Below, in pieces: positions 1-64,000 of a DNA stretch of 64,000 bases. The DNA comes from Methanofervidicoccus abyssi (GTDB lineage: Archaea > AGJL01 > Methanococci > Methanococcales > Methanococcaceae). Made by a program: the position numbers and the translations under genes. The stretch is from assembly GCF_004310395.1 (NCBI RefSeq), contig NZ_BFAX01000001.1:1-64000 (forward strand), in the 5' to 3' direction. Within the stretch, counting starts at the first letter, position 1. The number at the start of each line of letters is the position of its first letter. The notes below the pieces were generated by a model. The model ran no database searches. It saw nothing but the letters and a program-made list of their open reading frames with translations, and was not told the origin of the DNA.

Positions 1-875
1 TGGTGGTATCAATACGTAATAACCCTTTAATGGCGTATCCCAATGAAACAATTTATGGAAGGATCCACAACACACTAATAAGACTTCTATATCCAAAGGC
101 GGATAAAGTTATAGTAGTATCCAAAAAAATAAGAGATATACTGTCCAACCAATATAATATCCCAAGAGAAAAAATAGAGGTTATATACAACCCTCACAAT
201 ATCCAAAACTACCTAAAACTATCAGAAGAACCGATAGAAGATGAATACAGGGAAATATTCAAGGATTCCTTTGTATTTATAAACATAGGGAGGCTAATGG
301 AACCAAAAGGACAGTGGTTTTTAATTAGGGCATTTAAAAAAGTTGTTGAAGCACACAGTAATGCAAAACTGATAATCTTAGGAGAAGGAAAATTAAGAAA
401 AGGATTAGAAGATTTAATAAGAAAACTCAACTTAGGAAACAAGGTATTCTTAATAGGAGTTCATAAGAATCCATTTAAATTTTTAAAAAACTCACAGTGT
501 TATGTTCACTCATCCCTGTGGGAGGGCTTACCTAACACGTTAATTGAGGCTTTAACCCTAAATCTTCCAATCATCTCCACAGATTGTGAAACTGGTCCCA
601 GAGAAATCCTCACTCCAGAGTTGGATATCGACAAAAAAATTGATTATCCTTATTTTGGAAAATATGGAATACTAATAAAACCCTTCCCAAGAAAGTACAT
701 TTTTAAAGATCTGGAAGAAAAACCTTTGATAGAACAGGAAAAACAATTAGCCGAGTTAATGATCAGGATGATTGAAAATGAGGAATTGAGAAAAAGATAT
801 TCTAATGGCTTAGAAAGAGCGAGAGATTTTGATATTGAAAAGATTATTAGGAAGTGGGAAGAAGTGATAAGATGA
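1..875 (+). CDS. GT4 glycosyltransferase, 5' end cut by window edge
   Basis: The C-terminal ~290 residues of a GT-B fold glycosyltransferase that transfers a nucleotide-activated sugar, probably for cell-surface glycan or N-glycan assembly at the cytoplasmic membrane. Visible are the donor-domain start (GRLMEPKGQWFLIRAF, near residue 96 of the visible part), LIILGEG, and the GT4 E-x7-E signature EGLPNTLIEAL with both glutamates present. The frame is open to base 1, so the apparent GTG at base 3 is probably internal and the acceptor domain lies upstream. Its stop overlaps the next start as ATGA, suggesting one transcript. The sugar is unknown. Confidence 0.85.
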   Translation, partial: VVSIRNNPLMAYPNETIYGRIHNTLIRLLYPKADKVIVVSKKIRDILSNQYNIPREKIEVIYNPHNIQNYLKLSEEPIEDEYREIFKDSFVFINIGRLMEPKGQWFLIRAFKKVVEAHSNAKLIILGEGKLRKGLEDLIRKLNLGNKVFLIGVHKNPFKFLKNSQCYVHSSLWEGLPNTLIEALTLNLPIISTDCETGPREILTPELDIDKKIDYPYFGKYGILIKPFPRKYIFKDLEEKPLIEQEKQLAELMIRMIENEELRKRYSNGLERARDFDIEKIIRKWEEVIR

Positions 876-1147
876 ATGTAGAAATAGATATATTTTCAAT
901 TAAATACGAAAACAAAAGAATAGATCTGATTGGTAATCCTTATCAAGCATTAAAAGACCTTGAAAAGTACTTAGATTTTATAACAGAAGTATGTAAAGGG
1001 ATATGTAAAAATAATAACTTAATAAAAAAAGAATTCGAAAATCTACTATATTACTCTTTTTTATACTACTTAGTAAACTGGGATAATATCTATCACTCTA
1101 ATCAAGTTCCCTATATTAATTGGTACAACTTTAAAAATAATATATAA
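872..1147 (+). CDS. Hypothetical 91-aa protein
   Basis: I do not recognise it. It starts at ATG 872, inside the ATGA overlap with the glycosyltransferase stop, so it is probably translationally coupled. An in-frame GTG at 854 exists but would bury the gene deeper in its neighbour. The product is predicted helical, rich in Lys, Asn, Tyr and Leu, with no signal peptide, membrane segment or Cys motif. It ends 8 bp from the truncated end of the convergent flippase relic, so it could itself be a fragment left by the rearrangement that cut the flippase. Confidence 0.45.
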   Translation: MNVEIDIFSIKYENKRIDLIGNPYQALKDLEKYLDFITEVCKGICKNNNLIKKEFENLLYYSFLYYLVNWDNIYHSNQVPYINWYNFKNNI

Positions 1148-1155
1148 AAAGAAAA

Positions 1156-1525
1156 TCATATATATGACTCTTGCCATAACTGACCCAAACAGTCCATAAT
1201 AAAACACCCCCTATTTCCTTCATAACCCCTTGTTATGGACTGCACTATTGCAACTCCCATACCAGGTAGGGCAAAAATGCCTGTAAGGGTTAAAATAGTC
1301 ATTACAAAGTAATACTCTCCAAAGGATTCCTTGGAGAACATATTTGCTAAAATTACACTTAATAAAAAACCCTTTATAAATAAAAAAAATTCTGCTAATT
1401 CCTAACCAAAACCCTCCCTTTATAAAGTAAGGTAAATCCAACCCTACCTTTGAGGAATACTTTTTTGCCAGTAAATATATCCTCTCCTTTAAACTGTAGT
1501 ACAATTCTTTAAACTTCGTTATCAT
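1156..1525 (-). pseudogene. Truncated, frameshifted Wzx-type oligosaccharide flippase
   Basis: Two overlapping minus-strand frames join into one protein N-terminus: a first part with GLDLPYFIKGGFWLGISRI, and after a one-base shift a second part with MFSKESFGEYYFVMTILTLT and GMGVAIVQSITRGYEG. This is how Wzx/MATE-type polysaccharide flippases begin (membrane helices 1-2). The shift lies near an eight-A run on the + strand (1382-1389). After about 120 residues the reading ends at 1156, while intact flippases have about 400-500 residues, so most of the gene is missing. It sits 2 bp upstream of the next glycosyltransferase. Homopolymer slippage or a base-call error could explain the shift but not the truncation. 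Confidence 0.7.
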
Positions 1526-1527
1526 CT

Positions 1528-2706
1528 CTATCTCTCACTTAACTCCCTTAGAATCTTCTTGTATCTTTCCACTGACACCTTCCAATTAAAGTTTTCTTCT
1601 ACGAACTTCTTAGCCTCCCTACCACAGTGAACCCTCAACTCCCTGTCATTAATAAATTCCATTATGCCCCTGCATATCTCCTCTGGACTGTTATCCTTTA
1701 GAAGTATTCCAGTTTTTTTGTTCACTATTACTTCATCTCCCCCCTCATAGGGACTACCTACAACAGGTTTTCTACAACACATAGCCTGAAGTAAAGATGT
1801 AGAAAGACCCCCACCTCTATATGATGGATGAACATATATATCACAACTTTTAATTATCCCTATAGCCTCCTCAAAATCCTTCTTTCCAGTAAAGTATATC
1901 CCCGTATTGAGATACCCCCCAGATAACTCTTTAAGATACTCTAAATCTTCCCCGTATCCAACTATTATTAACACAGTTTTATCCCTTATCTCTTTAGGAA
2001 GAAGTTTGTATCCTTCAATTAAATTATCCACTCCCTTCCATCTATACAACCTTCCAACAAAACATAGTTTTATCTTATCTTTAAATTTATCCTTTATCTC
2101 TCTATCTTCAGGTATGCTGTCTATATAATCTATCTCTATACCTCGATATATTACAGGAATATCAAGATTTTCTAAAAAATTCTCCAAGATAAATTTTTTG
2201 ACAGATTTTGATATAGCTATCACACAATCAGATCCTCTAAATATCAATTTTCCTATCGTTTTATCATACATATAGGCTATCTTGTTAGTAAACCTATTAC
2301 TCACATTAACAAAGGCACTGCCATGCTCCACATGTACAAGTTTTATCTTGGACAGTCTAAATTTTGCAAAGAGAAAACCTAACAGTGTATTTGAGAAGAA
2401 TCTTGTTCTTGTCATTACAACATGAAAATTTATTTTATATAGACTGAAAAACATTTTCCAAAACTTGATGCTTAATATATTGGGAACAGGATAATTTGGA
2501 ATAACCTCAAAGGCAGGATACCTATACACCTTAACGTTGTTGTGTCTAACTTCAAATTCTTTATACTTTGGAATATTTGGGGCGAAGATATAGATGTTAA
2601 ATTCTTTATACTCAGATAGGTACTTAACAAATTCATCAACATGAGTTTCTAATCCTCCAATATGAGGTACATAGTATCCTGGAAAGATTATAAGGTTGAT
2701 GGCCAT
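1528..2706 (-). CDS. GT4-like glycosyltransferase with altered E-x7-E motif
   Basis: A full-length (392 aa) GT-B glycosyltransferase, presumably acting on lipid-linked or surface glycan. The N-terminal domain starts with the donor/acceptor loop PHIGGLETHVDEF; the C-terminal domain has FVGRLYRWKGVDNLIEGY. Where GT4 enzymes show E-x7-E before the (E)AMACGKPV segment, this one reads YRGGGLSTSLLQAMCCRKPV, so neither expected glutamate is present. It may use an unusual donor or be weakly active. The start ATG is preceded by GGGGGT at suitable spacing. It forms one minus-strand group with the decayed flippase downstream. Confidence 0.85.
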   Translation of the reverse strand: MAINLIIFPGYYVPHIGGLETHVDEFVKYLSEYKEFNIYIFAPNIPKYKEFEVRHNNVKVYRYPAFEVIPNYPVPNILSIKFWKMFFSLYKINFHVVMTRTRFFSNTLLGFLFAKFRLSKIKLVHVEHGSAFVNVSNRFTNKIAYMYDKTIGKLIFRGSDCVIAISKSVKKFILENFLENLDIPVIYRGIEIDYIDSIPEDREIKDKFKDKIKLCFVGRLYRWKGVDNLIEGYKLLPKEIRDKTVLIIVGYGEDLEYLKELSGGYLNTGIYFTGKKDFEEAIGIIKSCDIYVHPSYRGGGLSTSLLQAMCCRKPVVGSPYEGGDEVIVNKKTGILLKDNSPEEICRGIMEFINDRELRVHCGREAKKFVEENFNWKVSVERYKKILRELSER

Positions 2707-2751
2707 CTATTACCCCCAAATAGATTTTTTGAAGCAATCTGTAAGGAAATA

Positions 2752-3267
2752 TTACAACTCTTTATAATTTTTTAAATACTTCATACTAATCACTATTGTT
2801 GTTATCACACATATCACCACCTGAACAATAGATACAGGTGCCTTAACAGTAAGAGGTTCATCTATTCTGACGTCATCTAAAACATAGTATGGATTATAGT
2901 TTCTAGTAGAATCAGCCCTCAAATTAACCCCCTCTATCCTCAAGGTGTTGCTCCCGTTATTTATACAGTCTGTAACATCTACCTTCACCCTCTTTACGTC
3001 CCATGTAAAACCTCTATTGCTCCCTTTAATTGTATATATCAACTCATCGTTTAGATAGACCCTAACCTCCATATCTTTATCTATATTTCCGTAATGTCTA
3101 AAGGTAAGGTTATACGTGTAATTTTCCACTTTATCTATCTGGAAATTGTAGATCTTACTATCTTCTTTATAATTTATTTTTATATATCCAAAGTTGTAGG
3201 CAAATACTCCATCTATTAATAAAAGGAGAAGAAATAGCAGTATAACACTTCTACTTAGAGAGAGCAT
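2752..3267 (-). CDS. Secreted/membrane-anchored hypothetical protein
   Basis: A protein of 171 aa not matched to a named family. It has an N-terminal signal-like hydrophobic segment (about residues 7-23, ending VFAYNFGY), a beta-rich extracytoplasmic region with paired strands (YTYNLTFRHYGNIDKDMEV, IDEPLTVKAP) and a C-terminal membrane helix (about 146-163) followed by Lys residues. The central part resembles a small beta-sandwich of the CARDB or galactose-binding kind (VLDDVRI, NTLRIEGVNL), but this is only a resemblance. Several N-x-S/T sequons are present. The start has a GGGAGGA ribosome site. Confidence 0.6.
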   Translation of the reverse strand: MLSLSRSVILLFLLLLLIDGVFAYNFGYIKINYKEDSKIYNFQIDKVENYTYNLTFRHYGNIDKDMEVRVYLNDELIYTIKGSNRGFTWDVKRVKVDVTDCINNGSNTLRIEGVNLRADSTRNYNPYYVLDDVRIDEPLTVKAPVSIVQVVICVITTIVISMKYLKNYKEL

Positions 3268-3291
3268 ACAATTCCTCCCAATTTTTAATAT

Positions 3292-4080
3292 TTATATCAA
3301 TACTTTACTACCACTTTTATCCCTCTTATACCTTCCAAACTCACTTATATACTTCAACTTATCTCCCCAGAACACAGGCCCATCCCTACACACACAGAAG
3401 CCCTCTTCATCTAAAGCACACTGACCACAGAGACCTATACCACACTTCATATACCTCTCGAGGGACAACTGTACAGGAATATTGTATTCCTTTCCAATCT
3501 CCACTACTTTTTTCATCATCAACTCTGGTCCACAGCTTATTATAAGATCGAAATCACTATCTTCTTTCAGTAACTCTTCCAACCTTTCCGTTGTAAACCC
3601 ACGGTAGCCAAGACTTCCATCATCTGTACATAAGAGTAACTTTCCACATCTTCTAAACCTCTCTATAAATAGTAATTCTTCTTTACTACGGGCTCCAAGT
3701 ATCGTAGTTATCTCAAAACCTTTCTTTGAGAACTCTTCCATAGCAGTTACAACAGGTACAGATCCAATACCCCCAGCAATTCCAAGTATTCTGTCTCCCA
3801 AAGGTTCGAAGAATGTCCCATAAGGACCCCTAACGCCTATTAAATCTCCTTCTCTCAGATTGTGCATAGCCTCTGTAAATCTACCAACCTTAGCAACTGT
3901 AAAACTCCTATCAGAAGAGAATCCAAAGGGTTTTTCATCTACACCTGGAAGCCACAACATGGCAAACTGTCCAGGCCTAAATTTAAACTTCCTATCTAAG
4001 ATGAAGGTTTTTACAGTTGGAGTTTCAACCACTACCTCTTTTATCTCGCAGATCACCGGCTTCTCCACATTATCCCTCAT
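3292..4080 (-). CDS. pyrK: Dihydroorotate dehydrogenase electron-transfer subunit PyrK
   Basis: An FAD and [2Fe-2S] subunit that passes electrons from PyrD (pyrimidine synthesis) to NAD. At 262 aa it has the usual family length. Visible are the flavin-binding [13 protein letters not shown], the nucleotide-binding [12 protein letters not shown], and the Cys cluster [19 protein letters not shown] near the C-terminus that binds the iron-sulfur centre. Its start overlaps the 3' end of hisI by 11 bp, so the two are probably translated from one message. No pyrD is in the window. Confidence 0.93.
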
Positions 4081-4432
4081 CTCTATTTTTCAGAGCTACC
4101 TTATAGTGAAAACAGGAGTAATATCCTTCATGACATGCAACCCCTTTCTGCTCAACGACAAAGAGAAGTGCATCCCCATCACAGTCTCTGTAGATTTCCT
4201 TTACCTTCTGTATATTCCCACTCTCTTCGCCCTTCTTCCAGAGTTTTCTTCTACTTGTAGAGTAGTAGTGCATATAACCTGTTTCTAAGGTTCTTTTCAA
4301 CGCTTCCTTATCCATAAACGCTGTCATTAATACGTTTTTTTTCTCGTCGGTAGTTATCGCTATTATTAGGTTCTTCCCATCGATTTTTCTAAATTTTAAA
4401 TTTAATTCCTTTATAATTCTTTCTGCATCCAT
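4070..4432 (-). CDS. hisI: Phosphoribosyl-AMP cyclohydrolase HisI
   Basis: Opens the purine ring of PR-AMP, the third step of histidine synthesis. It is a short, stand-alone HisI (not fused to HisE), about 120 aa. The metal and active-site segments [13 protein letters not shown] and [12 protein letters not shown] are intact. I chose ATG 4432 ([10 protein letters not shown]) because the family begins there; in-frame ATGs at 4456 and 4471 give N-terminal extensions without conserved content. None of the starts has a strong ribosome site, so a leaderless message is possible. Overlaps pyrK. Confidence 0.92.
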
Positions 4433-4479
4433 AATATCCCAATTGAAGGTTATCATGTTATATATACTCAATAATTTTG

Positions 4480-4495
4480 TTATGAATTTTCATAA
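4480..4495. promoter_or_regulatory. Perfect inverted repeat, operator candidate
   Basis: TTATGAA-TT-TTCATAA is a 7-bp perfect inverted repeat with a 2-bp spacer. It lies in the divergent gap between hisI-pyrK and the pilin gene, close to both promoters, a position suited to a dimeric repressor. In such AT-rich DNA chance palindromes are frequent, and no regulator is known from the sequence. Confidence 0.25.
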
Positions 4496-4527
4496 TTGTT
4501 TACATAATCGTTATTTTTCCAAAATAC

Positions 4528-4534
4528 TTATATA
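4528..4534 (+). promoter_or_regulatory. TATA box candidate for the pilin gene
   Basis: TTATATA preceded by an A-rich BRE-like stretch (AAAATAC). It lies about 75 bp before the pilin start; a second TATA-like stretch at about 4555-4564 is an alternative. Confidence 0.4.
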
Positions 4535-4607
4535 CTTAAAAATATATTATTAATTTATATATAATAATGTTTACAGACTAATATATTATGTTACTGAGGT
4601 GGTTTAT

Positions 4608-5465
4608 ATGAGGATGTATAAAATTAGAGGACAAATATCTTTAGAATTAATATTACTGATGCTTGCAGTATTATTAGGTACTGTTATAGTAGGAGGAATT
4701 ATTGTACCTAATAATTTATTTAATATAACAAGTGTAGAAGATACTAAAGAGATATTATTTAGAGGATTTGTGGAAGGAGGAGGGGTTTCTGTATCTTTTA
4801 GTGGTAATGATAACTTTTCAAACAATGGCACTACAGAAGCCTCTAATGCTGGAAATAACGAAAGTAACAACGAGTATGGAACTAATATTATTACTAACGG
4901 AAGTATAGCTGGAAGTCTAGAATTAACATTGATGGGTAACAGTATTTCATATATAACTTCGGATGTAATTCCAGGGGGAGAATCAATAAGTGGAGATATA
5001 GATATCACTATTCCTGGTAAAAAAATAAAGAAATTCAATGTAAATGAAACAAAGAAATTCAATGTAAATGGATACGTGACTGGAAAAATAAAAGTAAATG
5101 GAAATGGTGAATTACAGCTAGGAAACTTATCAGAAATTGATACCTTAACACTGGATATGAATGGAAACGCTAACATTACGTTGGATATTCTAAAAGTATA
5201 CCATCTATATACAGGTGTTATTAAAGGTAATGTGGATCTTACACTATCCGGTACCAATATAGTTACCATGGATGTTAAGAGGATCAATGGAAATGGAGTA
5301 TTAATTCTAAATAACGTATCTATTGAAACATTGAAAGTTGAAGAAATGGAGAGTAACTCAAAGTTAATAATCAATAACTCCATTATAGATGACTTTGAAA
5401 AAGGAATTATAAAGGGAGAAATAATATATATAAATTCCTCAGTAAATGGAATATGGTATTCCTAA
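4608..5465 (+). CDS. Class III signal-peptide (QxSxE) pilin-like surface protein
   Basis: A 285-aa secreted protein with the archaeal type IV pilin leader: a short basic N-terminus (MRMYKIRG), then QISLE followed by a hydrophobic helix, the DUF361 signature cut by EppA just before Q. The body is beta-rich with repeating LTL/ITL/LIL strands separated by Asn-Gly turns, suggesting a solenoid or layered sheet. I count eleven N-x-S/T sequons, so it is probably heavily N-glycosylated. The start is fixed by GAGGTGG at 4596-4602; GTG 4599 lies within that site. A 24-bp in-frame repeat (5027-5070) doubles the residues KKFNVN. It is larger than structural pilins, so it may be a minor pilin or adhesin. 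Confidence 0.8.
   Translation: MRMYKIRGQISLELILLMLAVLLGTVIVGGIIVPNNLFNITSVEDTKEILFRGFVEGGGVSVSFSGNDNFSNNGTTEASNAGNNESNNEYGTNIITNGSIAGSLELTLMGNSISYITSDVIPGGESISGDIDITIPGKKIKKFNVNETKKFNVNGYVTGKIKVNGNGELQLGNLSEIDTLTLDMNGNANITLDILKVYHLYTGVIKGNVDLTLSGTNIVTMDVKRINGNGVLILNNVSIETLKVEEMESNSKLIINNSIIDDFEKGIIKGEIIYINSSVNGIWYS
5027..5070 (+). repeat. Short in-frame tandem repeat in the pilin gene
   Basis: A 20-bp sequence (AAAGAAATTCAATGTAAATG) occurs at 5027-5046 and 5051-5070, a period of 24 bp or eight codons, giving KKFNVNET followed by KKFNVNGY. It adds one sequon and looks like a slippage or duplication event in a surface-exposed region. Confidence 0.8.
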
Positions 5466-5549
5466 TTACATTGAAAAATAATCCTATCCGAATATTATTT
5501 TTATATTTTTACTATAATTAACCTATTAATAAAAGAATTTATTATTTAT

Positions 5550-6092
5550 TTAATATTTTTTTATCTTCTCTTTTAGTAGTGGTTTATGCATAAAGTAAAG
5601 TGCTAGTGCAAGCATCAATATACTTCCTGCGAGATATACCATCTCCATTGGATTGGAATAATCTATATTCATCACCCTTTTAAAAAATCCAATAATTAAA
5701 ACCATTATCACAACTTTTCCAAGTTTGTCCTTAAGCTCATCTAAACTGTAAATTGCTAAGATCCTACTTCTACCACTCTCCTCCTTATCGTCTATCTCAC
5801 TGATAAAAAGTTCGTAGATACCAAAGGAGAATATCAACATAACCACTGCAACTAGATAGAGATGCACTGCACCTATGATCTTTTCAATTAACAATTCATG
5901 AAAATTTAGAGGATGATAACCTTCAAAAAAGAACATATATACTCTTTCAGTGATTATCACCATATCATAACTGGCTACGAGAAAGAGGGAGATACTTCCA
6001 ACCATTCCAAATATAACAGCTAAGATAGCGATCAGCCTACATTTCCATAGAGTTCCTTCAAAAATAACCTCTAAAATATTCTTCTTTTTCAT
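5550..6092 (-). CDS. YqhA/UPF0114-family membrane protein
   Basis: A 180-aa integral membrane protein of unknown function. Hydrophobic segments lie at about residues 20-40, 74-94, 126-140 and 150-168. The stretch IGAVHLYLVAVVMLIFSFGIYELFI is the conserved core of the UPF0114 (YqhA) family. A short charged loop (EIDDKEESGRSR) separates the two membrane halves. ATG 6092 has a GGTGAGG ribosome site. It is convergent with the pilin gene and divergent from cobK, so it is probably its own transcription unit. Confidence 0.75.
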   Translation of the reverse strand: MKKKNILEVIFEGTLWKCRLIAILAVIFGMVGSISLFLVASYDMVIITERVYMFFFEGYHPLNFHELLIEKIIGAVHLYLVAVVMLIFSFGIYELFISEIDDKEESGRSRILAIYSLDELKDKLGKVVIMVLIIGFFKRVMNIDYSNPMEMVYLAGSILMLALALYFMHKPLLKEKIKKY

Positions 6093-6166
6093 AACCTCAC
6101 CTTAATTATACAACAAGAAAATAGATCTTTACACCAATATCTTTTATATCTTTTTTGGTGATTTGT

Positions 6167-6958
6167 ATGGAGTCTCGAAAAGACGTAAAGATCTTAATAA
6201 TGGGAGGTACAAAAGACGGAATCGAGATATCCAAAAGGTTAAAAAAGATGGGGTTCTTCACCATCACAACTACAAAAACAGACTACGGTAGCAAGTTGGT
6301 AGAGAAGTACTCGGATGTAGCCATCTCCAGGGAGAGCACAGATAAAACTCTTAAAGATATAATTAAAGAGTACAACATCTCAGTCCTAATTGACGCCACC
6401 CATCCTTTTGCAGTTAACGCCTCCAAGAGAGCTATAGATGTTTCAAAGGAATGTAATATTCCCTATATAAGGTATGAACGCCCTCATAGAAGATATAATG
6501 ATGCCATATATACGAAAGACTTTGAAGAGGCCTCGAAGGTTGCCCTGAATATAAGTAAGAAAAACATCCTTTACGTTGGAGGAATTAAAAACTTAGAAAC
6601 TGTAGTAAAGGTAATAGGAAAAGAGAGGCTGATTACCAGAGTGCTTCCAACTTCAGTACCGATAGCTCTGAAGTTGCTACCTTCTAAAAATGTAATAGGT
6701 ATGGAAGGAATATTCTCAAAGGAATTAAATAAGTATATTCTCTTAGATTACAACTGTGACGTACTTATCACAAAGGACAGTGGAGATAGTGGGGGGTTGA
6801 ATGAGAAGGTTTTAGGTGCTAAAGAGGCTAATGCAAAAGTAATAATTGTAGAACGTCCTAAATTGGATTACCCTCTATTTTTCTACAGTATTGAAGATCT
6901 TTTAGGGTACGTGGAAACCTTATTTTCCGAGGCTAAACAAAAACCCATTGTTGAATGA
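6167..6958 (+). CDS. cobK: Precorrin-6A/cobalt-precorrin-6A reductase
   Basis: Reduces the macrocycle of (cobalt-)precorrin-6A in corrinoid synthesis; in archaea this is the anaerobic, cobalt-early route (CbiJ). Family marks: N-terminal LIMGGTKDGIEISKRL, DATHPFAVNASKRAI, PYIRYERPHRR and the C-terminal ITKDSGDSGGLNEKV. About 263 aa, the usual length. ATG 6167 is preferred because GGTGAT at 6157 precedes it; in-frame TTG 6155 lies upstream of that site. The metal-uptake operon downstream is convergent and not co-transcribed, but the shared theme of corrin/nickel cofactors is notable. Confidence 0.9.
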   Translation: MESRKDVKILIMGGTKDGIEISKRLKKMGFFTITTTKTDYGSKLVEKYSDVAISRESTDKTLKDIIKEYNISVLIDATHPFAVNASKRAIDVSKECNIPYIRYERPHRRYNDAIYTKDFEEASKVALNISKKNILYVGGIKNLETVVKVIGKERLITRVLPTSVPIALKLLPSKNVIGMEGIFSKELNKYILLDYNCDVLITKDSGDSGGLNEKVLGAKEANAKVIIVERPKLDYPLFFYSIEDLLGYVETLFSEAKQKPIVE

Positions 6959-7184
6959 TATCCAAGAGTGTAGTTAAGATTAACCTTTGAATAATGGAAA
7001 AACACCGAGGTAACACAATACCATGGATTATAATAATAAAATAAATAAGAAAAAAATAAATAAAATAAAAAAGAGACAGAAAACTTCTAAGAAACTTGAA
7101 TTATGAATCACAATAAAACCTTAATAACTTTTTTATTATATTATATAGATTAATGTATAACCATTAGTATTATTATGGATAGTA

Positions 7185-7952
7185 TTATTGTGATACTAGT
7201 AAAAATATGATTAGTATAATAGTTACTGTTAATAAAATAACGTCATTTGTACTTATATTTCCTATATTAAAATGAATATCGGAATTTTCTGAATACCCTC
7301 TGGAGACCATGGCTAAATAAGTTCTCTCCCCCTGTTCGTAGGCCCTTATAAAAATAGATCCTACGGTATATCCGAAAATATTGAGTATTTGTTTATACGA
7401 TAAGTTTTTTCTATTTAACGCCCTAGATTTTTGAGCCCTTATTGTGGATTGCAGTATATCATACATTATAAAAAGATATCTAATCATCAAACCCAAAAGG
7501 ATGGACATAATATTTGGAAGGCCCAGTTTTCTTCCAGCAAGTATTACTTTATATATTGGTGTAGTTGAAGATAGGAATACAATAGAAGTAATTGAAACAA
7601 GGAATTTTAAAAATAACAGTATTCCAAAATTCAATCCTTCCTGGTATATAGGAATACCGAAGATTTGAAAAATTATAGTATTTCCCCTTATAAAGGGCTG
7701 AAATAGGACAATAAATAACCCAAAAGGTAGTATCGGTATTATTCTTTTTAAGGTATTTTTTAACGAAATTTTAGATAAAATAATTAATAGAATCATATAG
7801 AATTCAAGTATTATCAAAAAATAGATATTTTTTAATGTTGTTGCTGTAATTATTAATAACAATACAATAATTAGTTTTATCCTTGGATCCAACCTGTGTA
7901 TTATACTATTTTTAAAATTTTCTCTTTCTATAGCACGTAATGAACCATGCAA
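7185..7952 (-). CDS. ECF-type nickel/cobalt transporter permease CbiQ/NikQ
   Basis: The T component of an energy-coupling-factor uptake system, a membrane protein of 255 aa with five or so helices. Seen: the family N-terminus SIIHRLDPRIKLIIVLLLI, the coupling-helix motifs QSTIRAQKSRALNRKN and RAYEQGERTYLAMVSRG (the Ala-Arg-Gly motifs that contact the ATPase). It follows the NikN and NikM genes. An ATPase gene (CbiO) normally completes the operon; none is found in the 225 bp of AT-rich DNA downstream. Confidence 0.88.
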   Translation of the reverse strand: MHGSLRAIERENFKNSIIHRLDPRIKLIIVLLLIITATTLKNIYFLIILEFYMILLIILSKISLKNTLKRIIPILPFGLFIVLFQPFIRGNTIIFQIFGIPIYQEGLNFGILLFLKFLVSITSIVFLSSTTPIYKVILAGRKLGLPNIMSILLGLMIRYLFIMYDILQSTIRAQKSRALNRKNLSYKQILNIFGYTVGSIFIRAYEQGERTYLAMVSRGYSENSDIHFNIGNISTNDVILLTVTIILIIFLLVSQ

Positions 7953-8044
7953 AAAACCACCTATATTTTAATATTTTTAATAAATGCAATAAAATATTTA
8001 AAAAAATATTTAAAAATGATTATTGGGATTATATTTTTCAAAAA

Positions 8045-8380
8045 CTACTGATTATACTGACTACTTTTATTTTTAACTAAAACCTTGCTCAATCCATAGG
8101 TTAATCCCAATGCAATCATGGTTCCCACAACTAGTGCAATAATCTCCCCAATTTTTCCCATACCTTCAATACCATAATCGGGCATTGGTGCTGGGATTAC
8201 ACTTCCTTCCTCCTTTAGACCAATCTCTTCTAAATTTTGATGCAGTACCTTTTCATTGATAACCTTTTCTGCAGTACTTTCTAAACCATCTGGATTTGTT
8301 GATGCCAAGAAGGGAGACAATATACTAATTAGGAAGGCAATTATTAAACCTCCATAGATTATTTTATCCATTTTATCCAT
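8045..8380 (-). CDS. PDGLE-domain transporter component (NikN-like)
   Basis: A 111-aa membrane protein with helices at about 6-25 and 80-100 and the motif [12 protein letters not shown] in the extracytoplasmic loop. PDGLE proteins partner NikM/CbiM-type substrate-binding proteins in nickel or cobalt ECF systems and take the place of CbiN. It overlaps the end of nikM by 8 bp and starts with a GGTGAT site, so it is co-translated with it. An in-frame ATG three codons later is less likely on spacing. Confidence 0.85.
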
Positions 8381-9011
8381 TTGATATCACCTTATTAAGT
8401 CCTTTAATTAAATCAGGTCTTACGGATGATAGGTAGGAAACCACAACTGCAGTTATGACACCTTCAATAATTCCAATTACTGCATGGTATAAACCCATAT
8501 ACATTAGTCCCTTGTCCAATGGGAAGGTACCTGCAATTGCCAATTCAATTGCACAGGCAATTGCTGCTAAAAATACTCCTGTCCACCCAGCAGCAAATGC
8601 TGCAACAGGTATGCTGACATTTTTTAACATTTTAAATACATAATATCCAACAAAGGAGGTAATTATCCCCATATTGAATATATTTGCACCCATAACTACT
8701 AATCCACCATCTGCAAAAAATAGTCCTTGGACAATTAAAACTAACGTAATTAACAGTACTCCAGCCCATGGACTATCAAAGATAATGGATACTAAAGGTC
8801 CTCCTACCATATGACCACTTGTACCCCAAGGTATAGGTACGTTCATGGACATAATGGCAAAGATACCTGCTCCAAGGACTCCAAAAAGGGGTACTGATTT
8901 TTCATCTAACTCCTTAGAAGCCCATTTAATGGATCTTGCAACAAACACCAGGGAAATTAACCAAAATATGGCACTTTCCCATAGTGGCAAAAAACCATCT
9001 GGTATGTGCAT
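8373..9011 (-). CDS. NikM/CbiM-type metal-binding membrane protein
   Basis: The substrate-binding (S) component of an ECF metal importer, 212 aa. In this family the first residues Met-His bind the metal, so the start should be [10 protein letters not shown] therefore chose ATG 9011, the second of two adjacent ATGs, at good spacing from AGGTGAT. The loop [13 protein letters not shown] is the nickel-type (NikM) signature, whereas CbiM has SCSHPCGNG. That makes nickel the more likely cargo, for F430 and hydrogenases. It heads the operon with NikN and CbiQ. Confidence 0.87.
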
Positions 9012-9465
9012 CATATCACCTATCTTCTTGTTAATACTAATCTTTAATTTAGTAATAATGTAATACTTTTATTAGAGTTTTTAATATAAATAACTTACTA
9101 TAAAGAAATTTTTATTACTATTAAATATTTTTTGAGTAATCTATATGAACACCAATAACAAAAATAAAAGTTAAATTTAAGAATTTTTGAGTTAAAAATA
9201 ATTTTATAAAAGAATAATAGGTAATTAAAAAAATAAAAATGAAAAAATAATTAAAATTTAAAAAATGAATATAATATTTTTAAAAATCGATTTATTTTTT
9301 TAATGGGACAATTACTACTTTAATAGAAACTGGGTTATTTCAGTTTAATATATCATGTTTTTAAATAACTTTAAATAATAAAACTGAAAGGTATTGAATA
9401 TATGCTATATCATATTAATGCATGATTATTAAGTATTTTATATTCTCTATATTTCGGTGTAATGT
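9012..9465. other. Divergent regulatory gap of 454 bp
   Basis: No gene seen. The DNA is very AT-rich and holds both promoters for nikM (leftward) and the Cys-rich gene (rightward). A 6-bp hairpin, AAACTG with CAGTTT around an eight-base loop, lies near 9326-9346. I could not identify a NikR-type operator with confidence. Confidence 0.5.
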
Positions 9466-9819
9466 ATGATAGATCTGGCTAAAAAACACTTTGAAAAGAT
9501 TGTAATACTCTGTGGAGCAAACAGAGATTGTAAGTATTACCCATGTCATTTTAACAACCAGGTATGTCTCTGGTGTTTCTGTCCCTTCTATCCCTGTTAC
9601 GACGAGAGGCTGGGAGAATTTATCACAAGAAAAGATGGTAACAAGATATGGAGTTGTATTAAATGTTCCTGGATACATAGGCCAGATGTTGCCTGTGAGG
9701 TTTTAAAGGAGATCTTAGAGGTTACAAGGGGTAAAAATACAGCAGAGGCTCTAAAAGTCTTTGAAAACAGGGAACTACTGATGGAGATTATGAAGAAGGT
9801 AAGGGAAAAATTACCGTAG
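9466..9819 (+). CDS. Cysteine-rich small-domain protein
   Basis: A 117-aa soluble protein with ten cysteines in its first 77 residues (16, 22, 27, 34, 37, 39, 44, 64, 67, 77), including VCLWCFCPFYPC and SCIKC. This matches the cysteine-rich small domain (PF04071-like), probably a zinc or iron-sulfur site and often found near cobalamin or metal genes. The rest is a Lys/Glu-rich helical tail. ATG 9466 has GGTG six bases upstream. It is divergent from the nickel-uptake operon and 8 bp ahead of methanogenesis marker 12, hinting at a shared job. The function is unknown. Confidence 0.75.
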   Translation: MIDLAKKHFEKIVILCGANRDCKYYPCHFNNQVCLWCFCPFYPCYDERLGEFITRKDGNKIWSCIKCSWIHRPDVACEVLKEILEVTRGKNTAEALKVFENRELLMEIMKKVREKLP

Positions 9820-9827
9820 GTGTTTCA

Positions 9828-10808
9828 ATGATTACCGTGGGAATAGATCATGGAACCTCCGGTATTAAGGTGTGTATCAGAGAAAATGGTAAAAATACCT
9901 TCTTTATACTCTCACGTAGTGAGATAAAGAACAGATCTTTTATACAGGAGTTAAGTAAGTACGTAAATCCTAACAACATAGATCTTATCTCCGTATGTTA
10001 TTCCATGGGGGATGGTATAGATAGAATACTACCTATAGAGAAGGTAAAAAACAGGGGTATAGTTAGTATAGAAGGTGTTGGAGAGAAGATAGGAGGAGGT
10101 ACTAAGGTATTTGACGAGATAAAAGAATCTGACATTCCTGCCGTGGTAATTCCTGGACTTCATAGAGGTATTAAGTGCTTAGATCGGAGATTCAGGGCTC
10201 TCTACTCCCATATAGCTTCCCCCGAAAAACTCTGTATGGCCTACAGTGCCTACAAACTACTCCAACTTAGAGATTTCATCCTCTCAGATATATCATCCAA
10301 CACTGTTACATTAATTGTAAGGGATGGAAAGGTATTTGGAGGTTTTGACGCCTGTATTGGAGCAGTGGGATTACTACATGGGCCCATAGATTTGGAGATG
10401 ATCAGAGAGATAGACAGTAAGAAGATAACTGCCAACGAGGCATTCTCAACTGGAGGTATAATAAAGATAATAAAAGATAGATATAGAGGTGTGGAGAACA
10501 CATTAGAAGAGATCCTCAGGTGTTATAAAAAAGATAACAGGTGTGTCCTTGCAATAGAATCCCTTGTCCTCAGTGTAGCCATGGAGATAAACGCCCTTAT
10601 GGTCCTAAATCCTAATAGGGATGTAGTACTAACAGGATCCCTTGTAAACATTAGGGAATTCGCCATCCCCGAGAGATTAAAAGAATATATAGATGGAAAC
10701 TTCTATCTTTTGAAGGGGGAGAGTGGTGCTCTTGGAGGTGCTTTAATTGCAGAGGATATATTAAAAGGTGTTAGGAATATTTTAGGTATAGAGGTAGATT
10801 GTAGATAG
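9828..10808 (+). CDS. Methanogenesis marker protein 12 (ASKHA family)
   Basis: A 326-aa protein of the sugar kinase/Hsp70/actin (ASKHA) fold found only in methanogens. The first phosphate loop GIDHGTSGIKV is at residues 5-15, and later glycine-rich segments (GGFDACIGAVGLLHGP, VVLTGSLVNI, KGESGALGGALIAEDIL) fit phosphate-2 and adenosine-binding loops, so ATP binding is likely. The family's reaction is not established; a role in maturation or activation of methanogenesis enzymes is inference. It starts 8 bp after the Cys-rich gene and forms an operon with it. Confidence 0.85.
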   Translation: MITVGIDHGTSGIKVCIRENGKNTFFILSRSEIKNRSFIQELSKYVNPNNIDLISVCYSMGDGIDRILPIEKVKNRGIVSIEGVGEKIGGGTKVFDEIKESDIPAVVIPGLHRGIKCLDRRFRALYSHIASPEKLCMAYSAYKLLQLRDFILSDISSNTVTLIVRDGKVFGGFDACIGAVGLLHGPIDLEMIREIDSKKITANEAFSTGGIIKIIKDRYRGVENTLEEILRCYKKDNRCVLAIESLVLSVAMEINALMVLNPNRDVVLTGSLVNIREFAIPERLKEYIDGNFYLLKGESGALGGALIAEDILKGVRNILGIEVDCR

Positions 10809-11097
10809 TTATCTATTTTTTTTACTTAATTATAACAATAAAGTAACTGGGTGTAAGTCAGAAGATGTTATGGGATTTTTAAGTTTGATATTAAAATCTA
10901 CTATAAAAATATAATATAACTATAAAAATATAATATAAAAAACATAATTTTTAAACGTATAACAAAGAAATAATGAAAATAATAATATAAGTGAAAAAAT
11001 AAGAATAATTAAAAATAATATAAAAATAACAGAAAAGAGATGCAAAAGACTCTCTTGAAAAAGATTTGGGGCATTTTACCTACTTCCCTAGTGCTCC

Positions 11098-11135
11098 GTA
11101 TAATCCAGAAGATAAAGGATTATACTTTACTTTTC
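11098..11135 (+). repeat. Intergenic repeat element, copy A, with 9-bp hairpin
   Basis: GTATAATCC (11098-11106) and GGATTATAC (11117-11125) form a perfect 9-bp stem with a 10-base loop. The segment 11104-11135 is nearly the same as 46695-46726 (two single-base indels and one substitution) and resembles 16505-16537. All three lie outside genes and are followed by T-rich DNA. It may be a transcribed hairpin or the end of a mobile-element relic. Confidence 0.5.
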
Positions 11136-11280
11136 ACCTGTTATATTCTTATTTTTCTGTTTATAACTATTATTTTTTGATTATAATAATTTTTATTATT
11201 CTTCATCAAAAATCTGGATAGTTCCTGTTTAAGTATAAAATCTTTTTTGCCCATAATGATTAAAATATAAATAATAAACA

Positions 11281-11369
11281 GTTGAACTGAAGGAGTGATG
11301 GAAACGCAGTGAGCAGTGATTCTATTACAGTATCAAAGGTTTTCCCAGAGAACAGCAGTAAGGCCAACT
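11281..11369 (+). ncRNA. Candidate small RNA (weak)
   Basis: A GC-richer island of about 90 bp in very AT-rich DNA, preceded by a TATA-like AATATAAAT (11264-11272) and followed at once by a T-tract. AGTTG at its left edge can pair with CAACT at its right edge. A C-box-like GTGATGG is present but no proper D boxes, so it is not a convincing C/D RNA. No reading frame. Confidence 0.25.
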
Positions 11370-11410
11370 ATTTTTATTATTTTTATTAATCGTATTTCAT
11401 ATTAATAACT

Positions 11411-11419
11411 TTTATATAA
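11411..11419 (+). promoter_or_regulatory. TATA box candidate for ilvE
   Basis: TTTATATAA about 50 bp upstream of the chosen ilvE start, with an A/T-rich BRE-like flank on its left. Confidence 0.45.
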
Positions 11420-11466
11420 TTATTATTTTTTTATTTAAAAAAGAGATGTTAAATAGAGGTGAACCT

Positions 11467-12330
11467 ATGAAGGTATATTTAAATGGTAAATTTGTAGATA
11501 AGGAAGATGCCAAAATATCCATCTATGATCATGGTCTCTTGTATGGAGATGGAGTATTTGAAGGTATAAGAGCATATGATGGAGTTATCTTTAAATTAAA
11601 GGAACATGTAGATAGACTTTACGACTCTGCAAAATCTATTCTTTTAGAGATGCCACTCTCTAAGGAGGAGATGGAGAAAGTGGTAGTTGAAACTGTAAGG
11701 ATAAACAATCTGAGAGATGCCTATATTAGACTGGTGGTTACTAGAGGTATTGGTGATTTAGGGTTAGATCCTAGAAAGTGTTCCAATCCAACTGTATTCT
11801 GTATAGCTGAACCTATGAATCCTCTACTTGGAGAGAGTGGTATAAGAGCTATAACATCTTCAATTAGGAGGCTACCTGTAGATGTACTAAACCCTGCTGT
11901 AAAATCCTTAAATTATTTAAATAGTATCTTGGCAAAAATTCAGGCGAACTATGCAGGCGTTGATGAGGCATTTCTCTTAGATAGTGAGGGATATGTTGTA
12001 GAAGGTACAGGAGATAATATATTTGTAGTGAAAAATGGAATTATAAAAACTCCTCCAGTGGCATCCAGTGTATTAAGGGGGATCACAAGAGATACAGTGA
12101 TAGATATAGCGAAAGAATTAGGTTATATAGTTGTGGAGGAGAGAATTACACTTCATGAGTTATACGTAGCAGATGAGGTATTTATAACAGGTACTGCTGC
12201 AGAGTTAGTGCCTGTTATAGAAATAGATGGGAGGGTTATTAATGGGGGTAAGATAGGTGAAATAACAAGGAGGTTGAAGGAGGAGTTTAACAGAGTGAAG
12301 AGAATCTTAGGTACTAAGGTGTATGACTAA
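11467..12330 (+). CDS. ilvE: Branched-chain amino acid aminotransferase
   Basis: A PLP enzyme that makes Val, Leu and Ile from their keto acids with glutamate. Fold-type IV marks: [15 protein letters not shown] near residue 25, [14 protein letters not shown] (the Lys-to-Tyr region around the PLP lysine), [21 protein letters not shown] and [11 protein letters not shown]. About 287 aa, the normal length. ATG 11467 is chosen because GAGGTGA at 11456-11462 precedes it; the in-frame ATG at 11446 would place that site inside the gene. The 3' end overlaps the convergent DUF131 gene by 4 bp. Confidence 0.93.
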
Positions 12331-12605
12331 TGAACTCTCATATAGAAGAGATATATCCACAGAATCATGAGAATCAGCATTAAGACGGAGAAGATTACTA
12401 AGGTAGGTGAATTTCCAATGAGGATAGGAATAGGTCCGATCATGATAATACCTGAAAAAGAAACTTCACTCTCATTTTCTTTGTCTATGTTATTTTCTAT
12501 CTTCTCTTTATTTTGGGTTCCATATGTGATAACTCCAAGGGACAGGAGGAAAAAACCGATAACTATTAGAAATATACCAACGTATATAATGAGTAGTCTA
12601 TCCAT
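12327..12605 (-). CDS. DUF131/TIGR00304 small membrane protein
   Basis: A 92-aa protein with two hydrophobic helices (about 5-28 and 66-88) and the family hallmark [15 protein letters not shown] between them. The family is archaeal, with unknown function. The loop is acidic and Asn/Lys rich. Its last codons overlap the end of ilvE in the convergent direction, so the two messages share complementary 3' ends. Confidence 0.75.
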
Positions 12606-12984
12606 AGATATCCCTTTTTAATGTTGTAATATCACAACTATAACTTAACTTCATTAAATCATTGGCCAATACTACATTTTAAATTGAAAAATATATAAGT
12701 TCCCATTAATGTAGTGAAATAAAAACAGTTAATATATCCTAAAATTATTTTCTTAATTTTCTCCCTATAAAATCCTGTATCTTATTTTTTGTAATTATTA
12801 TAATCCTTACATTTTTATCATCATCATTAACCAAGAACATAATTTTTAAAGTATAAAAATAATAGTTATATAATCTGGGGAATAAGAACTTATTTTTTGC
12901 TTTTTTATCTTTATATTCATTGTCTTATTTTTTCTTTAATTTTTATAATAATATTTATATTATGTTATTTTAAACTCCAATCTC

Positions 12985-13080
12985 TAGAATATCCCTGAGC
13001 ACCTGGAAAGTATAAAGTTTCCCCTATTGACGAGGCATCCTATAGAATGACCAATAACTACGTGGAATCGCAGAGTTCTC
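12985..13080 (+). ncRNA. Candidate small RNA (weak)
   Basis: A GC-richer island of about 95 bp without a reading frame, preceded by a TATA-like TTTATATT (12954-12961) about 25-30 bp upstream and followed by a T-tract (TCTCTTTTTATT). It contains a local stem GGAAA/TTTCC near 13002-13022. It could equally be decayed coding DNA. Confidence 0.25.
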
Positions 13081-13181
13081 TTTTTATTATCTTAGTATTT
13101 TATAGACCATAATCTCTAATTAATTAATATATTATAAACTCTAATAATATGCTGTGTTGTAAAATACACAGAACCATAACA

Positions 13182-13189
13182 TTTATATA
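13182..13189 (+). promoter_or_regulatory. TATA box for the thermosome gene
   Basis: TTTATATA with an upstream CATAACA BRE-like flank, about 90 bp before the start codon. This gives a leader of roughly 60 nt ending in the very strong ribosome site AAGGAGGTG at 13261-13269. Confidence 0.55.
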
Positions 13190-13276
13190 GAAGTTTGTAA
13201 TCATATATATACCGTAGAAGTAGAAAAACTGTAAAGAATTAAATAACCAATCATAATAATAAGGAGGTGGGGGAGG

Positions 13277-14905
13277 ATGGTAGCAACCCAACCAATAGTT
13301 ATATTGCCTGAAAATGTAAAGAGATACGTAGGTAAAGAAGCACAAAGAATGAACATACTGGCAGGGAGAGTTATAGCTGAAACTGTAAGGTCCACATTAG
13401 GTCCAAAAGGAATGGACAAAATGTTAGTTGATGATTTAGGGGATATAGTTGTTACAAACGATGGTGTAACAATATTAAAGGAGATGAGTGTAGAACACCC
13501 TGCTGCAAAGATGTTAATTGAAGTTGCTAAGACCCAGGAGAAGGAAGTTGGAGATGGTACAACAACAGCAGTAGTTATAGCAGGTGAGTTGTTAAGAAAG
13601 GCTGAAGAGTTGTTAGATCAGAATGTACATCCAACAGTAATTATAAAGGGATACCACTTAGCACTTAACAAAGCTCAGGAGATATTAAAAGACATAGCAA
13701 TAGATGTTAACCCAGAAGATAAAGAGATGTTGAAGAAAATAGCAATGACATCTCTAACTGGAAAAGGTGCTGAGAAGGCTAGAGATAAGTTAGGAGAAAT
13801 TGTAGTTGATGCTGTTACAACAGTTGTAGATGAAAACGGTAAGGTAGATAAGGATCTGATAAAGATCGAGAAGAAAGAAGGTGCTTCAGTAGATGAAACA
13901 GAGTTAATTAAGGGAGTAGTAATTGACAAGGAGAGAGTAAACCCACAAATGCCTAAGAAAGTTGAAAATGCAAAGATAGCACTACTTAACTGCCCAATAG
14001 AAGTAAAAGAAACTGAAACAGATGCTAAGATAAACATTACAGATCCTGCAAAGATGATCGAGTTCATAGAGCAAGAAGAGAAGATGATAAAAGATATGGT
14101 AGATCAGATAAAGGCATCTGGTGCAAATGTAGTATTCTGTCAGAAAGGTATAGACGATCTTGCTCAGCACTACTTAGCTAAGGCTGGAATACTAGCTGTA
14201 AGAAGAGTTAAGAAGTCTGACATGGAGAAACTTGCAAAGGCTACAGGTGCAAACATAATAACAAACATAAAAGATCTCACACCAGAGGACTTAGGAGAGG
14301 CTGGAGTAGTATCTGAAGAGAAAGTTGCTGGAGATGCAATGATATTTGTAAGAGAATGTAAGGATCCAAAGGCTGTAACAATCTTAGTAAGAGGTACAAC
14401 AGAGCACATTGTAGATGAAGTAGCAAGGGCTATTGAAGATGCAATTGGAGTAGTGGCCTGTACAATAGAAGATGGTAAGATAGTTGCTGGTGGTGGAGCA
14501 ACAGAAGTAGAGTTGGCAATGAGATTAAGAGATTACGCAGATACAGTTAGTGGTAGAGAACAGTTAGCAGTTAGAGGATTTGCCGATGCATTAGAGGTAA
14601 TACCAAGAACACTAGCTGAAAACGCAGGTTTAGACGCAATAGAGATGATGGTAAACCTCAGGGCTAAACATGCAAACGAAGGAAGTGCAGCATATGGATT
14701 GAATGTCTTCACAGGAGAGATAGAAAACATGGTAGAGAAGGGTGTTGTTGAACCACTGAGAGTTAAAACACAGGCAATCCAGTCAGCAGCAGAAGCTGCT
14801 GAGATGTTGTTGAGAATAGATGATGTAATAGCTGCTGAGAAGTTAGAAGGTAAAGATAAGAAAGGAGGTTCTGAAGACTTTGGAGGGGAAGACACCAACC
14901 TCTAA
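13277..14905 (+). CDS. thsA: Thermosome subunit (group II chaperonin)
   Basis: ATP-driven protein-folding chaperonin of the CCT/TF55 family, 542 aa, forming two stacked cytosolic rings. Intact motifs: [23 protein letters not shown], the ATPase signature [15 protein letters not shown] near residue 94, [11 protein letters not shown] and the late [12 protein letters not shown]. The C-terminus ends in [14 protein letters not shown] rather than the GGM repeats of some relatives. The ribosome site is the strongest in the window and codon use is regular, as expected of a highly expressed gene. Monocistronic, followed by a T-tract. It is the only chaperonin gene in the window, so the complex may be homo-oligomeric. 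Confidence 0.97.
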
Positions 14906-14928
14906 CATCTAACTAATACTTCATTATA

Positions 14929-14942
14929 TTTTTATTTTTTTT
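14929..14942 (+). terminator. T-tract terminator after the thermosome gene
   Basis: TTTTTATTTTTTTT begins 24 bp after the stop codon. Archaeal RNA polymerase terminates at such oligo-T stretches without needing a hairpin. Confidence 0.5.
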
Positions 14943-15075
14943 GTTACTATATATCGATATATGCAAATAAATGAATAATTATTATAAAAATATAGATCAA
15001 TTAAAATCAGACCTTAATACTGGAACAAAAGAAGTTGAACTGTTTAAGTTATTTGATTTTATTTAACCTAAAAAA

Positions 15076-15152
15076 TGGTGGGCCCAGCCGGATTCGAACC
15101 GGCGACCCTCGCCTTGTAAGGGCGATGTCATAGCCAGCTAGACCATGGGCCC
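15076..15152 (-). tRNA. tRNA-Val (anticodon UAC)
   Basis: Full cloverleaf on the minus strand: acceptor GGGCCCA with TGGGCCC, anticodon stem TCGCC/GGCGA around loop CTTACAA (anticodon UAC, reading GUA/GUG), T-arm GCCGG-TTCGAAT-CCGGC, discriminator A at 15079, and an encoded CCA (15076-15078). It is much GC-richer than its surroundings, as in thermophiles. Confidence 0.97.
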
Positions 15153-15169
15153 GTATAAAACAATTACAA

Positions 15170-15184
15170 TACTACTATATAAAT
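15170..15184 (-). promoter_or_regulatory. tRNA-Val promoter
   Basis: Reads ATTTATATAGTAGTA on the minus strand, with the TATA core at 15176-15183, about 24-31 bp upstream of the mature 5' end. The same 15 bases are found upstream of tRNA-Ser, at 22834-22848. Confidence 0.6.
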
Positions 15185-15228
15185 ATTACGGTTTAATGTA
15201 TATATATACACTACCATATTGGGGAAGT

Positions 15229-16287
15229 ATGAAAGATAGAGCACTTAAAAATTTTTTAAGAGATATAGAAGAGATAATAAAATACTCTTCAGAGAAGGAT
15301 GAGAAAAGTATAGAGAAATTTAAAAAAATATTAATGGAGATAAAGGAAGAGAAAGGTATAAACATTGTAGCGGATTATACGGAGTATAATCCCCTCCATC
15401 TGGGACATAAGCACTGTTTAAATAGAGGTAAGAAGAAGGGACTCTTTATAAGTGTACTCCCTGGACCCCTTGAGAGAAGTGGTAGGGGAATACCCTATCT
15501 AGTAGATAGATACATTAGGGCAGAGATGGCTATAAGGGCTGGTGTAGATATAGTTGTTGAAGGACCTCCTATGGGTATAATGGGCTCTGGGCAGTATATG
15601 AAGTGTATCGTCAAAATGTTTCATACTATAGGAGTAGATGTTATACCTAGGGGATATATAAGAGACAGTAAGATGGAGAAAATAGTAGATCTTATAAATA
15701 AGGGATACCACATCAGTGTAAAACCTTATAATATATCCTGTATTGAAACTGGAGAGTTTATCTGTGAGAAACTTGAGACAGATAACTACGTAATAGCATC
15801 CTTGTCTAACACTATCTATAAACTAAATAAAAAATACAACCTAAACTTCAATCCAAAGTTTCTATTTGTTGAAAGACTTGAGGGTATAAGTGGTAGTAAA
15901 ATAAGAGAGTGGATATTTAAGGGCAAATTTCAGGAAATAGGTGATATGGTTCCTGAAACTACTTTAGAAGTATTGGAAAAGTACTCGGGAGGGGATATAG
16001 AAAGTATCATTCTTAGGAGATTTGAAGATAGAATATTGGAGACTGTTAACGAATATCCCCTTGAAAAGTATGTTCCAAAACATATTGCGGAGATTTTAGA
16101 GAAAAATAGGCCCTATAAAAGTGTGGAAGAGATTAGAAAAACTATACCTCAAGGTTTCTCTAAGCATTTTAAGGAGAGGATCGTTTCCATGTTGGAATGT
16201 AGGATAGAAAGAGATATTATCTCAGAGTACATTAAGAACTATCCTCCTAAGATAAAAATTCTATCTATAAACCAAGATATTTTATAG
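15229..16287 (+). CDS. HIGH-superfamily nucleotidyltransferase (COG1323/TmcAL-like)
   Basis: A protein of about 352 aa related to the YlbM/TmcAL group. The nucleotidyltransferase motif is YNPLHLGHKHCLNRG, and GISGSKIREWI is the matching C-terminal motif of the Rossmann domain. Bacterial TmcAL acetylates elongator tRNA-Met C34 using acetate and ATP; whether the archaeal branch does so is not known to me. ATG 15229 has GGGG close upstream; the longer frame beginning at 15145 would run into the tRNA-Val gene on the other strand and is rejected. The C-terminal third is helical and basic, possibly RNA-binding. Confidence 0.72.
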   Translation: MKDRALKNFLRDIEEIIKYSSEKDEKSIEKFKKILMEIKEEKGINIVADYTEYNPLHLGHKHCLNRGKKKGLFISVLPGPLERSGRGIPYLVDRYIRAEMAIRAGVDIVVEGPPMGIMGSGQYMKCIVKMFHTIGVDVIPRGYIRDSKMEKIVDLINKGYHISVKPYNISCIETGEFICEKLETDNYVIASLSNTIYKLNKKYNLNFNPKFLFVERLEGISGSKIREWIFKGKFQEIGDMVPETTLEVLEKYSGGDIESIILRRFEDRILETVNEYPLEKYVPKHIAEILEKNRPYKSVEEIRKTIPQGFSKHFKERIVSMLECRIERDIISEYIKNYPPKIKILSINQDIL

Positions 16288-16900
16288 ATCTTAGATTTGA
16301 AAAATAATAAGATAAAATAAAAAATAAGACCTCTCTCCACCCCAACATAAATTTTGAAAGTATAAACAGGTAGACATTCCGACCCCTGAATATTGGAAGG
16401 AGGAAATCTTCTCTAATATTTACTACTATACTACTTCTCTGATCTTTTCTAGTGTCCAGAAATTTAACAGAAATTTCACGTACTTCTCCAGTATCTCAAA
16501 CGTGTCCAAAGAATAAATGGTCATAACTTTACTTTTTTATCTCCTATTGATTAATAATTTTAATTCTCCTTTTTTCTTTTTATAATTATTATTTTTTTAA
16601 ATACGTTATTGTTAATTTTAAAATATTTTATTATTATATTTTATTATTGTAATCTATAAAGATAAAGAATACTAAAAAAACCAAAATGATTGAGACTCTT
16701 TTAAGATCCATCTTTTCTACTGGGATCATATGTTGCTTTTTGATAAGATTTCCATTCCCTTTTTATTTTTAAACAGTTATTTTTTGTGGTTAATTTTTAA
16801 TAATATTATATTAATATAGAAAAATAAAAAGTTAATATCTGTAACACACTTGATTGAATTTTTTCAATTCCCACAGATTATCTCTTAGGAGGGGAATACT
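16288..16900. other. Intergenic region, 613 bp
   Basis: No supportable gene. The left half (about 16330-16510) is less AT-rich and may be decayed sequence; it includes copy C of the repeated motif. The right half is AT-rich, with a 5-bp stem GATCC/GGATC near 16704-16728. The HARP ribosome site AGGAGGGG lies just before 16901. Confidence 0.5.
16505..16537 (+). repeat. Intergenic repeat element, copy C (diverged)
   Basis: TCCAAAGAATAAATGGTCAT followed by AACTTTACTTTTTT resembles copies A and B, sharing TCCA-rA-ATAAA-GG and CTTTACTTTT in the same order and spacing. T-rich DNA follows, as in the other copies. Confidence 0.35.
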
Positions 16901-17569
16901 TTGCAAAAACAGAGGTTCTGCTTAGATACAACTGCCATCACCGATAGTGAAGTGAGAAAATCCTTAAATGCCTCCACAATAACGGAGTCTGCTGAAAAGA
17001 TACTTGATCTCATTGCAAAATCTAGAATATACCTGGATATATCCTGCCACATACCCTACCCAAGTGTGTACAATGAGTTGATAGGTTTCTTAAAGAGGGA
17101 GGGATGTCCAGAGGAGATTATAATAAAGGTAGATACCTGGCTGGTAAAAAAGACTCCAAACAGATACGAGATAAAACTCCCTGCAGAAATACTATACGAG
17201 TATATAAGAGATTTAAGGGAGAGAATAAACAAAGGTATGAGGCTAAGTGAAAGTGCCATGTATGAAACTGCAGAGGAGATATACAACCTTACAATAAAGG
17301 GGGAAGGAGGTAAGAGAGAATTAATAAACTCTGTACTCTCGAAAACTGTCAATACCTTCAGAAACAAGTACAGAAATGCCCTTAGGACAGGAACCCTTGA
17401 CAGTGCTCCTGACCTAGATGTGTTGCTTCTAGCGAAAGAATTGGATGCTGCAGTTGTTGCTAGTGATGAAGGTATTGAAAAATGGGCTCAACGCTTAGGT
17501 TTAAGGTTTGTTAAGGCAAAGGATTTTCCATTTATTTTGAAGGAGTATCTGTCAGTTTATAAAAAATAG
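16901..17569 (+). CDS. RNA-free RNase P, HARP family
   Basis: A PIN-like metallonuclease of 222 aa, homologous to the minimal protein-only RNase P of Aquifex (HARP; formerly the UPF0278 or RNA ligase partner family). Seen: the N-terminal FCLDTTAITD with the first catalytic Asp, a helical middle (about residues 75-150) that mediates oligomer assembly in the family, and a C-terminal acidic set SAPDLDVLLLAKELDAAVVASDEGIEKWA. In archaea it coexists with RNA-based RNase P, so its in vivo substrate is unsettled. It starts at TTG 16901 after AGGAGGGG. It lies alone, 55 bp ahead of fucA. Confidence 0.85.
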   Translation: MQKQRFCLDTTAITDSEVRKSLNASTITESAEKILDLIAKSRIYLDISCHIPYPSVYNELIGFLKREGCPEEIIIKVDTWLVKKTPNRYEIKLPAEILYEYIRDLRERINKGMRLSESAMYETAEEIYNLTIKGEGGKRELINSVLSKTVNTFRNKYRNALRTGTLDSAPDLDVLLLAKELDAAVVASDEGIEKWAQRLGLRFVKAKDFPFILKEYLSVYKK

Positions 17570-17624
17570 GGTATAGAGTTGTGTTTTTAATAATTAAACC
17601 TTTGATTAGAACTAAGGTGATATT

Positions 17625-18179
17625 GTGAATCTAAAGGAGTTTATAAATATCTGCCATCTGTTATACCAGAGAAAGTACGTCGTAGGTAGTGGAGGTAATG
17701 TAAGTATCAGAGTGGATGATACAGTATATATTACACCTACAGGATCTATACTGGGATGTTTAAGGGAGGAAGATGTCTCTATTGTTGATATGGAAGGTAA
17801 TATAATAAAAGGAGAACCTTCATCTGAGTTGAAGATGCATTTAGGCATATACAGAAATAGGAAAGATATAAACAGTGTAATACATACTCATTCTCTCTAT
17901 GCTATAGCCCTTTCAGTGCTAGATAAAGAGATAGAGTTGATAACCCCTGAATCTAAAGTTTTCATAAAAAAGATAGGTTATGTTCCCTATTTAGAAGCAG
18001 GTAGTGAGGAGTTAGCTAAGGAGGTGTTTAAAAGAAAAGAAGATGTGATTATACTTAAAAATCATGGTGTTGTATGTCTAGGAAAAAATCTAAGGGACGC
18101 CTATATAAAAACAGAAGTTGTTGAAGAAGTTACAAAGTTGAACTTTATTACTCATCTTTTACAGTCTCCAAGGCACTAA
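17625..18179 (+). CDS. fucA: L-fuculose-1-phosphate aldolase (class II)
   Basis: A zinc-dependent class II aldolase/adducin-family enzyme of 184 aa. In Methanococcales the homologue provides lactaldehyde (then lactate) used for coenzyme F420. Seen: [11 protein letters not shown] near residue 20, [24 protein letters not shown] (zinc histidines) and [13 protein letters not shown] 17625 follows AGGTGAT. The last 32 bp overlap the convergent UPF0147 gene, an unusually long 3' overlap, so the two mRNAs are complementary there. Confidence 0.85.
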
Positions 18180-18426
18180 CTATACTCCAGATCTGGGTTC
18201 TTGTATGAAGGGGCATATTTGGATCGTCACTGATATCGTCCAAATACTGTATCGCAGTGGCACTTCTTACAATGTATTCCTCTTTTTCATTTAAGATGGC
18301 ATCCTTTGCATTCTGTGCCGCAGCTCTTATATTCCTTGGAACTGTAGGATCATTTATGATGTTATCCAGCATCTGAGCTATCTGTTTTAACTTCTCCTCT
18401 GGACTGAGTTTCTTAGGTTTAAACAC
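18148..18426 (-). CDS. UPF0147 family protein
   Basis: A small, all-helical archaeal protein of unknown function. The core [21 protein letters not shown] and [14 protein letters not shown], then [20 protein letters not shown], are the family signatures. Start: GTG 18426 ([12 protein letters not shown]) has GGGTGA at short distance; an ATG at 18471 would extend the protein by 15 unconserved residues and begin right after the rpS6e stop. It is the second gene of the rpS6e unit and its end overlaps fucA. Confidence 0.82.
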
Positions 18427-18471
18427 CTTCTCACCCTCAGAATTTTTTAAGGGTGATAAAAAATATAGCAC

Positions 18472-18843
18472 TTATCCCTGTCCTATCAACTCGGTAATAG
18501 GTTTCTCTCCATACTCGACGATCTTGGTATTTACCTGGACGATATCTTCAGAAATTGTGTTGCCTCTTACACTTTTTCTCTTCCTTATACCTTTTTCCTT
18601 CGGTCTGTATCCAGGACCTTTACTTAGTAGTACTCTTTTAACTCCAGTACCAGGAATATCGGGTCTCATTGGAAAACCACACTTGTCAGATCCTCCAGTT
18701 ATTTTTAACTTGTATCCTTCCAGACCTATGATGGAACCGTCTATAATATCTCCTATTTTTTTACCTATCAATGCAGATGTTTCAACCTCCAACTGGTAGG
18801 ATTTCCCATCTTTATCAGATACTACAACTTTGAACTTTGGCAA
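18472..18843 (-). CDS. rps6e: Ribosomal protein S6e
   Basis: A small-subunit ribosomal protein of 123 aa, the short archaeal form. Motifs: FKVVVSDKDGKSYQLEV at the N-terminus, KITGGSDKCGFPMRPDIPG in the middle and KKGxR-type KGIRKRKSVRGNTISEDIVQ. The start is TTG 18843 after GGTGAT. It is transcribed with UPF0147 downstream. No other ribosomal protein gene is nearby. Confidence 0.95.
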   Translation of the reverse strand: MPKFKVVVSDKDGKSYQLEVETSALIGKKIGDIIDGSIIGLEGYKLKITGGSDKCGFPMRPDIPGTGVKRVLLSKGPGYRPKEKGIRKRKSVRGNTISEDIVQVNTKIVEYGEKPITELIGQG

Positions 18844-19768
18844 GTTATCACCTTAGTTAGTCTTTATTAAAAATAAGAATTATTGTAAGAGACATTAAAA
18901 ATAAATTATTTTATTAATCTAAAAAAATGTTTTTAAATGTATAATCCTTGATTATTTTTATACTTTTCCACGTCCTTATTATCGTAGTTTCTTATCATAA
19001 ACATTATATATAAAATTTTTGATATACCAAAGAAGTTATTAAGTGTTTCTACTATAAATAATAAAGTATCAAATGGAAAAAGTAAATAAAAGGTGAAGTT
19101 TTACTCCTTCTATTTTCACTAAAGAATAAATCTCACTGTTATCCCCTGGAAGGACCTGGGCACTGGTAGAAGGGAAAAAATTCTGCTAACACCTCCTTAA
19201 AGAGGTACGTTAGATTACCATGTTCTCTTTAAAACGCATTTCCCTAAAGGTGTTTAACCCCTACTTAAATTCAACTTCTACTAACTAAAAGTATTTAATT
19301 AAAAAAATTATTATTATCTTAACTTTTAATTAAAAGTATTTAAAAATAATATTATAAATTTAAAAGACTATTAGAATAATAAAAATTAATAAAAATAAAT
19401 TTTACCTAAAATTGTTTTTTAATTATAATATTAACAGAGTTATTGATAAAATTCTAGTTCCTATTAAAATCTCAAAAAATTTCAGGTACAACTGTAGATA
19501 TCAACAAATAGGATTTTTCTGTTTTTATTCCGGTGTCCAGAAATATATTCCTGGAAATTAACATGTCTTTTTTTGATATTTTTATACTTAATTTTTGTTT
19601 AGGATTAATAAAAAATTAAAATCATTGCATCAAAAATAATAAATAAAAAAGATAAGTCAATTATAAATTTTTAAAATATAAACAGATAATTTTTCACTCC
19701 TCTACGCTTTCTTCTATCATGTCCTAATATTCAGAAAATATCCGTTTATAAAGATCCGGGTAGTCCCT
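18844..19768. other. Longest gene-free stretch in the window (925 bp)
   Basis: No supportable gene on either strand. About 19080-19280 is distinctly less AT-rich than its flanks but is broken by stops in all frames, so it looks like decayed coding or element DNA. A near-palindrome TCCAGAAATATATTCCTGGA lies at about 19532-19551. A weak fourth copy of the intergenic repeat may begin near 19081. The rest is A/T-rich. Confidence 0.5.
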
Positions 19769-20221
19769 ATGTTAGACATCCCAAAATACAAAAGAATTAC
19801 AGCTAGAAATGTTGTATTGGATTTAAACGGTACCTTAGCAGTAGATGGCTATGTAGATAGAGAGGTTTTAAATCTGTTAAAGGAATTAAGTAAGAGTTAC
19901 AGGATAGTTGTCCTAACTGCGGATACCTTTGGAAATGCTAAGAAGATATTTGAAGGACTAGATAATGTAACCTTGGAGGTTATAAGAGATTCTGAAGAGA
20001 AAACTAAAGTTGCTAAGAGATACACTCCATATATCGGAATAGGTAACGGTAACAACGATATAGGAGTCTTTAAAAATGCAGAATTGAGTATAGCGATTAT
20101 AGGGAAGGAAGGATGTAGTGCTAAACTTCTCCTTTCTGCTGATGTTATAGTATGTGATATAGTAGATGCTATAAACCTACTACTAAAGGAAAAAAGATTA
20201 ATAGCAACACTTAGAGGATAG
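19769..20221 (+). CDS. HAD-family phosphatase, soluble P-type-ATPase-like
   Basis: A 150-aa haloacid dehalogenase fold protein of the COG4087 group. Motif I is VVLDLNGTLA (nucleophile Asp in DLNGT), motif II is VVLTADT, and motif IV is YIGIGNGNNDIGVFKNAELSIAI, which resembles the hinge of P-type ATPases. There is no membrane domain, so it is a soluble phosphatase or regulatory fragment; the substrate is unknown. Its stop codon directly abuts the stop of convergent gatD. Confidence 0.78.
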   Translation: MLDIPKYKRITARNVVLDLNGTLAVDGYVDREVLNLLKELSKSYRIVVLTADTFGNAKKIFEGLDNVTLEVIRDSEEKTKVAKRYTPYIGIGNGNNDIGVFKNAELSIAIIGKEGCSAKLLLSADVIVCDIVDAINLLLKEKRLIATLRG

Positions 20222-21490
20222 CTAGTAGCAGTCAAACCTTGTACGTAGTGTTATCTCCCCCTTGAGATTCTCAGTTAGTAGTTTCTTGGCCTCTTCTACG
20301 GAGTAGTTCCCAAGTAGGTACATCATCTTAACTAACGCCACTTCCGGAAGCATGTCCTCACAGGGTATCACCCCCAATCTTAGAAGTTTTCTACCATTTG
20401 AATACACGTTCATATTTACCCTTCCATTTATACACTGTGAAGCCATAGCCACTAAGAGGCCACTGTCTATAGCGTACTTTATGTTGTTGAAGATAGTCTC
20501 TGGAGCATGTCCTAAACCAGTGCCCTCAAGTAAGATACCTTTATACCCTTTATCTACATAGTAATCTATTATATCTCCTTCTATCCCGGGATATATCTTT
20601 ATTAGGGCTACTCTCTCCTCCAAGTTGGTGTTTATTTCAACCTTAGGATCTTCTCCTTCTACCTTATTATTTACTTCCCTTATATACTCTATCCTCCTTG
20701 AAGTTGGGTATATTTTTGCAATAGGTATGGTATTCACAGATCTGAAGGCATCTCTTCTAGAAGTATGGTACTTTCTAACCTTTACACCTTCATGGAGATA
20801 CGTGAAAGTATCTCCACTCTCTCCATGCATGACGACATAAACTCCTTTAATGGGCTCAGTGGCCACCATCACTGCAGATATAAGGTTCAGGGGGGCGTCT
20901 GAGGAAGGTCTATCGCTACTCCTCTGGGCTCCTACAAGTACAACAGGTATATTGGTTTCCACCATAAAGGAAAGTGCAGCTGCTGTGTAGTGCATGGTGT
21001 CTGTACCATGAGTTATAACGATCCCTTCCGCTCCATTCTCCACTTCTCTCTTTATCTCTTCTGCTATTCTCTTCCAATGGAGGGGAAGGATATTCTCACT
21101 GAGTATGTTCATAAGTGGCCTACCCAATATATTTCCAATCTCCAACAACTCTGGGAACGCGAGTATCAAATCTTCTGCAGTAAATGCCGGATGAACCGCT
21201 CCAGTATTATAATCAACCCTTGAGGCTACAGTACCTCCAGTGGATAAGATGGAGATATTTTTTAAGTTTCCCTTATTTTCAAAGATCACCTCTGGTTTTC
21301 TATATTTTGGAGTTTTACTACCTTCTATTTTTTCTATAGATACTATACGTCTCTTTGAAATACCTACGTTGTATCCATTTTTCATCTTGATAACTAAGAT
21401 GTCTTCGTCTAAGGAGGGCATGACTATACCTATATATTGGGTATTCTCTGTTTTTATGGATACTAAATCTCCAACTTGGTAGTTGTCCAT
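20222..21490 (-). CDS. gatD: Glutamyl-tRNA(Gln) amidotransferase subunit D
   Basis: The asparaginase-like subunit of archaeal GatDE, which converts Glu-tRNA(Gln) to Gln-tRNA(Gln). At 422 aa it has an N-terminal SH3-like domain (to about residue 70), then the amidase core with [31 protein letters not shown] (Thr, Asp and Lys of the catalytic set) and [10 protein letters not shown]. No gatE is in the window. ATG 21490 lies in a divergent gap shared with the AI-2E transporter gene. Confidence 0.95.
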
Positions 21491-21627
21491 TTTTTCACCA
21501 GGCTTATAAGGTATTTTTTAATAATACTTGTTATATTATTAAAAATATTAAAGAATATTATTTAAATTAAAATTTATAATAAAAACTATATATCTATTAA
21601 ATATCTATTAAAGAAAGATGGGGTATT

Positions 21628-22671
21628 ATGAATACTACAGAGTTTAGAATAGTAATGAGGATCTTTGTAGTGTCTGTGTTCTTACTTGTTTTATACTTAA
21701 TATATCCTTTTATCGACGTTATTGCTCTCTCTTGTGCATTTGCATATATGGGTAAACCCATATACGATGGAACTAGAAGATACTTTGGAAAATCTACAGC
21801 TGCACTGATCAGCCTACTTATTTTTATAATCCCAACTGTGGTAGCAGGTATTTTAGTGTTGAGAGATCTAGCAGCCTTTATACTTCAGGCAAATATTCAG
21901 AGCACTATTAACTCTTTAAACAGTATTTTAAATAAGATGTCGGACCACCAATTAGGTTATATATCCTATATAAATGAAAGTACTATGATACAGAATATAC
22001 TGCTACATATTTGGACCTATTTAGAACCCCATATAAAAGCACTGGCATTTCAGGTTATGTCTCTTCCAATAGTATTTATAAAAGTACTAGTAATTATATT
22101 TTTAACCTATTATCTTTTGAAAGATGGGGATGTTATCAGGGAAGTGATACTTTCTCATGTTCCAGAAGAGTATTATCAAAAAACAAAATTATTTTTAGAT
22201 AAATTAAACGAATCTTATAAAAACCTTTTCATAGGTAACGCCTTGACATCCATAGTGATAGGAATTGTGGCAGGTATAGGGTACTACATATTAAACGTAC
22301 CTAATGCATTCCTTTTAGCAGTTTTAACTGGTATATTTGCACTACTACCTATAGTGGGAAGCTGGACTATCTATATACCTTTAACCTTCTATTATATATT
22401 AATAGGAGATGTGGTGAAAGGTATCGAAATATTTGCCTTCGGTTCAGTATTTCTATCCCTCTTACCTGACTTCATAATAAGGCCTCATATAGTTAAAAAT
22501 GAGAGTAACATCCATCCCTCTTTGGTTTTAATAGCCTTCCTAATGGGCCCACTTACCTTCGGTTTTGGAGGTTTTGCTATAGGACCTCTGATTATTGGAG
22601 CCTTCGACGCCATATGTAGAATAAATCTAGAAAAGAGATCTAAAAACGAAGAGAATAATAAAACAATTTAA
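21628..22671 (+). CDS. AI-2E family transporter (UPF0118)
   Basis: An integral membrane protein of 347 aa with about eight helices: a pair at about residues 7-40, one near 60-80, a long extracytoplasmic stretch (80-145), then the conserved block with LSHVPEEYYQKTKLFLDKLNE, ALLPIVGSWTIYIP and LLPDFIIRPHIVKNESNIHP. The family covers quorum-signal exporters and Na+/H+ antiporters, so the substrate is open. Its 3' end lies about 45 bp from the convergent tRNA-Ser gene. Confidence 0.85.
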   Translation: MNTTEFRIVMRIFVVSVFLLVLYLIYPFIDVIALSCAFAYMGKPIYDGTRRYFGKSTAALISLLIFIIPTVVAGILVLRDLAAFILQANIQSTINSLNSILNKMSDHQLGYISYINESTMIQNILLHIWTYLEPHIKALAFQVMSLPIVFIKVLVIIFLTYYLLKDGDVIREVILSHVPEEYYQKTKLFLDKLNESYKNLFIGNALTSIVIGIVAGIGYYILNVPNAFLLAVLTGIFALLPIVGSWTIYIPLTFYYILIGDVVKGIEIFAFGSVFLSLLPDFIIRPHIVKNESNIHPSLVLIAFLMGPLTFGFGGFAIGPLIIGAFDAICRINLEKRSKNEENNKTI

Positions 22672-22716
22672 ATATTTAAGAATTTGGATTATAAAGAATA
22701 TAAAAAAATATTCTAA

Positions 22717-22806
22717 TGGCGCGGAGGCCGAGATTTGAACTCGGGAAGGGCATAACGCCCAACGGGATTAGCAGTCCCGCGCCGTACCAGGCTGGGCCAC
22801 CTCCGC
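22717..22806 (-). tRNA. tRNA-Ser (anticodon GCU)
   Basis: A class II tRNA with a long variable arm (TTGGGCGTTATGCCCTT). Acceptor GCGGAGG pairs CCTCCGC, the anticodon stem CGGGA/TCCCG surrounds loop CTGCTAA (GCU, reading AGC/AGU), the T-arm is CCGAG-TTCAAAT-CTCGG, discriminator G at 22720, and CCA is encoded at 22717-22719. Confidence 0.97.
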
Positions 22807-22833
22807 ACCTAATCCATTATAGTAAAAATACAT

Positions 22834-22848
22834 TACTACTATATAAAT
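22834..22848 (-). promoter_or_regulatory. tRNA-Ser promoter
   Basis: ATTTATATAGTAGTA on the minus strand with an AAAAA BRE-like flank; the TATA core is at 22840-22847, 34-41 bp upstream of the mature 5' end. Identical over 15 bases to the tRNA-Val promoter. Confidence 0.6.
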
Positions 22849-22957
22849 TTTTCGATCAATGCATATCTAACATCTCCACTATAAGCCCCAATATTTCGTT
22901 AGACTATTGATGGTTGTTGCTAGTTTAAAAATTAATGGTGGTTAGACACATTCCCTA

Positions 22958-25009
22958 TCAATGTTCCCTAACTATGTCACTCTCTCCTGGTGGAAGAACC
23001 CTGAGGATGTCTTCGTCATCTACATCGTAATCTTTAAATATCTCCTTAAGTTCCTTTATAAGCTCTCCCTTCTTCCTCCTGGCAGGTTTTATCATTACAT
23101 ATTTCTCAAAGTTTTTGGCGGTCTCAGGAGGTGCTGTAGTTAACTTCTTCTCCCCTTCGTACTCCAAGATACCTATACATAATCCCAGAGGCACACTCCT
23201 TATAAAGTTCCTCCTACCTCTTATCATAAACGCCCCTTTCTTCAGATACTCTCCACTCTCTGCAGTCTTTGAGATCTGCTCAGGTCTTACCCAGTAGACA
23301 TCTGTATTACCCAGTCCCAACTTCCAGGCCCTTGAATGGGAAGCTGCAAAACGAGCAGTTTCCCACAACAATCTCTCTCTTTTCTCCTCCTCTAACTCTC
23401 CTATATCTCTATCCATCTTGATAACTGCAAAGGGTGCCCCCTCCATAAGTGTATGGAATACTATATCCTTATCATCTGTGTATCTCTTTATAAGTATCTC
23501 GTTTGTCGTTGCATCTTTTCCAGCCAGTATTAAGTAGCCCTCTATAACAGTCCATTTGAATTTCTCATACCACTTCCTCTTTTTCCTCTTCTTTTTTACA
23601 AGAGATTTTTTCTCCATCTCCTTGATCAACTTCTGTTCCAATTCCCCCTCCCTTTTCAACCTCTCGAGTTTCTCTCTACTTAACTCTATAGCCTTCTTAA
23701 CACCCTCCATTTTACTCTTGAACTTCTTAGATCTACTGTAGTACTCTTCTGCATTCTCAAAGGCGTTTTTTCTTATATCTAATACAATATCTCTCTCTAT
23801 AACCCCTTCCCCGTAATCTGCAGATAATCTAAGTACAACTTCTCCACTTTTCTCTCTTATAGAAACAATCTTACTAAGAAGAGGATTATCTCTGTTTTCC
23901 TTAATTATCTTCTTTATCTCTGCCCAGTCCATTCTCTCCCTTGCCTGCCTGAGAGCATTGAGGATCTCATCCACTACGTTGTAGTTGGCATATATCAGAT
24001 CCCCCTTTATCTGGTTCTCCTGTGCCGTCTTTTCGTACTTCTTTAAAGTTTCCATCTGGCTCTCGAGGATCCTCTCCTGCTTTTTTATAATCCTCTGTAA
24101 TTTACTCTCAACCTCCTCTACAACCTTCTTTGCTATATACTGGGAGAAGTAGTCATCCACTGCGTTTATGAATTTTTCGTAGTACTTTTTCTCGTAATCT
24201 TTATATCTTATCAGTTCCACTGGAGATACATCGAAATACCCTCCATCTTTTAAAACTATATGGGGCTTTCTATCTTGAAACATCCTCTTGAAGAACTCTC
24301 TACATCCGTTATACAGTTTCTCTATCTCCTCCTCGGAGAGATTCACAGTTTTCTTATCTACACCTGCAATATAACATATCTCCTCAGCATATGTTCCTGC
24401 TAAACCAAAGATCCTTGAAATAACCCTTACACATTCCGTCTTCTTATTTTTATCATCTTTAAACTTATCTCTAAATATCTCATATGCTATTGAGTATTCC
24501 AAATTAAATGGAGTTAGATCCCTCTGAGGTGGATACTTATAGATCTCCTTTGGGATTATCTCCCTACTACTCCACCTTTCCATCTTTAGCGGTAGTATTA
24601 TCCTATCCTCACTATCTAGAAGTATCACATTACCCTCACCGAAGAGTTCCACAATAAGTTTATAGATATTCTCCTTCCACTGAAATGTTATCTTAACTAT
24701 TCTATCAAAATTATGCTGTTCCACACTGGTTATTCTAGTGTTTTTCAGATACTTCCTCAGTAGCATTGCAAAGGATGGGGGATTTTTAGGTTTCTCCCTG
24801 TTGTATTCTGTTAAGGTAATATACTTGTAGGTGCCTATCCCTATGGCCACCTCCTTTGCACCTTCATCTGGAACATGTATCTTCAGTATCAATTCCTTTC
24901 CTCCCTGAGAATCTATTAGAAATGCCTTATCCAATATTCCATTTACTATCTCTCCTTGGAGTTCCTGTACTATGGCGTATATATCTACGTTAGTTAGATC
25001 CTTTTTCAT
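22958..25009 (-). CDS. rqcH: NFACT protein, archaeal RqcH/Rqc2 homologue
   Basis: A ribosome-quality-control factor that binds obstructed 50S subunits with peptidyl-tRNA; bacterial homologues add Ala tails. At 683 aa it has all domains: NFACT-N (to about 200, with NFDRIVKI carrying the functional Asp-Arg pair), a helix-hairpin-helix region, a long coiled coil (about 290-470, including a KKKRKKRKWYEKFKW basic patch) and the NFACT-R/DUF814 domain with GAPFAVIKMDRD. ATG 25009 follows GGTGAT; an ATG seven codons upstream has no such site. Single gene, promoter on its right. Confidence 0.9.
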   Translation of the reverse strand: MKKDLTNVDIYAIVQELQGEIVNGILDKAFLIDSQGGKELILKIHVPDEGAKEVAIGIGTYKYITLTEYNREKPKNPPSFAMLLRKYLKNTRITSVEQHNFDRIVKITFQWKENIYKLIVELFGEGNVILLDSEDRIILPLKMERWSSREIIPKEIYKYPPQRDLTPFNLEYSIAYEIFRDKFKDDKNKKTECVRVISRIFGLAGTYAEEICYIAGVDKKTVNLSEEEIEKLYNGCREFFKRMFQDRKPHIVLKDGGYFDVSPVELIRYKDYEKKYYEKFINAVDDYFSQYIAKKVVEEVESKLQRIIKKQERILESQMETLKKYEKTAQENQIKGDLIYANYNVVDEILNALRQARERMDWAEIKKIIKENRDNPLLSKIVSIREKSGEVVLRLSADYGEGVIERDIVLDIRKNAFENAEEYYSRSKKFKSKMEGVKKAIELSREKLERLKREGELEQKLIKEMEKKSLVKKKRKKRKWYEKFKWTVIEGYLILAGKDATTNEILIKRYTDDKDIVFHTLMEGAPFAVIKMDRDIGELEEEKRERLLWETARFAASHSRAWKLGLGNTDVYWVRPEQISKTAESGEYLKKGAFMIRGRRNFIRSVPLGLCIGILEYEGEKKLTTAPPETAKNFEKYVMIKPARRKKGELIKELKEIFKDYDVDDEDILRVLPPGESDIVREH

Positions 25010-25029
25010 AGTATCACCTAAGTAACTCA

Positions 25030-26347
<1,318 letters not shown>

Positions 26348-26389
26348 TTCTTTTTTATTCTTTTTCTTAAAAATATTGAGGAGGTAAAG

Positions 26390-26995
26390 ATGTTTGAGAT
26401 ATTCCGTTTTATTGTAGATACCTACTATAAAACAATGGATATGCTATTTATGCCCATTGTAATAAATATCCATCCTGCCCTTGCCATACTTATAATAGCC
26501 TTTATAGTATCTTTTATTATTACATTAGCAACGAAATTGTTAGTTGATCAGGAGAGAATGGAAGAGATTAAAAAGAGAATTAAAGAGTTCCAAGTAAAGG
26601 TAAGGAAAGCCTCTAAAGATCCAGAACTTATGAAGGAGATTGAGAAGGAACAGGAAGAGATAATGAAGATCCAGATGGAAATGATGAAGATGAGTTTTAA
26701 ACCTATGATATACACCTGGGTACCTATTATAGCCATTATTGCATATCTGAAGCATGTCTACGGTTACAACGGGGTATTACATACCTTAAACCCCTCCTGG
26801 AATGGAGTAGTGGTATATCTTCCGACCATTCTCTCTAAGTTGTTGTTGGTACCCTTCTTTCACTGGTTAGGTGGTTTATTCTATCGAGGGGGATTTGGAA
26901 TAGTTTCGGATGAAGCTCTTGGATGGCTTGGATGGTATGTGATATGTTCCATGGCTACATCTACTTTTTTGAGGAAGGTGATGGGTATAAAATAA
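26390..26995 (+). CDS. DUF106/EMC3-TMCO1-type membrane insertase
   Basis: An Oxa1-superfamily protein of 201 aa, proposed to insert membrane proteins beside the ribosome and Sec system. Helices lie at about 19-45, 108-122 and 178-196. A cytoplasmic coiled coil (about 50-100: [20 protein letters not shown]...[10 protein letters not shown]) follows the first helix and precedes the conserved [16 protein letters not shown], as in the archaeal Ylp1/DUF106 structure. ATG follows GGAGG. Seven bases separate it from endA, so adkA-DUF106-endA-comC may be one operon. Confidence 0.88.
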
Positions 26996-27001
26996 GGGGA
27001 T

Positions 27002-27526
27002 ATGATGGCAAAGAAACCTGTAGTGGGAATACTCTCTGGGGAGAGGATTGTTGTATTTAATAAAGAAGGGATATCCAGACTAAGTGCCAAGAGGTACGGG
27101 GAGTTAAACGAGAACTTTTTATCACTATCTCTCATAGAAGGACTCTATTTACTGTCGAAAAACAGTATTAAAGTTAAATATAAAGATAGGTTTCTGTCAT
27201 TTGAAGAACTCTACAACTACGCCAAAGAGATAGATGAGAGGTTATGTATAAAGTATCTGGTGTATAGAGATCTAAAAAATAGAGGTTATACCGTAAAAAC
27301 TGGACTTAAGTACGGGGCTGATTTCAGACTCTACAGTAGAGAGAACATAGAAGAGATACATTCTGAGTATCTCGTAAAGGTATTCTCCGAAGATAAGCCC
27401 TGTTCCATCTCAGAACTTACAGGGTTTGTAAGGGTCGCCCACTCTGTTAGAAAGAAGTTGATAATCGCCATTGTAGACAACGACGGAGATATCGTTTACT
27501 ACAATATGGAGTATATAAGGCCTTAA
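27002..27526 (+). CDS. endA: tRNA-intron endonuclease
   Basis: Cuts introns from pre-tRNA and pre-rRNA at bulge-helix-bulge sites. At 174 aa it is the homotetramer type. The catalytic triad is visible: Tyr in KYGADFRLY, His in EIHSEYLVKV and Lys in HSVRKKLIIA. The C-terminal loop DNDGDIVYYNMEY also fits. Two adjacent ATGs (27002, 27005) follow AGGGGAT and either may be used. None of the three tRNAs in this window has an intron. Confidence 0.93.
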   Translation: MMAKKPVVGILSGERIVVFNKEGISRLSAKRYGELNENFLSLSLIEGLYLLSKNSIKVKYKDRFLSFEELYNYAKEIDERLCIKYLVYRDLKNRGYTVKTGLKYGADFRLYSRENIEEIHSEYLVKVFSEDKPCSISELTGFVRVAHSVRKKLIIAIVDNDGDIVYYNMEYIRP

Positions 27527-27535
27527 GGTGACAGG

Positions 27536-28576
27536 ATGACTTTGAGGATCTCACCTGAGAAGGAGAAGGAACTTATTATAGACATATTGAAAAGTTACGG
27601 TGTAAGTGAAGAAGATGCAGAAATCACCGCAAATATATATGTGGAGGCCGATCTCAAGGGATTCCGATCACATGGTATAGGTAGATTTCCCCAGACAGTT
27701 GTGGGTATAGAAGTAGGAAATATCAACGTCAATCCAGATATCAAGATAATAAGGGAGAGTCCTGCAATAGCAACCATTGATGGAGATATGGGGTTAGGTT
27801 ATGTGGTGGGAGAGAAAGCTATGAAGTTAGCTATAGAGAAGGGGAAAAATATAGGTATAGGTGTAGTGGCAACTGTGAATTCCAACCATTTCGGTATAGC
27901 AGGCCACTATTCAGAGATGGCACTTAAAGAGGATCTAATAGGCATAGTGATTACAAATACAGATCCTGCAATGGCTCCTTTTGGAGGTATAGAGAAAATA
28001 CTTGGAACAAATCCAATAGCAATTGCTATCAAGGGAAAAAAACATATTTACTCCTTAGATATGGCTACATCTTCCATTGCAAGGGGGAAGATATTAGAGG
28101 CTGCAAGGACTGGAAAGAGGATTCCTGAAAATTGTGCCATAGATAAAGAGGGCAATCCAACTACAGATCCTAAGAAGGCCTTAGAAGGTTGTATATTACC
28201 ATTTGGAGGGCCAAAGGGATATGCCCTGGCCCTTGCAATTGAAATGATTGCTGCAATAGGTGGAGCCGAGATGGGCACTAAGGTTAGGGGAACTGCAACT
28301 CCTACTGAGAGATGTACTAAAGGAGATCTCTTTATAGCTATAGATCCAGGATTCTTTGGAGATAAGGAAAAGTTTATGGAAAAGGTAGATATGCTCATAG
28401 AGGAGATAAAAAACTCCAAACCTGTTAAGAATTCCAAGATACTTATCCCTGGAGAGATAGAGAGAATGAATATGGAGAAATACAGGAGAGAAGGTATTGA
28501 GATTGACCAGGTGCTTTACAACAGGTTAAAGGAGATATGTGAAAAGAGGGGATTGGACATAGAAAAATATTTTTAA
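27536..28576 (+). CDS. comC: L-sulfolactate dehydrogenase (LDH2 family)
   Basis: An NAD(P)-dependent oxidoreductase of the malate/L-lactate dehydrogenase type 2 family, 346 aa. In Methanococcales this homologue oxidises L-sulfolactate for coenzyme M synthesis and also reduces oxaloacetate. Signatures: KGFRSHGIGRFPQ near residue 40, NSNHFGIAGHYSEMA, TNTDPAMAPFGG and LPFGGPKGYALALAIE. The fold has no Rossmann motif, as is normal for the family. It starts 9 bp after endA, an order shared with Methanocaldococcus. Malate dehydrogenase activity is the main alternative. Confidence 0.85.
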   Translation: MTLRISPEKEKELIIDILKSYGVSEEDAEITANIYVEADLKGFRSHGIGRFPQTVVGIEVGNINVNPDIKIIRESPAIATIDGDMGLGYVVGEKAMKLAIEKGKNIGIGVVATVNSNHFGIAGHYSEMALKEDLIGIVITNTDPAMAPFGGIEKILGTNPIAIAIKGKKHIYSLDMATSSIARGKILEAARTGKRIPENCAIDKEGNPTTDPKKALEGCILPFGGPKGYALALAIEMIAAIGGAEMGTKVRGTATPTERCTKGDLFIAIDPGFFGDKEKFMEKVDMLIEEIKNSKPVKNSKILIPGEIERMNMEKYRREGIEIDQVLYNRLKEICEKRGLDIEKYF

Positions 28577-28801
28577 GTATTTTTAATTCAGATTATAAAA
28601 ATATATAATAATTTATTAATAATAATTTATTAATATTAAAATCAGATAGACAGACAGATAACAATTAAATATAATAAAATTATTCCAGAAAAATAAATGT
28701 AGAAAGGTTTTTATCCTTTTTTATTTTATGTTATTTTAATTATATTTTTAAAATTACACAAATAACCTAAAAAATAAAAAAAATAATAATACGTAGAAAA
28801 A
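28577..28801. other. AT-rich intergenic DNA between comC and tRNA-Ala
   Basis: About 225 bp with no gene. A short repeat ATAATTTATTAAT occurs twice in tandem near 28607-28633, and ACAGACAG near 28650. T-rich stretches near 28710-28750 may terminate either flanking transcript. Confidence 0.5.
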
Positions 28802-28878
28802 TGGTGGACTGGGCGGGATTTGAACCCGCGGCCTCCGCACAGCCAATGCGGCGATCTCCCAGACTGATCTACCAGCCC
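28802..28878 (-). tRNA. tRNA-Ala (anticodon GGC)
   Basis: Cloverleaf with acceptor GGGCTGG pairing CCAGTCC, which includes the G3:U70 identity pair of alanine tRNA. The anticodon stem CCGCA/TGCGG surrounds loop TTGGCTG (GGC), T-arm CGGG-TTCAAAT-CCCG, discriminator A at 28805, and CCA encoded at 28802-28804. Confidence 0.97.
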
Positions 28879-28908
28879 TCAGTGTGGAGCATTTTAAGTT
28901 ATTTCTTC

Positions 28909-28916
28909 TATATATA
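28909..28916 (-). promoter_or_regulatory. tRNA-Ala promoter
   Basis: TATATATA on the minus strand with CGAAAAA upstream as a BRE, 31-38 bp from the mature tRNA 5' end. It differs from the shared Val/Ser promoter downstream of the TATA core. It overlaps the region just past the 3' end of the eppA gene. Confidence 0.5.
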
Positions 28917-28929
28917 TTTTTCGGTTCTA

Positions 28930-29958
28930 TCATATCACTCCAAAGTAGTAGTGAAGTATCAACACTATTAGATATCCTATCACTACAAAAGGTACAAAAG
29001 GATATGTTGTAATTAAAGTTAACTCTTCTACAGATATATTCCCCTCTCTATGTAGTTTTTGTAGAAGTTTTATATCCTCCTCTCTTAACCCATCTCCATC
29101 TGTAAGGATGATTTTATCGTAGTCTCCTTTTTTCCCCATCTCCATATCCAACATCAGTTTAAACCTTTTCCACATTCCAGCTTCTTCTACCTTAGCCACG
29201 CCATCCTTTATGTAGATAACATCTCTTAGTATATCTCCTTCCTTCAACTGAGATATGGGCTTTTTTACAGATACCTCGGCACCAGTTAATGCGTATATCA
29301 CAAGGGATATGAGAATAAGCTCAAATACATATATCACAAAGAAAATCAGAAGGTTATTATTTATAAAGTAATTCTTATCTACTATGTAGATACCAAGGAG
29401 ATAGATAGGAGTTAAATAACTTAGTTTATTTATAATCTTTTTGTACCATGGTACTTTTCTGGAGATATATATGGAGATAATTACATAGGCCCAGAGGAGA
29501 AGAGAAGCGTAAGGTATCTTATACCTATAGAAGAGATATCTCAGGGAACCATAAAATACACTTAAACCTAATGAAATTGGTACAATACTTTTCCAGTATT
29601 TCCTAAAGATATTTATCAGAGGAAAAAGAGCTACAATTCCAGCACTTATACCTATCAACAGAAGTATAGGTATTGGTACATGTAATATAGTATCTCCATA
29701 GGAGAATATTGGCGCCAAAGTGGTGAATATCTTTACATCCCCTCCTCCCATACCTACACCTAAGATGAGACAGAGTATCAAAGTGGCGAAGAAAGAGAAT
29801 ATAGCGTCTAATCCAAAGAGATAGTAACCAACTGAAAGGTTTATCAACAACATAAGGATAATGACAATATGAGGTACTTCCTTAGTTTTAATATCCATGT
29901 ATGAGGCTATCAAAAGGAGGACGAAGTTGATGAGATAAACTATCGTTAAGATATCCAT
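28930..29958 (-). CDS. eppA: Type IV prepilin peptidase, EppA-type (A24 family)
   Basis: A membrane aspartic protease of 342 aa that removes class III signal peptides from archaeal pilins. Catalytic aspartates: D in SYMDIKTKEVPH near residue 21 and the GxGD-type GMGGGDVKIFTTLAPIF near 90. About eight helices are followed by a cytoplasmic domain (about 235-310: KPISQLKEGDILRDV ... LTDGDGL) and a final helix, the archaeal A24 C-terminal arrangement. The length exceeds FlaK (about 230 aa), so EppA is favoured. ATG 29958 sits after AGGTGGG; the upstream GTG lies inside that site. A candidate substrate is the QISLE protein at 4608-5465. Confidence 0.8.
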   Translation of the reverse strand: MDILTIVYLINFVLLLIASYMDIKTKEVPHIVIILMLLINLSVGYYLFGLDAIFSFFATLILCLILGVGMGGGDVKIFTTLAPIFSYGDTILHVPIPILLLIGISAGIVALFPLINIFRKYWKSIVPISLGLSVFYGSLRYLFYRYKIPYASLLLWAYVIISIYISRKVPWYKKIINKLSYLTPIYLLGIYIVDKNYFINNNLLIFFVIYVFELILISLVIYALTGAEVSVKKPISQLKEGDILRDVIYIKDGVAKVEEAGMWKRFKLMLDMEMGKKGDYDKIILTDGDGLREEDIKLLQKLHREGNISVEELTLITTYPFVPFVVIGYLIVLILHYYFGVI

Positions 29959-30399
29959 TTTTCCCACCTAAATATAACAACCCCCAAAATTTTTACAAAT
30001 ATTTTTATTTTTAACAATAAAAAATTATAAATAAATGATTAAAATTTAAGTAAGAATAGTATCATACTTTTCAAATACACAAGGATATCCTGGAGATTTA
30101 TGTAATAACTTCACTTTCCAATAGTTTAAACATATATAAATGATATATAATAGATAGTAACTGTTGTGTTAGAAGAGAGGAATTGTTCTTCCTCCAATGT
30201 CTGCGGGTAAGGAGAGATACTATTTTTTACCTTATATTAATTCCTTATATTAATTATTATGGCATTATCATTATTGATTTTATATTTGTCATATTGATTT
30301 TTTATAAGATTTTTGATGAATGAGAAAATATATTTTATTTTTATAAGGTACAAAATTAGATATAGTCACAACAAGTTAAAAAAATATCTAAGTGAAACT
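29959..30399. other. Divergent gap with a possible small RNA
   Basis: About 440 bp between eppA (leftward) and the GTPase gene (rightward). It is AT-rich except for an island at about 30160-30222 (listed separately). An in-frame extension of the GTPase gene to 30313 is AT-rich and unconserved in look, so I treat it as untranslated. Confidence 0.5.
30160..30222 (+). ncRNA. Candidate small RNA with hairpin (weak)
   Basis: A GC-richer island of about 60 bp without a reading frame. A TATA-like CATATATAAATG at 30131-30142 lies about 25 bp before it and a T-tract (CTATTTTTTA) follows. Inside is a perfect 6-bp stem, GAGGAA (30177-30182) with TTCCTC (30189-30194), loop of six. It could also be a leader of the downstream GTPase mRNA or a decayed element. 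Confidence 0.3.
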
Positions 30400-31587
30400 A
30401 TGGCTATCTTGGGACTAGTGGGAAAACCGAATGTAGGAAAATCTACACTATTCAATGCAATGACAGAGAAGGCTGTTGATATTGCCAACTATCCCTTTAC
30501 AACTATCAATCCAAATGTTGGAATATCTTATATTACCACACCCTGTCCATGTAAGGAGTTGAATCTTAAATGTAATCCCCAAAACTCCAAGTGTATAGAT
30601 GGTATAAGGCACATTCCTGTTGAGGTTGTAGATGTTGCAGGACTTGTTCCAGAGGCACATAAAGGGAAAGGTATGGGAAACAAATTCTTGGACGATCTAA
30701 GGCAGGCTGATGCTTTTGTATTGGTGGTGGATGCAAGTGGTAAAACAGATCTAGAGGGGAATCCTACTGAGAATCACGATCCTGTGGAAGATGTAAAATT
30801 TCTACTGAAGGAGTTAGATATGTGGATATATGGAATACTCTCTAAGAACTGGGATAAACTAGCTAGGAGAGGGCAGCAACAGAAAAATATCGTTAAGATT
30901 ATCGCTGAACAACTTAGTGGTCTAAATATCTCAGAGGAGGATGTGAAAAGTGCCATAAACACTCTTAGTTTAGATGAAAATCCTCAGAGATGGCGTGAAG
31001 AAGATCTACAGAACTTGGCAGGAACCTTGAGAAAAATCTCTAAACCTATGATCATAGCTGCAAATAAGGCTGATCATCCAGATGCCATGGAAAATATTAA
31101 GAGATTAAAAGAGGAATTTAAGGACTACATAGTTATACCTACATCGGCGGAGATAGAACTGGCACTGAGGAGGGCGGAAAAAGCAGGGTTGATAAAATAC
31201 GACAGGGTTAAAAATGACTTTGAGATAGTGAGTGATTCACTGAATGAAGCTCAGAGGAATGCCTTGGAGTATATCAGAGAGTATCTAAAAAAGTACGGTA
31301 GCACTGGAGTGCAGGAGGTTCTCAACAGAGCATACTTCGATCTCTTAGATATGATAGTTGTCTATCCTGTAGAAGATGAGAACAAATACTCAGATAAGAA
31401 AGGTAACGTACTACCAGATAGTTTTCTGGTAAAGAAAGGAACTACTGCAAGAGACCTGGCATATATGATACATACCGAAATAGGAGATAAATTTATATAC
31501 GCCATAGATGCTAGGAAGAAGATGAGGGTTGGAGCAGATTATCAGTTAAAGGATGGGGATATTATAAAGATAGTATCTGCGAAGTAA
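30400..31587 (+). CDS. ychF: YchF/OBG-type P-loop GTPase
   Basis: A translation-associated P-loop NTPase of the OBG family, about 395 aa. G1 is LVGKPNVGKSTLFNAMT, G2/switch YPFTTINPNVG, G3 VDVAGLVPEAHKGKGMGN, and the G4-like segment is AANKADHPD. A C-terminal TGS domain ends in LAYMIHTEIGDKFIYAIDAR and GDIIKIVS. ATG 30400 starts the conserved sequence; longer in-frame starts add 29 AT-driven residues. The middle insert (about 175-260) is usual for the archaeal branch. Single gene. Confidence 0.92.
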   Translation: MAILGLVGKPNVGKSTLFNAMTEKAVDIANYPFTTINPNVGISYITTPCPCKELNLKCNPQNSKCIDGIRHIPVEVVDVAGLVPEAHKGKGMGNKFLDDLRQADAFVLVVDASGKTDLEGNPTENHDPVEDVKFLLKELDMWIYGILSKNWDKLARRGQQQKNIVKIIAEQLSGLNISEEDVKSAINTLSLDENPQRWREEDLQNLAGTLRKISKPMIIAANKADHPDAMENIKRLKEEFKDYIVIPTSAEIELALRRAEKAGLIKYDRVKNDFEIVSDSLNEAQRNALEYIREYLKKYGSTGVQEVLNRAYFDLLDMIVVYPVEDENKYSDKKGNVLPDSFLVKKGTTARDLAYMIHTEIGDKFIYAIDARKKMRVGADYQLKDGDIIKIVSAK

Positions 31588-31851
31588 ATGATTAATTTTT
31601 TTGGGTAAAAAATAAAAAAGTAAAAAAAGTAAGTATCATTTTAGGGGAATGGATAGATAATAGGGATTCGTATTCTTTTTTATGATTTTATTAATCACTG
31701 TTTTAATAAAGATAATTATAATGATAATTTTAATAATAACCAAAACCATTACCTATACTCATATTCATCCAACAATAAAGGAGAAAGATAATCACTGTTT
31801 AGAAAATCCTATATCTTGTCGATACTAAAATGCCAAGTTCTTGGTGATACC

Positions 31852-33465
31852 GTGATAACAGATGTTCTTATAATAGGAGGGGGAGGGGCTGGTGCTAGAT
31901 GTGCAATAGAGTGTAGTGGTAAGAGGGTTGTTGTGGCAGTTAAGGGGTTATTTGGTAAAAGTGGGTGTACTGTAATGGCTGAAGGGGGTTATAATGCTGT
32001 ACTGGATCCTGAGGATGATTTTGAGAAACATTTTAGAGATACCTTGAAGGGAGGAGGTTATATAAACAACCCTAAATTGGTCAAGATACTGGTAAAAAAT
32101 GCCCCAAAGGAACTGAGAAACTTAGAGAAATTTGGAGCATTGTTTGACAGAAAAGAAGACGGTAGCATAGCCCAGAGGCCCTTTGGAGGACAGAGTTTTA
32201 ACAGGACATGTTACTGTGGAGATAGAACTGGACATGAGATAATGACATCTCTGATGGAGTATATCTGTAAGTTGGACAACGTTACTGTACTGGAGGATGT
32301 AATGGCTATAAAACTGATAGTAAAAGATAACAGATGTTATGGAGCTATTTTTTTAGATCTCATAGATGGGAGGATATTTCCCATATATGCAACATCTACG
32401 GTAATTGCCACAGGAGGTGCTGGACAGATATATCCTATAACTTCCAACCCTCTTCAAAAAGTAGGAGACGGTTTTGCAATGGCTTACTGGGAAGGAGTGG
32501 AGTTAATAGATATGGAAATGGTGCAGTTCCATCCTACAGGAATGGTAAATAGCGGTACTTTAGTCACTGAAGCTGTAAGAGGTGAAGGAGGCATACTCTA
32601 CAACAGGTACGGAGAGAGGTTTATGGCAAATTACGATAAAGAGAGGATGGAATTATCTACAAGGGATGTTGTTGCAAGGGCTATATACACGGAAATAAAG
32701 GAAGGAAGGGGGATTAATGGAGGTGTATATTTAGATGTGTCTCATTTAGAGGATGATGTTATCGAGGAGAGACTTGAGACAACATTCAAACAGTTTCTAG
32801 ATATAGGGATCGACATAAGAAAAGAACCTATGATAGTGGCACCTACTGCCCATCACTTTATGGGGGGTATAAGGATAAACGAGAGATGTGAGACGAACAT
32901 CGAGGGGCTATTCGCCTGTGGAGAGGTTACAGGAGGTATCCATGGGGCAAATAGATTAGGTGGCAACGCCCTTGCAGATACCCAGGTATTTGGAGCGATT
33001 GCAGGAAGAAGTGCAGGGGAGTTTGTAGAAGATAGGGGGAATTTAAGGGATATGGTAGATGTAAGTGGTATGATTAACAAGATAAAGGACGATATAAGGG
33101 GAAAAATAGAGACAGATAGAGGACATTCGATACATTCACTTATAAGGGATCTTAAAAGCACCATGTGGGATAAAGTGTCTATAGTCAGGGATGAAAGAGG
33201 GTTAAAAAGTGCCCTATCTAAGATAGAACTTCTAAAAAAGAACTTAGAAAATGTAAAGTTAAGGAATATATTCGAAATTCAGAAATACTTTGAATTTAAA
33301 AGTATGATAACAGTTGCAGAACTTGTGACCAGGTGCGCCTTGGAGAGGAGAGAAAGTAGGGGAGCCCATTACAGATCAGACTATCCAGAAACTAAGGAAG
33401 AATGGAAGGGGAACTTAGTTATATCTAAAGATGGGATAAGATTTATAGAAGCCCTTTCGATTTGA
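31852..33465 (+). CDS. tfrA: Thiol:fumarate reductase flavoprotein subunit
   Basis: The FAD subunit of the methanogen fumarate reductase, which oxidises coenzyme M and coenzyme B thiols to heterodisulfide while reducing fumarate to succinate. At 537 aa it has the FAD loop DVLIIGGGGAGARCAIEC, the active-site MVQFHPTGM, HHFMGGIRIN and GIHGANRLGGNALADT. GTG 31852 follows GGTGA; an upstream in-frame TTG at 31816 would add 12 residues. The tfrB iron-sulfur partner is not adjacent. A succinate dehydrogenase/fumarate reductase role is the broader family assignment. Confidence 0.87.
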   Translation: MITDVLIIGGGGAGARCAIECSGKRVVVAVKGLFGKSGCTVMAEGGYNAVLDPEDDFEKHFRDTLKGGGYINNPKLVKILVKNAPKELRNLEKFGALFDRKEDGSIAQRPFGGQSFNRTCYCGDRTGHEIMTSLMEYICKLDNVTVLEDVMAIKLIVKDNRCYGAIFLDLIDGRIFPIYATSTVIATGGAGQIYPITSNPLQKVGDGFAMAYWEGVELIDMEMVQFHPTGMVNSGTLVTEAVRGEGGILYNRYGERFMANYDKERMELSTRDVVARAIYTEIKEGRGINGGVYLDVSHLEDDVIEERLETTFKQFLDIGIDIRKEPMIVAPTAHHFMGGIRINERCETNIEGLFACGEVTGGIHGANRLGGNALADTQVFGAIAGRSAGEFVEDRGNLRDMVDVSGMINKIKDDIRGKIETDRGHSIHSLIRDLKSTMWDKVSIVRDERGLKSALSKIELLKKNLENVKLRNIFEIQKYFEFKSMITVAELVTRCALERRESRGAHYRSDYPETKEEWKGNLVISKDGIRFIEALSI

Positions 33466-33669
33466 AACAAAAGAGAGTAATAAAAAATTTCAAATAGGAT
33501 TACAATAAAGATTATAATATTATAATATAAAGAAGTATTGTTAAAAATCATAAAACCTTTAAACACTGGCAAAAAATATAAGTAAAATCTTTTTTAATGC
33601 CAAGCAGTTTGTTGAGGTTTTGTTCTCTTATTTTTTTATAATAATAATATAATAATTTATAATAATAAT

Positions 33670-35976
33670 TTAAACCTTAGGGATATTACTTCTCCTATCT
33701 ATTAACTCCTTCTTCTTCGCATCGTTCCAGTTGGAGACGTTCTGTAGATAACCAGTTATCCTACTGTACCTCTGAATACTACTACTACCACAATATACAC
33801 ATCTATCTTTTAGACCTGCAATAGATCTACCACATCTTTCACATATACTTAAGTTCTTTGTATATGTCCAGAAACCTATATTGGACTTTTCCACAATTTT
33901 CTTAGTTATATCCATAAGTACCTCTGGATCTGCATAAGCCTCGATGTTCCAGAAGTGAGTAATATGTCCCCCATTACAAAGTGGATGAAACCTCTCCTCT
34001 ATCCTAACCTTCTCCCCTACAGACACTGGAGCATTTACTCTAACATGTGAAGAGTTTGTATAGTAGAGAGTATTTATATTGGAGAAATCTCCATTTACCA
34101 CAAATTTGCATTCTTCCTTGTAATATCTGTAGTCCAACCTGGCAAACCTTCCTGCAGTACTCTCCGCTGGCGTCTGAGTTACGCTCCACCTTAAACCTGT
34201 CTCCTCCTTTAAGTTATCTGCATAATCCCTTATGTATTTAATTACTTTCTCCCCAAACTTAAGGGCGTACCTGGATTCATGAAGTTCCTCCCCTATATGG
34301 TATTTGAGAAGTTCATTCAACCCTACGAAACCGAAGGTTTTAGTGGTATTCTCGTATTTGTAGTACTGCTCTCCATTGAACCTCTGTGTTAAAAATGGTA
34401 GTATTCCACCTTTGAGGACCTTTTCAGTTACCTGGTGTTTTATATAAAGCGCCCTCTTAAGTATCTCCAACCTCTCCTGAAGTATCTCGAATAGCCTGTC
34501 ATCATCCCCTTTAGCCTCATAACCTATCCTCGGTAGATTGACAGTGTACCACTGCATATTTCCAGTTCTTAAAGTATCTATTTCCACATCACCTTTCCAG
34601 TCTCCACTTAATCTCGTCCTGCACCCCATGGCGTTGGTATTCTCCACCTGCCATTCAGGGTACATGTTTATAAAGTAAGGTATTCCCCACTTACTACTAA
34701 GTTCATGGAGTTTTATCATCAGATCCCTGTTTTCATCCTTAAACGCCCTCTCCCTCAACTTCACAATGAAGTTTGGAAATAGGAAAGGTTTTCTTACAGC
34801 GTCTCCTTCCATCATCACATCTATGAGAGCCTCTAAGATAAGGTGAGCCTCCTCTTCGTATTCCTCGTAGGTGCCCCTTACATCCCCTGCAACAACAGCT
34901 TCCTTATCCCTTAAGTACTCTGGCACTTCTAACTCTAAGTTTATACTACTGAAGACAGTTTGTCCCCCCCTAGCAACATACATTTGATTCATCTCGTAAA
35001 TAAACATCTGCATAAGTTGTTTTATCCTCCTGTAGGATAATCCCCTCATATAAGGTGCTAACCATATGTTGAACTCGTCTATCGACTGGCCCCCACTCAT
35101 CTCACACTGGGCAGCGCTTAATACCTTAGCAGCGTGCTGTATTGCAACCTCTGGATGCTTTGCAGGTTTTGAGACACTTGTATGTCTCCCAGTACCATCT
35201 ACTCTTAACCCGTACATGAAGAAGTTCCTTAAGTCATGCTGGCAGCATACAGGTCTTATTGCAGCGTACTCCAAGTCGTGGAGGTGGATATCTCCTCTCA
35301 TATGTGCATCTGCAATATCCTTCGGGAATATCTCTAAGAGGGCGTACTGCTTCATCGTTTCGTCTGCAACCCACTTATGTATAGACTCTGGGTTGTGCAT
35401 GAGGTTTGCGTTCTCCCTACATCCTTCATTTATAAGTTTTTTAATGTCGTATATAGGAATACCTAACCTTGTGTGTCTTATTCTGTACTCTTCCAATCCG
35501 TATTCTATCAACTTTGCATTTACTAGTTCTCTTATCATCGGTGCTGTGATGTACTTAAGGTTAAGTCTCTTCAGAGATTTTTCAATCTCGTTTCCTATCT
35601 TTTCAGCAGTTTCTTTATCTAACCCAGTTTCATCTATAAGTTTCTTGATAATCCTGGTTTTATCAAAGGGCTGGATCTCGTTGTTGGAGGTTCTAACTAC
35701 TAAATTATGCTTTTGTTTATATTTTTCTAAGTAGTTAGTTCCATTTTCCCTGTCTATCTCTTTCAGTGATTCACATACAATTTCTTTTATCTCTTCAGTA
35801 GTTATTCCATCGTATAACCTAGATTGAAGTACAGCGAGGATTCTGTTTATGTGTCTGTAATCAACCTGAGAGTTCAAAAGAGATTTGACTAACTTATTTA
35901 GATCGAATAACTCCCTTACACCATTCTTTTTAACGACATAGATCTTGCAATTTTTATAGTATCTACTACTTATCAT
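33670..35976 (-). CDS. nrdD: Anaerobic ribonucleoside-triphosphate reductase
   Basis: Class III glycyl-radical ribonucleotide reductase, about 768 aa, making dNTPs without oxygen. Domains: ATP-cone (residues ~10-90, VKKNGVRELFDLNKLVKSL), a large ten-stranded barrel (about 140-690) and the C-terminal zinc site CERCGRSIAGLKDRCVYCG followed by the radical-glycine motif RITGYL. No intein interrupts it, unlike the M. jannaschii gene. I take ATG 35976, after GGTGGTAGTG; two in-frame GTGs lie 2-3 codons upstream. The activase NrdG is not in the window. Confidence 0.95.
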   Translation of the reverse strand: MISSRYYKNCKIYVVKKNGVRELFDLNKLVKSLLNSQVDYRHINRILAVLQSRLYDGITTEEIKEIVCESLKEIDRENGTNYLEKYKQKHNLVVRTSNNEIQPFDKTRIIKKLIDETGLDKETAEKIGNEIEKSLKRLNLKYITAPMIRELVNAKLIEYGLEEYRIRHTRLGIPIYDIKKLINEGCRENANLMHNPESIHKWVADETMKQYALLEIFPKDIADAHMRGDIHLHDLEYAAIRPVCCQHDLRNFFMYGLRVDGTGRHTSVSKPAKHPEVAIQHAAKVLSAAQCEMSGGQSIDEFNIWLAPYMRGLSYRRIKQLMQMFIYEMNQMYVARGGQTVFSSINLELEVPEYLRDKEAVVAGDVRGTYEEYEEEAHLILEALIDVMMEGDAVRKPFLFPNFIVKLRERAFKDENRDLMIKLHELSSKWGIPYFINMYPEWQVENTNAMGCRTRLSGDWKGDVEIDTLRTGNMQWYTVNLPRIGYEAKGDDDRLFEILQERLEILKRALYIKHQVTEKVLKGGILPFLTQRFNGEQYYKYENTTKTFGFVGLNELLKYHIGEELHESRYALKFGEKVIKYIRDYADNLKEETGLRWSVTQTPAESTAGRFARLDYRYYKEECKFVVNGDFSNINTLYYTNSSHVRVNAPVSVGEKVRIEERFHPLCNGGHITHFWNIEAYADPEVLMDITKKIVEKSNIGFWTYTKNLSICERCGRSIAGLKDRCVYCGSSSIQRYSRITGYLQNVSNWNDAKKKELIDRRSNIPKV

Positions 35977-36078
35977 CACTACCACCAGATATTAAAGAGA
36001 TATAAAAAAGTACCAAATAACTACGATAACTAATAATCCTTATACTATTAATATTTTTTTAAAATTCTAAAATACTTA

Positions 36079-36397
36079 TTTTCAAATATTAAAAGATTTA
36101 CAACTATTCCAGCAGATCCTTCAGATGTTCAATACATTTGACTATATCGTCAATACTATTATTCTGCATCTCTATCATCTTTATTCCATTTATTCTTCTT
36201 AATTTGTCTCTGTAATCTCCAAAGGGTATCCTGCCTTTTTTCAAATATTAAAAGATTTACAACTATTCCAGCAGATCCTTCAGATGTTCAATACATTTGA
36301 CTATATCGTCAATACTATTATTCTGCATCTCTATCATCTTTATTCCATTTATTCTTCTTAATTTGTCTCTGTAATCTCCAAAGGGTATCCTGCCTTT
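36079..36397. repeat. Exact 159-bp tandem duplication
   Basis: 36079-36238 and 36238-36397 are identical over 160 bases with a period of 159 bp. The unit carries the last ~44 codons of the sugar-isomerase-like gene, its stop codon and about 24 bp after it. The second (upstream in gene direction) copy is part of the working gene; the first is a gene-tail fragment of 53 codons left downstream. A TTT microhomology is present at the junction. The total lack of differences means a very recent event or an assembly artefact. Confidence 0.95.
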
Positions 36398-37024
36398 CCC
36401 TATGCACAGATGTTCATCAAGATCTCCGTTGTTGTCGTGTATATGGACATGGGTTATTTTCTCTATAACTCCTCTCTCTAAAAAACTTTCTATATTTCTA
36501 TTTAAGAAGGCATGACCTATATCGAAGGTTATGCCTATATCCTCCAAATGTTCAAGAATCTCCTTAGTAGGTTCCCTGAACATAAACATACTATAAGAAG
36601 GCATATTCTCAATGGTAATCTTAGTACTGTACTCTTCCTGAATCCTGTTCAACTCCTTCAAGGTTTTTATAAGGGATTCTAAGGCTACAGTGTAATCGTC
36701 TTTAAATACACAGTAACCAGGATGGAGTACAAGAATACTACTATTTACCTTACTGGCAACCTGCAGGATATCTCTGACAAGATCTAAACTTGCCCGTCTT
36801 ATCTTCTCCCTAAAGGAAGAAAGATTTAGATCTGTCAGTGGACAGTGGAGCGTGTATTTTAAGTTGTAGGAATCTACCACTTCTATGTTCTCCTCCTTCA
36901 TAATATTTAAATTACCATCACATAATAACTCAACATACTTTACCTTACCCTCTAAGAAGTCTAAAGCATTGGGAAGGCTCTTTTTAGAGTCTAAAAATAC
37001 ACTACAGGATACTCCGATCTTCAT
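36263..37024 (-). CDS. Xylose-isomerase-like TIM barrel protein
   Basis: A sugar-phosphate isomerase/epimerase family (AP endonuclease 2-like TIM barrel) protein of 253 aa, metal-dependent, substrate unknown. Seen: MKIGVSCSVFLDS start, YTLHCPLTDLNLSS, LVLHPGYCVF, ITIENMPSY, ITFDIGHAFLN and HVHIHDNNGDLDEHLCIGKG with the metal-binding His, Asp and Glu. ATG 37024 matches the family start; 20 more in-frame codons lie upstream. Its 3' end is duplicated exactly just downstream, but the working copy ends normally. Confidence 0.8.
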   Translation of the reverse strand: MKIGVSCSVFLDSKKSLPNALDFLEGKVKYVELLCDGNLNIMKEENIEVVDSYNLKYTLHCPLTDLNLSSFREKIRRASLDLVRDILQVASKVNSSILVLHPGYCVFKDDYTVALESLIKTLKELNRIQEEYSTKITIENMPSYSMFMFREPTKEILEHLEDIGITFDIGHAFLNRNIESFLERGVIEKITHVHIHDNNGDLDEHLCIGKGRIPFGDYRDKLRRINGIKMIEMQNNSIDDIVKCIEHLKDLLE

Positions 37025-37395
37025 GGTTTCACAGAGATTGTTTATGAACCACTTTCTCTCCGTTAAAGTTAAATCTTTATACATTATAAAGATTATTGAA
37101 TTATACTAATTATAAAAATGATTAAAGTTAAAATAATGAAAAAATCATTACAATTAAAATCTCAATGAAAATGAGCAAATAAAAAATAAGGTAGAACTAT
37201 TAAATATTTCAGGATTTCCGAATACTAAATAAATATTTAGTTGTATTAGGAAGTATTCAGGTTTATCTAGGAGTTTTATATTTTTTACTTTTCTTTATAT
37301 TTTATTTTTATTATTTTTATTTTTTATTGTAATAATTCATCAATTTGATGAAAACTATGGTGATGTTATCTGACTATATGTAACAAGGGATATAT
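37025..37395. other. Divergent intergenic region, 371 bp
   Basis: AT-rich DNA between two divergent genes. At about 37220-37260 are interleaved inverted repeats (GAATAC ... GTATTC) that could form a hairpin or operator. A T-rich run (37268-37330) precedes the glycosyltransferase promoter. No gene seen. Confidence 0.45.
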
Positions 37396-38475
37396 ATGAA
37401 CATTCTCATGCCTACCATTTTTCATCCCTACAGTGGAGGAATAGCCTATCATGTAGATAACATAATAAGACACCTCGTGAATATCTCACCATATAATTTC
37501 CATATTCTTAACTACAGTTTTCAAGGAGAATTAAAGGAGAAACCTCCTAACACCATGGTGCATAAGGTAAAGTACATTAGGGGAATAAGAGGTCCAACCT
37601 ACACCTTTAATGGATACTTCCTGGGGAAAAACATAATAAAAAAATACAACATTGAGATTATTCACAGTCATTACGCATTTCCCCAAGGTTTCTTAGGGGC
37701 ACTTCTCAGTAGGAGGTACAAGATACCTCATATATTAACACTCCATGGCAGTGATGTGTTGATACTCTCTAAGCATCCCATTGGTAGACTGTTCTTCAAA
37801 TATGCTCTCAAATATTGTGATAGGATAATCTGTATAAGTAGATACTTAAAGGAACAACTTCCTAAGGAGTACCAGGATAAAAGTGAGGTGATATACAACG
37901 GAGTGGATTTCAGGAGATTCTATGATGCTGGTATAGACGAGGATTACGGTCTTTTTGTAGGATCTTTTGTACCTCAGAAAGGATTGTATACGTTAATTGA
38001 GGCTATTAAAGATATAAACTTTAACTTTAAGTTTATAGGAGATGGTCCACTCTTCAGGGAAGTTAAAGAGTATATAGAGAGAAAAGGCATTAAAAATATC
38101 GAACTCTTAGGGAAAAAGGATCAAAGGGAAGTTGCCCAATACCTTAGAAGATGTAGTTTTTTAGTGCTTCCTTCTACCTCTGAAGGTTTCGGTATGATAA
38201 TATTGGAGGCTATGGCCTCGGGGAAATGTGTAGTAGGCTCCAAGGTAGGAGGTATCCCAGAGTTGATTCTCGACAACTACAACGGTTTTCTATTTGAGGC
38301 TAACAACGTAAAGATGTTAAAGGAGAAGATAGAGATGTTGGTAAATGACAAGGATCTGAGAAGGAAGTTGGGTAGAAACGGGAGGATGTTCTCACGGAGA
38401 TTTTCCTGGGAAGAGGTTGCCAGGAGATTGGATACTATCTACAAGGAATTAAAAGAAAGTTTTAATACCCAGTGA
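37396..38475 (+). CDS. GT4 glycosyltransferase
   Basis: A complete GT-B enzyme of 359 aa using a nucleotide sugar. The N-terminal domain has FHPYSGGIAYHVDNI and HSHYAFPQGFLGALLSRR with LTLHGSDV; the C-terminal domain has FVGSFVPQKGLYTLIEAI and STSEGFGMIILEAMASGK, keeping both Glu of E-x7-E. It is predicted membrane-associated through basic surface helices. Unlike the cluster at 1-2.7 kb it stands alone, so it may serve a lipid, archaeosortase-linked or soluble glycan. Specificity unknown. Confidence 0.88.
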   Translation: MNILMPTIFHPYSGGIAYHVDNIIRHLVNISPYNFHILNYSFQGELKEKPPNTMVHKVKYIRGIRGPTYTFNGYFLGKNIIKKYNIEIIHSHYAFPQGFLGALLSRRYKIPHILTLHGSDVLILSKHPIGRLFFKYALKYCDRIICISRYLKEQLPKEYQDKSEVIYNGVDFRRFYDAGIDEDYGLFVGSFVPQKGLYTLIEAIKDINFNFKFIGDGPLFREVKEYIERKGIKNIELLGKKDQREVAQYLRRCSFLVLPSTSEGFGMIILEAMASGKCVVGSKVGGIPELILDNYNGFLFEANNVKMLKEKIEMLVNDKDLRRKLGRNGRMFSRRFSWEEVARRLDTIYKELKESFNTQ

Positions 38476-38606
38476 TTAAACAGGGATAAAAATTATACCA
38501 TATTTTAAAAAAAAAATTAGATGAATGAAAGGAATAAAACGGGAGAGGAGAGAGTTAATAGGAGAAGTTGTAAAGTACACTTTATCCACTTTTTAAGATA
38601 AATAAC

Positions 38607-40058
38607 TTACCTTATCATCCCTTTCTCCTTCTGCCATTTCCTCCTTTCTCCCAGTATACACCTATCACCTCTATTACCTCCAACAGGATTCTGTGGAGTA
38701 CCTAAGCAGTTCATACATCTGGCCATAATACTGGCCCCCAATGCAAGGCCATCCTCGACGAACACTACATTATCTTCAGGTTTATCCCATATACCTAAAT
38801 TATTCAATTTCTCTAATATCAACCTAGGTTTATCCCCTGTTATTCCAGCCCTTCCAGTTATTCCAATGGCACTTTTATCACTTATAAGGCCCATATCTCT
38901 TGCCAACTCTACAAGCCTCTCAGTTATCTTTGCAGATACTATATCCAAGGTGTAAAGTAGGGTTGGGATGTTACTCTCCTCTAAGATTTTCTTTCCAATC
39001 TCCTCCAACTTTGGTAGATCACTTCCATTCTCTCCTACATCACAACCTATAAGGGTTGTTCCCGCCCTTTCTGCACTTTCTGGATTTACAGGTACAGTTC
39101 CAAATCTCTCTACATTTTTAGGAACTTCACAGATCCTTATATATCTATGTATCTCTTCTCCATACTCCTCTGCAAGTTCTCTATTTATTTTACCTTCCCT
39201 ACTCTTTATATCCAGTACTGCACCTTTATCTTTACTTACCAATCCACTACCTCTAACTATACTGTCTGCAATGGCACCTGCAAGGCCACATAAGTTGCCG
39301 ATAACATGGGCGTAGGGCTTACTGTCATCTGTTATCCTACCTGCAAGTGTTGTACCAAAGTCTATACTCATACATGGGTTTCTGAAATCTACATGGGTCC
39401 ACTTTGCCCCCACCTTTATTCCTGCAGTAACTAACTCACCTTCCATTTCATTGGCTACAACTTCTTTACCAGTTGGAGGTACCACTCCAGTAACAGCACC
39501 GTCAAATATGATCTTATCCATTAGACTGTACTTGTCAAAGGGCTTTGGAAGTTGGCTTTTACTCATGGCAGGAGCCATCTTTGAAGGAGGTACTCCTGCT
39601 TTTAAACATCCTTCTGCAAGGGCTATTATCATATTAGATACTTCCTCTGGGGAGGCAAATCCTGCAGTAACTCCAGTACTTCTAACTACAAAATGGAGAT
39701 CATCCACTGTAAGGTTTCCCTTTTTCAAGGCTCCAAGTAATACATCCTTAACCATATCTGCAACTGCCCCCTTAGTCAATTCCACTCCCCAGATGGTTTT
39801 TCCAAATACCTCCTCCCCTTTTTTTGGTGGCCTCACATCCCTGGTCATTACAACGTATTTACTAACAATGTAGGTATTACCCGTTTCCATATTGGTTGCT
39901 GTAATTATGGATTTTGTTGTAGTATTTCCCAACTCAACAGATGCAACAATATAATAAGGGTTTCTCTTCAATTCTATTAGGTCTATACTCTGGGATCTTG
40001 CATAGGCAATATTAGAGCTTTTTTTGAATATATTAAGTATTTTATCAAAAAATCCCAT
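38607..40058 (-). CDS. Methanogenesis marker protein 14 (ASKHA family)
   Basis: A 483-aa methanogen-specific protein. The N-terminal nucleotide-binding loop is VASVELGNTTTKSIITATN (about residues 40-58) and a second is CMSIDFGTTLAGRITDD, both typical of the ASKHA ATPase fold seen in reductive activators. The C-terminus has CMNCLGTPQNP and RGDRCILGE, possible metal-binding cysteines. A role in activating a methanogenesis enzyme is inference. ATG 40058 follows GGGGGAT; an in-frame TTG at 40070 precedes it. Single gene with its promoter in the 426-bp divergent gap. Confidence 0.88.
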   Translation of the reverse strand: MGFFDKILNIFKKSSNIAYARSQSIDLIELKRNPYYIVASVELGNTTTKSIITATNMETGNTYIVSKYVVMTRDVRPPKKGEEVFGKTIWGVELTKGAVADMVKDVLLGALKKGNLTVDDLHFVVRSTGVTAGFASPEEVSNMIIALAEGCLKAGVPPSKMAPAMSKSQLPKPFDKYSLMDKIIFDGAVTGVVPPTGKEVVANEMEGELVTAGIKVGAKWTHVDFRNPCMSIDFGTTLAGRITDDSKPYAHVIGNLCGLAGAIADSIVRGSGLVSKDKGAVLDIKSREGKINRELAEEYGEEIHRYIRICEVPKNVERFGTVPVNPESAERAGTTLIGCDVGENGSDLPKLEEIGKKILEESNIPTLLYTLDIVSAKITERLVELARDMGLISDKSAIGITGRAGITGDKPRLILEKLNNLGIWDKPEDNVVFVEDGLALGASIMARCMNCLGTPQNPVGGNRGDRCILGERRKWQKEKGMIR

Positions 40059-40484
40059 TTTATCCCCCAAATTATCCCAAAATTAAATTTTAAAATTTTT
40101 ATAGTAATTTAAAATATTATCGTATAATAACCTTATATAAGATATATTATATAAAAAATATAAACAAAAATTAAAGCCTAATGTTACGAAGATCACAGTA
40201 AGAGAGTATAATTGTTATAATAGATATTACTAATAAATAAAAATTATCTGCCATTATCCTAATCTCAGTGTAAAGAGAATTTTAAGAGATGATAGATGTG
40301 TAATTACACCTCTTTCCCTTTTTGAATAAAGGTTTTTAATTTTTATTATATCTTCATTAAATATTATACTAACCATTATTATATTATTAATCATTGATAT
40401 TTGTTTAGTGAAAATGTATTGCTCTTATGCTATATTATTTAATGGCCTATACTATCTCCTTTATAGAAAAATAACGGTGATTTT
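40059..40484. other. Divergent regulatory gap with a perfect palindrome
   Basis: 426 bp between marker 14 (leftward) and nop5 (rightward), with no gene seen. GTGTAATTACAC at 40298-40309 is a perfect 12-bp palindrome set in a less AT-rich stretch and could be an operator. The nop5 TATA-like stretch (CTATATTATTT) is near 40430-40441 and its GGTGAT site at 40476-40481. Confidence 0.45.
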
Positions 40485-41729
40485 ATGTACTATCTGATAT
40501 TCACATCCTATGGTGCTTTTCTCCTAGAATATAACGGTGATCTAAATTTAGAGAACATAAAACACTATAAAATATTTCCAGAAGAAGAGATTCCCAAAAT
40601 CATGTATAACCTCCGAAGAGGAAACCTTCAAATAGTTGAGGAGTTAATGAAAGAATGGGATCTAAAGGATAAAGGTATAAAAGTCTTAGTAGAATACTTA
40701 GAAAATGAGCCCACACTTCCAGGAAAGTTTATAAGAGAGAATATATATCCCCTAGGTAAGAAATACAGCATTTTCAACAGTTACAAGGAGTTTATAGAAA
40801 AAACAAACCTATGGGCTACTCAACTCACAAAACTTTTAATGAAGGAATCCTCTGAGAGAAAGGATAAATTGATAATCCAGACTGTAAGTGCCTTAGATGA
40901 CTTAGATGAGACACTTAATTTATTCTCCGAGAGACTTAGGGAGTGGTATTCTCTCTACTTCCCAGAGATGGACAAGATTGTAAAGAAACATGAACTTTAT
41001 GCAAAATTGGTATCCCAATTTTTAAAGAGGGAAAACTACACCAGGACTAAGTTAAAGGAGTTTCTACCTTCAAAAACAGCCAAAACACTATCTAAAGTAG
41101 CAAAGAGTTCAATGGGTGCAGAGTTATCCGAGGAGGATCTCTCAATTATAAAGGGATTTGCAGATCAAATAATATCTATGTATAACCTAAGAGATAGCCT
41201 ACTGAAGTATTTGGGAGAATTAATGGAGGAGACTGCACCTAACTTAACAAAGTTGGCAGGGGTTTCCTTGGGTGCCAGACTTATAAGTTTAACTGGGGGA
41301 TTGGAGAGGTTGTCAAAACTCCCCGCCTCTACAATACAAGTTATCGGAGCTGAAAAGGCACTATTTGCACATCTGAGATTAGGAGCAGATCCTCCAAAAC
41401 ATGGGGTAATATTCCAACACCCTCTTATTCAAAGCTCTCCCTGGTGGATTAGGGGGAAGATAGCAAGGGCTCTAGCCTGTAAGTTGGCTGTGGGAGTTAG
41501 AGCAGATGTTTTTGGAAACTACATAGCAGATGAACTTCTTGAGAATCTTAATAAGAAGGTTGAGGAGATAAAGAGGAAGTACCCAGAACCTAGGAAAAAA
41601 CCTTCAAAGAAGAAGAAGGAGAAAAAAGAAAAAGGTATGAAAAGGAAAGGAGATAAGAAGAAAAAGAAAAAGATAAAAAACCGAAAAAAGGGAAAGAAAG
41701 TAATAGGTAAGACATCCTCAAAATGGTGA
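40485..41729 (+). CDS. nop5: C/D box sRNP core protein Nop5 (aNop56/58)
   Basis: A scaffold that joins L7Ae, the C/D guide RNA and fibrillarin. At 414 aa: N-terminal fibrillarin-binding domain (1-~120), coiled coil (about 130-240) and the Nop domain with VIGAEKALFAHLRLGADPPKHGVIFQHPLI binding the L7Ae-RNA kink-turn. The C-terminus is a Lys-rich tail of about 45 residues (KKKKEKKEKGMKRKG...), as in several Methanococcales. Fibrillarin follows after 4 bp. A likely guide RNA client is the C/D sRNA at 62114-62174. Confidence 0.95.
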   Translation: MYYLIFTSYGAFLLEYNGDLNLENIKHYKIFPEEEIPKIMYNLRRGNLQIVEELMKEWDLKDKGIKVLVEYLENEPTLPGKFIRENIYPLGKKYSIFNSYKEFIEKTNLWATQLTKLLMKESSERKDKLIIQTVSALDDLDETLNLFSERLREWYSLYFPEMDKIVKKHELYAKLVSQFLKRENYTRTKLKEFLPSKTAKTLSKVAKSSMGAELSEEDLSIIKGFADQIISMYNLRDSLLKYLGELMEETAPNLTKLAGVSLGARLISLTGGLERLSKLPASTIQVIGAEKALFAHLRLGADPPKHGVIFQHPLIQSSPWWIRGKIARALACKLAVGVRADVFGNYIADELLENLNKKVEEIKRKYPEPRKKPSKKKKEKKEKGMKRKGDKKKKKKIKNRKKGKKVIGKTSSKW

Positions 41730-41733
41730 TACT

Positions 41734-42414
41734 TTGAAAGTTAGGGAGATCTTCGATAACGTATATGAGATAGATACAGGTGATGGGGTCAGGAAAATAG
41801 GGACAAAATCCTTAATCCCTTCCAAGAGAGTTTATGGAGAGAAGATAGTTAAGATAGAAGGGGCGGAATATAGAATCTGGAACCCTAGCAAGAGTAAGTT
41901 GGCAGCTGCCATATTGAAGGGGCTTAAGGTTATGCCCATAAAGAGAGGTTCAAAGGTGCTCTACTTAGGTGCTTCGGCAGGTACCACACCTTCACATGTT
42001 GCAGATATTGTGGAATACACACCTGTATACTCTGTGGAGTTCTCGCCGAGAATAATGAGGGAGTTCTTAGAAGTATGTAGGGATAGAACAAACCTTATAC
42101 CTATACTGGGGGATGCTAACTTACCGAACACCTACAGTAATATAGTTGAGATGGTGGATGTGATATACGAAGACGTCGCTCAGGTAAATCAGGCTGAGAT
42201 ACTTATTAAAAATGCCAGATGGTTCTTAAAGGAGGGAGGATACGGTATAATAGCTATAAAGGCAAGAAGTATAGATGTTGTAAAGGACCCCAAGGAGATA
42301 TTTAAGGAGCAGAAGGAGATACTGATAGAGGGAGGTTTTAAGATAGTGGATGAGGTGGATATTGAGCCCTTTGAGAAGGATCATGTATTGATGGTGGGCA
42401 TCTGGCAACCCTAA
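41734..42414 (+). CDS. flpA: Fibrillarin, rRNA/tRNA 2'-O-methyltransferase
   Basis: The SAM-dependent methyltransferase of C/D box sRNPs, 226 aa, without the eukaryotic GAR domain. SAM motif I is VLYLGASAGTTPSHVADIV; others are VYSVEFSPRIMREFLEVC and VDVIYEDVAQVNQAEIL, and the catalytic Lys lies in GIIAIKARSIDV. The start is TTG 41734, closely coupled to nop5. Downstream the PHP gene begins 9 bp after its stop, forming a three-gene unit. Confidence 0.96.
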   Translation: MKVREIFDNVYEIDTGDGVRKIGTKSLIPSKRVYGEKIVKIEGAEYRIWNPSKSKLAAAILKGLKVMPIKRGSKVLYLGASAGTTPSHVADIVEYTPVYSVEFSPRIMREFLEVCRDRTNLIPILGDANLPNTYSNIVEMVDVIYEDVAQVNQAEILIKNARWFLKEGGYGIIAIKARSIDVVKDPKEIFKEQKEILIEGGFKIVDEVDIEPFEKDHVLMVGIWQP

Positions 42415-42423
42415 GGTGGTAGT

Positions 42424-43077
42424 GTGAGATACGACTTTCATACACATACAGTTTTCAGTGATGGAGAACTGATACCTTCAGAACTTGTAAGGAGGGCCAT
42501 ACTACTTAACCATGTTGCCCTAGCGATTACAGATCATGGAGATGCAAGTAACTATAAGGATTTAATAGAGAAGATAACGTTAGCGAGGGAGGAGTTGGAA
42601 AAGTACTGGGATATAAGGGTTATAGTAGGTATTGAACTTACCCATATACCTCCTAAGTCCATTCCAAAGATGGCGAGAAGGTGTAAAGATGTAGGGGCGG
42701 AAATTGTTGTAATACATGGAGAGACAATAGTGGAACCTGTAGAGAAGGGAACAAATTACTACGCCTCTATCTCCGAGGATGTGGATATTTTAGCCCATCC
42801 TGGATTGATAGACAGGGAGTGTGCAGAGAATATAAAGGAGAATAATATATTCTTAGAGATTACCTCGAGGAAGGGGCACTCTCTAACAAATGGACATGTG
42901 ATAAATGTTGCAAGGAATTTCGATATACCTATCTTGATAAATACAGATGCCCATGGCCCTTCTGATCTAATAGATCTAGATTTTGCAAGGAAAGTAGGTT
43001 TAGGTTGTGGAATGGGAAGAAAAGAATTGGAAAATGCTTTATGTCATTATCCCAAAGAGTTGTTGAAAAGATTATAG
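42424..43077 (+). CDS. PHP-domain metallo-phosphoesterase
   Basis: A 217-aa protein of the polymerase and histidinol phosphatase (PHP) superfamily. Metal ligands are visible in order: FHTHTVFSDGE, ITDHGD, VGIELTH, VIHGE, LAHPG and NTDAHGPSD, so a trinuclear metal site should form. Substrate is unknown; histidinol phosphatase or a nucleotide or RNA phosphodiesterase are options. GTG 42424 follows AAGGTGGT. Being co-transcribed with nop5-fibrillarin hints at RNA metabolism, which is inference only. Confidence 0.82.
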   Translation: MRYDFHTHTVFSDGELIPSELVRRAILLNHVALAITDHGDASNYKDLIEKITLAREELEKYWDIRVIVGIELTHIPPKSIPKMARRCKDVGAEIVVIHGETIVEPVEKGTNYYASISEDVDILAHPGLIDRECAENIKENNIFLEITSRKGHSLTNGHVINVARNFDIPILINTDAHGPSDLIDLDFARKVGLGCGMGRKELENALCHYPKELLKRL

Positions 43078-43272
43078 GAATTAAATTGTACGATCGATAA
43101 AACTTTTTAAATTAATAAACACCATCGAGATCCAATAAAAATAATAAATTTATTGATATAGAGTAACTAATTAATAGTAATTTTTTTATTTTTAAAACAT
43201 TCCCTCATTTTTATCATTATCACAATTTTTCAATTTTCTTAATCATTAACTTTGATAAAATTGATAAAACTC

Positions 43273-44583
43273 TTATTTGATATTCTTATCATCCTTGATA
43301 AACTCTCTCAGAAGTACAGTGGCGTAGCAACCTTTTTCCAACTTAAACCTTAAAACTACACCGTCCTCTTCTGCCCAGAATGTAAAATCATAAACCTTAG
43401 TGATCAATCTCCTCCTAGTGCCTGGGAAGTCTCCAAAGTCCTCTATATAGAATCTCTGAAGGTCGATACCCTCCTCTTCTATGATATCCCTTTCAATTTC
43501 CCCCTGTATCCCCTCAGCCAGCCTACACTTTCTACCTAAAACAGCCCCTGTGGGAATACCTCCAAACAGTATATCTCCCTCCTGGGGTTCAAAACCGTAC
43601 TGGAACCTCCTATTTATCATCTCGTTGAAAAGGTAGGACTGATAGGCGTTTATAAACATACATCTTAAATGAGGTGGTAAAACCTTAAAACTCTTAATAA
43701 AACTTCCAGTTTCCAAGTATCTCTTGAGCATCTTTCTCTCGTAGTAGAGTTCCTTTGGGTACATCTTTAGAGCTCCCTTGAAATCTCCTTCATCTACCAA
43801 CTTCCTAGCCTCCCGTACTCTGCCTTCCTCGAATAGTGGAGTTCCACAGTAAGCGTAAAATGCCCCTTCAAAGTCCCTGTTGTATATAAGTTTTCCCACT
43901 ATATGGGTTATAGGTCTATCTGTACCAAATCTTTGGATGCCATAGTAGTTCAATATATAATTTAACTTAATATCTTTTAGAATATCTACAACTTCCTGAG
44001 GGTCTCTATCCTTCAGTCTTACCTTTATAGTAAATCTGTTGCCCCAGAGATCACCTAACTTTAACTTTTTATTTGTCCTTTGGATATCCCTTATTTTTAT
44101 CCCCTTTATACTATCTTTTATCCTCTCCAGAGCCTCTACCTTTATCCCAAAGCATCCTACTCGTTGAGTAGTTGCTGCATACTTATCTTTAGTCCCTGCA
44201 AAACCAAAGTTCTTTCTCTTAGAATTTGTCCTCTTCACCAACTCTCCTATTGCATCTAAGGTGTTCCAGTTTATCTTCTCCAAGGTAAAGTGTATAAAGG
44301 CACCTTTCCAGTTGGGATCATCCTTAAAAATTCCAAGATCTTTTCCATACTCTAAGATTATACCATCTTTGGTGATCTCCTCAACTATGAAGTCTTCTGG
44401 ATACTTCTTAATAATTCCCTCGATCTTTAGATTTATAAAGTATTTGTCTAAATTAATTTTTATTTCTTCTATCAATTTTCTTATCTTCTTCTTCCTGTAT
44501 TTTTTCTCTATCTTCTTACGATAATCTTCAAGATTTTTTAGGGATTCTAACTTTCTCCTGTAACCTATTAGATAGTTTTTCAT
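43273..44583 (-). CDS. truD: tRNA pseudouridine synthase TruD
   Basis: Isomerises uridine to pseudouridine, classically U13 of tRNA-Glu; archaeal TruD/Pus7 can act on other sites. At 436 aa it has the family signature KNFGFAGTKDKYAATTQRV with the catalytic Asp in KD, NRFTIKVRLKDR and the TRUD insertion domain around YGIQRFGTDRPITHIVGK. A Lys-rich N-terminal extension (residues 1-60) is longer than in bacteria and may bind RNA. ATG 44583 follows AGGGAT. Single gene. Confidence 0.93.
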   Translation of the reverse strand: MKNYLIGYRRKLESLKNLEDYRKKIEKKYRKKKIRKLIEEIKINLDKYFINLKIEGIIKKYPEDFIVEEITKDGIILEYGKDLGIFKDDPNWKGAFIHFTLEKINWNTLDAIGELVKRTNSKRKNFGFAGTKDKYAATTQRVGCFGIKVEALERIKDSIKGIKIRDIQRTNKKLKLGDLWGNRFTIKVRLKDRDPQEVVDILKDIKLNYILNYYGIQRFGTDRPITHIVGKLIYNRDFEGAFYAYCGTPLFEEGRVREARKLVDEGDFKGALKMYPKELYYERKMLKRYLETGSFIKSFKVLPPHLRCMFINAYQSYLFNEMINRRFQYGFEPQEGDILFGGIPTGAVLGRKCRLAEGIQGEIERDIIEEEGIDLQRFYIEDFGDFPGTRRRLITKVYDFTFWAEEDGVVLRFKLEKGCYATVLLREFIKDDKNIK

Positions 44584-44714
44584 AGTTTATCCCTATCGTA
44601 CTGTAACTGTTAAAAATAAATGATTATTCCTACTTCTAAATTTGTTTAATGGTTTTTTATGAGTTATTCCTGAATCTTAAGTGAGTAACTTCGAAAAACT
44701 TACTGGAGAGTGTT

Positions 44715-45530
44715 CTAAAGTCTTATTAAGGATATAAGAAATTTTAATAGATTGATATAAGTTTTAAAGAGTACTTCTATAACGTTTAAGTTGTAGTATA
44801 TAGAGTACTGATATATTATCCAATCTAAAGGCTCCAAGAAAGCTGCAAGCCCAATAAAAGCCAGGGCGGTTAGTATCTTTAAAATAATATCTCTACTAAA
44901 AATACCTTTTACTTCATTATAGAACTTAGAATTTTCTACAGGCAATATTCTCTCTGCAACAGTGAGACCTGTCACTATAGATAGAGCGAGACCAGCAAAC
45001 TCGAAAATTCCGTGAGGTATTACAACGGGGAGATATTCTATATTTATATTGTATCCTAAGGCGCCAGTTAAGGGATTTATAACTGTAATCAGGTAAAATA
45101 ATATAAGGGCATTTATATAATCCTCACGGGCATTGGGATCCCTTTTAACTTCTCTCCTATAAAGATATGCTACAAGAATGTAAGCCAAGAGGATAGCTAT
45201 ACAAGATAGAGAGTTATTTATGAAGTAGGGTAGTACAAGAGATAGATAACTGTGACCTACATGGGTTGTAACTGAAGAAGACACTACCTCAAATTTCTTA
45301 GTTGCAATGTATTCTACAGTTTTTATCACACTTTCTGGGTGGGAAGGTATTAATAAAGAAGAAAGAAACACTAATATCTTCGAGAGTAAAATTACAGATA
45401 AAAAACTGATCCAACATCCAAAGTAGGTTATAAAAAATTTTTTTGTAAAATTCATCCTTAGAAAACTTTTAAAGATATTTCTAAAAGTTGAAGATATTTT
45501 TTTTATTATGGTATCTATTTTCCTATACAT
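44715..45530 (-). CDS. SpoIIM-like membrane protein
   Basis: An integral membrane protein of 271 aa with about six helices. The signature VVIPHGIFEFAGLALSIVTGL, with Pro-His-Gly and Glu inside the membrane region, defines the stage II sporulation protein M family. In archaea the job is unknown; membrane remodelling, or partnership with RDD and ATPase proteins, has been suggested for relatives. The N-terminus is strongly basic (KKISSTFRNIFKSFLRMNFTKK), so it is cytoplasmic. ATG 45530 has AGGGAA. It is divergent from the KH-domain gene. Confidence 0.78.
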   Translation of the reverse strand: MYRKIDTIIKKISSTFRNIFKSFLRMNFTKKFFITYFGCWISFLSVILLSKILVFLSSLLIPSHPESVIKTVEYIATKKFEVVSSSVTTHVGHSYLSLVLPYFINNSLSCIAILLAYILVAYLYRREVKRDPNAREDYINALILFYLITVINPLTGALGYNINIEYLPVVIPHGIFEFAGLALSIVTGLTVAERILPVENSKFYNEVKGIFSRDIILKILTALAFIGLAAFLEPLDWIIYQYSIYYNLNVIEVLFKTYINLLKFLISLIRL

Positions 45531-45652
45531 AGTTTCCCTATTGTGTTAGTTCTTTCTGAGATCTTCCCGCTTTTTTTACATCACTACTATTATAGTGAAA
45601 AATATATTTCCGTAGTATATTAAAGGTTTTATATAATTGTTATTGGGATAAA

Positions 45653-46588
45653 ATGAAAAATACCGACGTCGAGAAGAATGTACTTATAAGAGAAATCTAT
45701 GGGATGATTAGAGAGATACGTCGGGAATTAAATTTAAAGGATATAAAGTTGGAGATTGTAGATGTAGAGATAATACGTGAAGGTGGAGATACACTTTTAA
45801 ATATATGTGTCCTAACTAGATCTGATAAATCTACAATAATAGGACCTGGAGGCTGGGTTGTAGGAAAGCTAAGAGAGTATTTAAAGGACAGATTTCCTGG
45901 AAATTTGAAGATCCTTGTAGATACCTATATTGATAGAGTTATTATAAGGAAGAAGATGGAGAAAGCTTTATCCACTCTGGAAAGTATTGGATTGAAAAAA
46001 GGAGAAAGGATTGTTATACTGGTTCAGTGTTGCTACGATTTAGGAGTGTTGGATTTTTTAAGAAAATATTTTAAAGTATTTGTAGTATCCCTAAGTATTG
46101 GATCTGTAGTCCTTCCCCCTAAGAACAGGAAGTTGATAGAGGATTATCTCCTAAAACATAGGATTCCCCATAAGTTCTTAAATCCTATAGAGTTAAAGGG
46201 AGAAGATATAAAAGAAGTATTGGGCAGGTATCCATGTGATTTCTGCAACGATGTTGTATTTAAATTTGTCGTAGAGGAGTGTAAAAGAATGGGCATAGGT
46301 TATTTAATAAACAACCATATACATCAAGAGATTGAAAGATTCAAAGACATTTACCTAATAAATTTTTTAAAGTTGTACCCTCTAAAGAGAGATACTCTAA
46401 GGATAAACTATCCCTACTTAAAATGCCCCTTGATGATACAGTCTCTTAAAAGAGATAAGGATTTAAAGGTTAAAGTAATAAGAGATATAGTGTCAGAGGT
46501 ATATGAAGGTCTTATGGAACCTGGTATAGGTGCAGAAGTTATATTGGAGATAGGGAGAGTAGGAGAGAATAAAAAGAAAAAAATCTAA
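45653..46588 (+). CDS. KH-domain and PP-loop-like protein
   Basis: A 311-aa protein with an N-terminal KH-type RNA-binding motif, STIIGPGGWVVGKLREYLKD (about residues 64-83, the GxxG loop being GPGG). An alpha/beta domain follows (about 118-260) with RIVILVQCCYDLGVLDFL where PP-loop ATPases have SGGxDS, so the ATP loop is degenerate, and then a C-x2-C (YPCDFCN). It resembles COG2117-type predicted tRNA-modification subunits, but I cannot place it firmly. ATG 45653 follows GGGAT. RNA modification is a reasonable guess, no more. Confidence 0.6.
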   Translation: MKNTDVEKNVLIREIYGMIREIRRELNLKDIKLEIVDVEIIREGGDTLLNICVLTRSDKSTIIGPGGWVVGKLREYLKDRFPGNLKILVDTYIDRVIIRKKMEKALSTLESIGLKKGERIVILVQCCYDLGVLDFLRKYFKVFVVSLSIGSVVLPPKNRKLIEDYLLKHRIPHKFLNPIELKGEDIKEVLGRYPCDFCNDVVFKFVVEECKRMGIGYLINNHIHQEIERFKDIYLINFLKLYPLKRDTLRINYPYLKCPLMIQSLKRDKDLKVKVIRDIVSEVYEGLMEPGIGAEVILEIGRVGENKKKKI

Positions 46589-46694
46589 AATATTTGATAT
46601 TATTTAGCAATTTAAAAAAATAATCATAGTCCTAAATATAACATATAATATAACTATAAAAACTCTTTAAGAAGAGATCCAATATTTGATGTAG

Positions 46695-46726
46695 TCCAGA
46701 AAGATAAAGGTTATATTTTACTTTTC
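46695..46726 (+). repeat. Intergenic repeat element, copy B
   Basis: TCCAGAAAGATAAAGGTTAT followed by ATTTTACTTTTC; nearly the same as copy A at 11104-11135. Unlike copy A its flanks do not form a perfect hairpin. It lies in the 240-bp convergent gap between the KH-domain gene and the second CbiQ gene and is followed by T-rich DNA. Confidence 0.5.
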
Positions 46727-46829
46727 TATCTGTATTTTTTCTATTCTTTAATTTTATAATATTCTTTTAATGAATTATTATTTTTTTATTAGGATTATTT
46801 CCATAGTTAAAGATATCACATCCTTTTTA

Positions 46830-47618
46830 CTATGCAATTACTTTAAAATCTGTTGTTAGGTAGGAAAGTATTATCAGGAAAATATCCAGTATAATTATCA
46901 ACAGTAAATACTTAACAGGAGGAGATTCTATCTTATTTATAAGTTTTAAATCTCCGTTGTATCCCCTAGAACTCATTATAATGAAGGATTTTTCACCTCT
47001 CTCCCATGCCCTTATAAAGAGAATAGCAGCCAATGTACCTAAGGATTTATAAGTGGTTTTTAGATTTCTATACCCCAATCTTGTATTTTGGGCGTTCATT
47101 ATTCTTATCATCTCATCAAGTAAGAGGAAGATATACCTATACATCATCATTGCAATATCTAAAATGGCAGATGGAATTTTCAATTCCTTTAAGATATAGA
47201 AAAGTTCAGTTATAGGGGTGGTTAGTGCCAGGAATAGAGTAGAAGCAACACAACCAAGCATTCTACTGAATACCAACAACCCTAAATTTATACCGTAACT
47301 GTAGATAGAGATTTTGAAGTTGAAGATCTCTATGGTGAATAGTTCATTACCGCCTACGTATATGTAGCCCATTAAGATCACTGTAAGTATTCCAAACCCT
47401 AAAGGAGTTGCTAGAAGAAGTAGATATATCTTCAGTGGGACTTTTGCTACAAAGATAGTTAGAGCTATCATTATGAAAGCTATAATTAGAGGTACTACGA
47501 TAGATTTTGAGAAAAGAGCGATCAACAGCATAGATAATGCAAATAATACCTTTAACTTAGGGTTGGTATGGCGCAACCTGTTAGTATGGGCTATGTGATC
47601 TATAGTGTTTAATTGCAA
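46830..47618 (-). CDS. cbiQ: Cobalt ECF transporter permease CbiQ
   Basis: The T component of the second ECF metal importer, 262 aa with about six helices. Seen: TNRLRHTNPKLKVLFALSMLL at the start, and the two coupling motifs MRIMNAQNTRLGYRN and FIRAWERGEKSFIIMSSRGY near the C-terminus. The start is TTG 47618, about six bases after AGGTGAG. It belongs with CbiN and CbiM upstream. As in the first operon, no CbiO ATPase follows; the next gene is convergent. Confidence 0.88.
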   Translation of the reverse strand: MQLNTIDHIAHTNRLRHTNPKLKVLFALSMLLIALFSKSIVVPLIIAFIMIALTIFVAKVPLKIYLLLLATPLGFGILTVILMGYIYVGGNELFTIEIFNFKISIYSYGINLGLLVFSRMLGCVASTLFLALTTPITELFYILKELKIPSAILDIAMMMYRYIFLLLDEMIRIMNAQNTRLGYRNLKTTYKSLGTLAAILFIRAWERGEKSFIIMSSRGYNGDLKLINKIESPPVKYLLLIIILDIFLIILSYLTTDFKVIA

Positions 47619-47695
47619 TCTAACTCACCTGAAAATATTTTGTAAAAATAGAAACTATCTTAAATTAACAGAATAAAAAAAATAAAAAGGAGAGG

Positions 47696-47998
47696 TTATT
47701 GGTTCCCGGATTTTAACTCTATCTTAGCTTTGTTGTATCCTACAAAGTATCCAATGATTATGGCACCTATTGCAGCCTGTAACGCAAAGAGAAGGGATTC
47801 TATTTCTCCACTTGGAGGCTCCCATATTGGACTAAACCAAGGTTTATAATTTGGATTCAGTTTCTCTATAGCCTCTCCTGCTGCATCATCTGCTCCCCCA
47901 AAATATCCTTGCTCTTCCCCTTTACCAGCGTACATTATAAGTGGAGCAGCGGTTAATAATATAACTCCTAAGATCATAATAATATGTTTTGTTTCCAT
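47696..47998 (-). CDS. cbiN: Cobalt transport protein CbiN
   Basis: A small (100 aa) accessory membrane protein that helps load metal into CbiM. Two helices (about 5-25 and 68-88) flank an extracytoplasmic loop with the family sequence GYFGGADDAAGEAI and PWFSPIWEPPSGEIESLLFA. This is a true CbiN, unlike the PDGLE protein of the first operon. Its ATG follows the CbiM stop codon directly, with GGAGGTGC as ribosome site. Confidence 0.92.
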   Translation of the reverse strand: METKHIIMILGVILLTAAPLIMYAGKGEEQGYFGGADDAAGEAIEKLNPNYKPWFSPIWEPPSGEIESLLFALQAAIGAIIIGYFVGYNKAKIELKSGNQ

Positions 47999-48706
47999 TT
48001 ATTCAGCACCTCCAGTACTGGTATTTAATGAAGATGTGTAGTTTGGAACTTCACTTTCATCAATAACTCCTAACTTCAAAAGTATATCTGGCCTTAACTC
48101 CTTTATCTTGTCCCAAAGTATTACTGTCAATAAACCCTCTGCAATTGCAAGGGGTACCTGAGTAATGGCAAAAATACCTAAGAACGTTGTCAATGTAGCT
48201 ATTGGATTATTTCCTGGAAATGCCAATGTAAGTTGTATTGAGGTGGTAACATAAGTAATCCAATCTGCAGCAATAGCTGCTAACATAATTGCCCATGAGG
48301 AGTTTATCTTTCCTTTTAGGATTTTCCATACAATTGCCCCTGCAAGAGGACCCATAATACCCATGGAGAATACATTTGCTCCTAAGGTGGTTATACCACC
48401 ATGGGCCAACAGTAGAGCCTGGAAGAGTAATACAACAGTGGCTAAAACAGCGGTAATTGGTACACCAAAGAGCACTGCACTTAATCCATTACCACAGGGG
48501 TGGGAACAACTTCCAGTAACTGAAGGTAGTTTAAGGGAACTGAGTACAAACATATATGCTCCTGCAACTGCCAACAGAGGTTTAACTTCTGGCTGTTCTT
48601 TCATAAGTTTGTTCATCTTTATAACTCCATAACCCACTACTATACCCGATAGAACGTACCAAAATGCACACCACATTGGTGGTAGAAATCCTTCCATTAT
48701 GTGCAA
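47999..48706 (-). CDS. cbiM: Cobalt-binding membrane protein CbiM
   Basis: The substrate-binding component of a cobalt ECF importer, 235 aa, about seven helices. The N-terminal amino group, Met1, His2 and a later His bind the metal, so the protein must begin MHIMEGFLPP; this fixes the start at TTG 48706, preceded by GAGGTGAT. An ATG 11 codons upstream would bury the N-terminus and is rejected. The loop TGSCSHPCGNGL is the cobalt-type signature. It heads cbiM-cbiN-cbiQ. Confidence 0.92.
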   Translation of the reverse strand: MHIMEGFLPPMWCAFWYVLSGIVVGYGVIKMNKLMKEQPEVKPLLAVAGAYMFVLSSLKLPSVTGSCSHPCGNGLSAVLFGVPITAVLATVVLLFQALLLAHGGITTLGANVFSMGIMGPLAGAIVWKILKGKINSSWAIMLAAIAADWITYVTTSIQLTLAFPGNNPIATLTTFLGIFAITQVPLAIAEGLLTVILWDKIKELRPDILLKLGVIDESEVPNYTSSLNTSTGGAE

Positions 48707-49195
48707 AGTATCACCTCGTAGTTTTGTATAGTAAATCAATTTAAAATTGTAATATAAATATTTTTCTATTGAAATTTAATTTAATTAAAACTTTCTTTAA
48801 TACTCCTCTCAAAACAAAATAATACCATAACGCCTAACAGCAAAACCTGAATAAAAAAATAATAGGTAATTAAATCGCCAACTAGCTTAAAAAAAGAAAT
48901 AAAATAAATCTATCATGGACAAAATCGTAATAAATAGTAAAAGGATGAATAGAAAATAAAAAGAAAGTAAAAAAATTTCCCATAAAATCCCATAAAAAGA
49001 ATTAAAGGAACTCCTGTTCTACTTTGCTAGTATACACTGTAGTACAAAAAGATAGGGACAGATTTTTACTTAATTATTTTTTTAACCCGAATTAGTTCTT
49101 TTATTAGGTTATTATTGATTTTAACCGTTTTTATAGTAGTTATTATATTTTTTATCGTTTGATATAATGAATATAAAAAAATATTTTTGGATATC
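48707..49195. other. Divergent intergenic region, about 490 bp
   Basis: AT-rich DNA between cbiM (leftward) and a methyltransferase gene (rightward). An island at about 49005-49066 is less AT-rich and includes TACACTGTAGTA, an imperfect inverted repeat; it is followed by T-rich DNA. No gene seen; a metal-responsive operator could be near 48720-48760 but none was recognised. Confidence 0.45.
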
Positions 49196-49900
49196 ATGAG
49201 AAGAGTAATAGAGTACTACAACACCTTGGCCAAGGAGTACGACAACATATACAAGGATATAAAATACATGAGATCTGTGGAATTTAAAGTTCTGAAAAGT
49301 GAGATAAAGAAAGACTACTTAATCTTAGATGTGGGGTGTGGGACTGGAGAACATTTAATGTATCTGAGAGATTATAACATAATAGGATTGGATATATCCA
49401 TAGAGATGTTAAAAAGGGCCAAGGATAAAAGTGGAAAATTTGTAGTTGTAGGCGATATACAACATCTACCATTTAAAAGTAGATCCTTCAACTGTGTAAT
49501 TTCCTTCTTTGGAGCCTTGAATCATGTACAGATAAACAGAGCACTTAAGGAGATAAGAAGAATTCTCGTTAAAGAAGGTTTATTTATATTTACTCTGGCC
49601 AACCTCTATCATATGAGATGGATATTTAAATCCCTGTTAAGAAAGGGATGGTGGTACACTGTAAAAGCTATAAAAAAGAGGAAGGGAGATATTACAAAGG
49701 TTGTGGATGGGAAGAAGATAAGAGTTAATACCAGATTTTACTCGTTGGAGGAGGTGGAGGACCTCCTGGAAAAACATAACTTCCATATAAAGTATACATT
49801 TGGTACTTACATTACCAATTCTCCCTTAGATAACATACTATACAAAACCTTTTTAAAGCACTTTGGTGGTTATATAGGTGCTGTAGCTGTTAAAAAGTAA
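49196..49900 (+). CDS. Class I SAM-dependent methyltransferase
   Basis: A 234-aa soluble Rossmann-fold methyltransferase. Motif I is LILDVGCGTGEHLMYL, motif II IIGLDISIEMLKRA, motif III FVVVGDIQHLPFKSRSFNCVISFFGALNHV, then EIRRILVKEGLFIFTLAN. This is the methyltransferase-11/UbiE-like group; the substrate is not predictable. ATG 49196 follows GGAT; TTG 49187 is in frame just upstream. leuB starts 13 bp later, so they are co-transcribed, though a link to leucine synthesis is not evident. Confidence 0.85.
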   Translation: MRRVIEYYNTLAKEYDNIYKDIKYMRSVEFKVLKSEIKKDYLILDVGCGTGEHLMYLRDYNIIGLDISIEMLKRAKDKSGKFVVVGDIQHLPFKSRSFNCVISFFGALNHVQINRALKEIRRILVKEGLFIFTLANLYHMRWIFKSLLRKGWWYTVKAIKKRKGDITKVVDGKKIRVNTRFYSLEEVEDLLEKHNFHIKYTFGTYITNSPLDNILYKTFLKHFGGYIGAVAVKK

Positions 49901-49913
49901 ATTAGGTGAAAGG

Positions 49914-50915
49914 ATGTATAAGATATGTGTAATAGAGGGAGACGGTATTGGAAAGGAAGTTGTACCTGCAACCTTAGAAGTTTTAAAGGCTACAGGTTTG
50001 GACTTTGAATTTGTACATGGAGAGGCTGGGGATGAGGTATTTAAAAGGAGAGGTATTGCCCTTCCAGAAGAAACTGTAGAGATTGCAAAGGAGTGTGATG
50101 CGGTACTCTTTGGAGCTGCTGGGGAGACTGCAGCAGACGTGATAGTTAAGTTGAGAAAGATACTTGATACCTACGCCAACGTCAGACCTGTTAAATCCTA
50201 CAGAGGTATAAAGTGTCTGAAGGATAACATTGATTATGTAATAGTAAGGGAGAATACAGAAGGTCTTTATAAGGGTATAGAGGCCGAGGTTGCAGAGGGA
50301 GTATATACTGCAACGAGGGTAATTACGGAAAAAGCCTGTAGGAGAATATTTAAATTTGCATTTGACCTGGCAAGGAGGAGAAAGAGGGAAGGTAAAAGGG
50401 GAAAAGTTACCTGTGCCCACAAGGCTAACGTCCTAAAACTGACAGATGGAGTATTTAAAAGAATATTCTACGAGGTTGCAGAGGAGTATCCAGATATAGA
50501 AGCGGAGGATTACTACATAGATGCCATGAATATGTATATCATCACAAAACCTGAAACCTTTGACGTTGTTGTTACCTCCAATCTCTTTGGAGACATCCTA
50601 TCAGATGGAGCTGCTGGGACAGTTGGAGGACTGGGAATGGCACCCTCTGCAAACATTGGAGATAGATATGGACTCTTTGAACCTGTACATGGTTCTGCAC
50701 CAGATATTGCAGGTAAGGGTATAGCAAACCCCACTGCTACTATACTAACTGGAGTACTTATGTTGAGATATTTAGGAGAAGACGAAGTTGCCAACAGAGT
50801 AGAGAAAGCACTTGAGGAGGTGCTGGAGAAGGGACTTACAACGCCAGATCTCGGTGGCTCCCTTACAACATTTGAGATGGCTCAGGAGGTTGTTAAAAGA
50901 TTGAAAGAAGAGTAA
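49914..50915 (+). CDS. leuB: 3-isopropylmalate dehydrogenase
   Basis: NAD-dependent oxidative decarboxylase of leucine synthesis, 333 aa. Seen: EGDGIGKEVVPATLEVL, RENTEGLYKGIEAE, HKANVLKLTDGVFK, MNMYIITKPETFDVVVTSNLFGDILSD and EPVHGSAPDIAGKG. The paralogue AksF (homoisocitrate, coenzyme B) differs in the phosphate-binding region; the AAGETAADVIVKLRKILDTYANVRP segment here matches the LeuB type. AGGTGA precedes ATG. It is convergent with the aldolase gene. Confidence 0.88.
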   Translation: MYKICVIEGDGIGKEVVPATLEVLKATGLDFEFVHGEAGDEVFKRRGIALPEETVEIAKECDAVLFGAAGETAADVIVKLRKILDTYANVRPVKSYRGIKCLKDNIDYVIVRENTEGLYKGIEAEVAEGVYTATRVITEKACRRIFKFAFDLARRRKREGKRGKVTCAHKANVLKLTDGVFKRIFYEVAEEYPDIEAEDYYIDAMNMYIITKPETFDVVVTSNLFGDILSDGAAGTVGGLGMAPSANIGDRYGLFEPVHGSAPDIAGKGIANPTATILTGVLMLRYLGEDEVANRVEKALEEVLEKGLTTPDLGGSLTTFEMAQEVVKRLKEE

Positions 50916-50923
50916 AAGAAATT

Positions 50924-51850
50924 TTATTTTCCATAGTATATCTCCAACGCTTCTTCTACACTTTTATTCTCTATGGTGATAGCATATATAGCATTACACA
51001 TTCTTACAGCCTCTTCGAAGGATTTTTGATGTATATTTCTACCTGTGGCATTTCCCGCTGCACCACTTATGTGTATCTGGTCGTAGAGTTCTTGAAGGAA
51101 TACCTTAGGATCTTTAGATTTACCTCCTGCACACACTACTTTAGTTCTACCTGCTGCTAAGACAGCTTCTTTAAGAGCCTCTGCAGGATTTTCACACTTT
51201 GGATAGTTAACCTTTACAAAATCTGCACCAAGACATAGGGCAACTCCAGCGGCTCCAGCTATTAGGTGGGGATCATATTCGTCTTTAACAGCCTTGCCTC
51301 TTGGATACATCCAAAGTATCGCTATTAACCCATGTCTATGAGCTTCATACACTACCCTAGAGGCCTCAGAGAGCATCTCATGTTCATACTCACTACCTAG
51401 GTACACTGTATAACCAACCCCCAATATGTTAAGTTTTGAATAATTCTTGAACTCCACAACATCCTTTACAGTAACTAGGGCTCTACTTATAGGATCCCTC
51501 TGGGAGGTTTTAACAAGGTTAGTTTTTGAGTTTATCTTCACTACGTAGTTGATATCTCTATAGTCCATACCATATCTAGCTATAAGTCCCAACTGTGTAG
51601 CAAAAGCTCCTATTTTCCCATTGGAAGCTATTCTAAATAAATGTTCAGGATCTGCATCATCTTTTGGAATCCCTGGGCCGTAGAAGTCATCGTTTAAATG
51701 CTCTATCTTTTGATCTCCTGCAAAGAGCATCAGTCTTCCAGTGTTTTGGGTTAATTTAAGATAATTCTTTATATAAGTATTTCTTTTATCTGGTGGAACG
51801 TCTAAAGGTACTAGTACATCCTTTTCAGATATTTTTATACTATTCTCCAT
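50924..51850 (-). CDS. DhnA-type class I fructose-bisphosphate aldolase
   Basis: A Schiff-base aldolase of 308 aa. Methanococcales have two such enzymes; this longer one resembles the aldolase that in M. jannaschii also makes 6-deoxy-5-ketofructose phosphate from methylglyoxal, the entry to aromatic amino acids. Seen: LMLFAGDQKIEHLNDDFYG, VKINSKTNLVK, YPRGKAVKDEYDPHLIAGAA, the lysine in DFVKVNYPK and IHISGAAGNATGRNIHQ. Glycolytic or gluconeogenic aldolase is the alternative. Single gene, 31 bp after the kinase gene. Confidence 0.82.
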   Translation of the reverse strand: MENSIKISEKDVLVPLDVPPDKRNTYIKNYLKLTQNTGRLMLFAGDQKIEHLNDDFYGPGIPKDDADPEHLFRIASNGKIGAFATQLGLIARYGMDYRDINYVVKINSKTNLVKTSQRDPISRALVTVKDVVEFKNYSKLNILGVGYTVYLGSEYEHEMLSEASRVVYEAHRHGLIAILWMYPRGKAVKDEYDPHLIAGAAGVALCLGADFVKVNYPKCENPAEALKEAVLAAGRTKVVCAGGKSKDPKVFLQELYDQIHISGAAGNATGRNIHQKSFEEAVRMCNAIYAITIENKSVEEALEIYYGK

Positions 51851-51881
51851 AAAAACCCCCGAAAAATTTGTTGTTATAAGA

Positions 51882-52442
51882 TTATTCTAATTCTCTAATC
51901 ATAAAAAAGTAATCTTCCAGCCAATCTACTACTCCATAATTTATCTTCTTATTTTCAACAGCATGTATAATTTCATTTAGAATGAAATCTATGCTTCTGC
52001 TGGTAGTATCGATCTCGTATACAGGTATATTCTCATTCTTCAATCTTTCTAAGGATTCCACAAGAGAGACATCTAGTATCTCTGCCCCCACATTCTCTTT
52101 AATCTTCTCCTCTGGATAACCTCGTCTTTTCAACCTCTCCATTATTACCTGGGGATTGCACCTGAGGACTACGATGTAATCTACATCTAATAGATGACTT
52201 ATATGTCCATCGAGTATTACAAAATCTCCCTTCAAATCTTTTAAATACTCCCTAAGTCTTTGAAAGTCTACTACATAGGAGTCCATATATTCATCCTTCT
52301 CTATGTAGAGTTTGTTCTTCTTTACAACTTTTGTAAGATCTACATGTCTAACGGAGATGCCCTTCTTCATTAGTCTATCTTTAAGATATTTAGAGATAGT
52401 AGATTTTCCTACTCCAGGTGTTCCTGTGATGGCTAATTTTAT
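51882..52442 (-). CDS. P-loop nucleotide kinase (Fap7/AK6-like), apparent ATA start
   Basis: An AK6/Fap7-type adenylate kinase-like NTPase involved in small-subunit ribosome assembly in relatives. The Walker A sequence KLAITGTPGVGKSTISKYL is encoded directly upstream of the first ATG (52370), in the same frame; HVDLTKVVKK and VILDGHISHLL follow. Without the P-loop the protein (162 aa) would be dead. The only codon available for the P-loop start is ATA 52442, three bases after GGTGGT and nine bases after the stop of the previous gene; the frame is closed by TAA just upstream. About 186 aa as read. A base-call error in ATG is possible. Confidence 0.75.
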   Translation of the reverse strand: MKLAITGTPGVGKSTISKYLKDRLMKKGISVRHVDLTKVVKKNKLYIEKDEYMDSYVVDFQRLREYLKDLKGDFVILDGHISHLLDVDYIVVLRCNPQVIMERLKRRGYPEEKIKENVGAEILDVSLVESLERLKNENIPVYEIDTTSRSIDFILNEIIHAVENKKINYGVVDWLEDYFFMIRELE

Positions 52443-52451
52443 ACTACCACC

Positions 52452-52994
52452 TTAGTTGTTATTCCTGACATTCTCAACAACTGTCTCAGATCTATACCTG
52501 TCGATGTCTATATCAGAACGGACTATTAAAATTACGTTGTCATCAACTTTCCAGAGGGAGTAATTCAAAGTCTCCATATACTTCTTAAAATCTAAGAATA
52601 TCTTCTCAAAAGCCTCAAGGGTAATCTCCTCATGGTTTATAATGATCACATCATGGTCAATTATCTTCTTTAAGGTTTCAAATTCGTGTGGAGATTTCAT
52701 TCTAACTGTCAATACCTTAGGTAGGATCTTCTGGACAACTACCTTAGTCTCACTTTTCATATCCCCTTCCTTCTCATTTCCCTCACTTATATTTTCTTCA
52801 TCCAATAGAGGTTCTCTTCTTTTTACCTTTAATTTAGACACTATTTTAGATTCTGGTAATGGTATCTCTTCATCTCCCTTTATCTCGTAGGCAGATGCTT
52901 CCTCACCTACGATAATATACTCGTCATCCTTAATTGGAAGTTGTTTTGGTGGTTCATCATTTCCAAAGATAACTCTCTTTAGCCTTTTTAACAT
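52452..52994 (-). CDS. SepF-like protein (DUF552)
   Basis: A 180-aa protein with an N-terminal amphipathic helix (MLKRLKRVIFG) of the kind that targets SepF to the membrane, an acidic linker (about 20-80), and a C-terminal domain VLTVRMKSPHEFETLKKIID then KKYMETLNYSLWKVDDNVIL that fits the SepF fold. In archaea SepF anchors the FtsZ ring. ATG 52994 is chosen because AGGTGG precedes it; an ATG seven codons earlier has no site. The kinase gene begins 9 bp after its stop. The assignment rests on the C-terminal pattern only. Confidence 0.55.
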   Translation of the reverse strand: MLKRLKRVIFGNDEPPKQLPIKDDEYIIVGEEASAYEIKGDEEIPLPESKIVSKLKVKRREPLLDEENISEGNEKEGDMKSETKVVVQKILPKVLTVRMKSPHEFETLKKIIDHDVIIINHEEITLEAFEKIFLDFKKYMETLNYSLWKVDDNVILIVRSDIDIDRYRSETVVENVRNNN

Positions 52995-53136
52995 TTCTGC
53001 CACCTGATTTATCATTTAACAAAATCAACTGATTTATGATTATTATAGATTATTATTATTTATATTATAATTAGTTTGATGATTATTATTTGCCAATAAT
53101 TATTATTATTTTACTATATTTAAGTTTTTTTAATTT

Positions 53137-53565
53137 TTAAAAGCAATCCATTACAAGGTATATCCCTAAGAATATAAAAAAAGCCCCAACCATCATCTTG
53201 ATAGATGGAAGATCCCTTGTCAAAATAGAGTTGACAACTATTGTAAAGAAAGGATATATACTGGTAATTACCACGATTTTTGAAGGTGAGGAAAGTTTTA
53301 GAGCTTTATAGTATAGATAGGTGGATAAAACACTTGCAAGTGATACTATCCCAAGGAAAATAACAGGTTCAACAGGAAGGGATTTGAGGCTCCCTATGCT
53401 TACTTTTCCCATTAAAATATAGATGACAGATATTACAATGAAATTCATAGATACCATTAAAAACAGTGCCATTGAGGGATCTATATAATTTAACGCCTTC
53501 TTTTCAATAATTGGAAATATCCCCCACATCATCGCTATAATAAGTGCCAGGAGTTCCCCTTTCAT
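53137..53565 (-). CDS. EamA-domain small membrane transporter
   Basis: A 142-aa protein with five predicted helices, one EamA domain, half the usual DMT-superfamily size, so it probably works as a dimer. Seen: GELLALIIAMMWGIFPIIEKKAL and the typical YYKALKLSSPSKIVVITSIYPFFTIV, where Pro-Ser and Tyr-Pro sit in the substrate path. The substrate is unknown. Single gene with its promoter to the right, in the gap before polB. Confidence 0.8.
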   Translation of the reverse strand: MKGELLALIIAMMWGIFPIIEKKALNYIDPSMALFLMVSMNFIVISVIYILMGKVSIGSLKSLPVEPVIFLGIVSLASVLSTYLYYKALKLSSPSKIVVITSIYPFFTIVVNSILTRDLPSIKMMVGAFFIFLGIYLVMDCF

Positions 53566-53839
53566 AAAAGATCACCCTTATGCTTTTATTTTTAAGAGGG
53601 CATAATAGCAAAAACATTATTAAAGATAAAGGTAAAAAATAATAAAAAACAGGAATTCTTCAAATATCATCAAATACCAACTATAAAATTCTAGTATTCA
53701 TAATTACTTAAAACATCACATGGAAAGATAAATACCGTACATTTACCCTTCTTTATTTTTAATATTTTAACGTTGATAAGAACCTAAATTTTTTGTTGAT
53801 TTTACCTAATAGACATTATTAATCCCCGAAGGTGTAACT

Positions 53840-56164
53840 ATGAGTATAAACGTCTTAATAGATGTGGATTACAACCCCCACGATAGGTGCATATATCTCT
53901 ATCTATTAAATGGCCTTATAAAGGATAGGAATTTTAAACCTTACTTTTATGTAGATGCACCTATAGAAGATATTAAAAAATATCTTGAAAAAAACCATAA
54001 AGAGTTGCTATATCATATAGAGAAACTTGAAACTATAGAGAGGGCGATGATAGACAGGAATCTTAAGGGTAGAAATAGGATCATTAAGAAGACACTTACA
54101 AAAGTGGTTGTGAAGTATCCCAAAGATGTGCCAAAACTTAGAGTACTTAGAGAGTTGGGAGAAATATACGAACATGATATCCCCTTTACAAAGAGATACC
54201 TCATAGACAACGACATAATTCCGATGATATACTACAGAAATATTGAAGATAAAGAAAGAGAAATAGTGGGCAACGAAATACCGGAATTGAAGGCAGTAGC
54301 CTTTGATATGGAAGTGTACTGTGAGGGTAGGGAGCCTGTACCAGATAGAGATCCTATACTTATGGTGAGTTTCTACTCGCAGGGAATGAAGAAAGTTCTA
54401 TCTTACAAACCCTTTGAACATGAGTACTTAGAGTTAGTGGAGAATGAGAAGGAATTAATAAAGAGAGTTGTTAAGATTCTAAAGGATTACGACCTAATAT
54501 ATACCTACAACGGAGATAACTTCGACTTTCCTTACTTAGTGAAGAGGGCCAAGTACTTAGGTGTTAATATTCCCCTGGATATAAGAATCTCAAGAGGAGG
54601 AATGCATTTAAGAAGTTATATCCCCGGAAAAATACATATAGATCTTTACCCCATTGTGAGGAGGACGTTAAACTTAAGCAAGTATAAGTTGGAGGATGTA
54701 TGTTATGAACTCTTTGGAGTACGTAAGTTGGAGGTTGGACATAGGAATATATCTAAGTTATGGAAGGAGGAAGATAGAAACCTCGTTGAGTACTCCTTCC
54801 AGGATGCCTATTACACCTACCTAGTTGGAGAGTACTTTTTACCTTTGGAGGTGATGTTCTCGAGGATTGTAAATCAGACACCTTTTGAGGTTTGTAGGAT
54901 GAGTAGTAGCCAGATGGTAGAGTACCTACTACTTAGATACTCGTATAGAAAAAACTTCTTAGCACCTAACAGGCCTTCTGAGGAGGAGTATAAGAGAAGA
55001 CTTAACGAGTACTACGAAGGAGGATATGTAAAGGAACCTATTAGAGGTATTCATGAGAATATAGTAAGTATGGATTTCAGATCCCTTTATCCTTCTATAA
55101 TAATATCCTATAATATAAGCCCTGATACCATAGACTGTGAATGTTGTGAGGGAGAATCTGAAAAAATACATGGACACTGGTTCTGTAGAAGGAGGAGGGG
55201 GCTTATACCTGAAGTACTCTACAAGTTAATAGAGAGGAGAAAGGAGATAAAAAAGAAGTTAAAGAGGATAGATAGGAACTCCTCCCACTACTCTCTCCTA
55301 GATTACGAGCAGAGGTCCTTAAAAGTGCTGGCCAATAGTCACTACGGTTATCTGGCATATCCAAGGGCCAGGTGGTACTCCAAGGAGTGTGCCGAGGTAA
55401 TAACCTACTTAGGTAGGATGTTTATACAGAAAACCATAGAGGAGGGAGAGAGATACGGGTTTAAGGTAATATACGCAGATACAGATGGGTTATATGTTAC
55501 TATGGATGGTATAAAGAGCAAAGAGGAGTTGTTGGAGAGAACCTACGAATTTTTAAGAGAGATAAATAAAAAACTTCCAAAGAATATGGAGTTGGAATTT
55601 GAGGGGTACTATAAAAGGGGGTTATTCGTTACAAAGAAAAAATATGCTCTTATCGATGAGAACGGTAAGATAATAATAAAGGGATTGGAACTTGTAAGAA
55701 GGGATTGGTCCAACATAGCCAAGAAAACACAGAGGGAAGTGCTAAAGGCACTACTGGAGAAAGGAAATATTAAAATGGCAAAGGATATCATCATCAACAC
55801 AATCGAGGATCTGAGAAAAGGTAGAATAAATAAGGAGGATCTGATTATATACACACAGATCACAAAGGATATATCCCAGTACAAAACAACCGCCCCCCAT
55901 GTTGAAGTTGCTAAAAAAATCTTGAGGAATGGAGGTAGACTGAAAGTGGGTGATGTAATTGGGTATATCATTACCAGTGGTAGTAAACCTATAAGTGAGA
56001 GGGCAGAGTTGCCAGAGGATGCAGAGAACTACGATGTAAACTACTACATAGATAACCAGGTCCTCCCACCTGTGATACGAATAATGGAGGCTTTGGGAAT
56101 ATCGAAGGAAGAACTTAAAAGTGAAAGTAGACAGAGTACCTTACAGGATTTTTTTAGGATTTAA
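53840..56164 (+). CDS. polB: Family B DNA polymerase
   Basis: A replicative/repair polymerase of 774 aa with 3'-5' exonuclease. Exo I is AFDMEVYCEG (about residue 155), Exo II YTYNGDNFDFPYL, Exo III SFQDAYYTYLVGEYF. Polymerase motif A is DFRSLYPSIIISYNI, motif B KVLANSHYGYLAYPRARWYS, motif C VIYADTDGLYVTM. The C-terminus ends QSTLQDFFRI, a PCNA-binding PIP box. There are no inteins, whereas the M. jannaschii gene has two. A GGTGTAACT leader precedes ATG. GGCT follows 31 bp later. Confidence 0.97.
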   Translation: MSINVLIDVDYNPHDRCIYLYLLNGLIKDRNFKPYFYVDAPIEDIKKYLEKNHKELLYHIEKLETIERAMIDRNLKGRNRIIKKTLTKVVVKYPKDVPKLRVLRELGEIYEHDIPFTKRYLIDNDIIPMIYYRNIEDKEREIVGNEIPELKAVAFDMEVYCEGREPVPDRDPILMVSFYSQGMKKVLSYKPFEHEYLELVENEKELIKRVVKILKDYDLIYTYNGDNFDFPYLVKRAKYLGVNIPLDIRISRGGMHLRSYIPGKIHIDLYPIVRRTLNLSKYKLEDVCYELFGVRKLEVGHRNISKLWKEEDRNLVEYSFQDAYYTYLVGEYFLPLEVMFSRIVNQTPFEVCRMSSSQMVEYLLLRYSYRKNFLAPNRPSEEEYKRRLNEYYEGGYVKEPIRGIHENIVSMDFRSLYPSIIISYNISPDTIDCECCEGESEKIHGHWFCRRRRGLIPEVLYKLIERRKEIKKKLKRIDRNSSHYSLLDYEQRSLKVLANSHYGYLAYPRARWYSKECAEVITYLGRMFIQKTIEEGERYGFKVIYADTDGLYVTMDGIKSKEELLERTYEFLREINKKLPKNMELEFEGYYKRGLFVTKKKYALIDENGKIIIKGLELVRRDWSNIAKKTQREVLKALLEKGNIKMAKDIIINTIEDLRKGRINKEDLIIYTQITKDISQYKTTAPHVEVAKKILRNGGRLKVGDVIGYIITSGSKPISERAELPEDAENYDVNYYIDNQVLPPVIRIMEALGISKEELKSESRQSTLQDFFRI

Positions 56165-56195
56165 CTGATCTGTTAGGGTAATCAAGAGTGGTACT

Positions 56196-56510
56196 ATGAA
56201 CCTCTTTGTATATGGGGAATTAATGAAAGATGATGTTCTACTTATGTTGATAAATAGAATACCAGAAAAGAAGAAAGGAAAAATAAAGGGATATGAGAAG
56301 TTTTTTGATTATTCTATAGGTTATTATGGTGTTAGGAGAAGAGAAGGATCTGAAGTCCCCGGTATTATACTGCTAGATATAACTGAAGAAGAGTTAAAAG
56401 TTTTTGATCACTTTGAGGATGAAGGGGAGTATTACTACAGGGTAAAAACTAAGGCTTACGATGAAAATGGAAAGGAGTATGAAGTATTTCTCTACGTTAG
56501 GGACTTATAA
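56196..56510 (+). CDS. Gamma-glutamylcyclotransferase-like (AIG2) protein
   Basis: A 104-aa single-domain protein of the GGCT fold. Seen: LFVYGELMKDDVLL (the YGxL loop that binds the gamma-glutamyl group), RRREGSEVPGIILLDI, then VFDHFEDEGEYYYR, where the catalytic acid is expected. Methanogens make gamma-glutamylated cofactors (F420), so a role in their turnover is conceivable, but bacterial relatives act on gamma-glutamylamines. It is probably co-transcribed with polB. Confidence 0.78.
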   Translation: MNLFVYGELMKDDVLLMLINRIPEKKKGKIKGYEKFFDYSIGYYGVRRREGSEVPGIILLDITEEELKVFDHFEDEGEYYYRVKTKAYDENGKEYEVFLYVRDL

Positions 56511-56693
56511 AAAAATAAAAAATATTAATAATTATTACAATAATTTTATTAATAATATTATACAGTACTATTAACTACCACGATAGTTAAACATGTTTTT
56601 TGTCAAGACTACCCACTATTTTTTAAAGTCTATCTATAATTTAAAACACTCTTATTTTTTTGTCTATGCACTAACTACAAAATTAGTGATAGT

Positions 56694-57665
56694 ATGTATA
56701 AACTGGGTATCAATAGGGAGATTGTAGAATCCATATACAGAGAAGGACACCCTATAGCCCAGTATGGATTATATATGAAGAAGATAAGACCATACAAAGT
56801 ATTTAAAATACCTGTTGACTGTGGGTTGGTATGTCCAAATAAAGATGGTACATTAGATACCGAAGGTTGTATATTCTGTCCAAAGATGGGTAGGCCTATA
56901 AGTGTAAAGTACTGTGACAGTAAATACTCCCTGAAGTATCAAATTGAAAAACAGATGGAAAATCAAAAAAAGAAGGGAATAGGTAAATTCTATATTTATT
57001 TCTATCCTGGAACAAACACCTACGGAGATCCTGAGAGGTTAAAGGAGTTGTGGGACCTTGCTCTATCTTATTCAGATGTAATAGGACTTTCCTTAGGTAC
57101 CAGGCCAGACTGTTTAAGTAGGGAGGTCTTAGATATCTTGGAGGGCTATGTAAAAAGGGGGTATGAAATTTGGATAGACTTGGGTATTCAGAGTTTCCAT
57201 CAAAAAACCTTAGATCTACTAAATAGGAGGCATAATGTGTCCCATATTATAAAGGCTATATTAGAGTGTAAAAGGAGAGGTATCTTCGTATGCGGGCATG
57301 TTATACTTGGGTTGCCAGGTGAGACCTGGAAGGAGATGATGGATACTGCAGAATCCCTATCGAGGTTAGGGATAGACGCCCTTAAGATATATCCCTTAGT
57401 TGTAGTTAAAGATACAAAGTTGGAGGAGATGTATTGGAGGGGGGAGTATAGAACCTTAGATAGAAAACAGTACATAAAACTTCTCTGTGATTTCTTAGAA
57501 CATACTTCTCCCTATGTACTTATACAGAGGGTTTCAAAGGATAAGGTACCTGAGGAGATAACGGTATCTCCAGAATGGAAGTTAAGTAGATTAGCTATAC
57601 TCAACGACGTGATCACAGAGTTTAAAAGGAGAGGTACTAGACAGGGCATATACTTTAGGGGATAG
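56694..57665 (+). CDS. TIGR01212-family radical SAM protein
   Basis: A 323-aa iron-sulfur enzyme of the YhcC type. The cluster site is PVDCGLVCPNKDGTLDTEGCIFC, with a long spacing of the CxxxxxxxxxxCxxC kind peculiar to this family. Further marks: FYPGTNTYGDPERLKELWD, LSLGTRPDCLSREVLD, ELGIQS-type WIDLGIQSFHQKTLDLLNRRH and VCGHVILGLPGE. The family is near the Elp3-like radical SAM proteins but has no acetyltransferase domain; the reaction is unknown. ATG 56694 follows GTGAT. DUF447 begins 1 bp after its stop. Confidence 0.85.
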   Translation: MYKLGINREIVESIYREGHPIAQYGLYMKKIRPYKVFKIPVDCGLVCPNKDGTLDTEGCIFCPKMGRPISVKYCDSKYSLKYQIEKQMENQKKKGIGKFYIYFYPGTNTYGDPERLKELWDLALSYSDVIGLSLGTRPDCLSREVLDILEGYVKRGYEIWIDLGIQSFHQKTLDLLNRRHNVSHIIKAILECKRRGIFVCGHVILGLPGETWKEMMDTAESLSRLGIDALKIYPLVVVKDTKLEEMYWRGEYRTLDRKQYIKLLCDFLEHTSPYVLIQRVSKDKVPEEITVSPEWKLSRLAILNDVITEFKRRGTRQGIYFRG

Positions 57666-57666
57666 C

Positions 57667-58254
57667 ATGAGATACGAGGTGGTGATCACTTGTGCCTTAA
57701 ATGGAAAATACAACAGGGCTCCTATAGGGGTATATTTTAAAGATAATTGGGTTAAACTTCACCTCTATGAGGGGTCCCATACCTACGATATACTGAAGAA
57801 GGAGAATTACTTTGTAGTAAATATTACTTCTCCCTACCTTCTAGCTCAGTCTGTATACGACGATAAGGGGAATTACAGTACTATAGAATACAGTGATATT
57901 GCTCTCCCCTATCTCTCCGATGCTTACAAGATATACGTTGTAAAAATTGTTAAAAGGAAATTTGTAGATATCAAGGATGAGTATGGAGATTCAAAACTGA
58001 TGGTGATCCAGGGAAGGATTCTCCTAGAAAGGGATATAAACAGTCCTCCTGTAACGCCTTACTCCAGGGCAGATGGCCTCATTGTGGAGATGGCTGTACT
58101 CTACTCCCGGCTAAATATTGTCAATGAGGAGAAAAGGGTAGAGATGGTTAAGAGGATGGAAGAGTACTTTAAGATCATTAAGAAAGTTGGAGATGAAAGG
58201 TATATTCGACTGGGGGAGAAGTTCCTTAAGAGTAAGAACCCAACAACCCCTTAG
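57667..58254 (+). CDS. DUF447 family protein (flavin-reductase-like fold)
   Basis: A 195-aa archaeal protein with a split-barrel, FMN-binding-like fold. Seen: CALNGKYNRAPIGVYFKDNW (the NxxPM/PxG-type flavin segment) and FVVNITSPYLLAQSVYD (an NIT motif), then a C-terminal helix bundle with ADGLIVEMAVLYSRLN. The family is encoded near methanogen cofactor genes and its role is unknown. Tightly coupled to the radical SAM gene before it, so they may act on one substrate. Ends in KSKNPTTP. Confidence 0.75.
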   Translation: MRYEVVITCALNGKYNRAPIGVYFKDNWVKLHLYEGSHTYDILKKENYFVVNITSPYLLAQSVYDDKGNYSTIEYSDIALPYLSDAYKIYVVKIVKRKFVDIKDEYGDSKLMVIQGRILLERDINSPPVTPYSRADGLIVEMAVLYSRLNIVNEEKRVEMVKRMEEYFKIIKKVGDERYIRLGEKFLKSKNPTTP

Positions 58255-58362
58255 GAGAAGAATTAACAGAGTTCTATCTTATCTTTTAGTATTTAAGGAC
58301 ATCTTAGAGCAAATAATTGTAGAATTTTTTCACCTGAAGGGAAAAAATTATAATCTCCATTT

Positions 58363-59379
58363 TTACTGTTTGCTCATCTGTAGATATATACTGATAATGT
58401 CACTTAGGATTGCAGAGGATGTTTCTATACTTCCAGCACCCCTTCCAACGACTATAACTTCTTTGGCTAAGTCGGTGTATAACTTAGCAACATTTAAGGA
58501 TCCCTTTACATTGAGAGGGTCGTCTAAGGGTATCAACTTGGGACCTACCTCTAACTTATTTTTCTTTACCTCTCCAATGAGTTTTATAGTATATCCTCCT
58601 TTATTCGCCATGGTAAGTGCCTCGGGGGTTATCCTCGTAATCCCCTCTATTTTTACGTCTTTTATAGTGACGTTCATATCCATAATAGAGTTTGCAAGAA
58701 TCACTATCTTTGCAGCGGTATCAAGCCCACTGATATCCTGGTAGGGATCTGTCTCTGCAATACCTAATTCCTGTGCTTCTTTAAGTACGGTGTCGAAGTC
58801 TAAGTTCTCCCTCTCCATCTTTGTGAGGATATAGTTAGTAGTTCCATTTAATATTCCCTTTATCTCTATAATCTCGTTTCCAGCTAGGGTCTCCCTTGCT
58901 AAGTTAATAATGGGCATGGCACCTCCAACAGATGCCTCGTATCTAAATATTTTGTTGTATTTTTTGGCGTAGGACATCAACTCCTGGAAGTAGAGGGCAA
59001 GAGGCCCCTTATTCGCCGTTATCACATGTTTTCCACTTTTAAACGCCTGAATGATATATGTTTTTGCGGGCTCTCCATTTTCTATATTTGTAGGTGTCGC
59101 CTCTATGAGGACATCTCCATCGAGGGTTTCTATAACTTCTGTTGCTGGTAGAGATACACCTTTATCTGGATACTCAGCTATCTTTCCTTTCTTTTTCTTA
59201 ACTTCTAAGGCTAAATCTAGATCCAAACCATTTTCATCTATTGCAGCACCACTACTATCACATATAGCAACTACCTTGAGATCCATACCGTATCTCTTTT
59301 TAAGATACTCTCTCTTCCTCTTTATGACGTTGATAACTCCTCTCCCAATTACTCCAAAACCTACCAGTATTACCTTCAT
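58363..59379 (-). CDS. hom: Homoserine dehydrogenase
   Basis: Reduces aspartate semialdehyde to homoserine for threonine and methionine. At 338 aa it has the Rossmann start [30 protein letters not shown] (catalytic/binding Lys), [21 protein letters not shown] and the signature [16 protein letters not shown]. There is no C-terminal ACT domain; instead a separate ACT protein is encoded 15 bp upstream, suggesting regulation by a partner. ATG follows GGGGGGAA. Convergent with DUF447. Confidence 0.94.
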
Positions 59380-59394
59380 GTTCCCCCCGTAGAT

Positions 59395-59874
59395 CTAAAA
59401 GGATTTTATAAATAAAAGATCCTTTTCCTTCGAGATCCTCTCCATCTCTCTACACAGATCCTCTAACTTATCACTCTCTACTACTATCCTCATCCTTGCA
59501 GAGGACTCTTTAAAAGGATGGGGCATAGTTAGATCGAGATCTACAACTAAACCGTATTTGTTAAATCTATCTATGGTGTCTCTTATGTCCGTATCTACAA
59601 CATGTCCTATAACTACCACGTCTATATCCATCTTTCTAACGTTATTATTTACCTTAGTGACTACAATACCACTATCTTCAAGTTTTTCCAATATTTTTTC
59701 TAAGGTATTCTCATCTAGATCCTCAAGTACTATCCTAACAGGCACCTTACCATCACTCTTTTTCTCCCTTAGATGTATAACACTGTGAATATTTATACCC
59801 ATCTCAGATATAGGCGTCAGAACCTTTAGAAGTTCTCCTGGGGAATCCCTTAACTCTAAATCTAAGAGAATCAT
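59395..59874 (-). CDS. Two-ACT-domain regulatory protein
   Basis: A 159-aa protein made of two ACT-like domains: the first (residues 1-70) has [20 protein letters not shown] and [11 protein letters not shown], the classic amino-acid-binding loop; the second (about 82-159) has [20 protein letters not shown] and ends [12 protein letters not shown]. Placed directly before hom in the same operon, it probably senses an amino acid (threonine or methionine) and controls homoserine dehydrogenase, an inference from context. ATG 59874 follows AGGTGA. Confidence 0.85.
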
Positions 59875-59975
59875 AACTTCACCTATTTATAATTATTATA
59901 ATGTAAAAATTTTAATGTAAAAATTTTATAAAAAATATAAAAATAATAATAAAATAAATAATTAGAAAAAAATAT

Positions 59976-60947
59976 TTAAATAGTTCTGTAATTCAGGGAT
60001 CTCTTAATTACCTCAACATTTATCTTTCCAGAACTTACTACTTTTCCAGTCCTTATATCGTTTATCGTTACTACTGCAGGGGCGAACATTCCCTTATCTA
60101 TTTTGTAGAAGTCATAATTTGCAGATTTGAATACCTCTAAGAATGGTTTTCCATAGTCTGATGATGCAGAAGAAGGCAGGTTTTTACACAGATCTTCTAT
60201 GTTATCTCCTTCATCACTCTCTATGTAGTAATACGTTTTACCTCCGTAGAGCACCATATCGTTGGTAGCACCCATCATAACTAAATCGTCTCCAACAATT
60301 GGAGCGATAGGTGCAATACCTACTGCATATTTAACCTTCTTTACATCGAAGTTTAGTACCTCTAACATCTTGTAGGTTCCATTCTCCACAACCCTACCAC
60401 TGATCTGTATAGAACCTACAAGGGATGCTGTTGGAGCAACTAAGAGATAGACGTTTTCAACATTTACCCCACACTTATCTGCTATGTACTGAGCGACGTC
60501 CTCGTTTGGAAGTTTTGAAGATTCTAAACATAGTATAGCTACATCGGCATTGTCCTCGTAACCTATTTCCTCGTATGTGCTCTTAGGCATCTTTGCAAGG
60601 GCTCTGGCAGGTCCTGAACCCATGGCAAAGTATTTACCAACCTTTATAGCCCAGCCTGCTTTCTGGGAACCTAAGGTGGCTACTGCAGGATGGGATGTGA
60701 TCACCTTTACAGAAGGAAGTGCCAGTTCGTTGTTTAATCCCTCATCTAAGGCGATACCAACATCTGCCAATCCCCCTAAACATACCTTTGTAAAAGCCTT
60801 ACCTGCTTCGAAACTACCGGGAACATTTATTCCACAATCTATAACCTTTGCCCCATTCTCCAAGGTTTTTACTTCTATGTTTAACTCATCCTTCTTTTTT
60901 ATCATTTCTTCTACTATAGAAAGTGCCCTTAAATTTACACTTAGCAT
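59976..60947 (-). CDS. mch: Methenyltetrahydromethanopterin cyclohydrolase
   Basis: Third enzyme of CO2 reduction to methane: interconverts formyl- and methenyl-tetrahydromethanopterin. At 323 aa it has the family start [68 protein letters not shown] and [23 protein letters not shown] core methanogenesis gene and the best taxonomic marker here. ATG 60947 follows GGGTGAT; an in-frame GTG at 60956 is part of that site. The promoter gap is shared with divergent DUF61. Confidence 0.97.
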
Positions 60948-61041
60948 CTGTATCACCCTGCTGTTTTATTATTTTTTTTAAATTTTTTAAATATTATTTT
61001 TATACTTTTTTATTTATAGTATTAAATAGGAGATGATATAT

Positions 61042-61440
61042 ATGGATAGGGAGATCTACAGATTCTTACATAGTTTAAATATAAACTTTAGGAAAAAAAC
61101 ACTGAGGGAACTTTTAGAAGAAGAAAAACCCTATGTTGTCATAAATGGAAAGAGACATAGGATAAAAAAGAGGGAGTTAAATTTACTGAAAGGTTTAACT
61201 GACAACCTAGATCTAAGGATACCTATAGTTTTAGAGATAGATGCCTCCTTAGAGTCTGGTACTGTGAAGATCAGTGGCCGTGAGGAAGTAAAGATAATAT
61301 CTAAAATACTTGGAAGAGAAATAAACCCCTTTAGTGAGGAGAACTCTCTATATATCTACAAACCTGAGGTAAGAATAGTTAGGAGACACCTTCCTACTAC
61401 TACAGTCTACCTCTTTAAAATAGGACCTGTGATAGAATGA
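61042..61440 (+). CDS. DUF61/UPF0216 family protein
   Basis: A 132-aa soluble archaeal protein of unknown function. Signatures: RKTLRELLEEEKPYVVINGKRHRIKKREL-type segment (here KKTLRELLEEEKPYVVING) and DASLESGTVKISGREEVKII, ending VYLFKIGPVIE. It is rich in charged residues, without membrane segments. ATG 61042 sits nine bases after AGGAG; the in-frame ATG at 61033 is too close to it. Its stop overlaps the next small gene as ATGA. Confidence 0.78.
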   Translation: MDREIYRFLHSLNINFRKKTLRELLEEEKPYVVINGKRHRIKKRELNLLKGLTDNLDLRIPIVLEIDASLESGTVKISGREEVKIISKILGREINPFSEENSLYIYKPEVRIVRRHLPTTTVYLFKIGPVIE

Positions 61441-61613
61441 AAAAAAGAAAGTACAGAGGTGTAGACCCATTTAAGAGGATTTTGAACAACCCGAAAAATA
61501 TAGAGAGGTTGTATAAACTTTATTATATTATAACTCTCTGGGTATGGTTTGTAGTAGTACTTGGAGCTCTAATTTTTATTGTATGGGCTATAAAATATTT
61601 AAGGATAATTTAA
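61437..61613 (+). CDS. Small 58-aa single-helix membrane protein
   Basis: A short gene starting in the ATGA overlap with the DUF61 stop, so it is coupled to it. The protein begins MKKRKYRGVDPFKRILNNPK, a basic soluble part of about 25 residues, followed by one long hydrophobic helix (YYIITLWVWFVVVLGALIFI) and a short basic tail, KYLRII. Codon use and the exact coupling support it as real. It resembles small archaeal single-pass membrane proteins of unknown role; the charge pattern suggests N-terminus inside. Confidence 0.6.
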   Translation: MKKRKYRGVDPFKRILNNPKNIERLYKLYYIITLWVWFVVVLGALIFIVWAIKYLRII

Positions 61614-61846
61614 GAGAGAGTGAGAATTTTAGGAATAATATAAAAAAATTTCCTTAAAATTTTAATAATGGAAAAATTAAAAAAAATTAAAATAATTTAT
61701 TGGTAATTATTATAATTATTATTAACAAAAATAAAATCAACAATGAAAAAATAAACTCTCTGATAATCTCCTTGAATTATTCCGGGTACTGAATAAAAGA
61801 AGTAATGTTGTTAACACAATATACCATGTCTCAATGGGGGATATCG

Positions 61847-62113
61847 ATGAACGAGTATGTCATGTATTTTACCATGTTCTCCCTGATGATTGGAGCACTT
61901 TCATCGCTGAAACTCTGTTTCCATAGGAATACATCCAACGTACTCATTGGAGAAGGTTTAATGGCTATAATAATAGCTACCTTTTTAGTAGTACTCTCCC
62001 AGGCATTTAATATACCTTTTGCGGATACTGTAGCACTCTTTATAATCGTGGCTGGACCTGTTGGAACGCTAGCATTTTCTATGGTTATGAGAAAAGGAGA
62101 TAAAAATAAATAA
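61847..62113 (+). CDS. MrpF/MnhF-like membrane subunit (EhbB-type candidate)
   Basis: An 88-aa membrane protein with three helices. The pattern NTSNVLIGEGLMAIIIATFL and FADTVALFIIVAGPVGTLAF resembles the MnhF/MrpF subunits of antiporters, also present as EhbB in energy-converting hydrogenase b, whose genes are scattered in Methanococcales. ATG 61847 follows GGGGGAT (61836-61842); longer in-frame starts back to 61805 lack a site. No other Mrp or Ehb gene is in the window, so the complex is unknown. It runs into the convergent sRNA gene. Confidence 0.5.
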   Translation: MNEYVMYFTMFSLMIGALSSLKLCFHRNTSNVLIGEGLMAIIIATFLVVLSQAFNIPFADTVALFIIVAGPVGTLAFSMVMRKGDKNK

Positions 62114-62174
62114 CGGTGTCAGTCCGCCCATCAATCATCACAGGTCAGAAGCTACCACCGATCATCATCCACCA
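62114..62174 (-). ncRNA. C/D box small guide RNA
   Basis: A textbook archaeal C/D sRNA of about 60 nt. In RNA order: stem GGUG (62170-62173), C box AUGAUGA (62162-62168), 13-nt guide, D' box CUGA (62145-62148), 3-nt spacer, C' box GUGAUGA (62135-62141), 12-nt guide, D box CUGA (62119-62122), and CACC (62115-62118) closing the stem. Guides are UCGGUGGUAGCUU and UUGAUGGGCGGA. The second can pair, with one G-U, to the conserved 16S helix-44 sequence CCGCCCGUCA, which would place the methyl on the C equal to E. coli C1402; that target is inference. It is the substrate class of Nop5/fibrillarin, encoded at 40.5-42.4 kb. Confidence 0.9.
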
Positions 62175-62199
62175 TTTAAAATTAGATGCCTTCACATGT

Positions 62200-62207
62200 T
62201 TATATAA
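62200..62207 (-). promoter_or_regulatory. Promoter of the C/D box sRNA
   Basis: On the minus strand GGAAAAT-TATATAA gives a BRE and TATA box centred about 30 bp upstream of the sRNA 5' end, the right distance for its own transcription start. It lies directly behind the MCM stop codon, so the sRNA need not depend on MCM transcription. Confidence 0.6.
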
Positions 62208-62212
62208 TTTTC

Positions 62213-64000
62213 CTATGTAATCCTATAGTATCCAAATCTCGGTGAGTATATCTCGGCATTTCTCTTTAACTTATCCAATAGATCCTCTGCCTCCTTCTTA
62301 GATATACCAAATTCAGAGGCTCTCTCTATTATATCATCTTCTGAAGCTAAACCATCGTTAGAGAGTGCAGAGAGTTCCTTTATAATCTCTAGTATCTTGT
62401 CCATCTTGTCGTATTTTGACTTGGGTAGTTGCCCCATGATTTTTCCTATGTCGTATTTCCCTGTTTCTGGATCGTAGGCAACCTGATTTAGACACTCCTC
62501 TATAATCTCGATGGCTACCTTTGCATCCCCCTCTTCAACTTTTTTTGATAACCTTGCCTTTGCATGCATCTCGGATATCCTTATAATAGCTTCTAACTGT
62601 CTGGCTGTAACTGGTATTGGGTTATCTCCCTCTCCCAACCTTCTCATATTTACATAGAAGTCCTTAATGATCTTCTTTGCAGCTTTTGTTAGATGTGGGT
62701 TCTTTAACTTCTTTTCATCTACATCATCCTCCATAAAGAGTTCCTGGTTCTCCTCGAAGTATACACAGTTTCTAGCGTAGATGATATAACTCTTCATTAG
62801 GTTTTCGTCTACTACGATACCGTCTACCTCAATAGGTTTTAATACAGAGTAATCCTTAGTTACTGTCTCTATATGGACATCTAAAATATGTTCTGCAATC
62901 TCTTCATCTCTTCTTCTATCTGGTATGTCTCTAAGTGGGAATATTAGATCGAATCTACTCAGGAGTGGAGGAGGTATATCTATCTGTTCAACAATCCCTA
63001 AGTTGGGATCGAATCTTCCCCTCTTTGGGTTACAGGCTGCAAGGACAGCACATCTTGCAGGGAGTTTTACATTTATACCTCCTTTATTTACATGGATAGT
63101 CTGAGACTCCATGGCCTCGAGGATGTATTTCATAACATTCTTATCCACTGTAAGTTCATCTATACAGGCAGTACCTCCGTTAGATTTTACAAACACCCCA
63201 GGCTTCACCACCCATCCATCCCCTATATCTGTACTCTCTTTTAAAACGTTGGCTGTAAGACCTCCACCTGTTGCTGTAGTAACTGAAGCGTAGGCGTTCT
63301 GAGGGAAAAGTCTTGCTATCTTCCTTAACATGGTAGATTTCCCTACCCCAGGATCTGTAATTAGAAGTATGTGGCTGTCTCTCCTTAGAGGAGTACCATC
63401 AGGTAGAAATTTTGTACATCCCTTTATCTGTTGTAGGAATATTGCCTTTTTTACAATATTATATCCCTTAATCTGTGCTATGAGGTAATTAGATAGTATA
63501 TCCACTATGTTCTTCTTTTTACCTAGTTCATTCAGTACCTCTATAAGATCAGGTTTAAGAACATCTCTAACTTCTATCTTCTGATAATCCTCGATCAGGG
63601 ATACACTGTTACTCCTTACACATATCTCAAAAATAGGCATGTTTAGGCTGGAACGGATTCTTTTTCTCATAACAGTTCCTACAACTTTTACCCTTCCTGA
63701 GTATATCCCCTGGGAGTTCTCCAGAAACACTTTTATACTCTTTGGTGGATCTTCTGGATTCTTCATCAGATCTATAGGTTGTTGTATCTCCAACTCCTGG
63801 ATATTCACATAGATAGAGCTATCTAAGTCTAACTCCATCTCCACCCTACGATCATTTTTCTCACATACTTTACATATATACTTCGGTATCTTTTCGAAGT
63901 AGTTATATGTTGTATGTGTTATGTTCCATCCACACTCAGGACATACGAACCGGGCCACCTTAAGTAGGGCACATACTTTACCTGCAGATATGATATCTCC
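62213..64000 (-). CDS. mcm: MCM replicative helicase, 5' end beyond window
   Basis: A hexameric ATP-driven DNA helicase. The frame stays open to base 64000, so the N-terminal part lies outside; the GTG at 63958 is not a likely start because the sequence upstream (ending ALLKVARFVCPECG) continues smoothly. Visible: zinc finger CPECG plus CKVCEK, an OB region, the AAA+ core with Walker A LLITDPGVGKSTMLRKIARLF, Walker B GTACIDELT, sensor AACNPKRGRFDPN and arginine finger LLSRFDLIFPL, and a C-terminal winged helix (about 510-581). About 595 residues visible. Methanococcales have several MCM paralogues; which one is not decided here. Confidence 0.95.
   Translation of the reverse strand, partial: GDIISAGKVCALLKVARFVCPECGWNITHTTYNYFEKIPKYICKVCEKNDRRVEMELDLDSSIYVNIQELEIQQPIDLMKNPEDPPKSIKVFLENSQGIYSGRVKVVGTVMRKRIRSSLNMPIFEICVRSNSVSLIEDYQKIEVRDVLKPDLIEVLNELGKKKNIVDILSNYLIAQIKGYNIVKKAIFLQQIKGCTKFLPDGTPLRRDSHILLITDPGVGKSTMLRKIARLFPQNAYASVTTATGGGLTANVLKESTDIGDGWVVKPGVFVKSNGGTACIDELTVDKNVMKYILEAMESQTIHVNKGGINVKLPARCAVLAACNPKRGRFDPNLGIVEQIDIPPPLLSRFDLIFPLRDIPDRRRDEEIAEHILDVHIETVTKDYSVLKPIEVDGIVVDENLMKSYIIYARNCVYFEENQELFMEDDVDEKKLKNPHLTKAAKKIIKDFYVNMRRLGEGDNPIPVTARQLEAIIRISEMHAKARLSKKVEEGDAKVAIEIIEECLNQVAYDPETGKYDIGKIMGQLPKSKYDKMDKILEIIKELSALSNDGLASEDDIIERASEFGISKKEAEDLLDKLKRNAEIYSPRFGYYRIT

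Follow-up and report, generated by a model that had tools for sequence, protein, structure and literature searches.

Archaeal C/D box sRNAs are an already known class of genes and an ordinary kind of ribosome-modifying RNA. In eukaryotes the C/D snoRNAs U43 and snR70 serve the C1402 equivalent of 18S rRNA. The same nucleotide is 2'-O-methylated by the protein RsmI in bacteria (PMC5053481). PMC4644070 and PMC7994747 describe dual guides and guides that have two targets, as well as hot spots in the region of helices 90-93, and no position was common to all of the seven archaea studied in PMC7994747. For M. maripaludis the main text of PMC4644070 gives only seven C/D sRNAs, with no site in the A-loop and one reported at 16S G1494. 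That main text, supplements aside, names neither C2558 (which lies in the stem, not in the loop) nor C1402, and, with the supplementary tables of the same paper set aside, we found no published 2'-O-methylation at archaeal 16S C1402 or 23S C2558.

The locus described here, from Methanofervidicoccus abyssi, belongs to this class. Within the window (the whole stretch of DNA that was analysed, 64,000 nt), a dual-guide C/D box sRNA of 59 nt is read from the minus strand at 62173-62115, downstream of mcm. Its features, and the two protein genes of the same window that concern it, are as follows.

40485-41729, plus strand: Nop5-like protein, C/D sRNP core (PPKHG motif by eye and gene order)
41734-42414, plus strand: fibrillarin, C/D sRNP methyltransferase (Pfam PF01269, 321 bits)
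62115-62173, minus strand: C/D box sRNA, stem to stem, 59 nt (sequence, Rfam RF01139 sR2, orthologues)
62170-62173, minus strand: 5' arm of the terminal stem, GGUG (DNA GGTG), pairing with CACC at 62118-62115
62162-62168, minus strand: C box AUGAUGA (DNA ATGATGA), from sequence, invariant among family orthologues
62149-62161, minus strand: D' guide UCGGUGGUAGCUU (DNA TCGGTGGTAGCTT), 13 nt, candidate target 23S AAGCUACCCCG, statistically weak
62145-62148, minus strand: D' box CUGA (DNA CTGA), from sequence
between D' box and C' box, minus strand: spacer CCU (DNA CCT), from sequence
62135-62141, minus strand: C' box GUGAUGA (DNA GTGATGA), from sequence
62123-62134, minus strand: D guide UUGAUGGGCGGA (DNA TTGATGGGCGGA), 12 nt, predicted to target 23S C2645 and possibly 16S C1361
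62119-62122, minus strand: D box CUGA (DNA CTGA), from sequence
62115-62118, minus strand: 3' arm of the terminal stem, CACC, from sequence, covarying with the 5' arm
62200-62212, minus strand: BRE/TATA-like element (GGAAAATTATATAA region), TATA at 62207-62200, from sequence, TATA-like in relatives by eye

Along the minus strand the order is GGUG-G-AUGAUGA-UCGGUGGUAGCUU-CUGA-CCU-GUGAUGA-UUGAUGGGCGGA-CUGA-CACC. The C (RUGAUGA), D' (CUGA), C' (RUGAUGA) and D (CUGA) boxes are present in that order, guides of 13 nt (D') and 12 nt (D) abut the D' and D boxes, and the GGUG/CACC stem closes the C/D kink-turn. The C-D'-C' skeleton occurs once in the 64,000-nt window, against 0.01 expected from shuffling, and four times in the 1.3-Mb genome, against none for a reversed-pattern control. 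A second local similarity, at 49460-49498, was rejected as a chance resemblance in A+T-rich sequence. The GGAAAATTATATAA BRE/TATA-like element directly adjoins the stop codon of mcm (62215-62213), whose product matches Pfam MCM, and the TATA centre lies 30 bp upstream of the stem. The sRNA gene occupies the gap between mcm and a convergent ORF of 102 aa (61805-62113). In the five relatives where the sRNA is likewise flanked by mcm and the 102-aa ORF, a TATA-like stretch is found at about the same place, and many other orthologues have one at a similar distance, as judged by eye. An earlier note on this DNA had proposed that a complete C/D box sRNA gene lies here together with a likely promoter of its own, and the boxes, the guides of 12-13 nt, the stem and the TATA bear it out; the extent that it gave, 62114-62212, proved to be the entire gap between mcm and the ORF including the promoter, the RNA itself being confined to 62173-62115. 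We consider the dual-guide archaeal C/D box sRNA gene at 62173-62115 to be real and confirmed.

The 102-aa ORF encodes a hydrophobic product without a Pfam match, and is kept beside mcm and the sRNA in five relatives. By the same skeleton three further C/D box sRNAs were seen on contigs C2 and C4 of this genome (L216, L217 and L218). The D guide of L218 ends in TATGAGCT, as does the D' guide of the Methanobrevibacter loci; the complement, AGCUCAUA, fits the CAU anticodon loop, possibly at C34 of tRNA-Met.

The Rfam model sR2 (RF01139) matches 62117-62172 at 45.8 bits, against a gathering cut-off of 42; in a single-genome search the same sRNA scores 33.7, below the cut-off. The reading of the earlier note is incomplete insofar as the class is not an unknown one and is detected here by Rfam. 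The match is full-length and above the gathering score, but the guide consensus of the family differs from both guides here at many positions of the alignment. As the sR2 model also contains no base pairs, the match is largely to the boxes and supports the class of the RNA, not its targets. In per-genome searches sR2 matched in 20 of the 22 genomes of the host's family, the Methanococcaceae, mostly below the cut-off, and the matches that were inspected are real orthologues with the same box layout, the same D' guide and an invariant C box. The D guide core is shared by 17 of these 20, and both guides are thus found in 17 family genomes; a relative in the same genus (G010) has the same sRNA variant. 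Methanocaldococcaceae, a second family, also have orthologues with both guides; their closing stem is GGCG/CGCC, both arms being altered in a compensatory manner.

In three family genomes (G005-G007) a tandem duplicate is present, and the orthologue retains the D' guide, its D guide having been replaced. About 80 nt downstream in G005 (L022, 1499-1705), a second C/D RNA shows the reverse, with the D guide retained and a new D' guide; in G006 and G007 the D guide lies at a similar distance from the orthologue, the region itself having been read in G005. The tandem pair looks like the product of a duplication followed by division of labour, and the separation of the two guides onto two sRNAs supports that selection acts on each guide separately.

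The protein partners are encoded as well. Fibrillarin and an L7Ae-family protein, the latter on contig C2, were identified by Pfam, and Nop5 by motif and position only. The Nop5-like ORF lies directly upstream of fibrillarin (40485-42414), in the same window as the guide RNA. A loose motif search found no RsmI-like signature, which is a weak negative. Possessing all boxes, guides of 12-13 nt, a closing stem, a length of about 60 nt, rRNA complementarity at N+5 and encoded protein partners, the sRNA shows no structural difference from archaeal C/D box sRNAs in general; what distinguishes it is the unusually broad conservation of its D guide, when set against the seven archaea of PMC7994747, which have no position in common.

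For the D guide we took the 16S and 23S rRNA of this genome from contig C3 and numbered them against E. coli rrnB. When 20 family guides are averaged, 23S 2641-2652, UUCGCCCAUUAA, comes out first; its N+5 falls on C2645 (E. coli C2558), within the stem of helix 92 beneath the A-loop. The second site is 16S ACCGCCCGUCAC, with N+5 at C1361 (E. coli C1402). The D guide of this genome forms 12 pairs at the 23S site and 10 at the 16S site, with N+5 paired in the correct register at both. The score of 23S C2558 exceeds that of all 1000 column-permuted controls when the three genomes with a replaced D guide are left out, and 10-12 contiguous pairs are formed in all 16 family relatives with this D guide. 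The 10-nt 23S target TCGCCCATTA occurs in the genome only within 23S copies, AAGCTACCCCG occurs once, inside 23S, and the genome contains no exact complement of the D core (TCGCCCATCA). Other sites were rejected: none of 36 tRNA candidates, a set that includes one implausible 2.4-kb intron call, beats the rRNA sites, and good pairing at 23S 1655 (E. coli C1536) is confined to this genome, the site having a low rank across the relatives. The 23S target region is present a second time at a contig end (G000:C4:356798), where a second rRNA operon was probably broken by the assembly.

The earlier note had suggested that the D guide may act on 16S C1402. Such pairing is legal in this genome, with 10 pairs, N+5 and the best duplex energy (-20.2 kcal/mol for 16S vs -17.5 kcal/mol for 23S), and only 2 of 400 shuffles gave a 16S duplex as good; however, 23S C2558 is better kept in relatives, where the two energies are about equal. 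The advantage of 16S in this genome comes down to one base, guide position -2, where A has changed to G; the other 31 Methanococcales guides found all have A there. An A at this position can pair with 23S U2555 but not with 16S C1399 (E. coli numbering), and all 16 family relatives keeping the D guide form only 8-9 pairs with 16S, the mismatches lying towards the D box. On these pairings 23S C2558 is the better supported primary site of the D guide.

In Methanobacteria and Archaeoglobi the D guide core UGAUGGGCGA (10 nt) hardly varies at all, and Methanococcales come close to this. The Methanobacteria group retains it in 139 of 152 genomes, and it was found in 48 of 394 genomes in a sample of the Archaeoglobus phylum, using a pattern that left -10 free as R and -8 free as Y with the bases in between fixed, other variants being invisible to it. 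In these 139 and 48 genomes every match carries G(-10) and U(-8); of the 187, all except two have A at position -2, none has C at -8, and none (0/187) has the A at -10 that would improve pairing with 23S. Positions -1 and -12 vary. All 32 Methanococcales D guides found end in GA, AA or AG, each of which pairs with 23S UU. Loci of Methanobrevibacter, Archaeoglobus, Thermoplasmata, Altiarchaeota, Methanofastidiosum, Hydrothermarchaea and DPANN archaea are among the matches listed. The core occurs in either guide position among archaeal groups; in the Archaeoglobus-type loci that were read, a second C-like box comes after the guide, which thus occupies the D' position. In Altiarchaeota (L030, L046 and L118) the sRNA with the same D guide has the D' guide CGAACAACC or GAACAACC, complementary to GGUUGUUCG, which is present in the 23S of one such genome (L232); the nucleotide addressed by this D' guide would be the U2552 equivalent, at a distance of six nucleotides from the D site.

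Against 23S the core UGAUGGGCGA is Watson-Crick paired except for a wobble at -10; against 16S it departs from Watson-Crick pairing only at -8 (a wobble) and at -2 (an A-C mismatch). These positions bear on which rRNA the D guide serves. That it serves 16S C1402 only, the 23S match being a by-product, would agree with the duplex energies of this genome and with the modification of the same nucleotide by RsmI in bacteria and by a C/D snoRNA in eukaryotes. The resemblance to U43 and snR70 extends to the class of the RNA and to the small-subunit nucleotide that would be reached, but complete pairing with 16S would require a C at a position where the archaeal guide has U. Both A at -2 and U at -8 fit 23S and not 16S, 187 genomes of two other groups offer no C at -8 and, save in two, A at -2, and mismatches flank the 16S duplex in every family relative with this D guide; we consider an exclusive 16S role improbable.

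If instead the D guide serves 23S C2558 only, the 16S match would be a coincidence. This would fit its rank as the top site over the family guides, in none of which a mismatch lies beside the D box. It is harder to reconcile with the invariable G(-10), which forms a wobble with the 23S U and a Watson-Crick pair with the 16S C, and with the complete lack, in 187 genomes, of the A that would suit 23S better. We give this explanation a little less than an even chance.

No single target explains G(-10), U(-8) and A(-2), and the three together could be accounted for by two targets, an interpretation that should be read with some caution because the search pattern fixed the bases between -10, -8 and -2 and other variants went unseen. 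A D guide serving both 16S C1402 and 23S C2558 would also be consistent with the N+5 register at each site, and guides with two targets have been predicted earlier (PMC4644070). On the other hand, the conservation could be inertia, and the 16S pairing ends in an A-C mismatch in most species. Service of both sites is in our view a serious possibility that falls just short of an even balance. Somewhat more tentatively, we propose that one guide, little changed among several deep groups of archaea, may methylate a nucleotide of the decoding centre, 16S C1402, as well as one below the A-loop, 23S C2558, and that its sequence may have been frozen as a compromise between them.

For the D' guide the earlier note could name no target; a candidate exists if one bulged U is allowed. 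By energy the best site in this genome is 23S AAGCUACCCCGGG (-18.0 kcal/mol), with 8 contiguous pairs beside the D' box and then 4 more, that is 12 with one bulge, and N+5 at U2525 (E. coli U2438). Relatives with a 12-nt D' guide form 7 + 3 or 4 pairs around one A-C mismatch. The target AAGCUACCCCG occurs once in the genome, in 23S. These results should be weighed against the controls: 100 of 400 shuffles were as good, which is not significant, and in an ungapped permutation test the 12-nt form was not significant and the 13-nt form is uninformative given the bulge. The best tRNA matches stood slightly above rRNA in the ungapped scan, and were rejected as rich in G-U pairs or lying within a doubtful intron. 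We regard 23S U2438 as a candidate target only.

In conclusion, we hold with good confidence that the locus encodes a dual-guide sRNA with its own promoter, the D guide of which would be directed to 23S C2558, with 16S C1402 also reachable, and the D' guide to 23S U2438. The conserved gene, the complementarity and register of its guides, and the genes for fibrillarin and the L7Ae-family protein are observed directly. We infer that the sRNA would be transcribed from its promoter just downstream of mcm, fold into two kink-turn motifs, and form a ribose methyltransferase together with L7Ae, Nop5 and fibrillarin. Pairing of the D guide with 23S UUCGCCCAUUAA would place fibrillarin on C2645 (E. coli C2558), in the helix 92 stem below the A-loop; the same guide could pair with 16S CCGCCCGUCA, a pairing that is strong in this genome, and so reach C1361 (E. 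coli C1402). The D' guide would most likely address 23S U2525 (E. coli U2438), 120 nt from C2645 and in the same domain.

The gene is ordinary, and the core of its D guide is unusually conserved, across Methanococcales, Methanobacteria, Archaeoglobi, Thermoplasmata and DPANN archaea. This guide fits a functional site in each of the two ribosomal subunits. If both subunits are indeed served, archaea would reach C1402, the nucleotide modified by RsmI in bacteria, by means of an RNA that also marks the large subunit.
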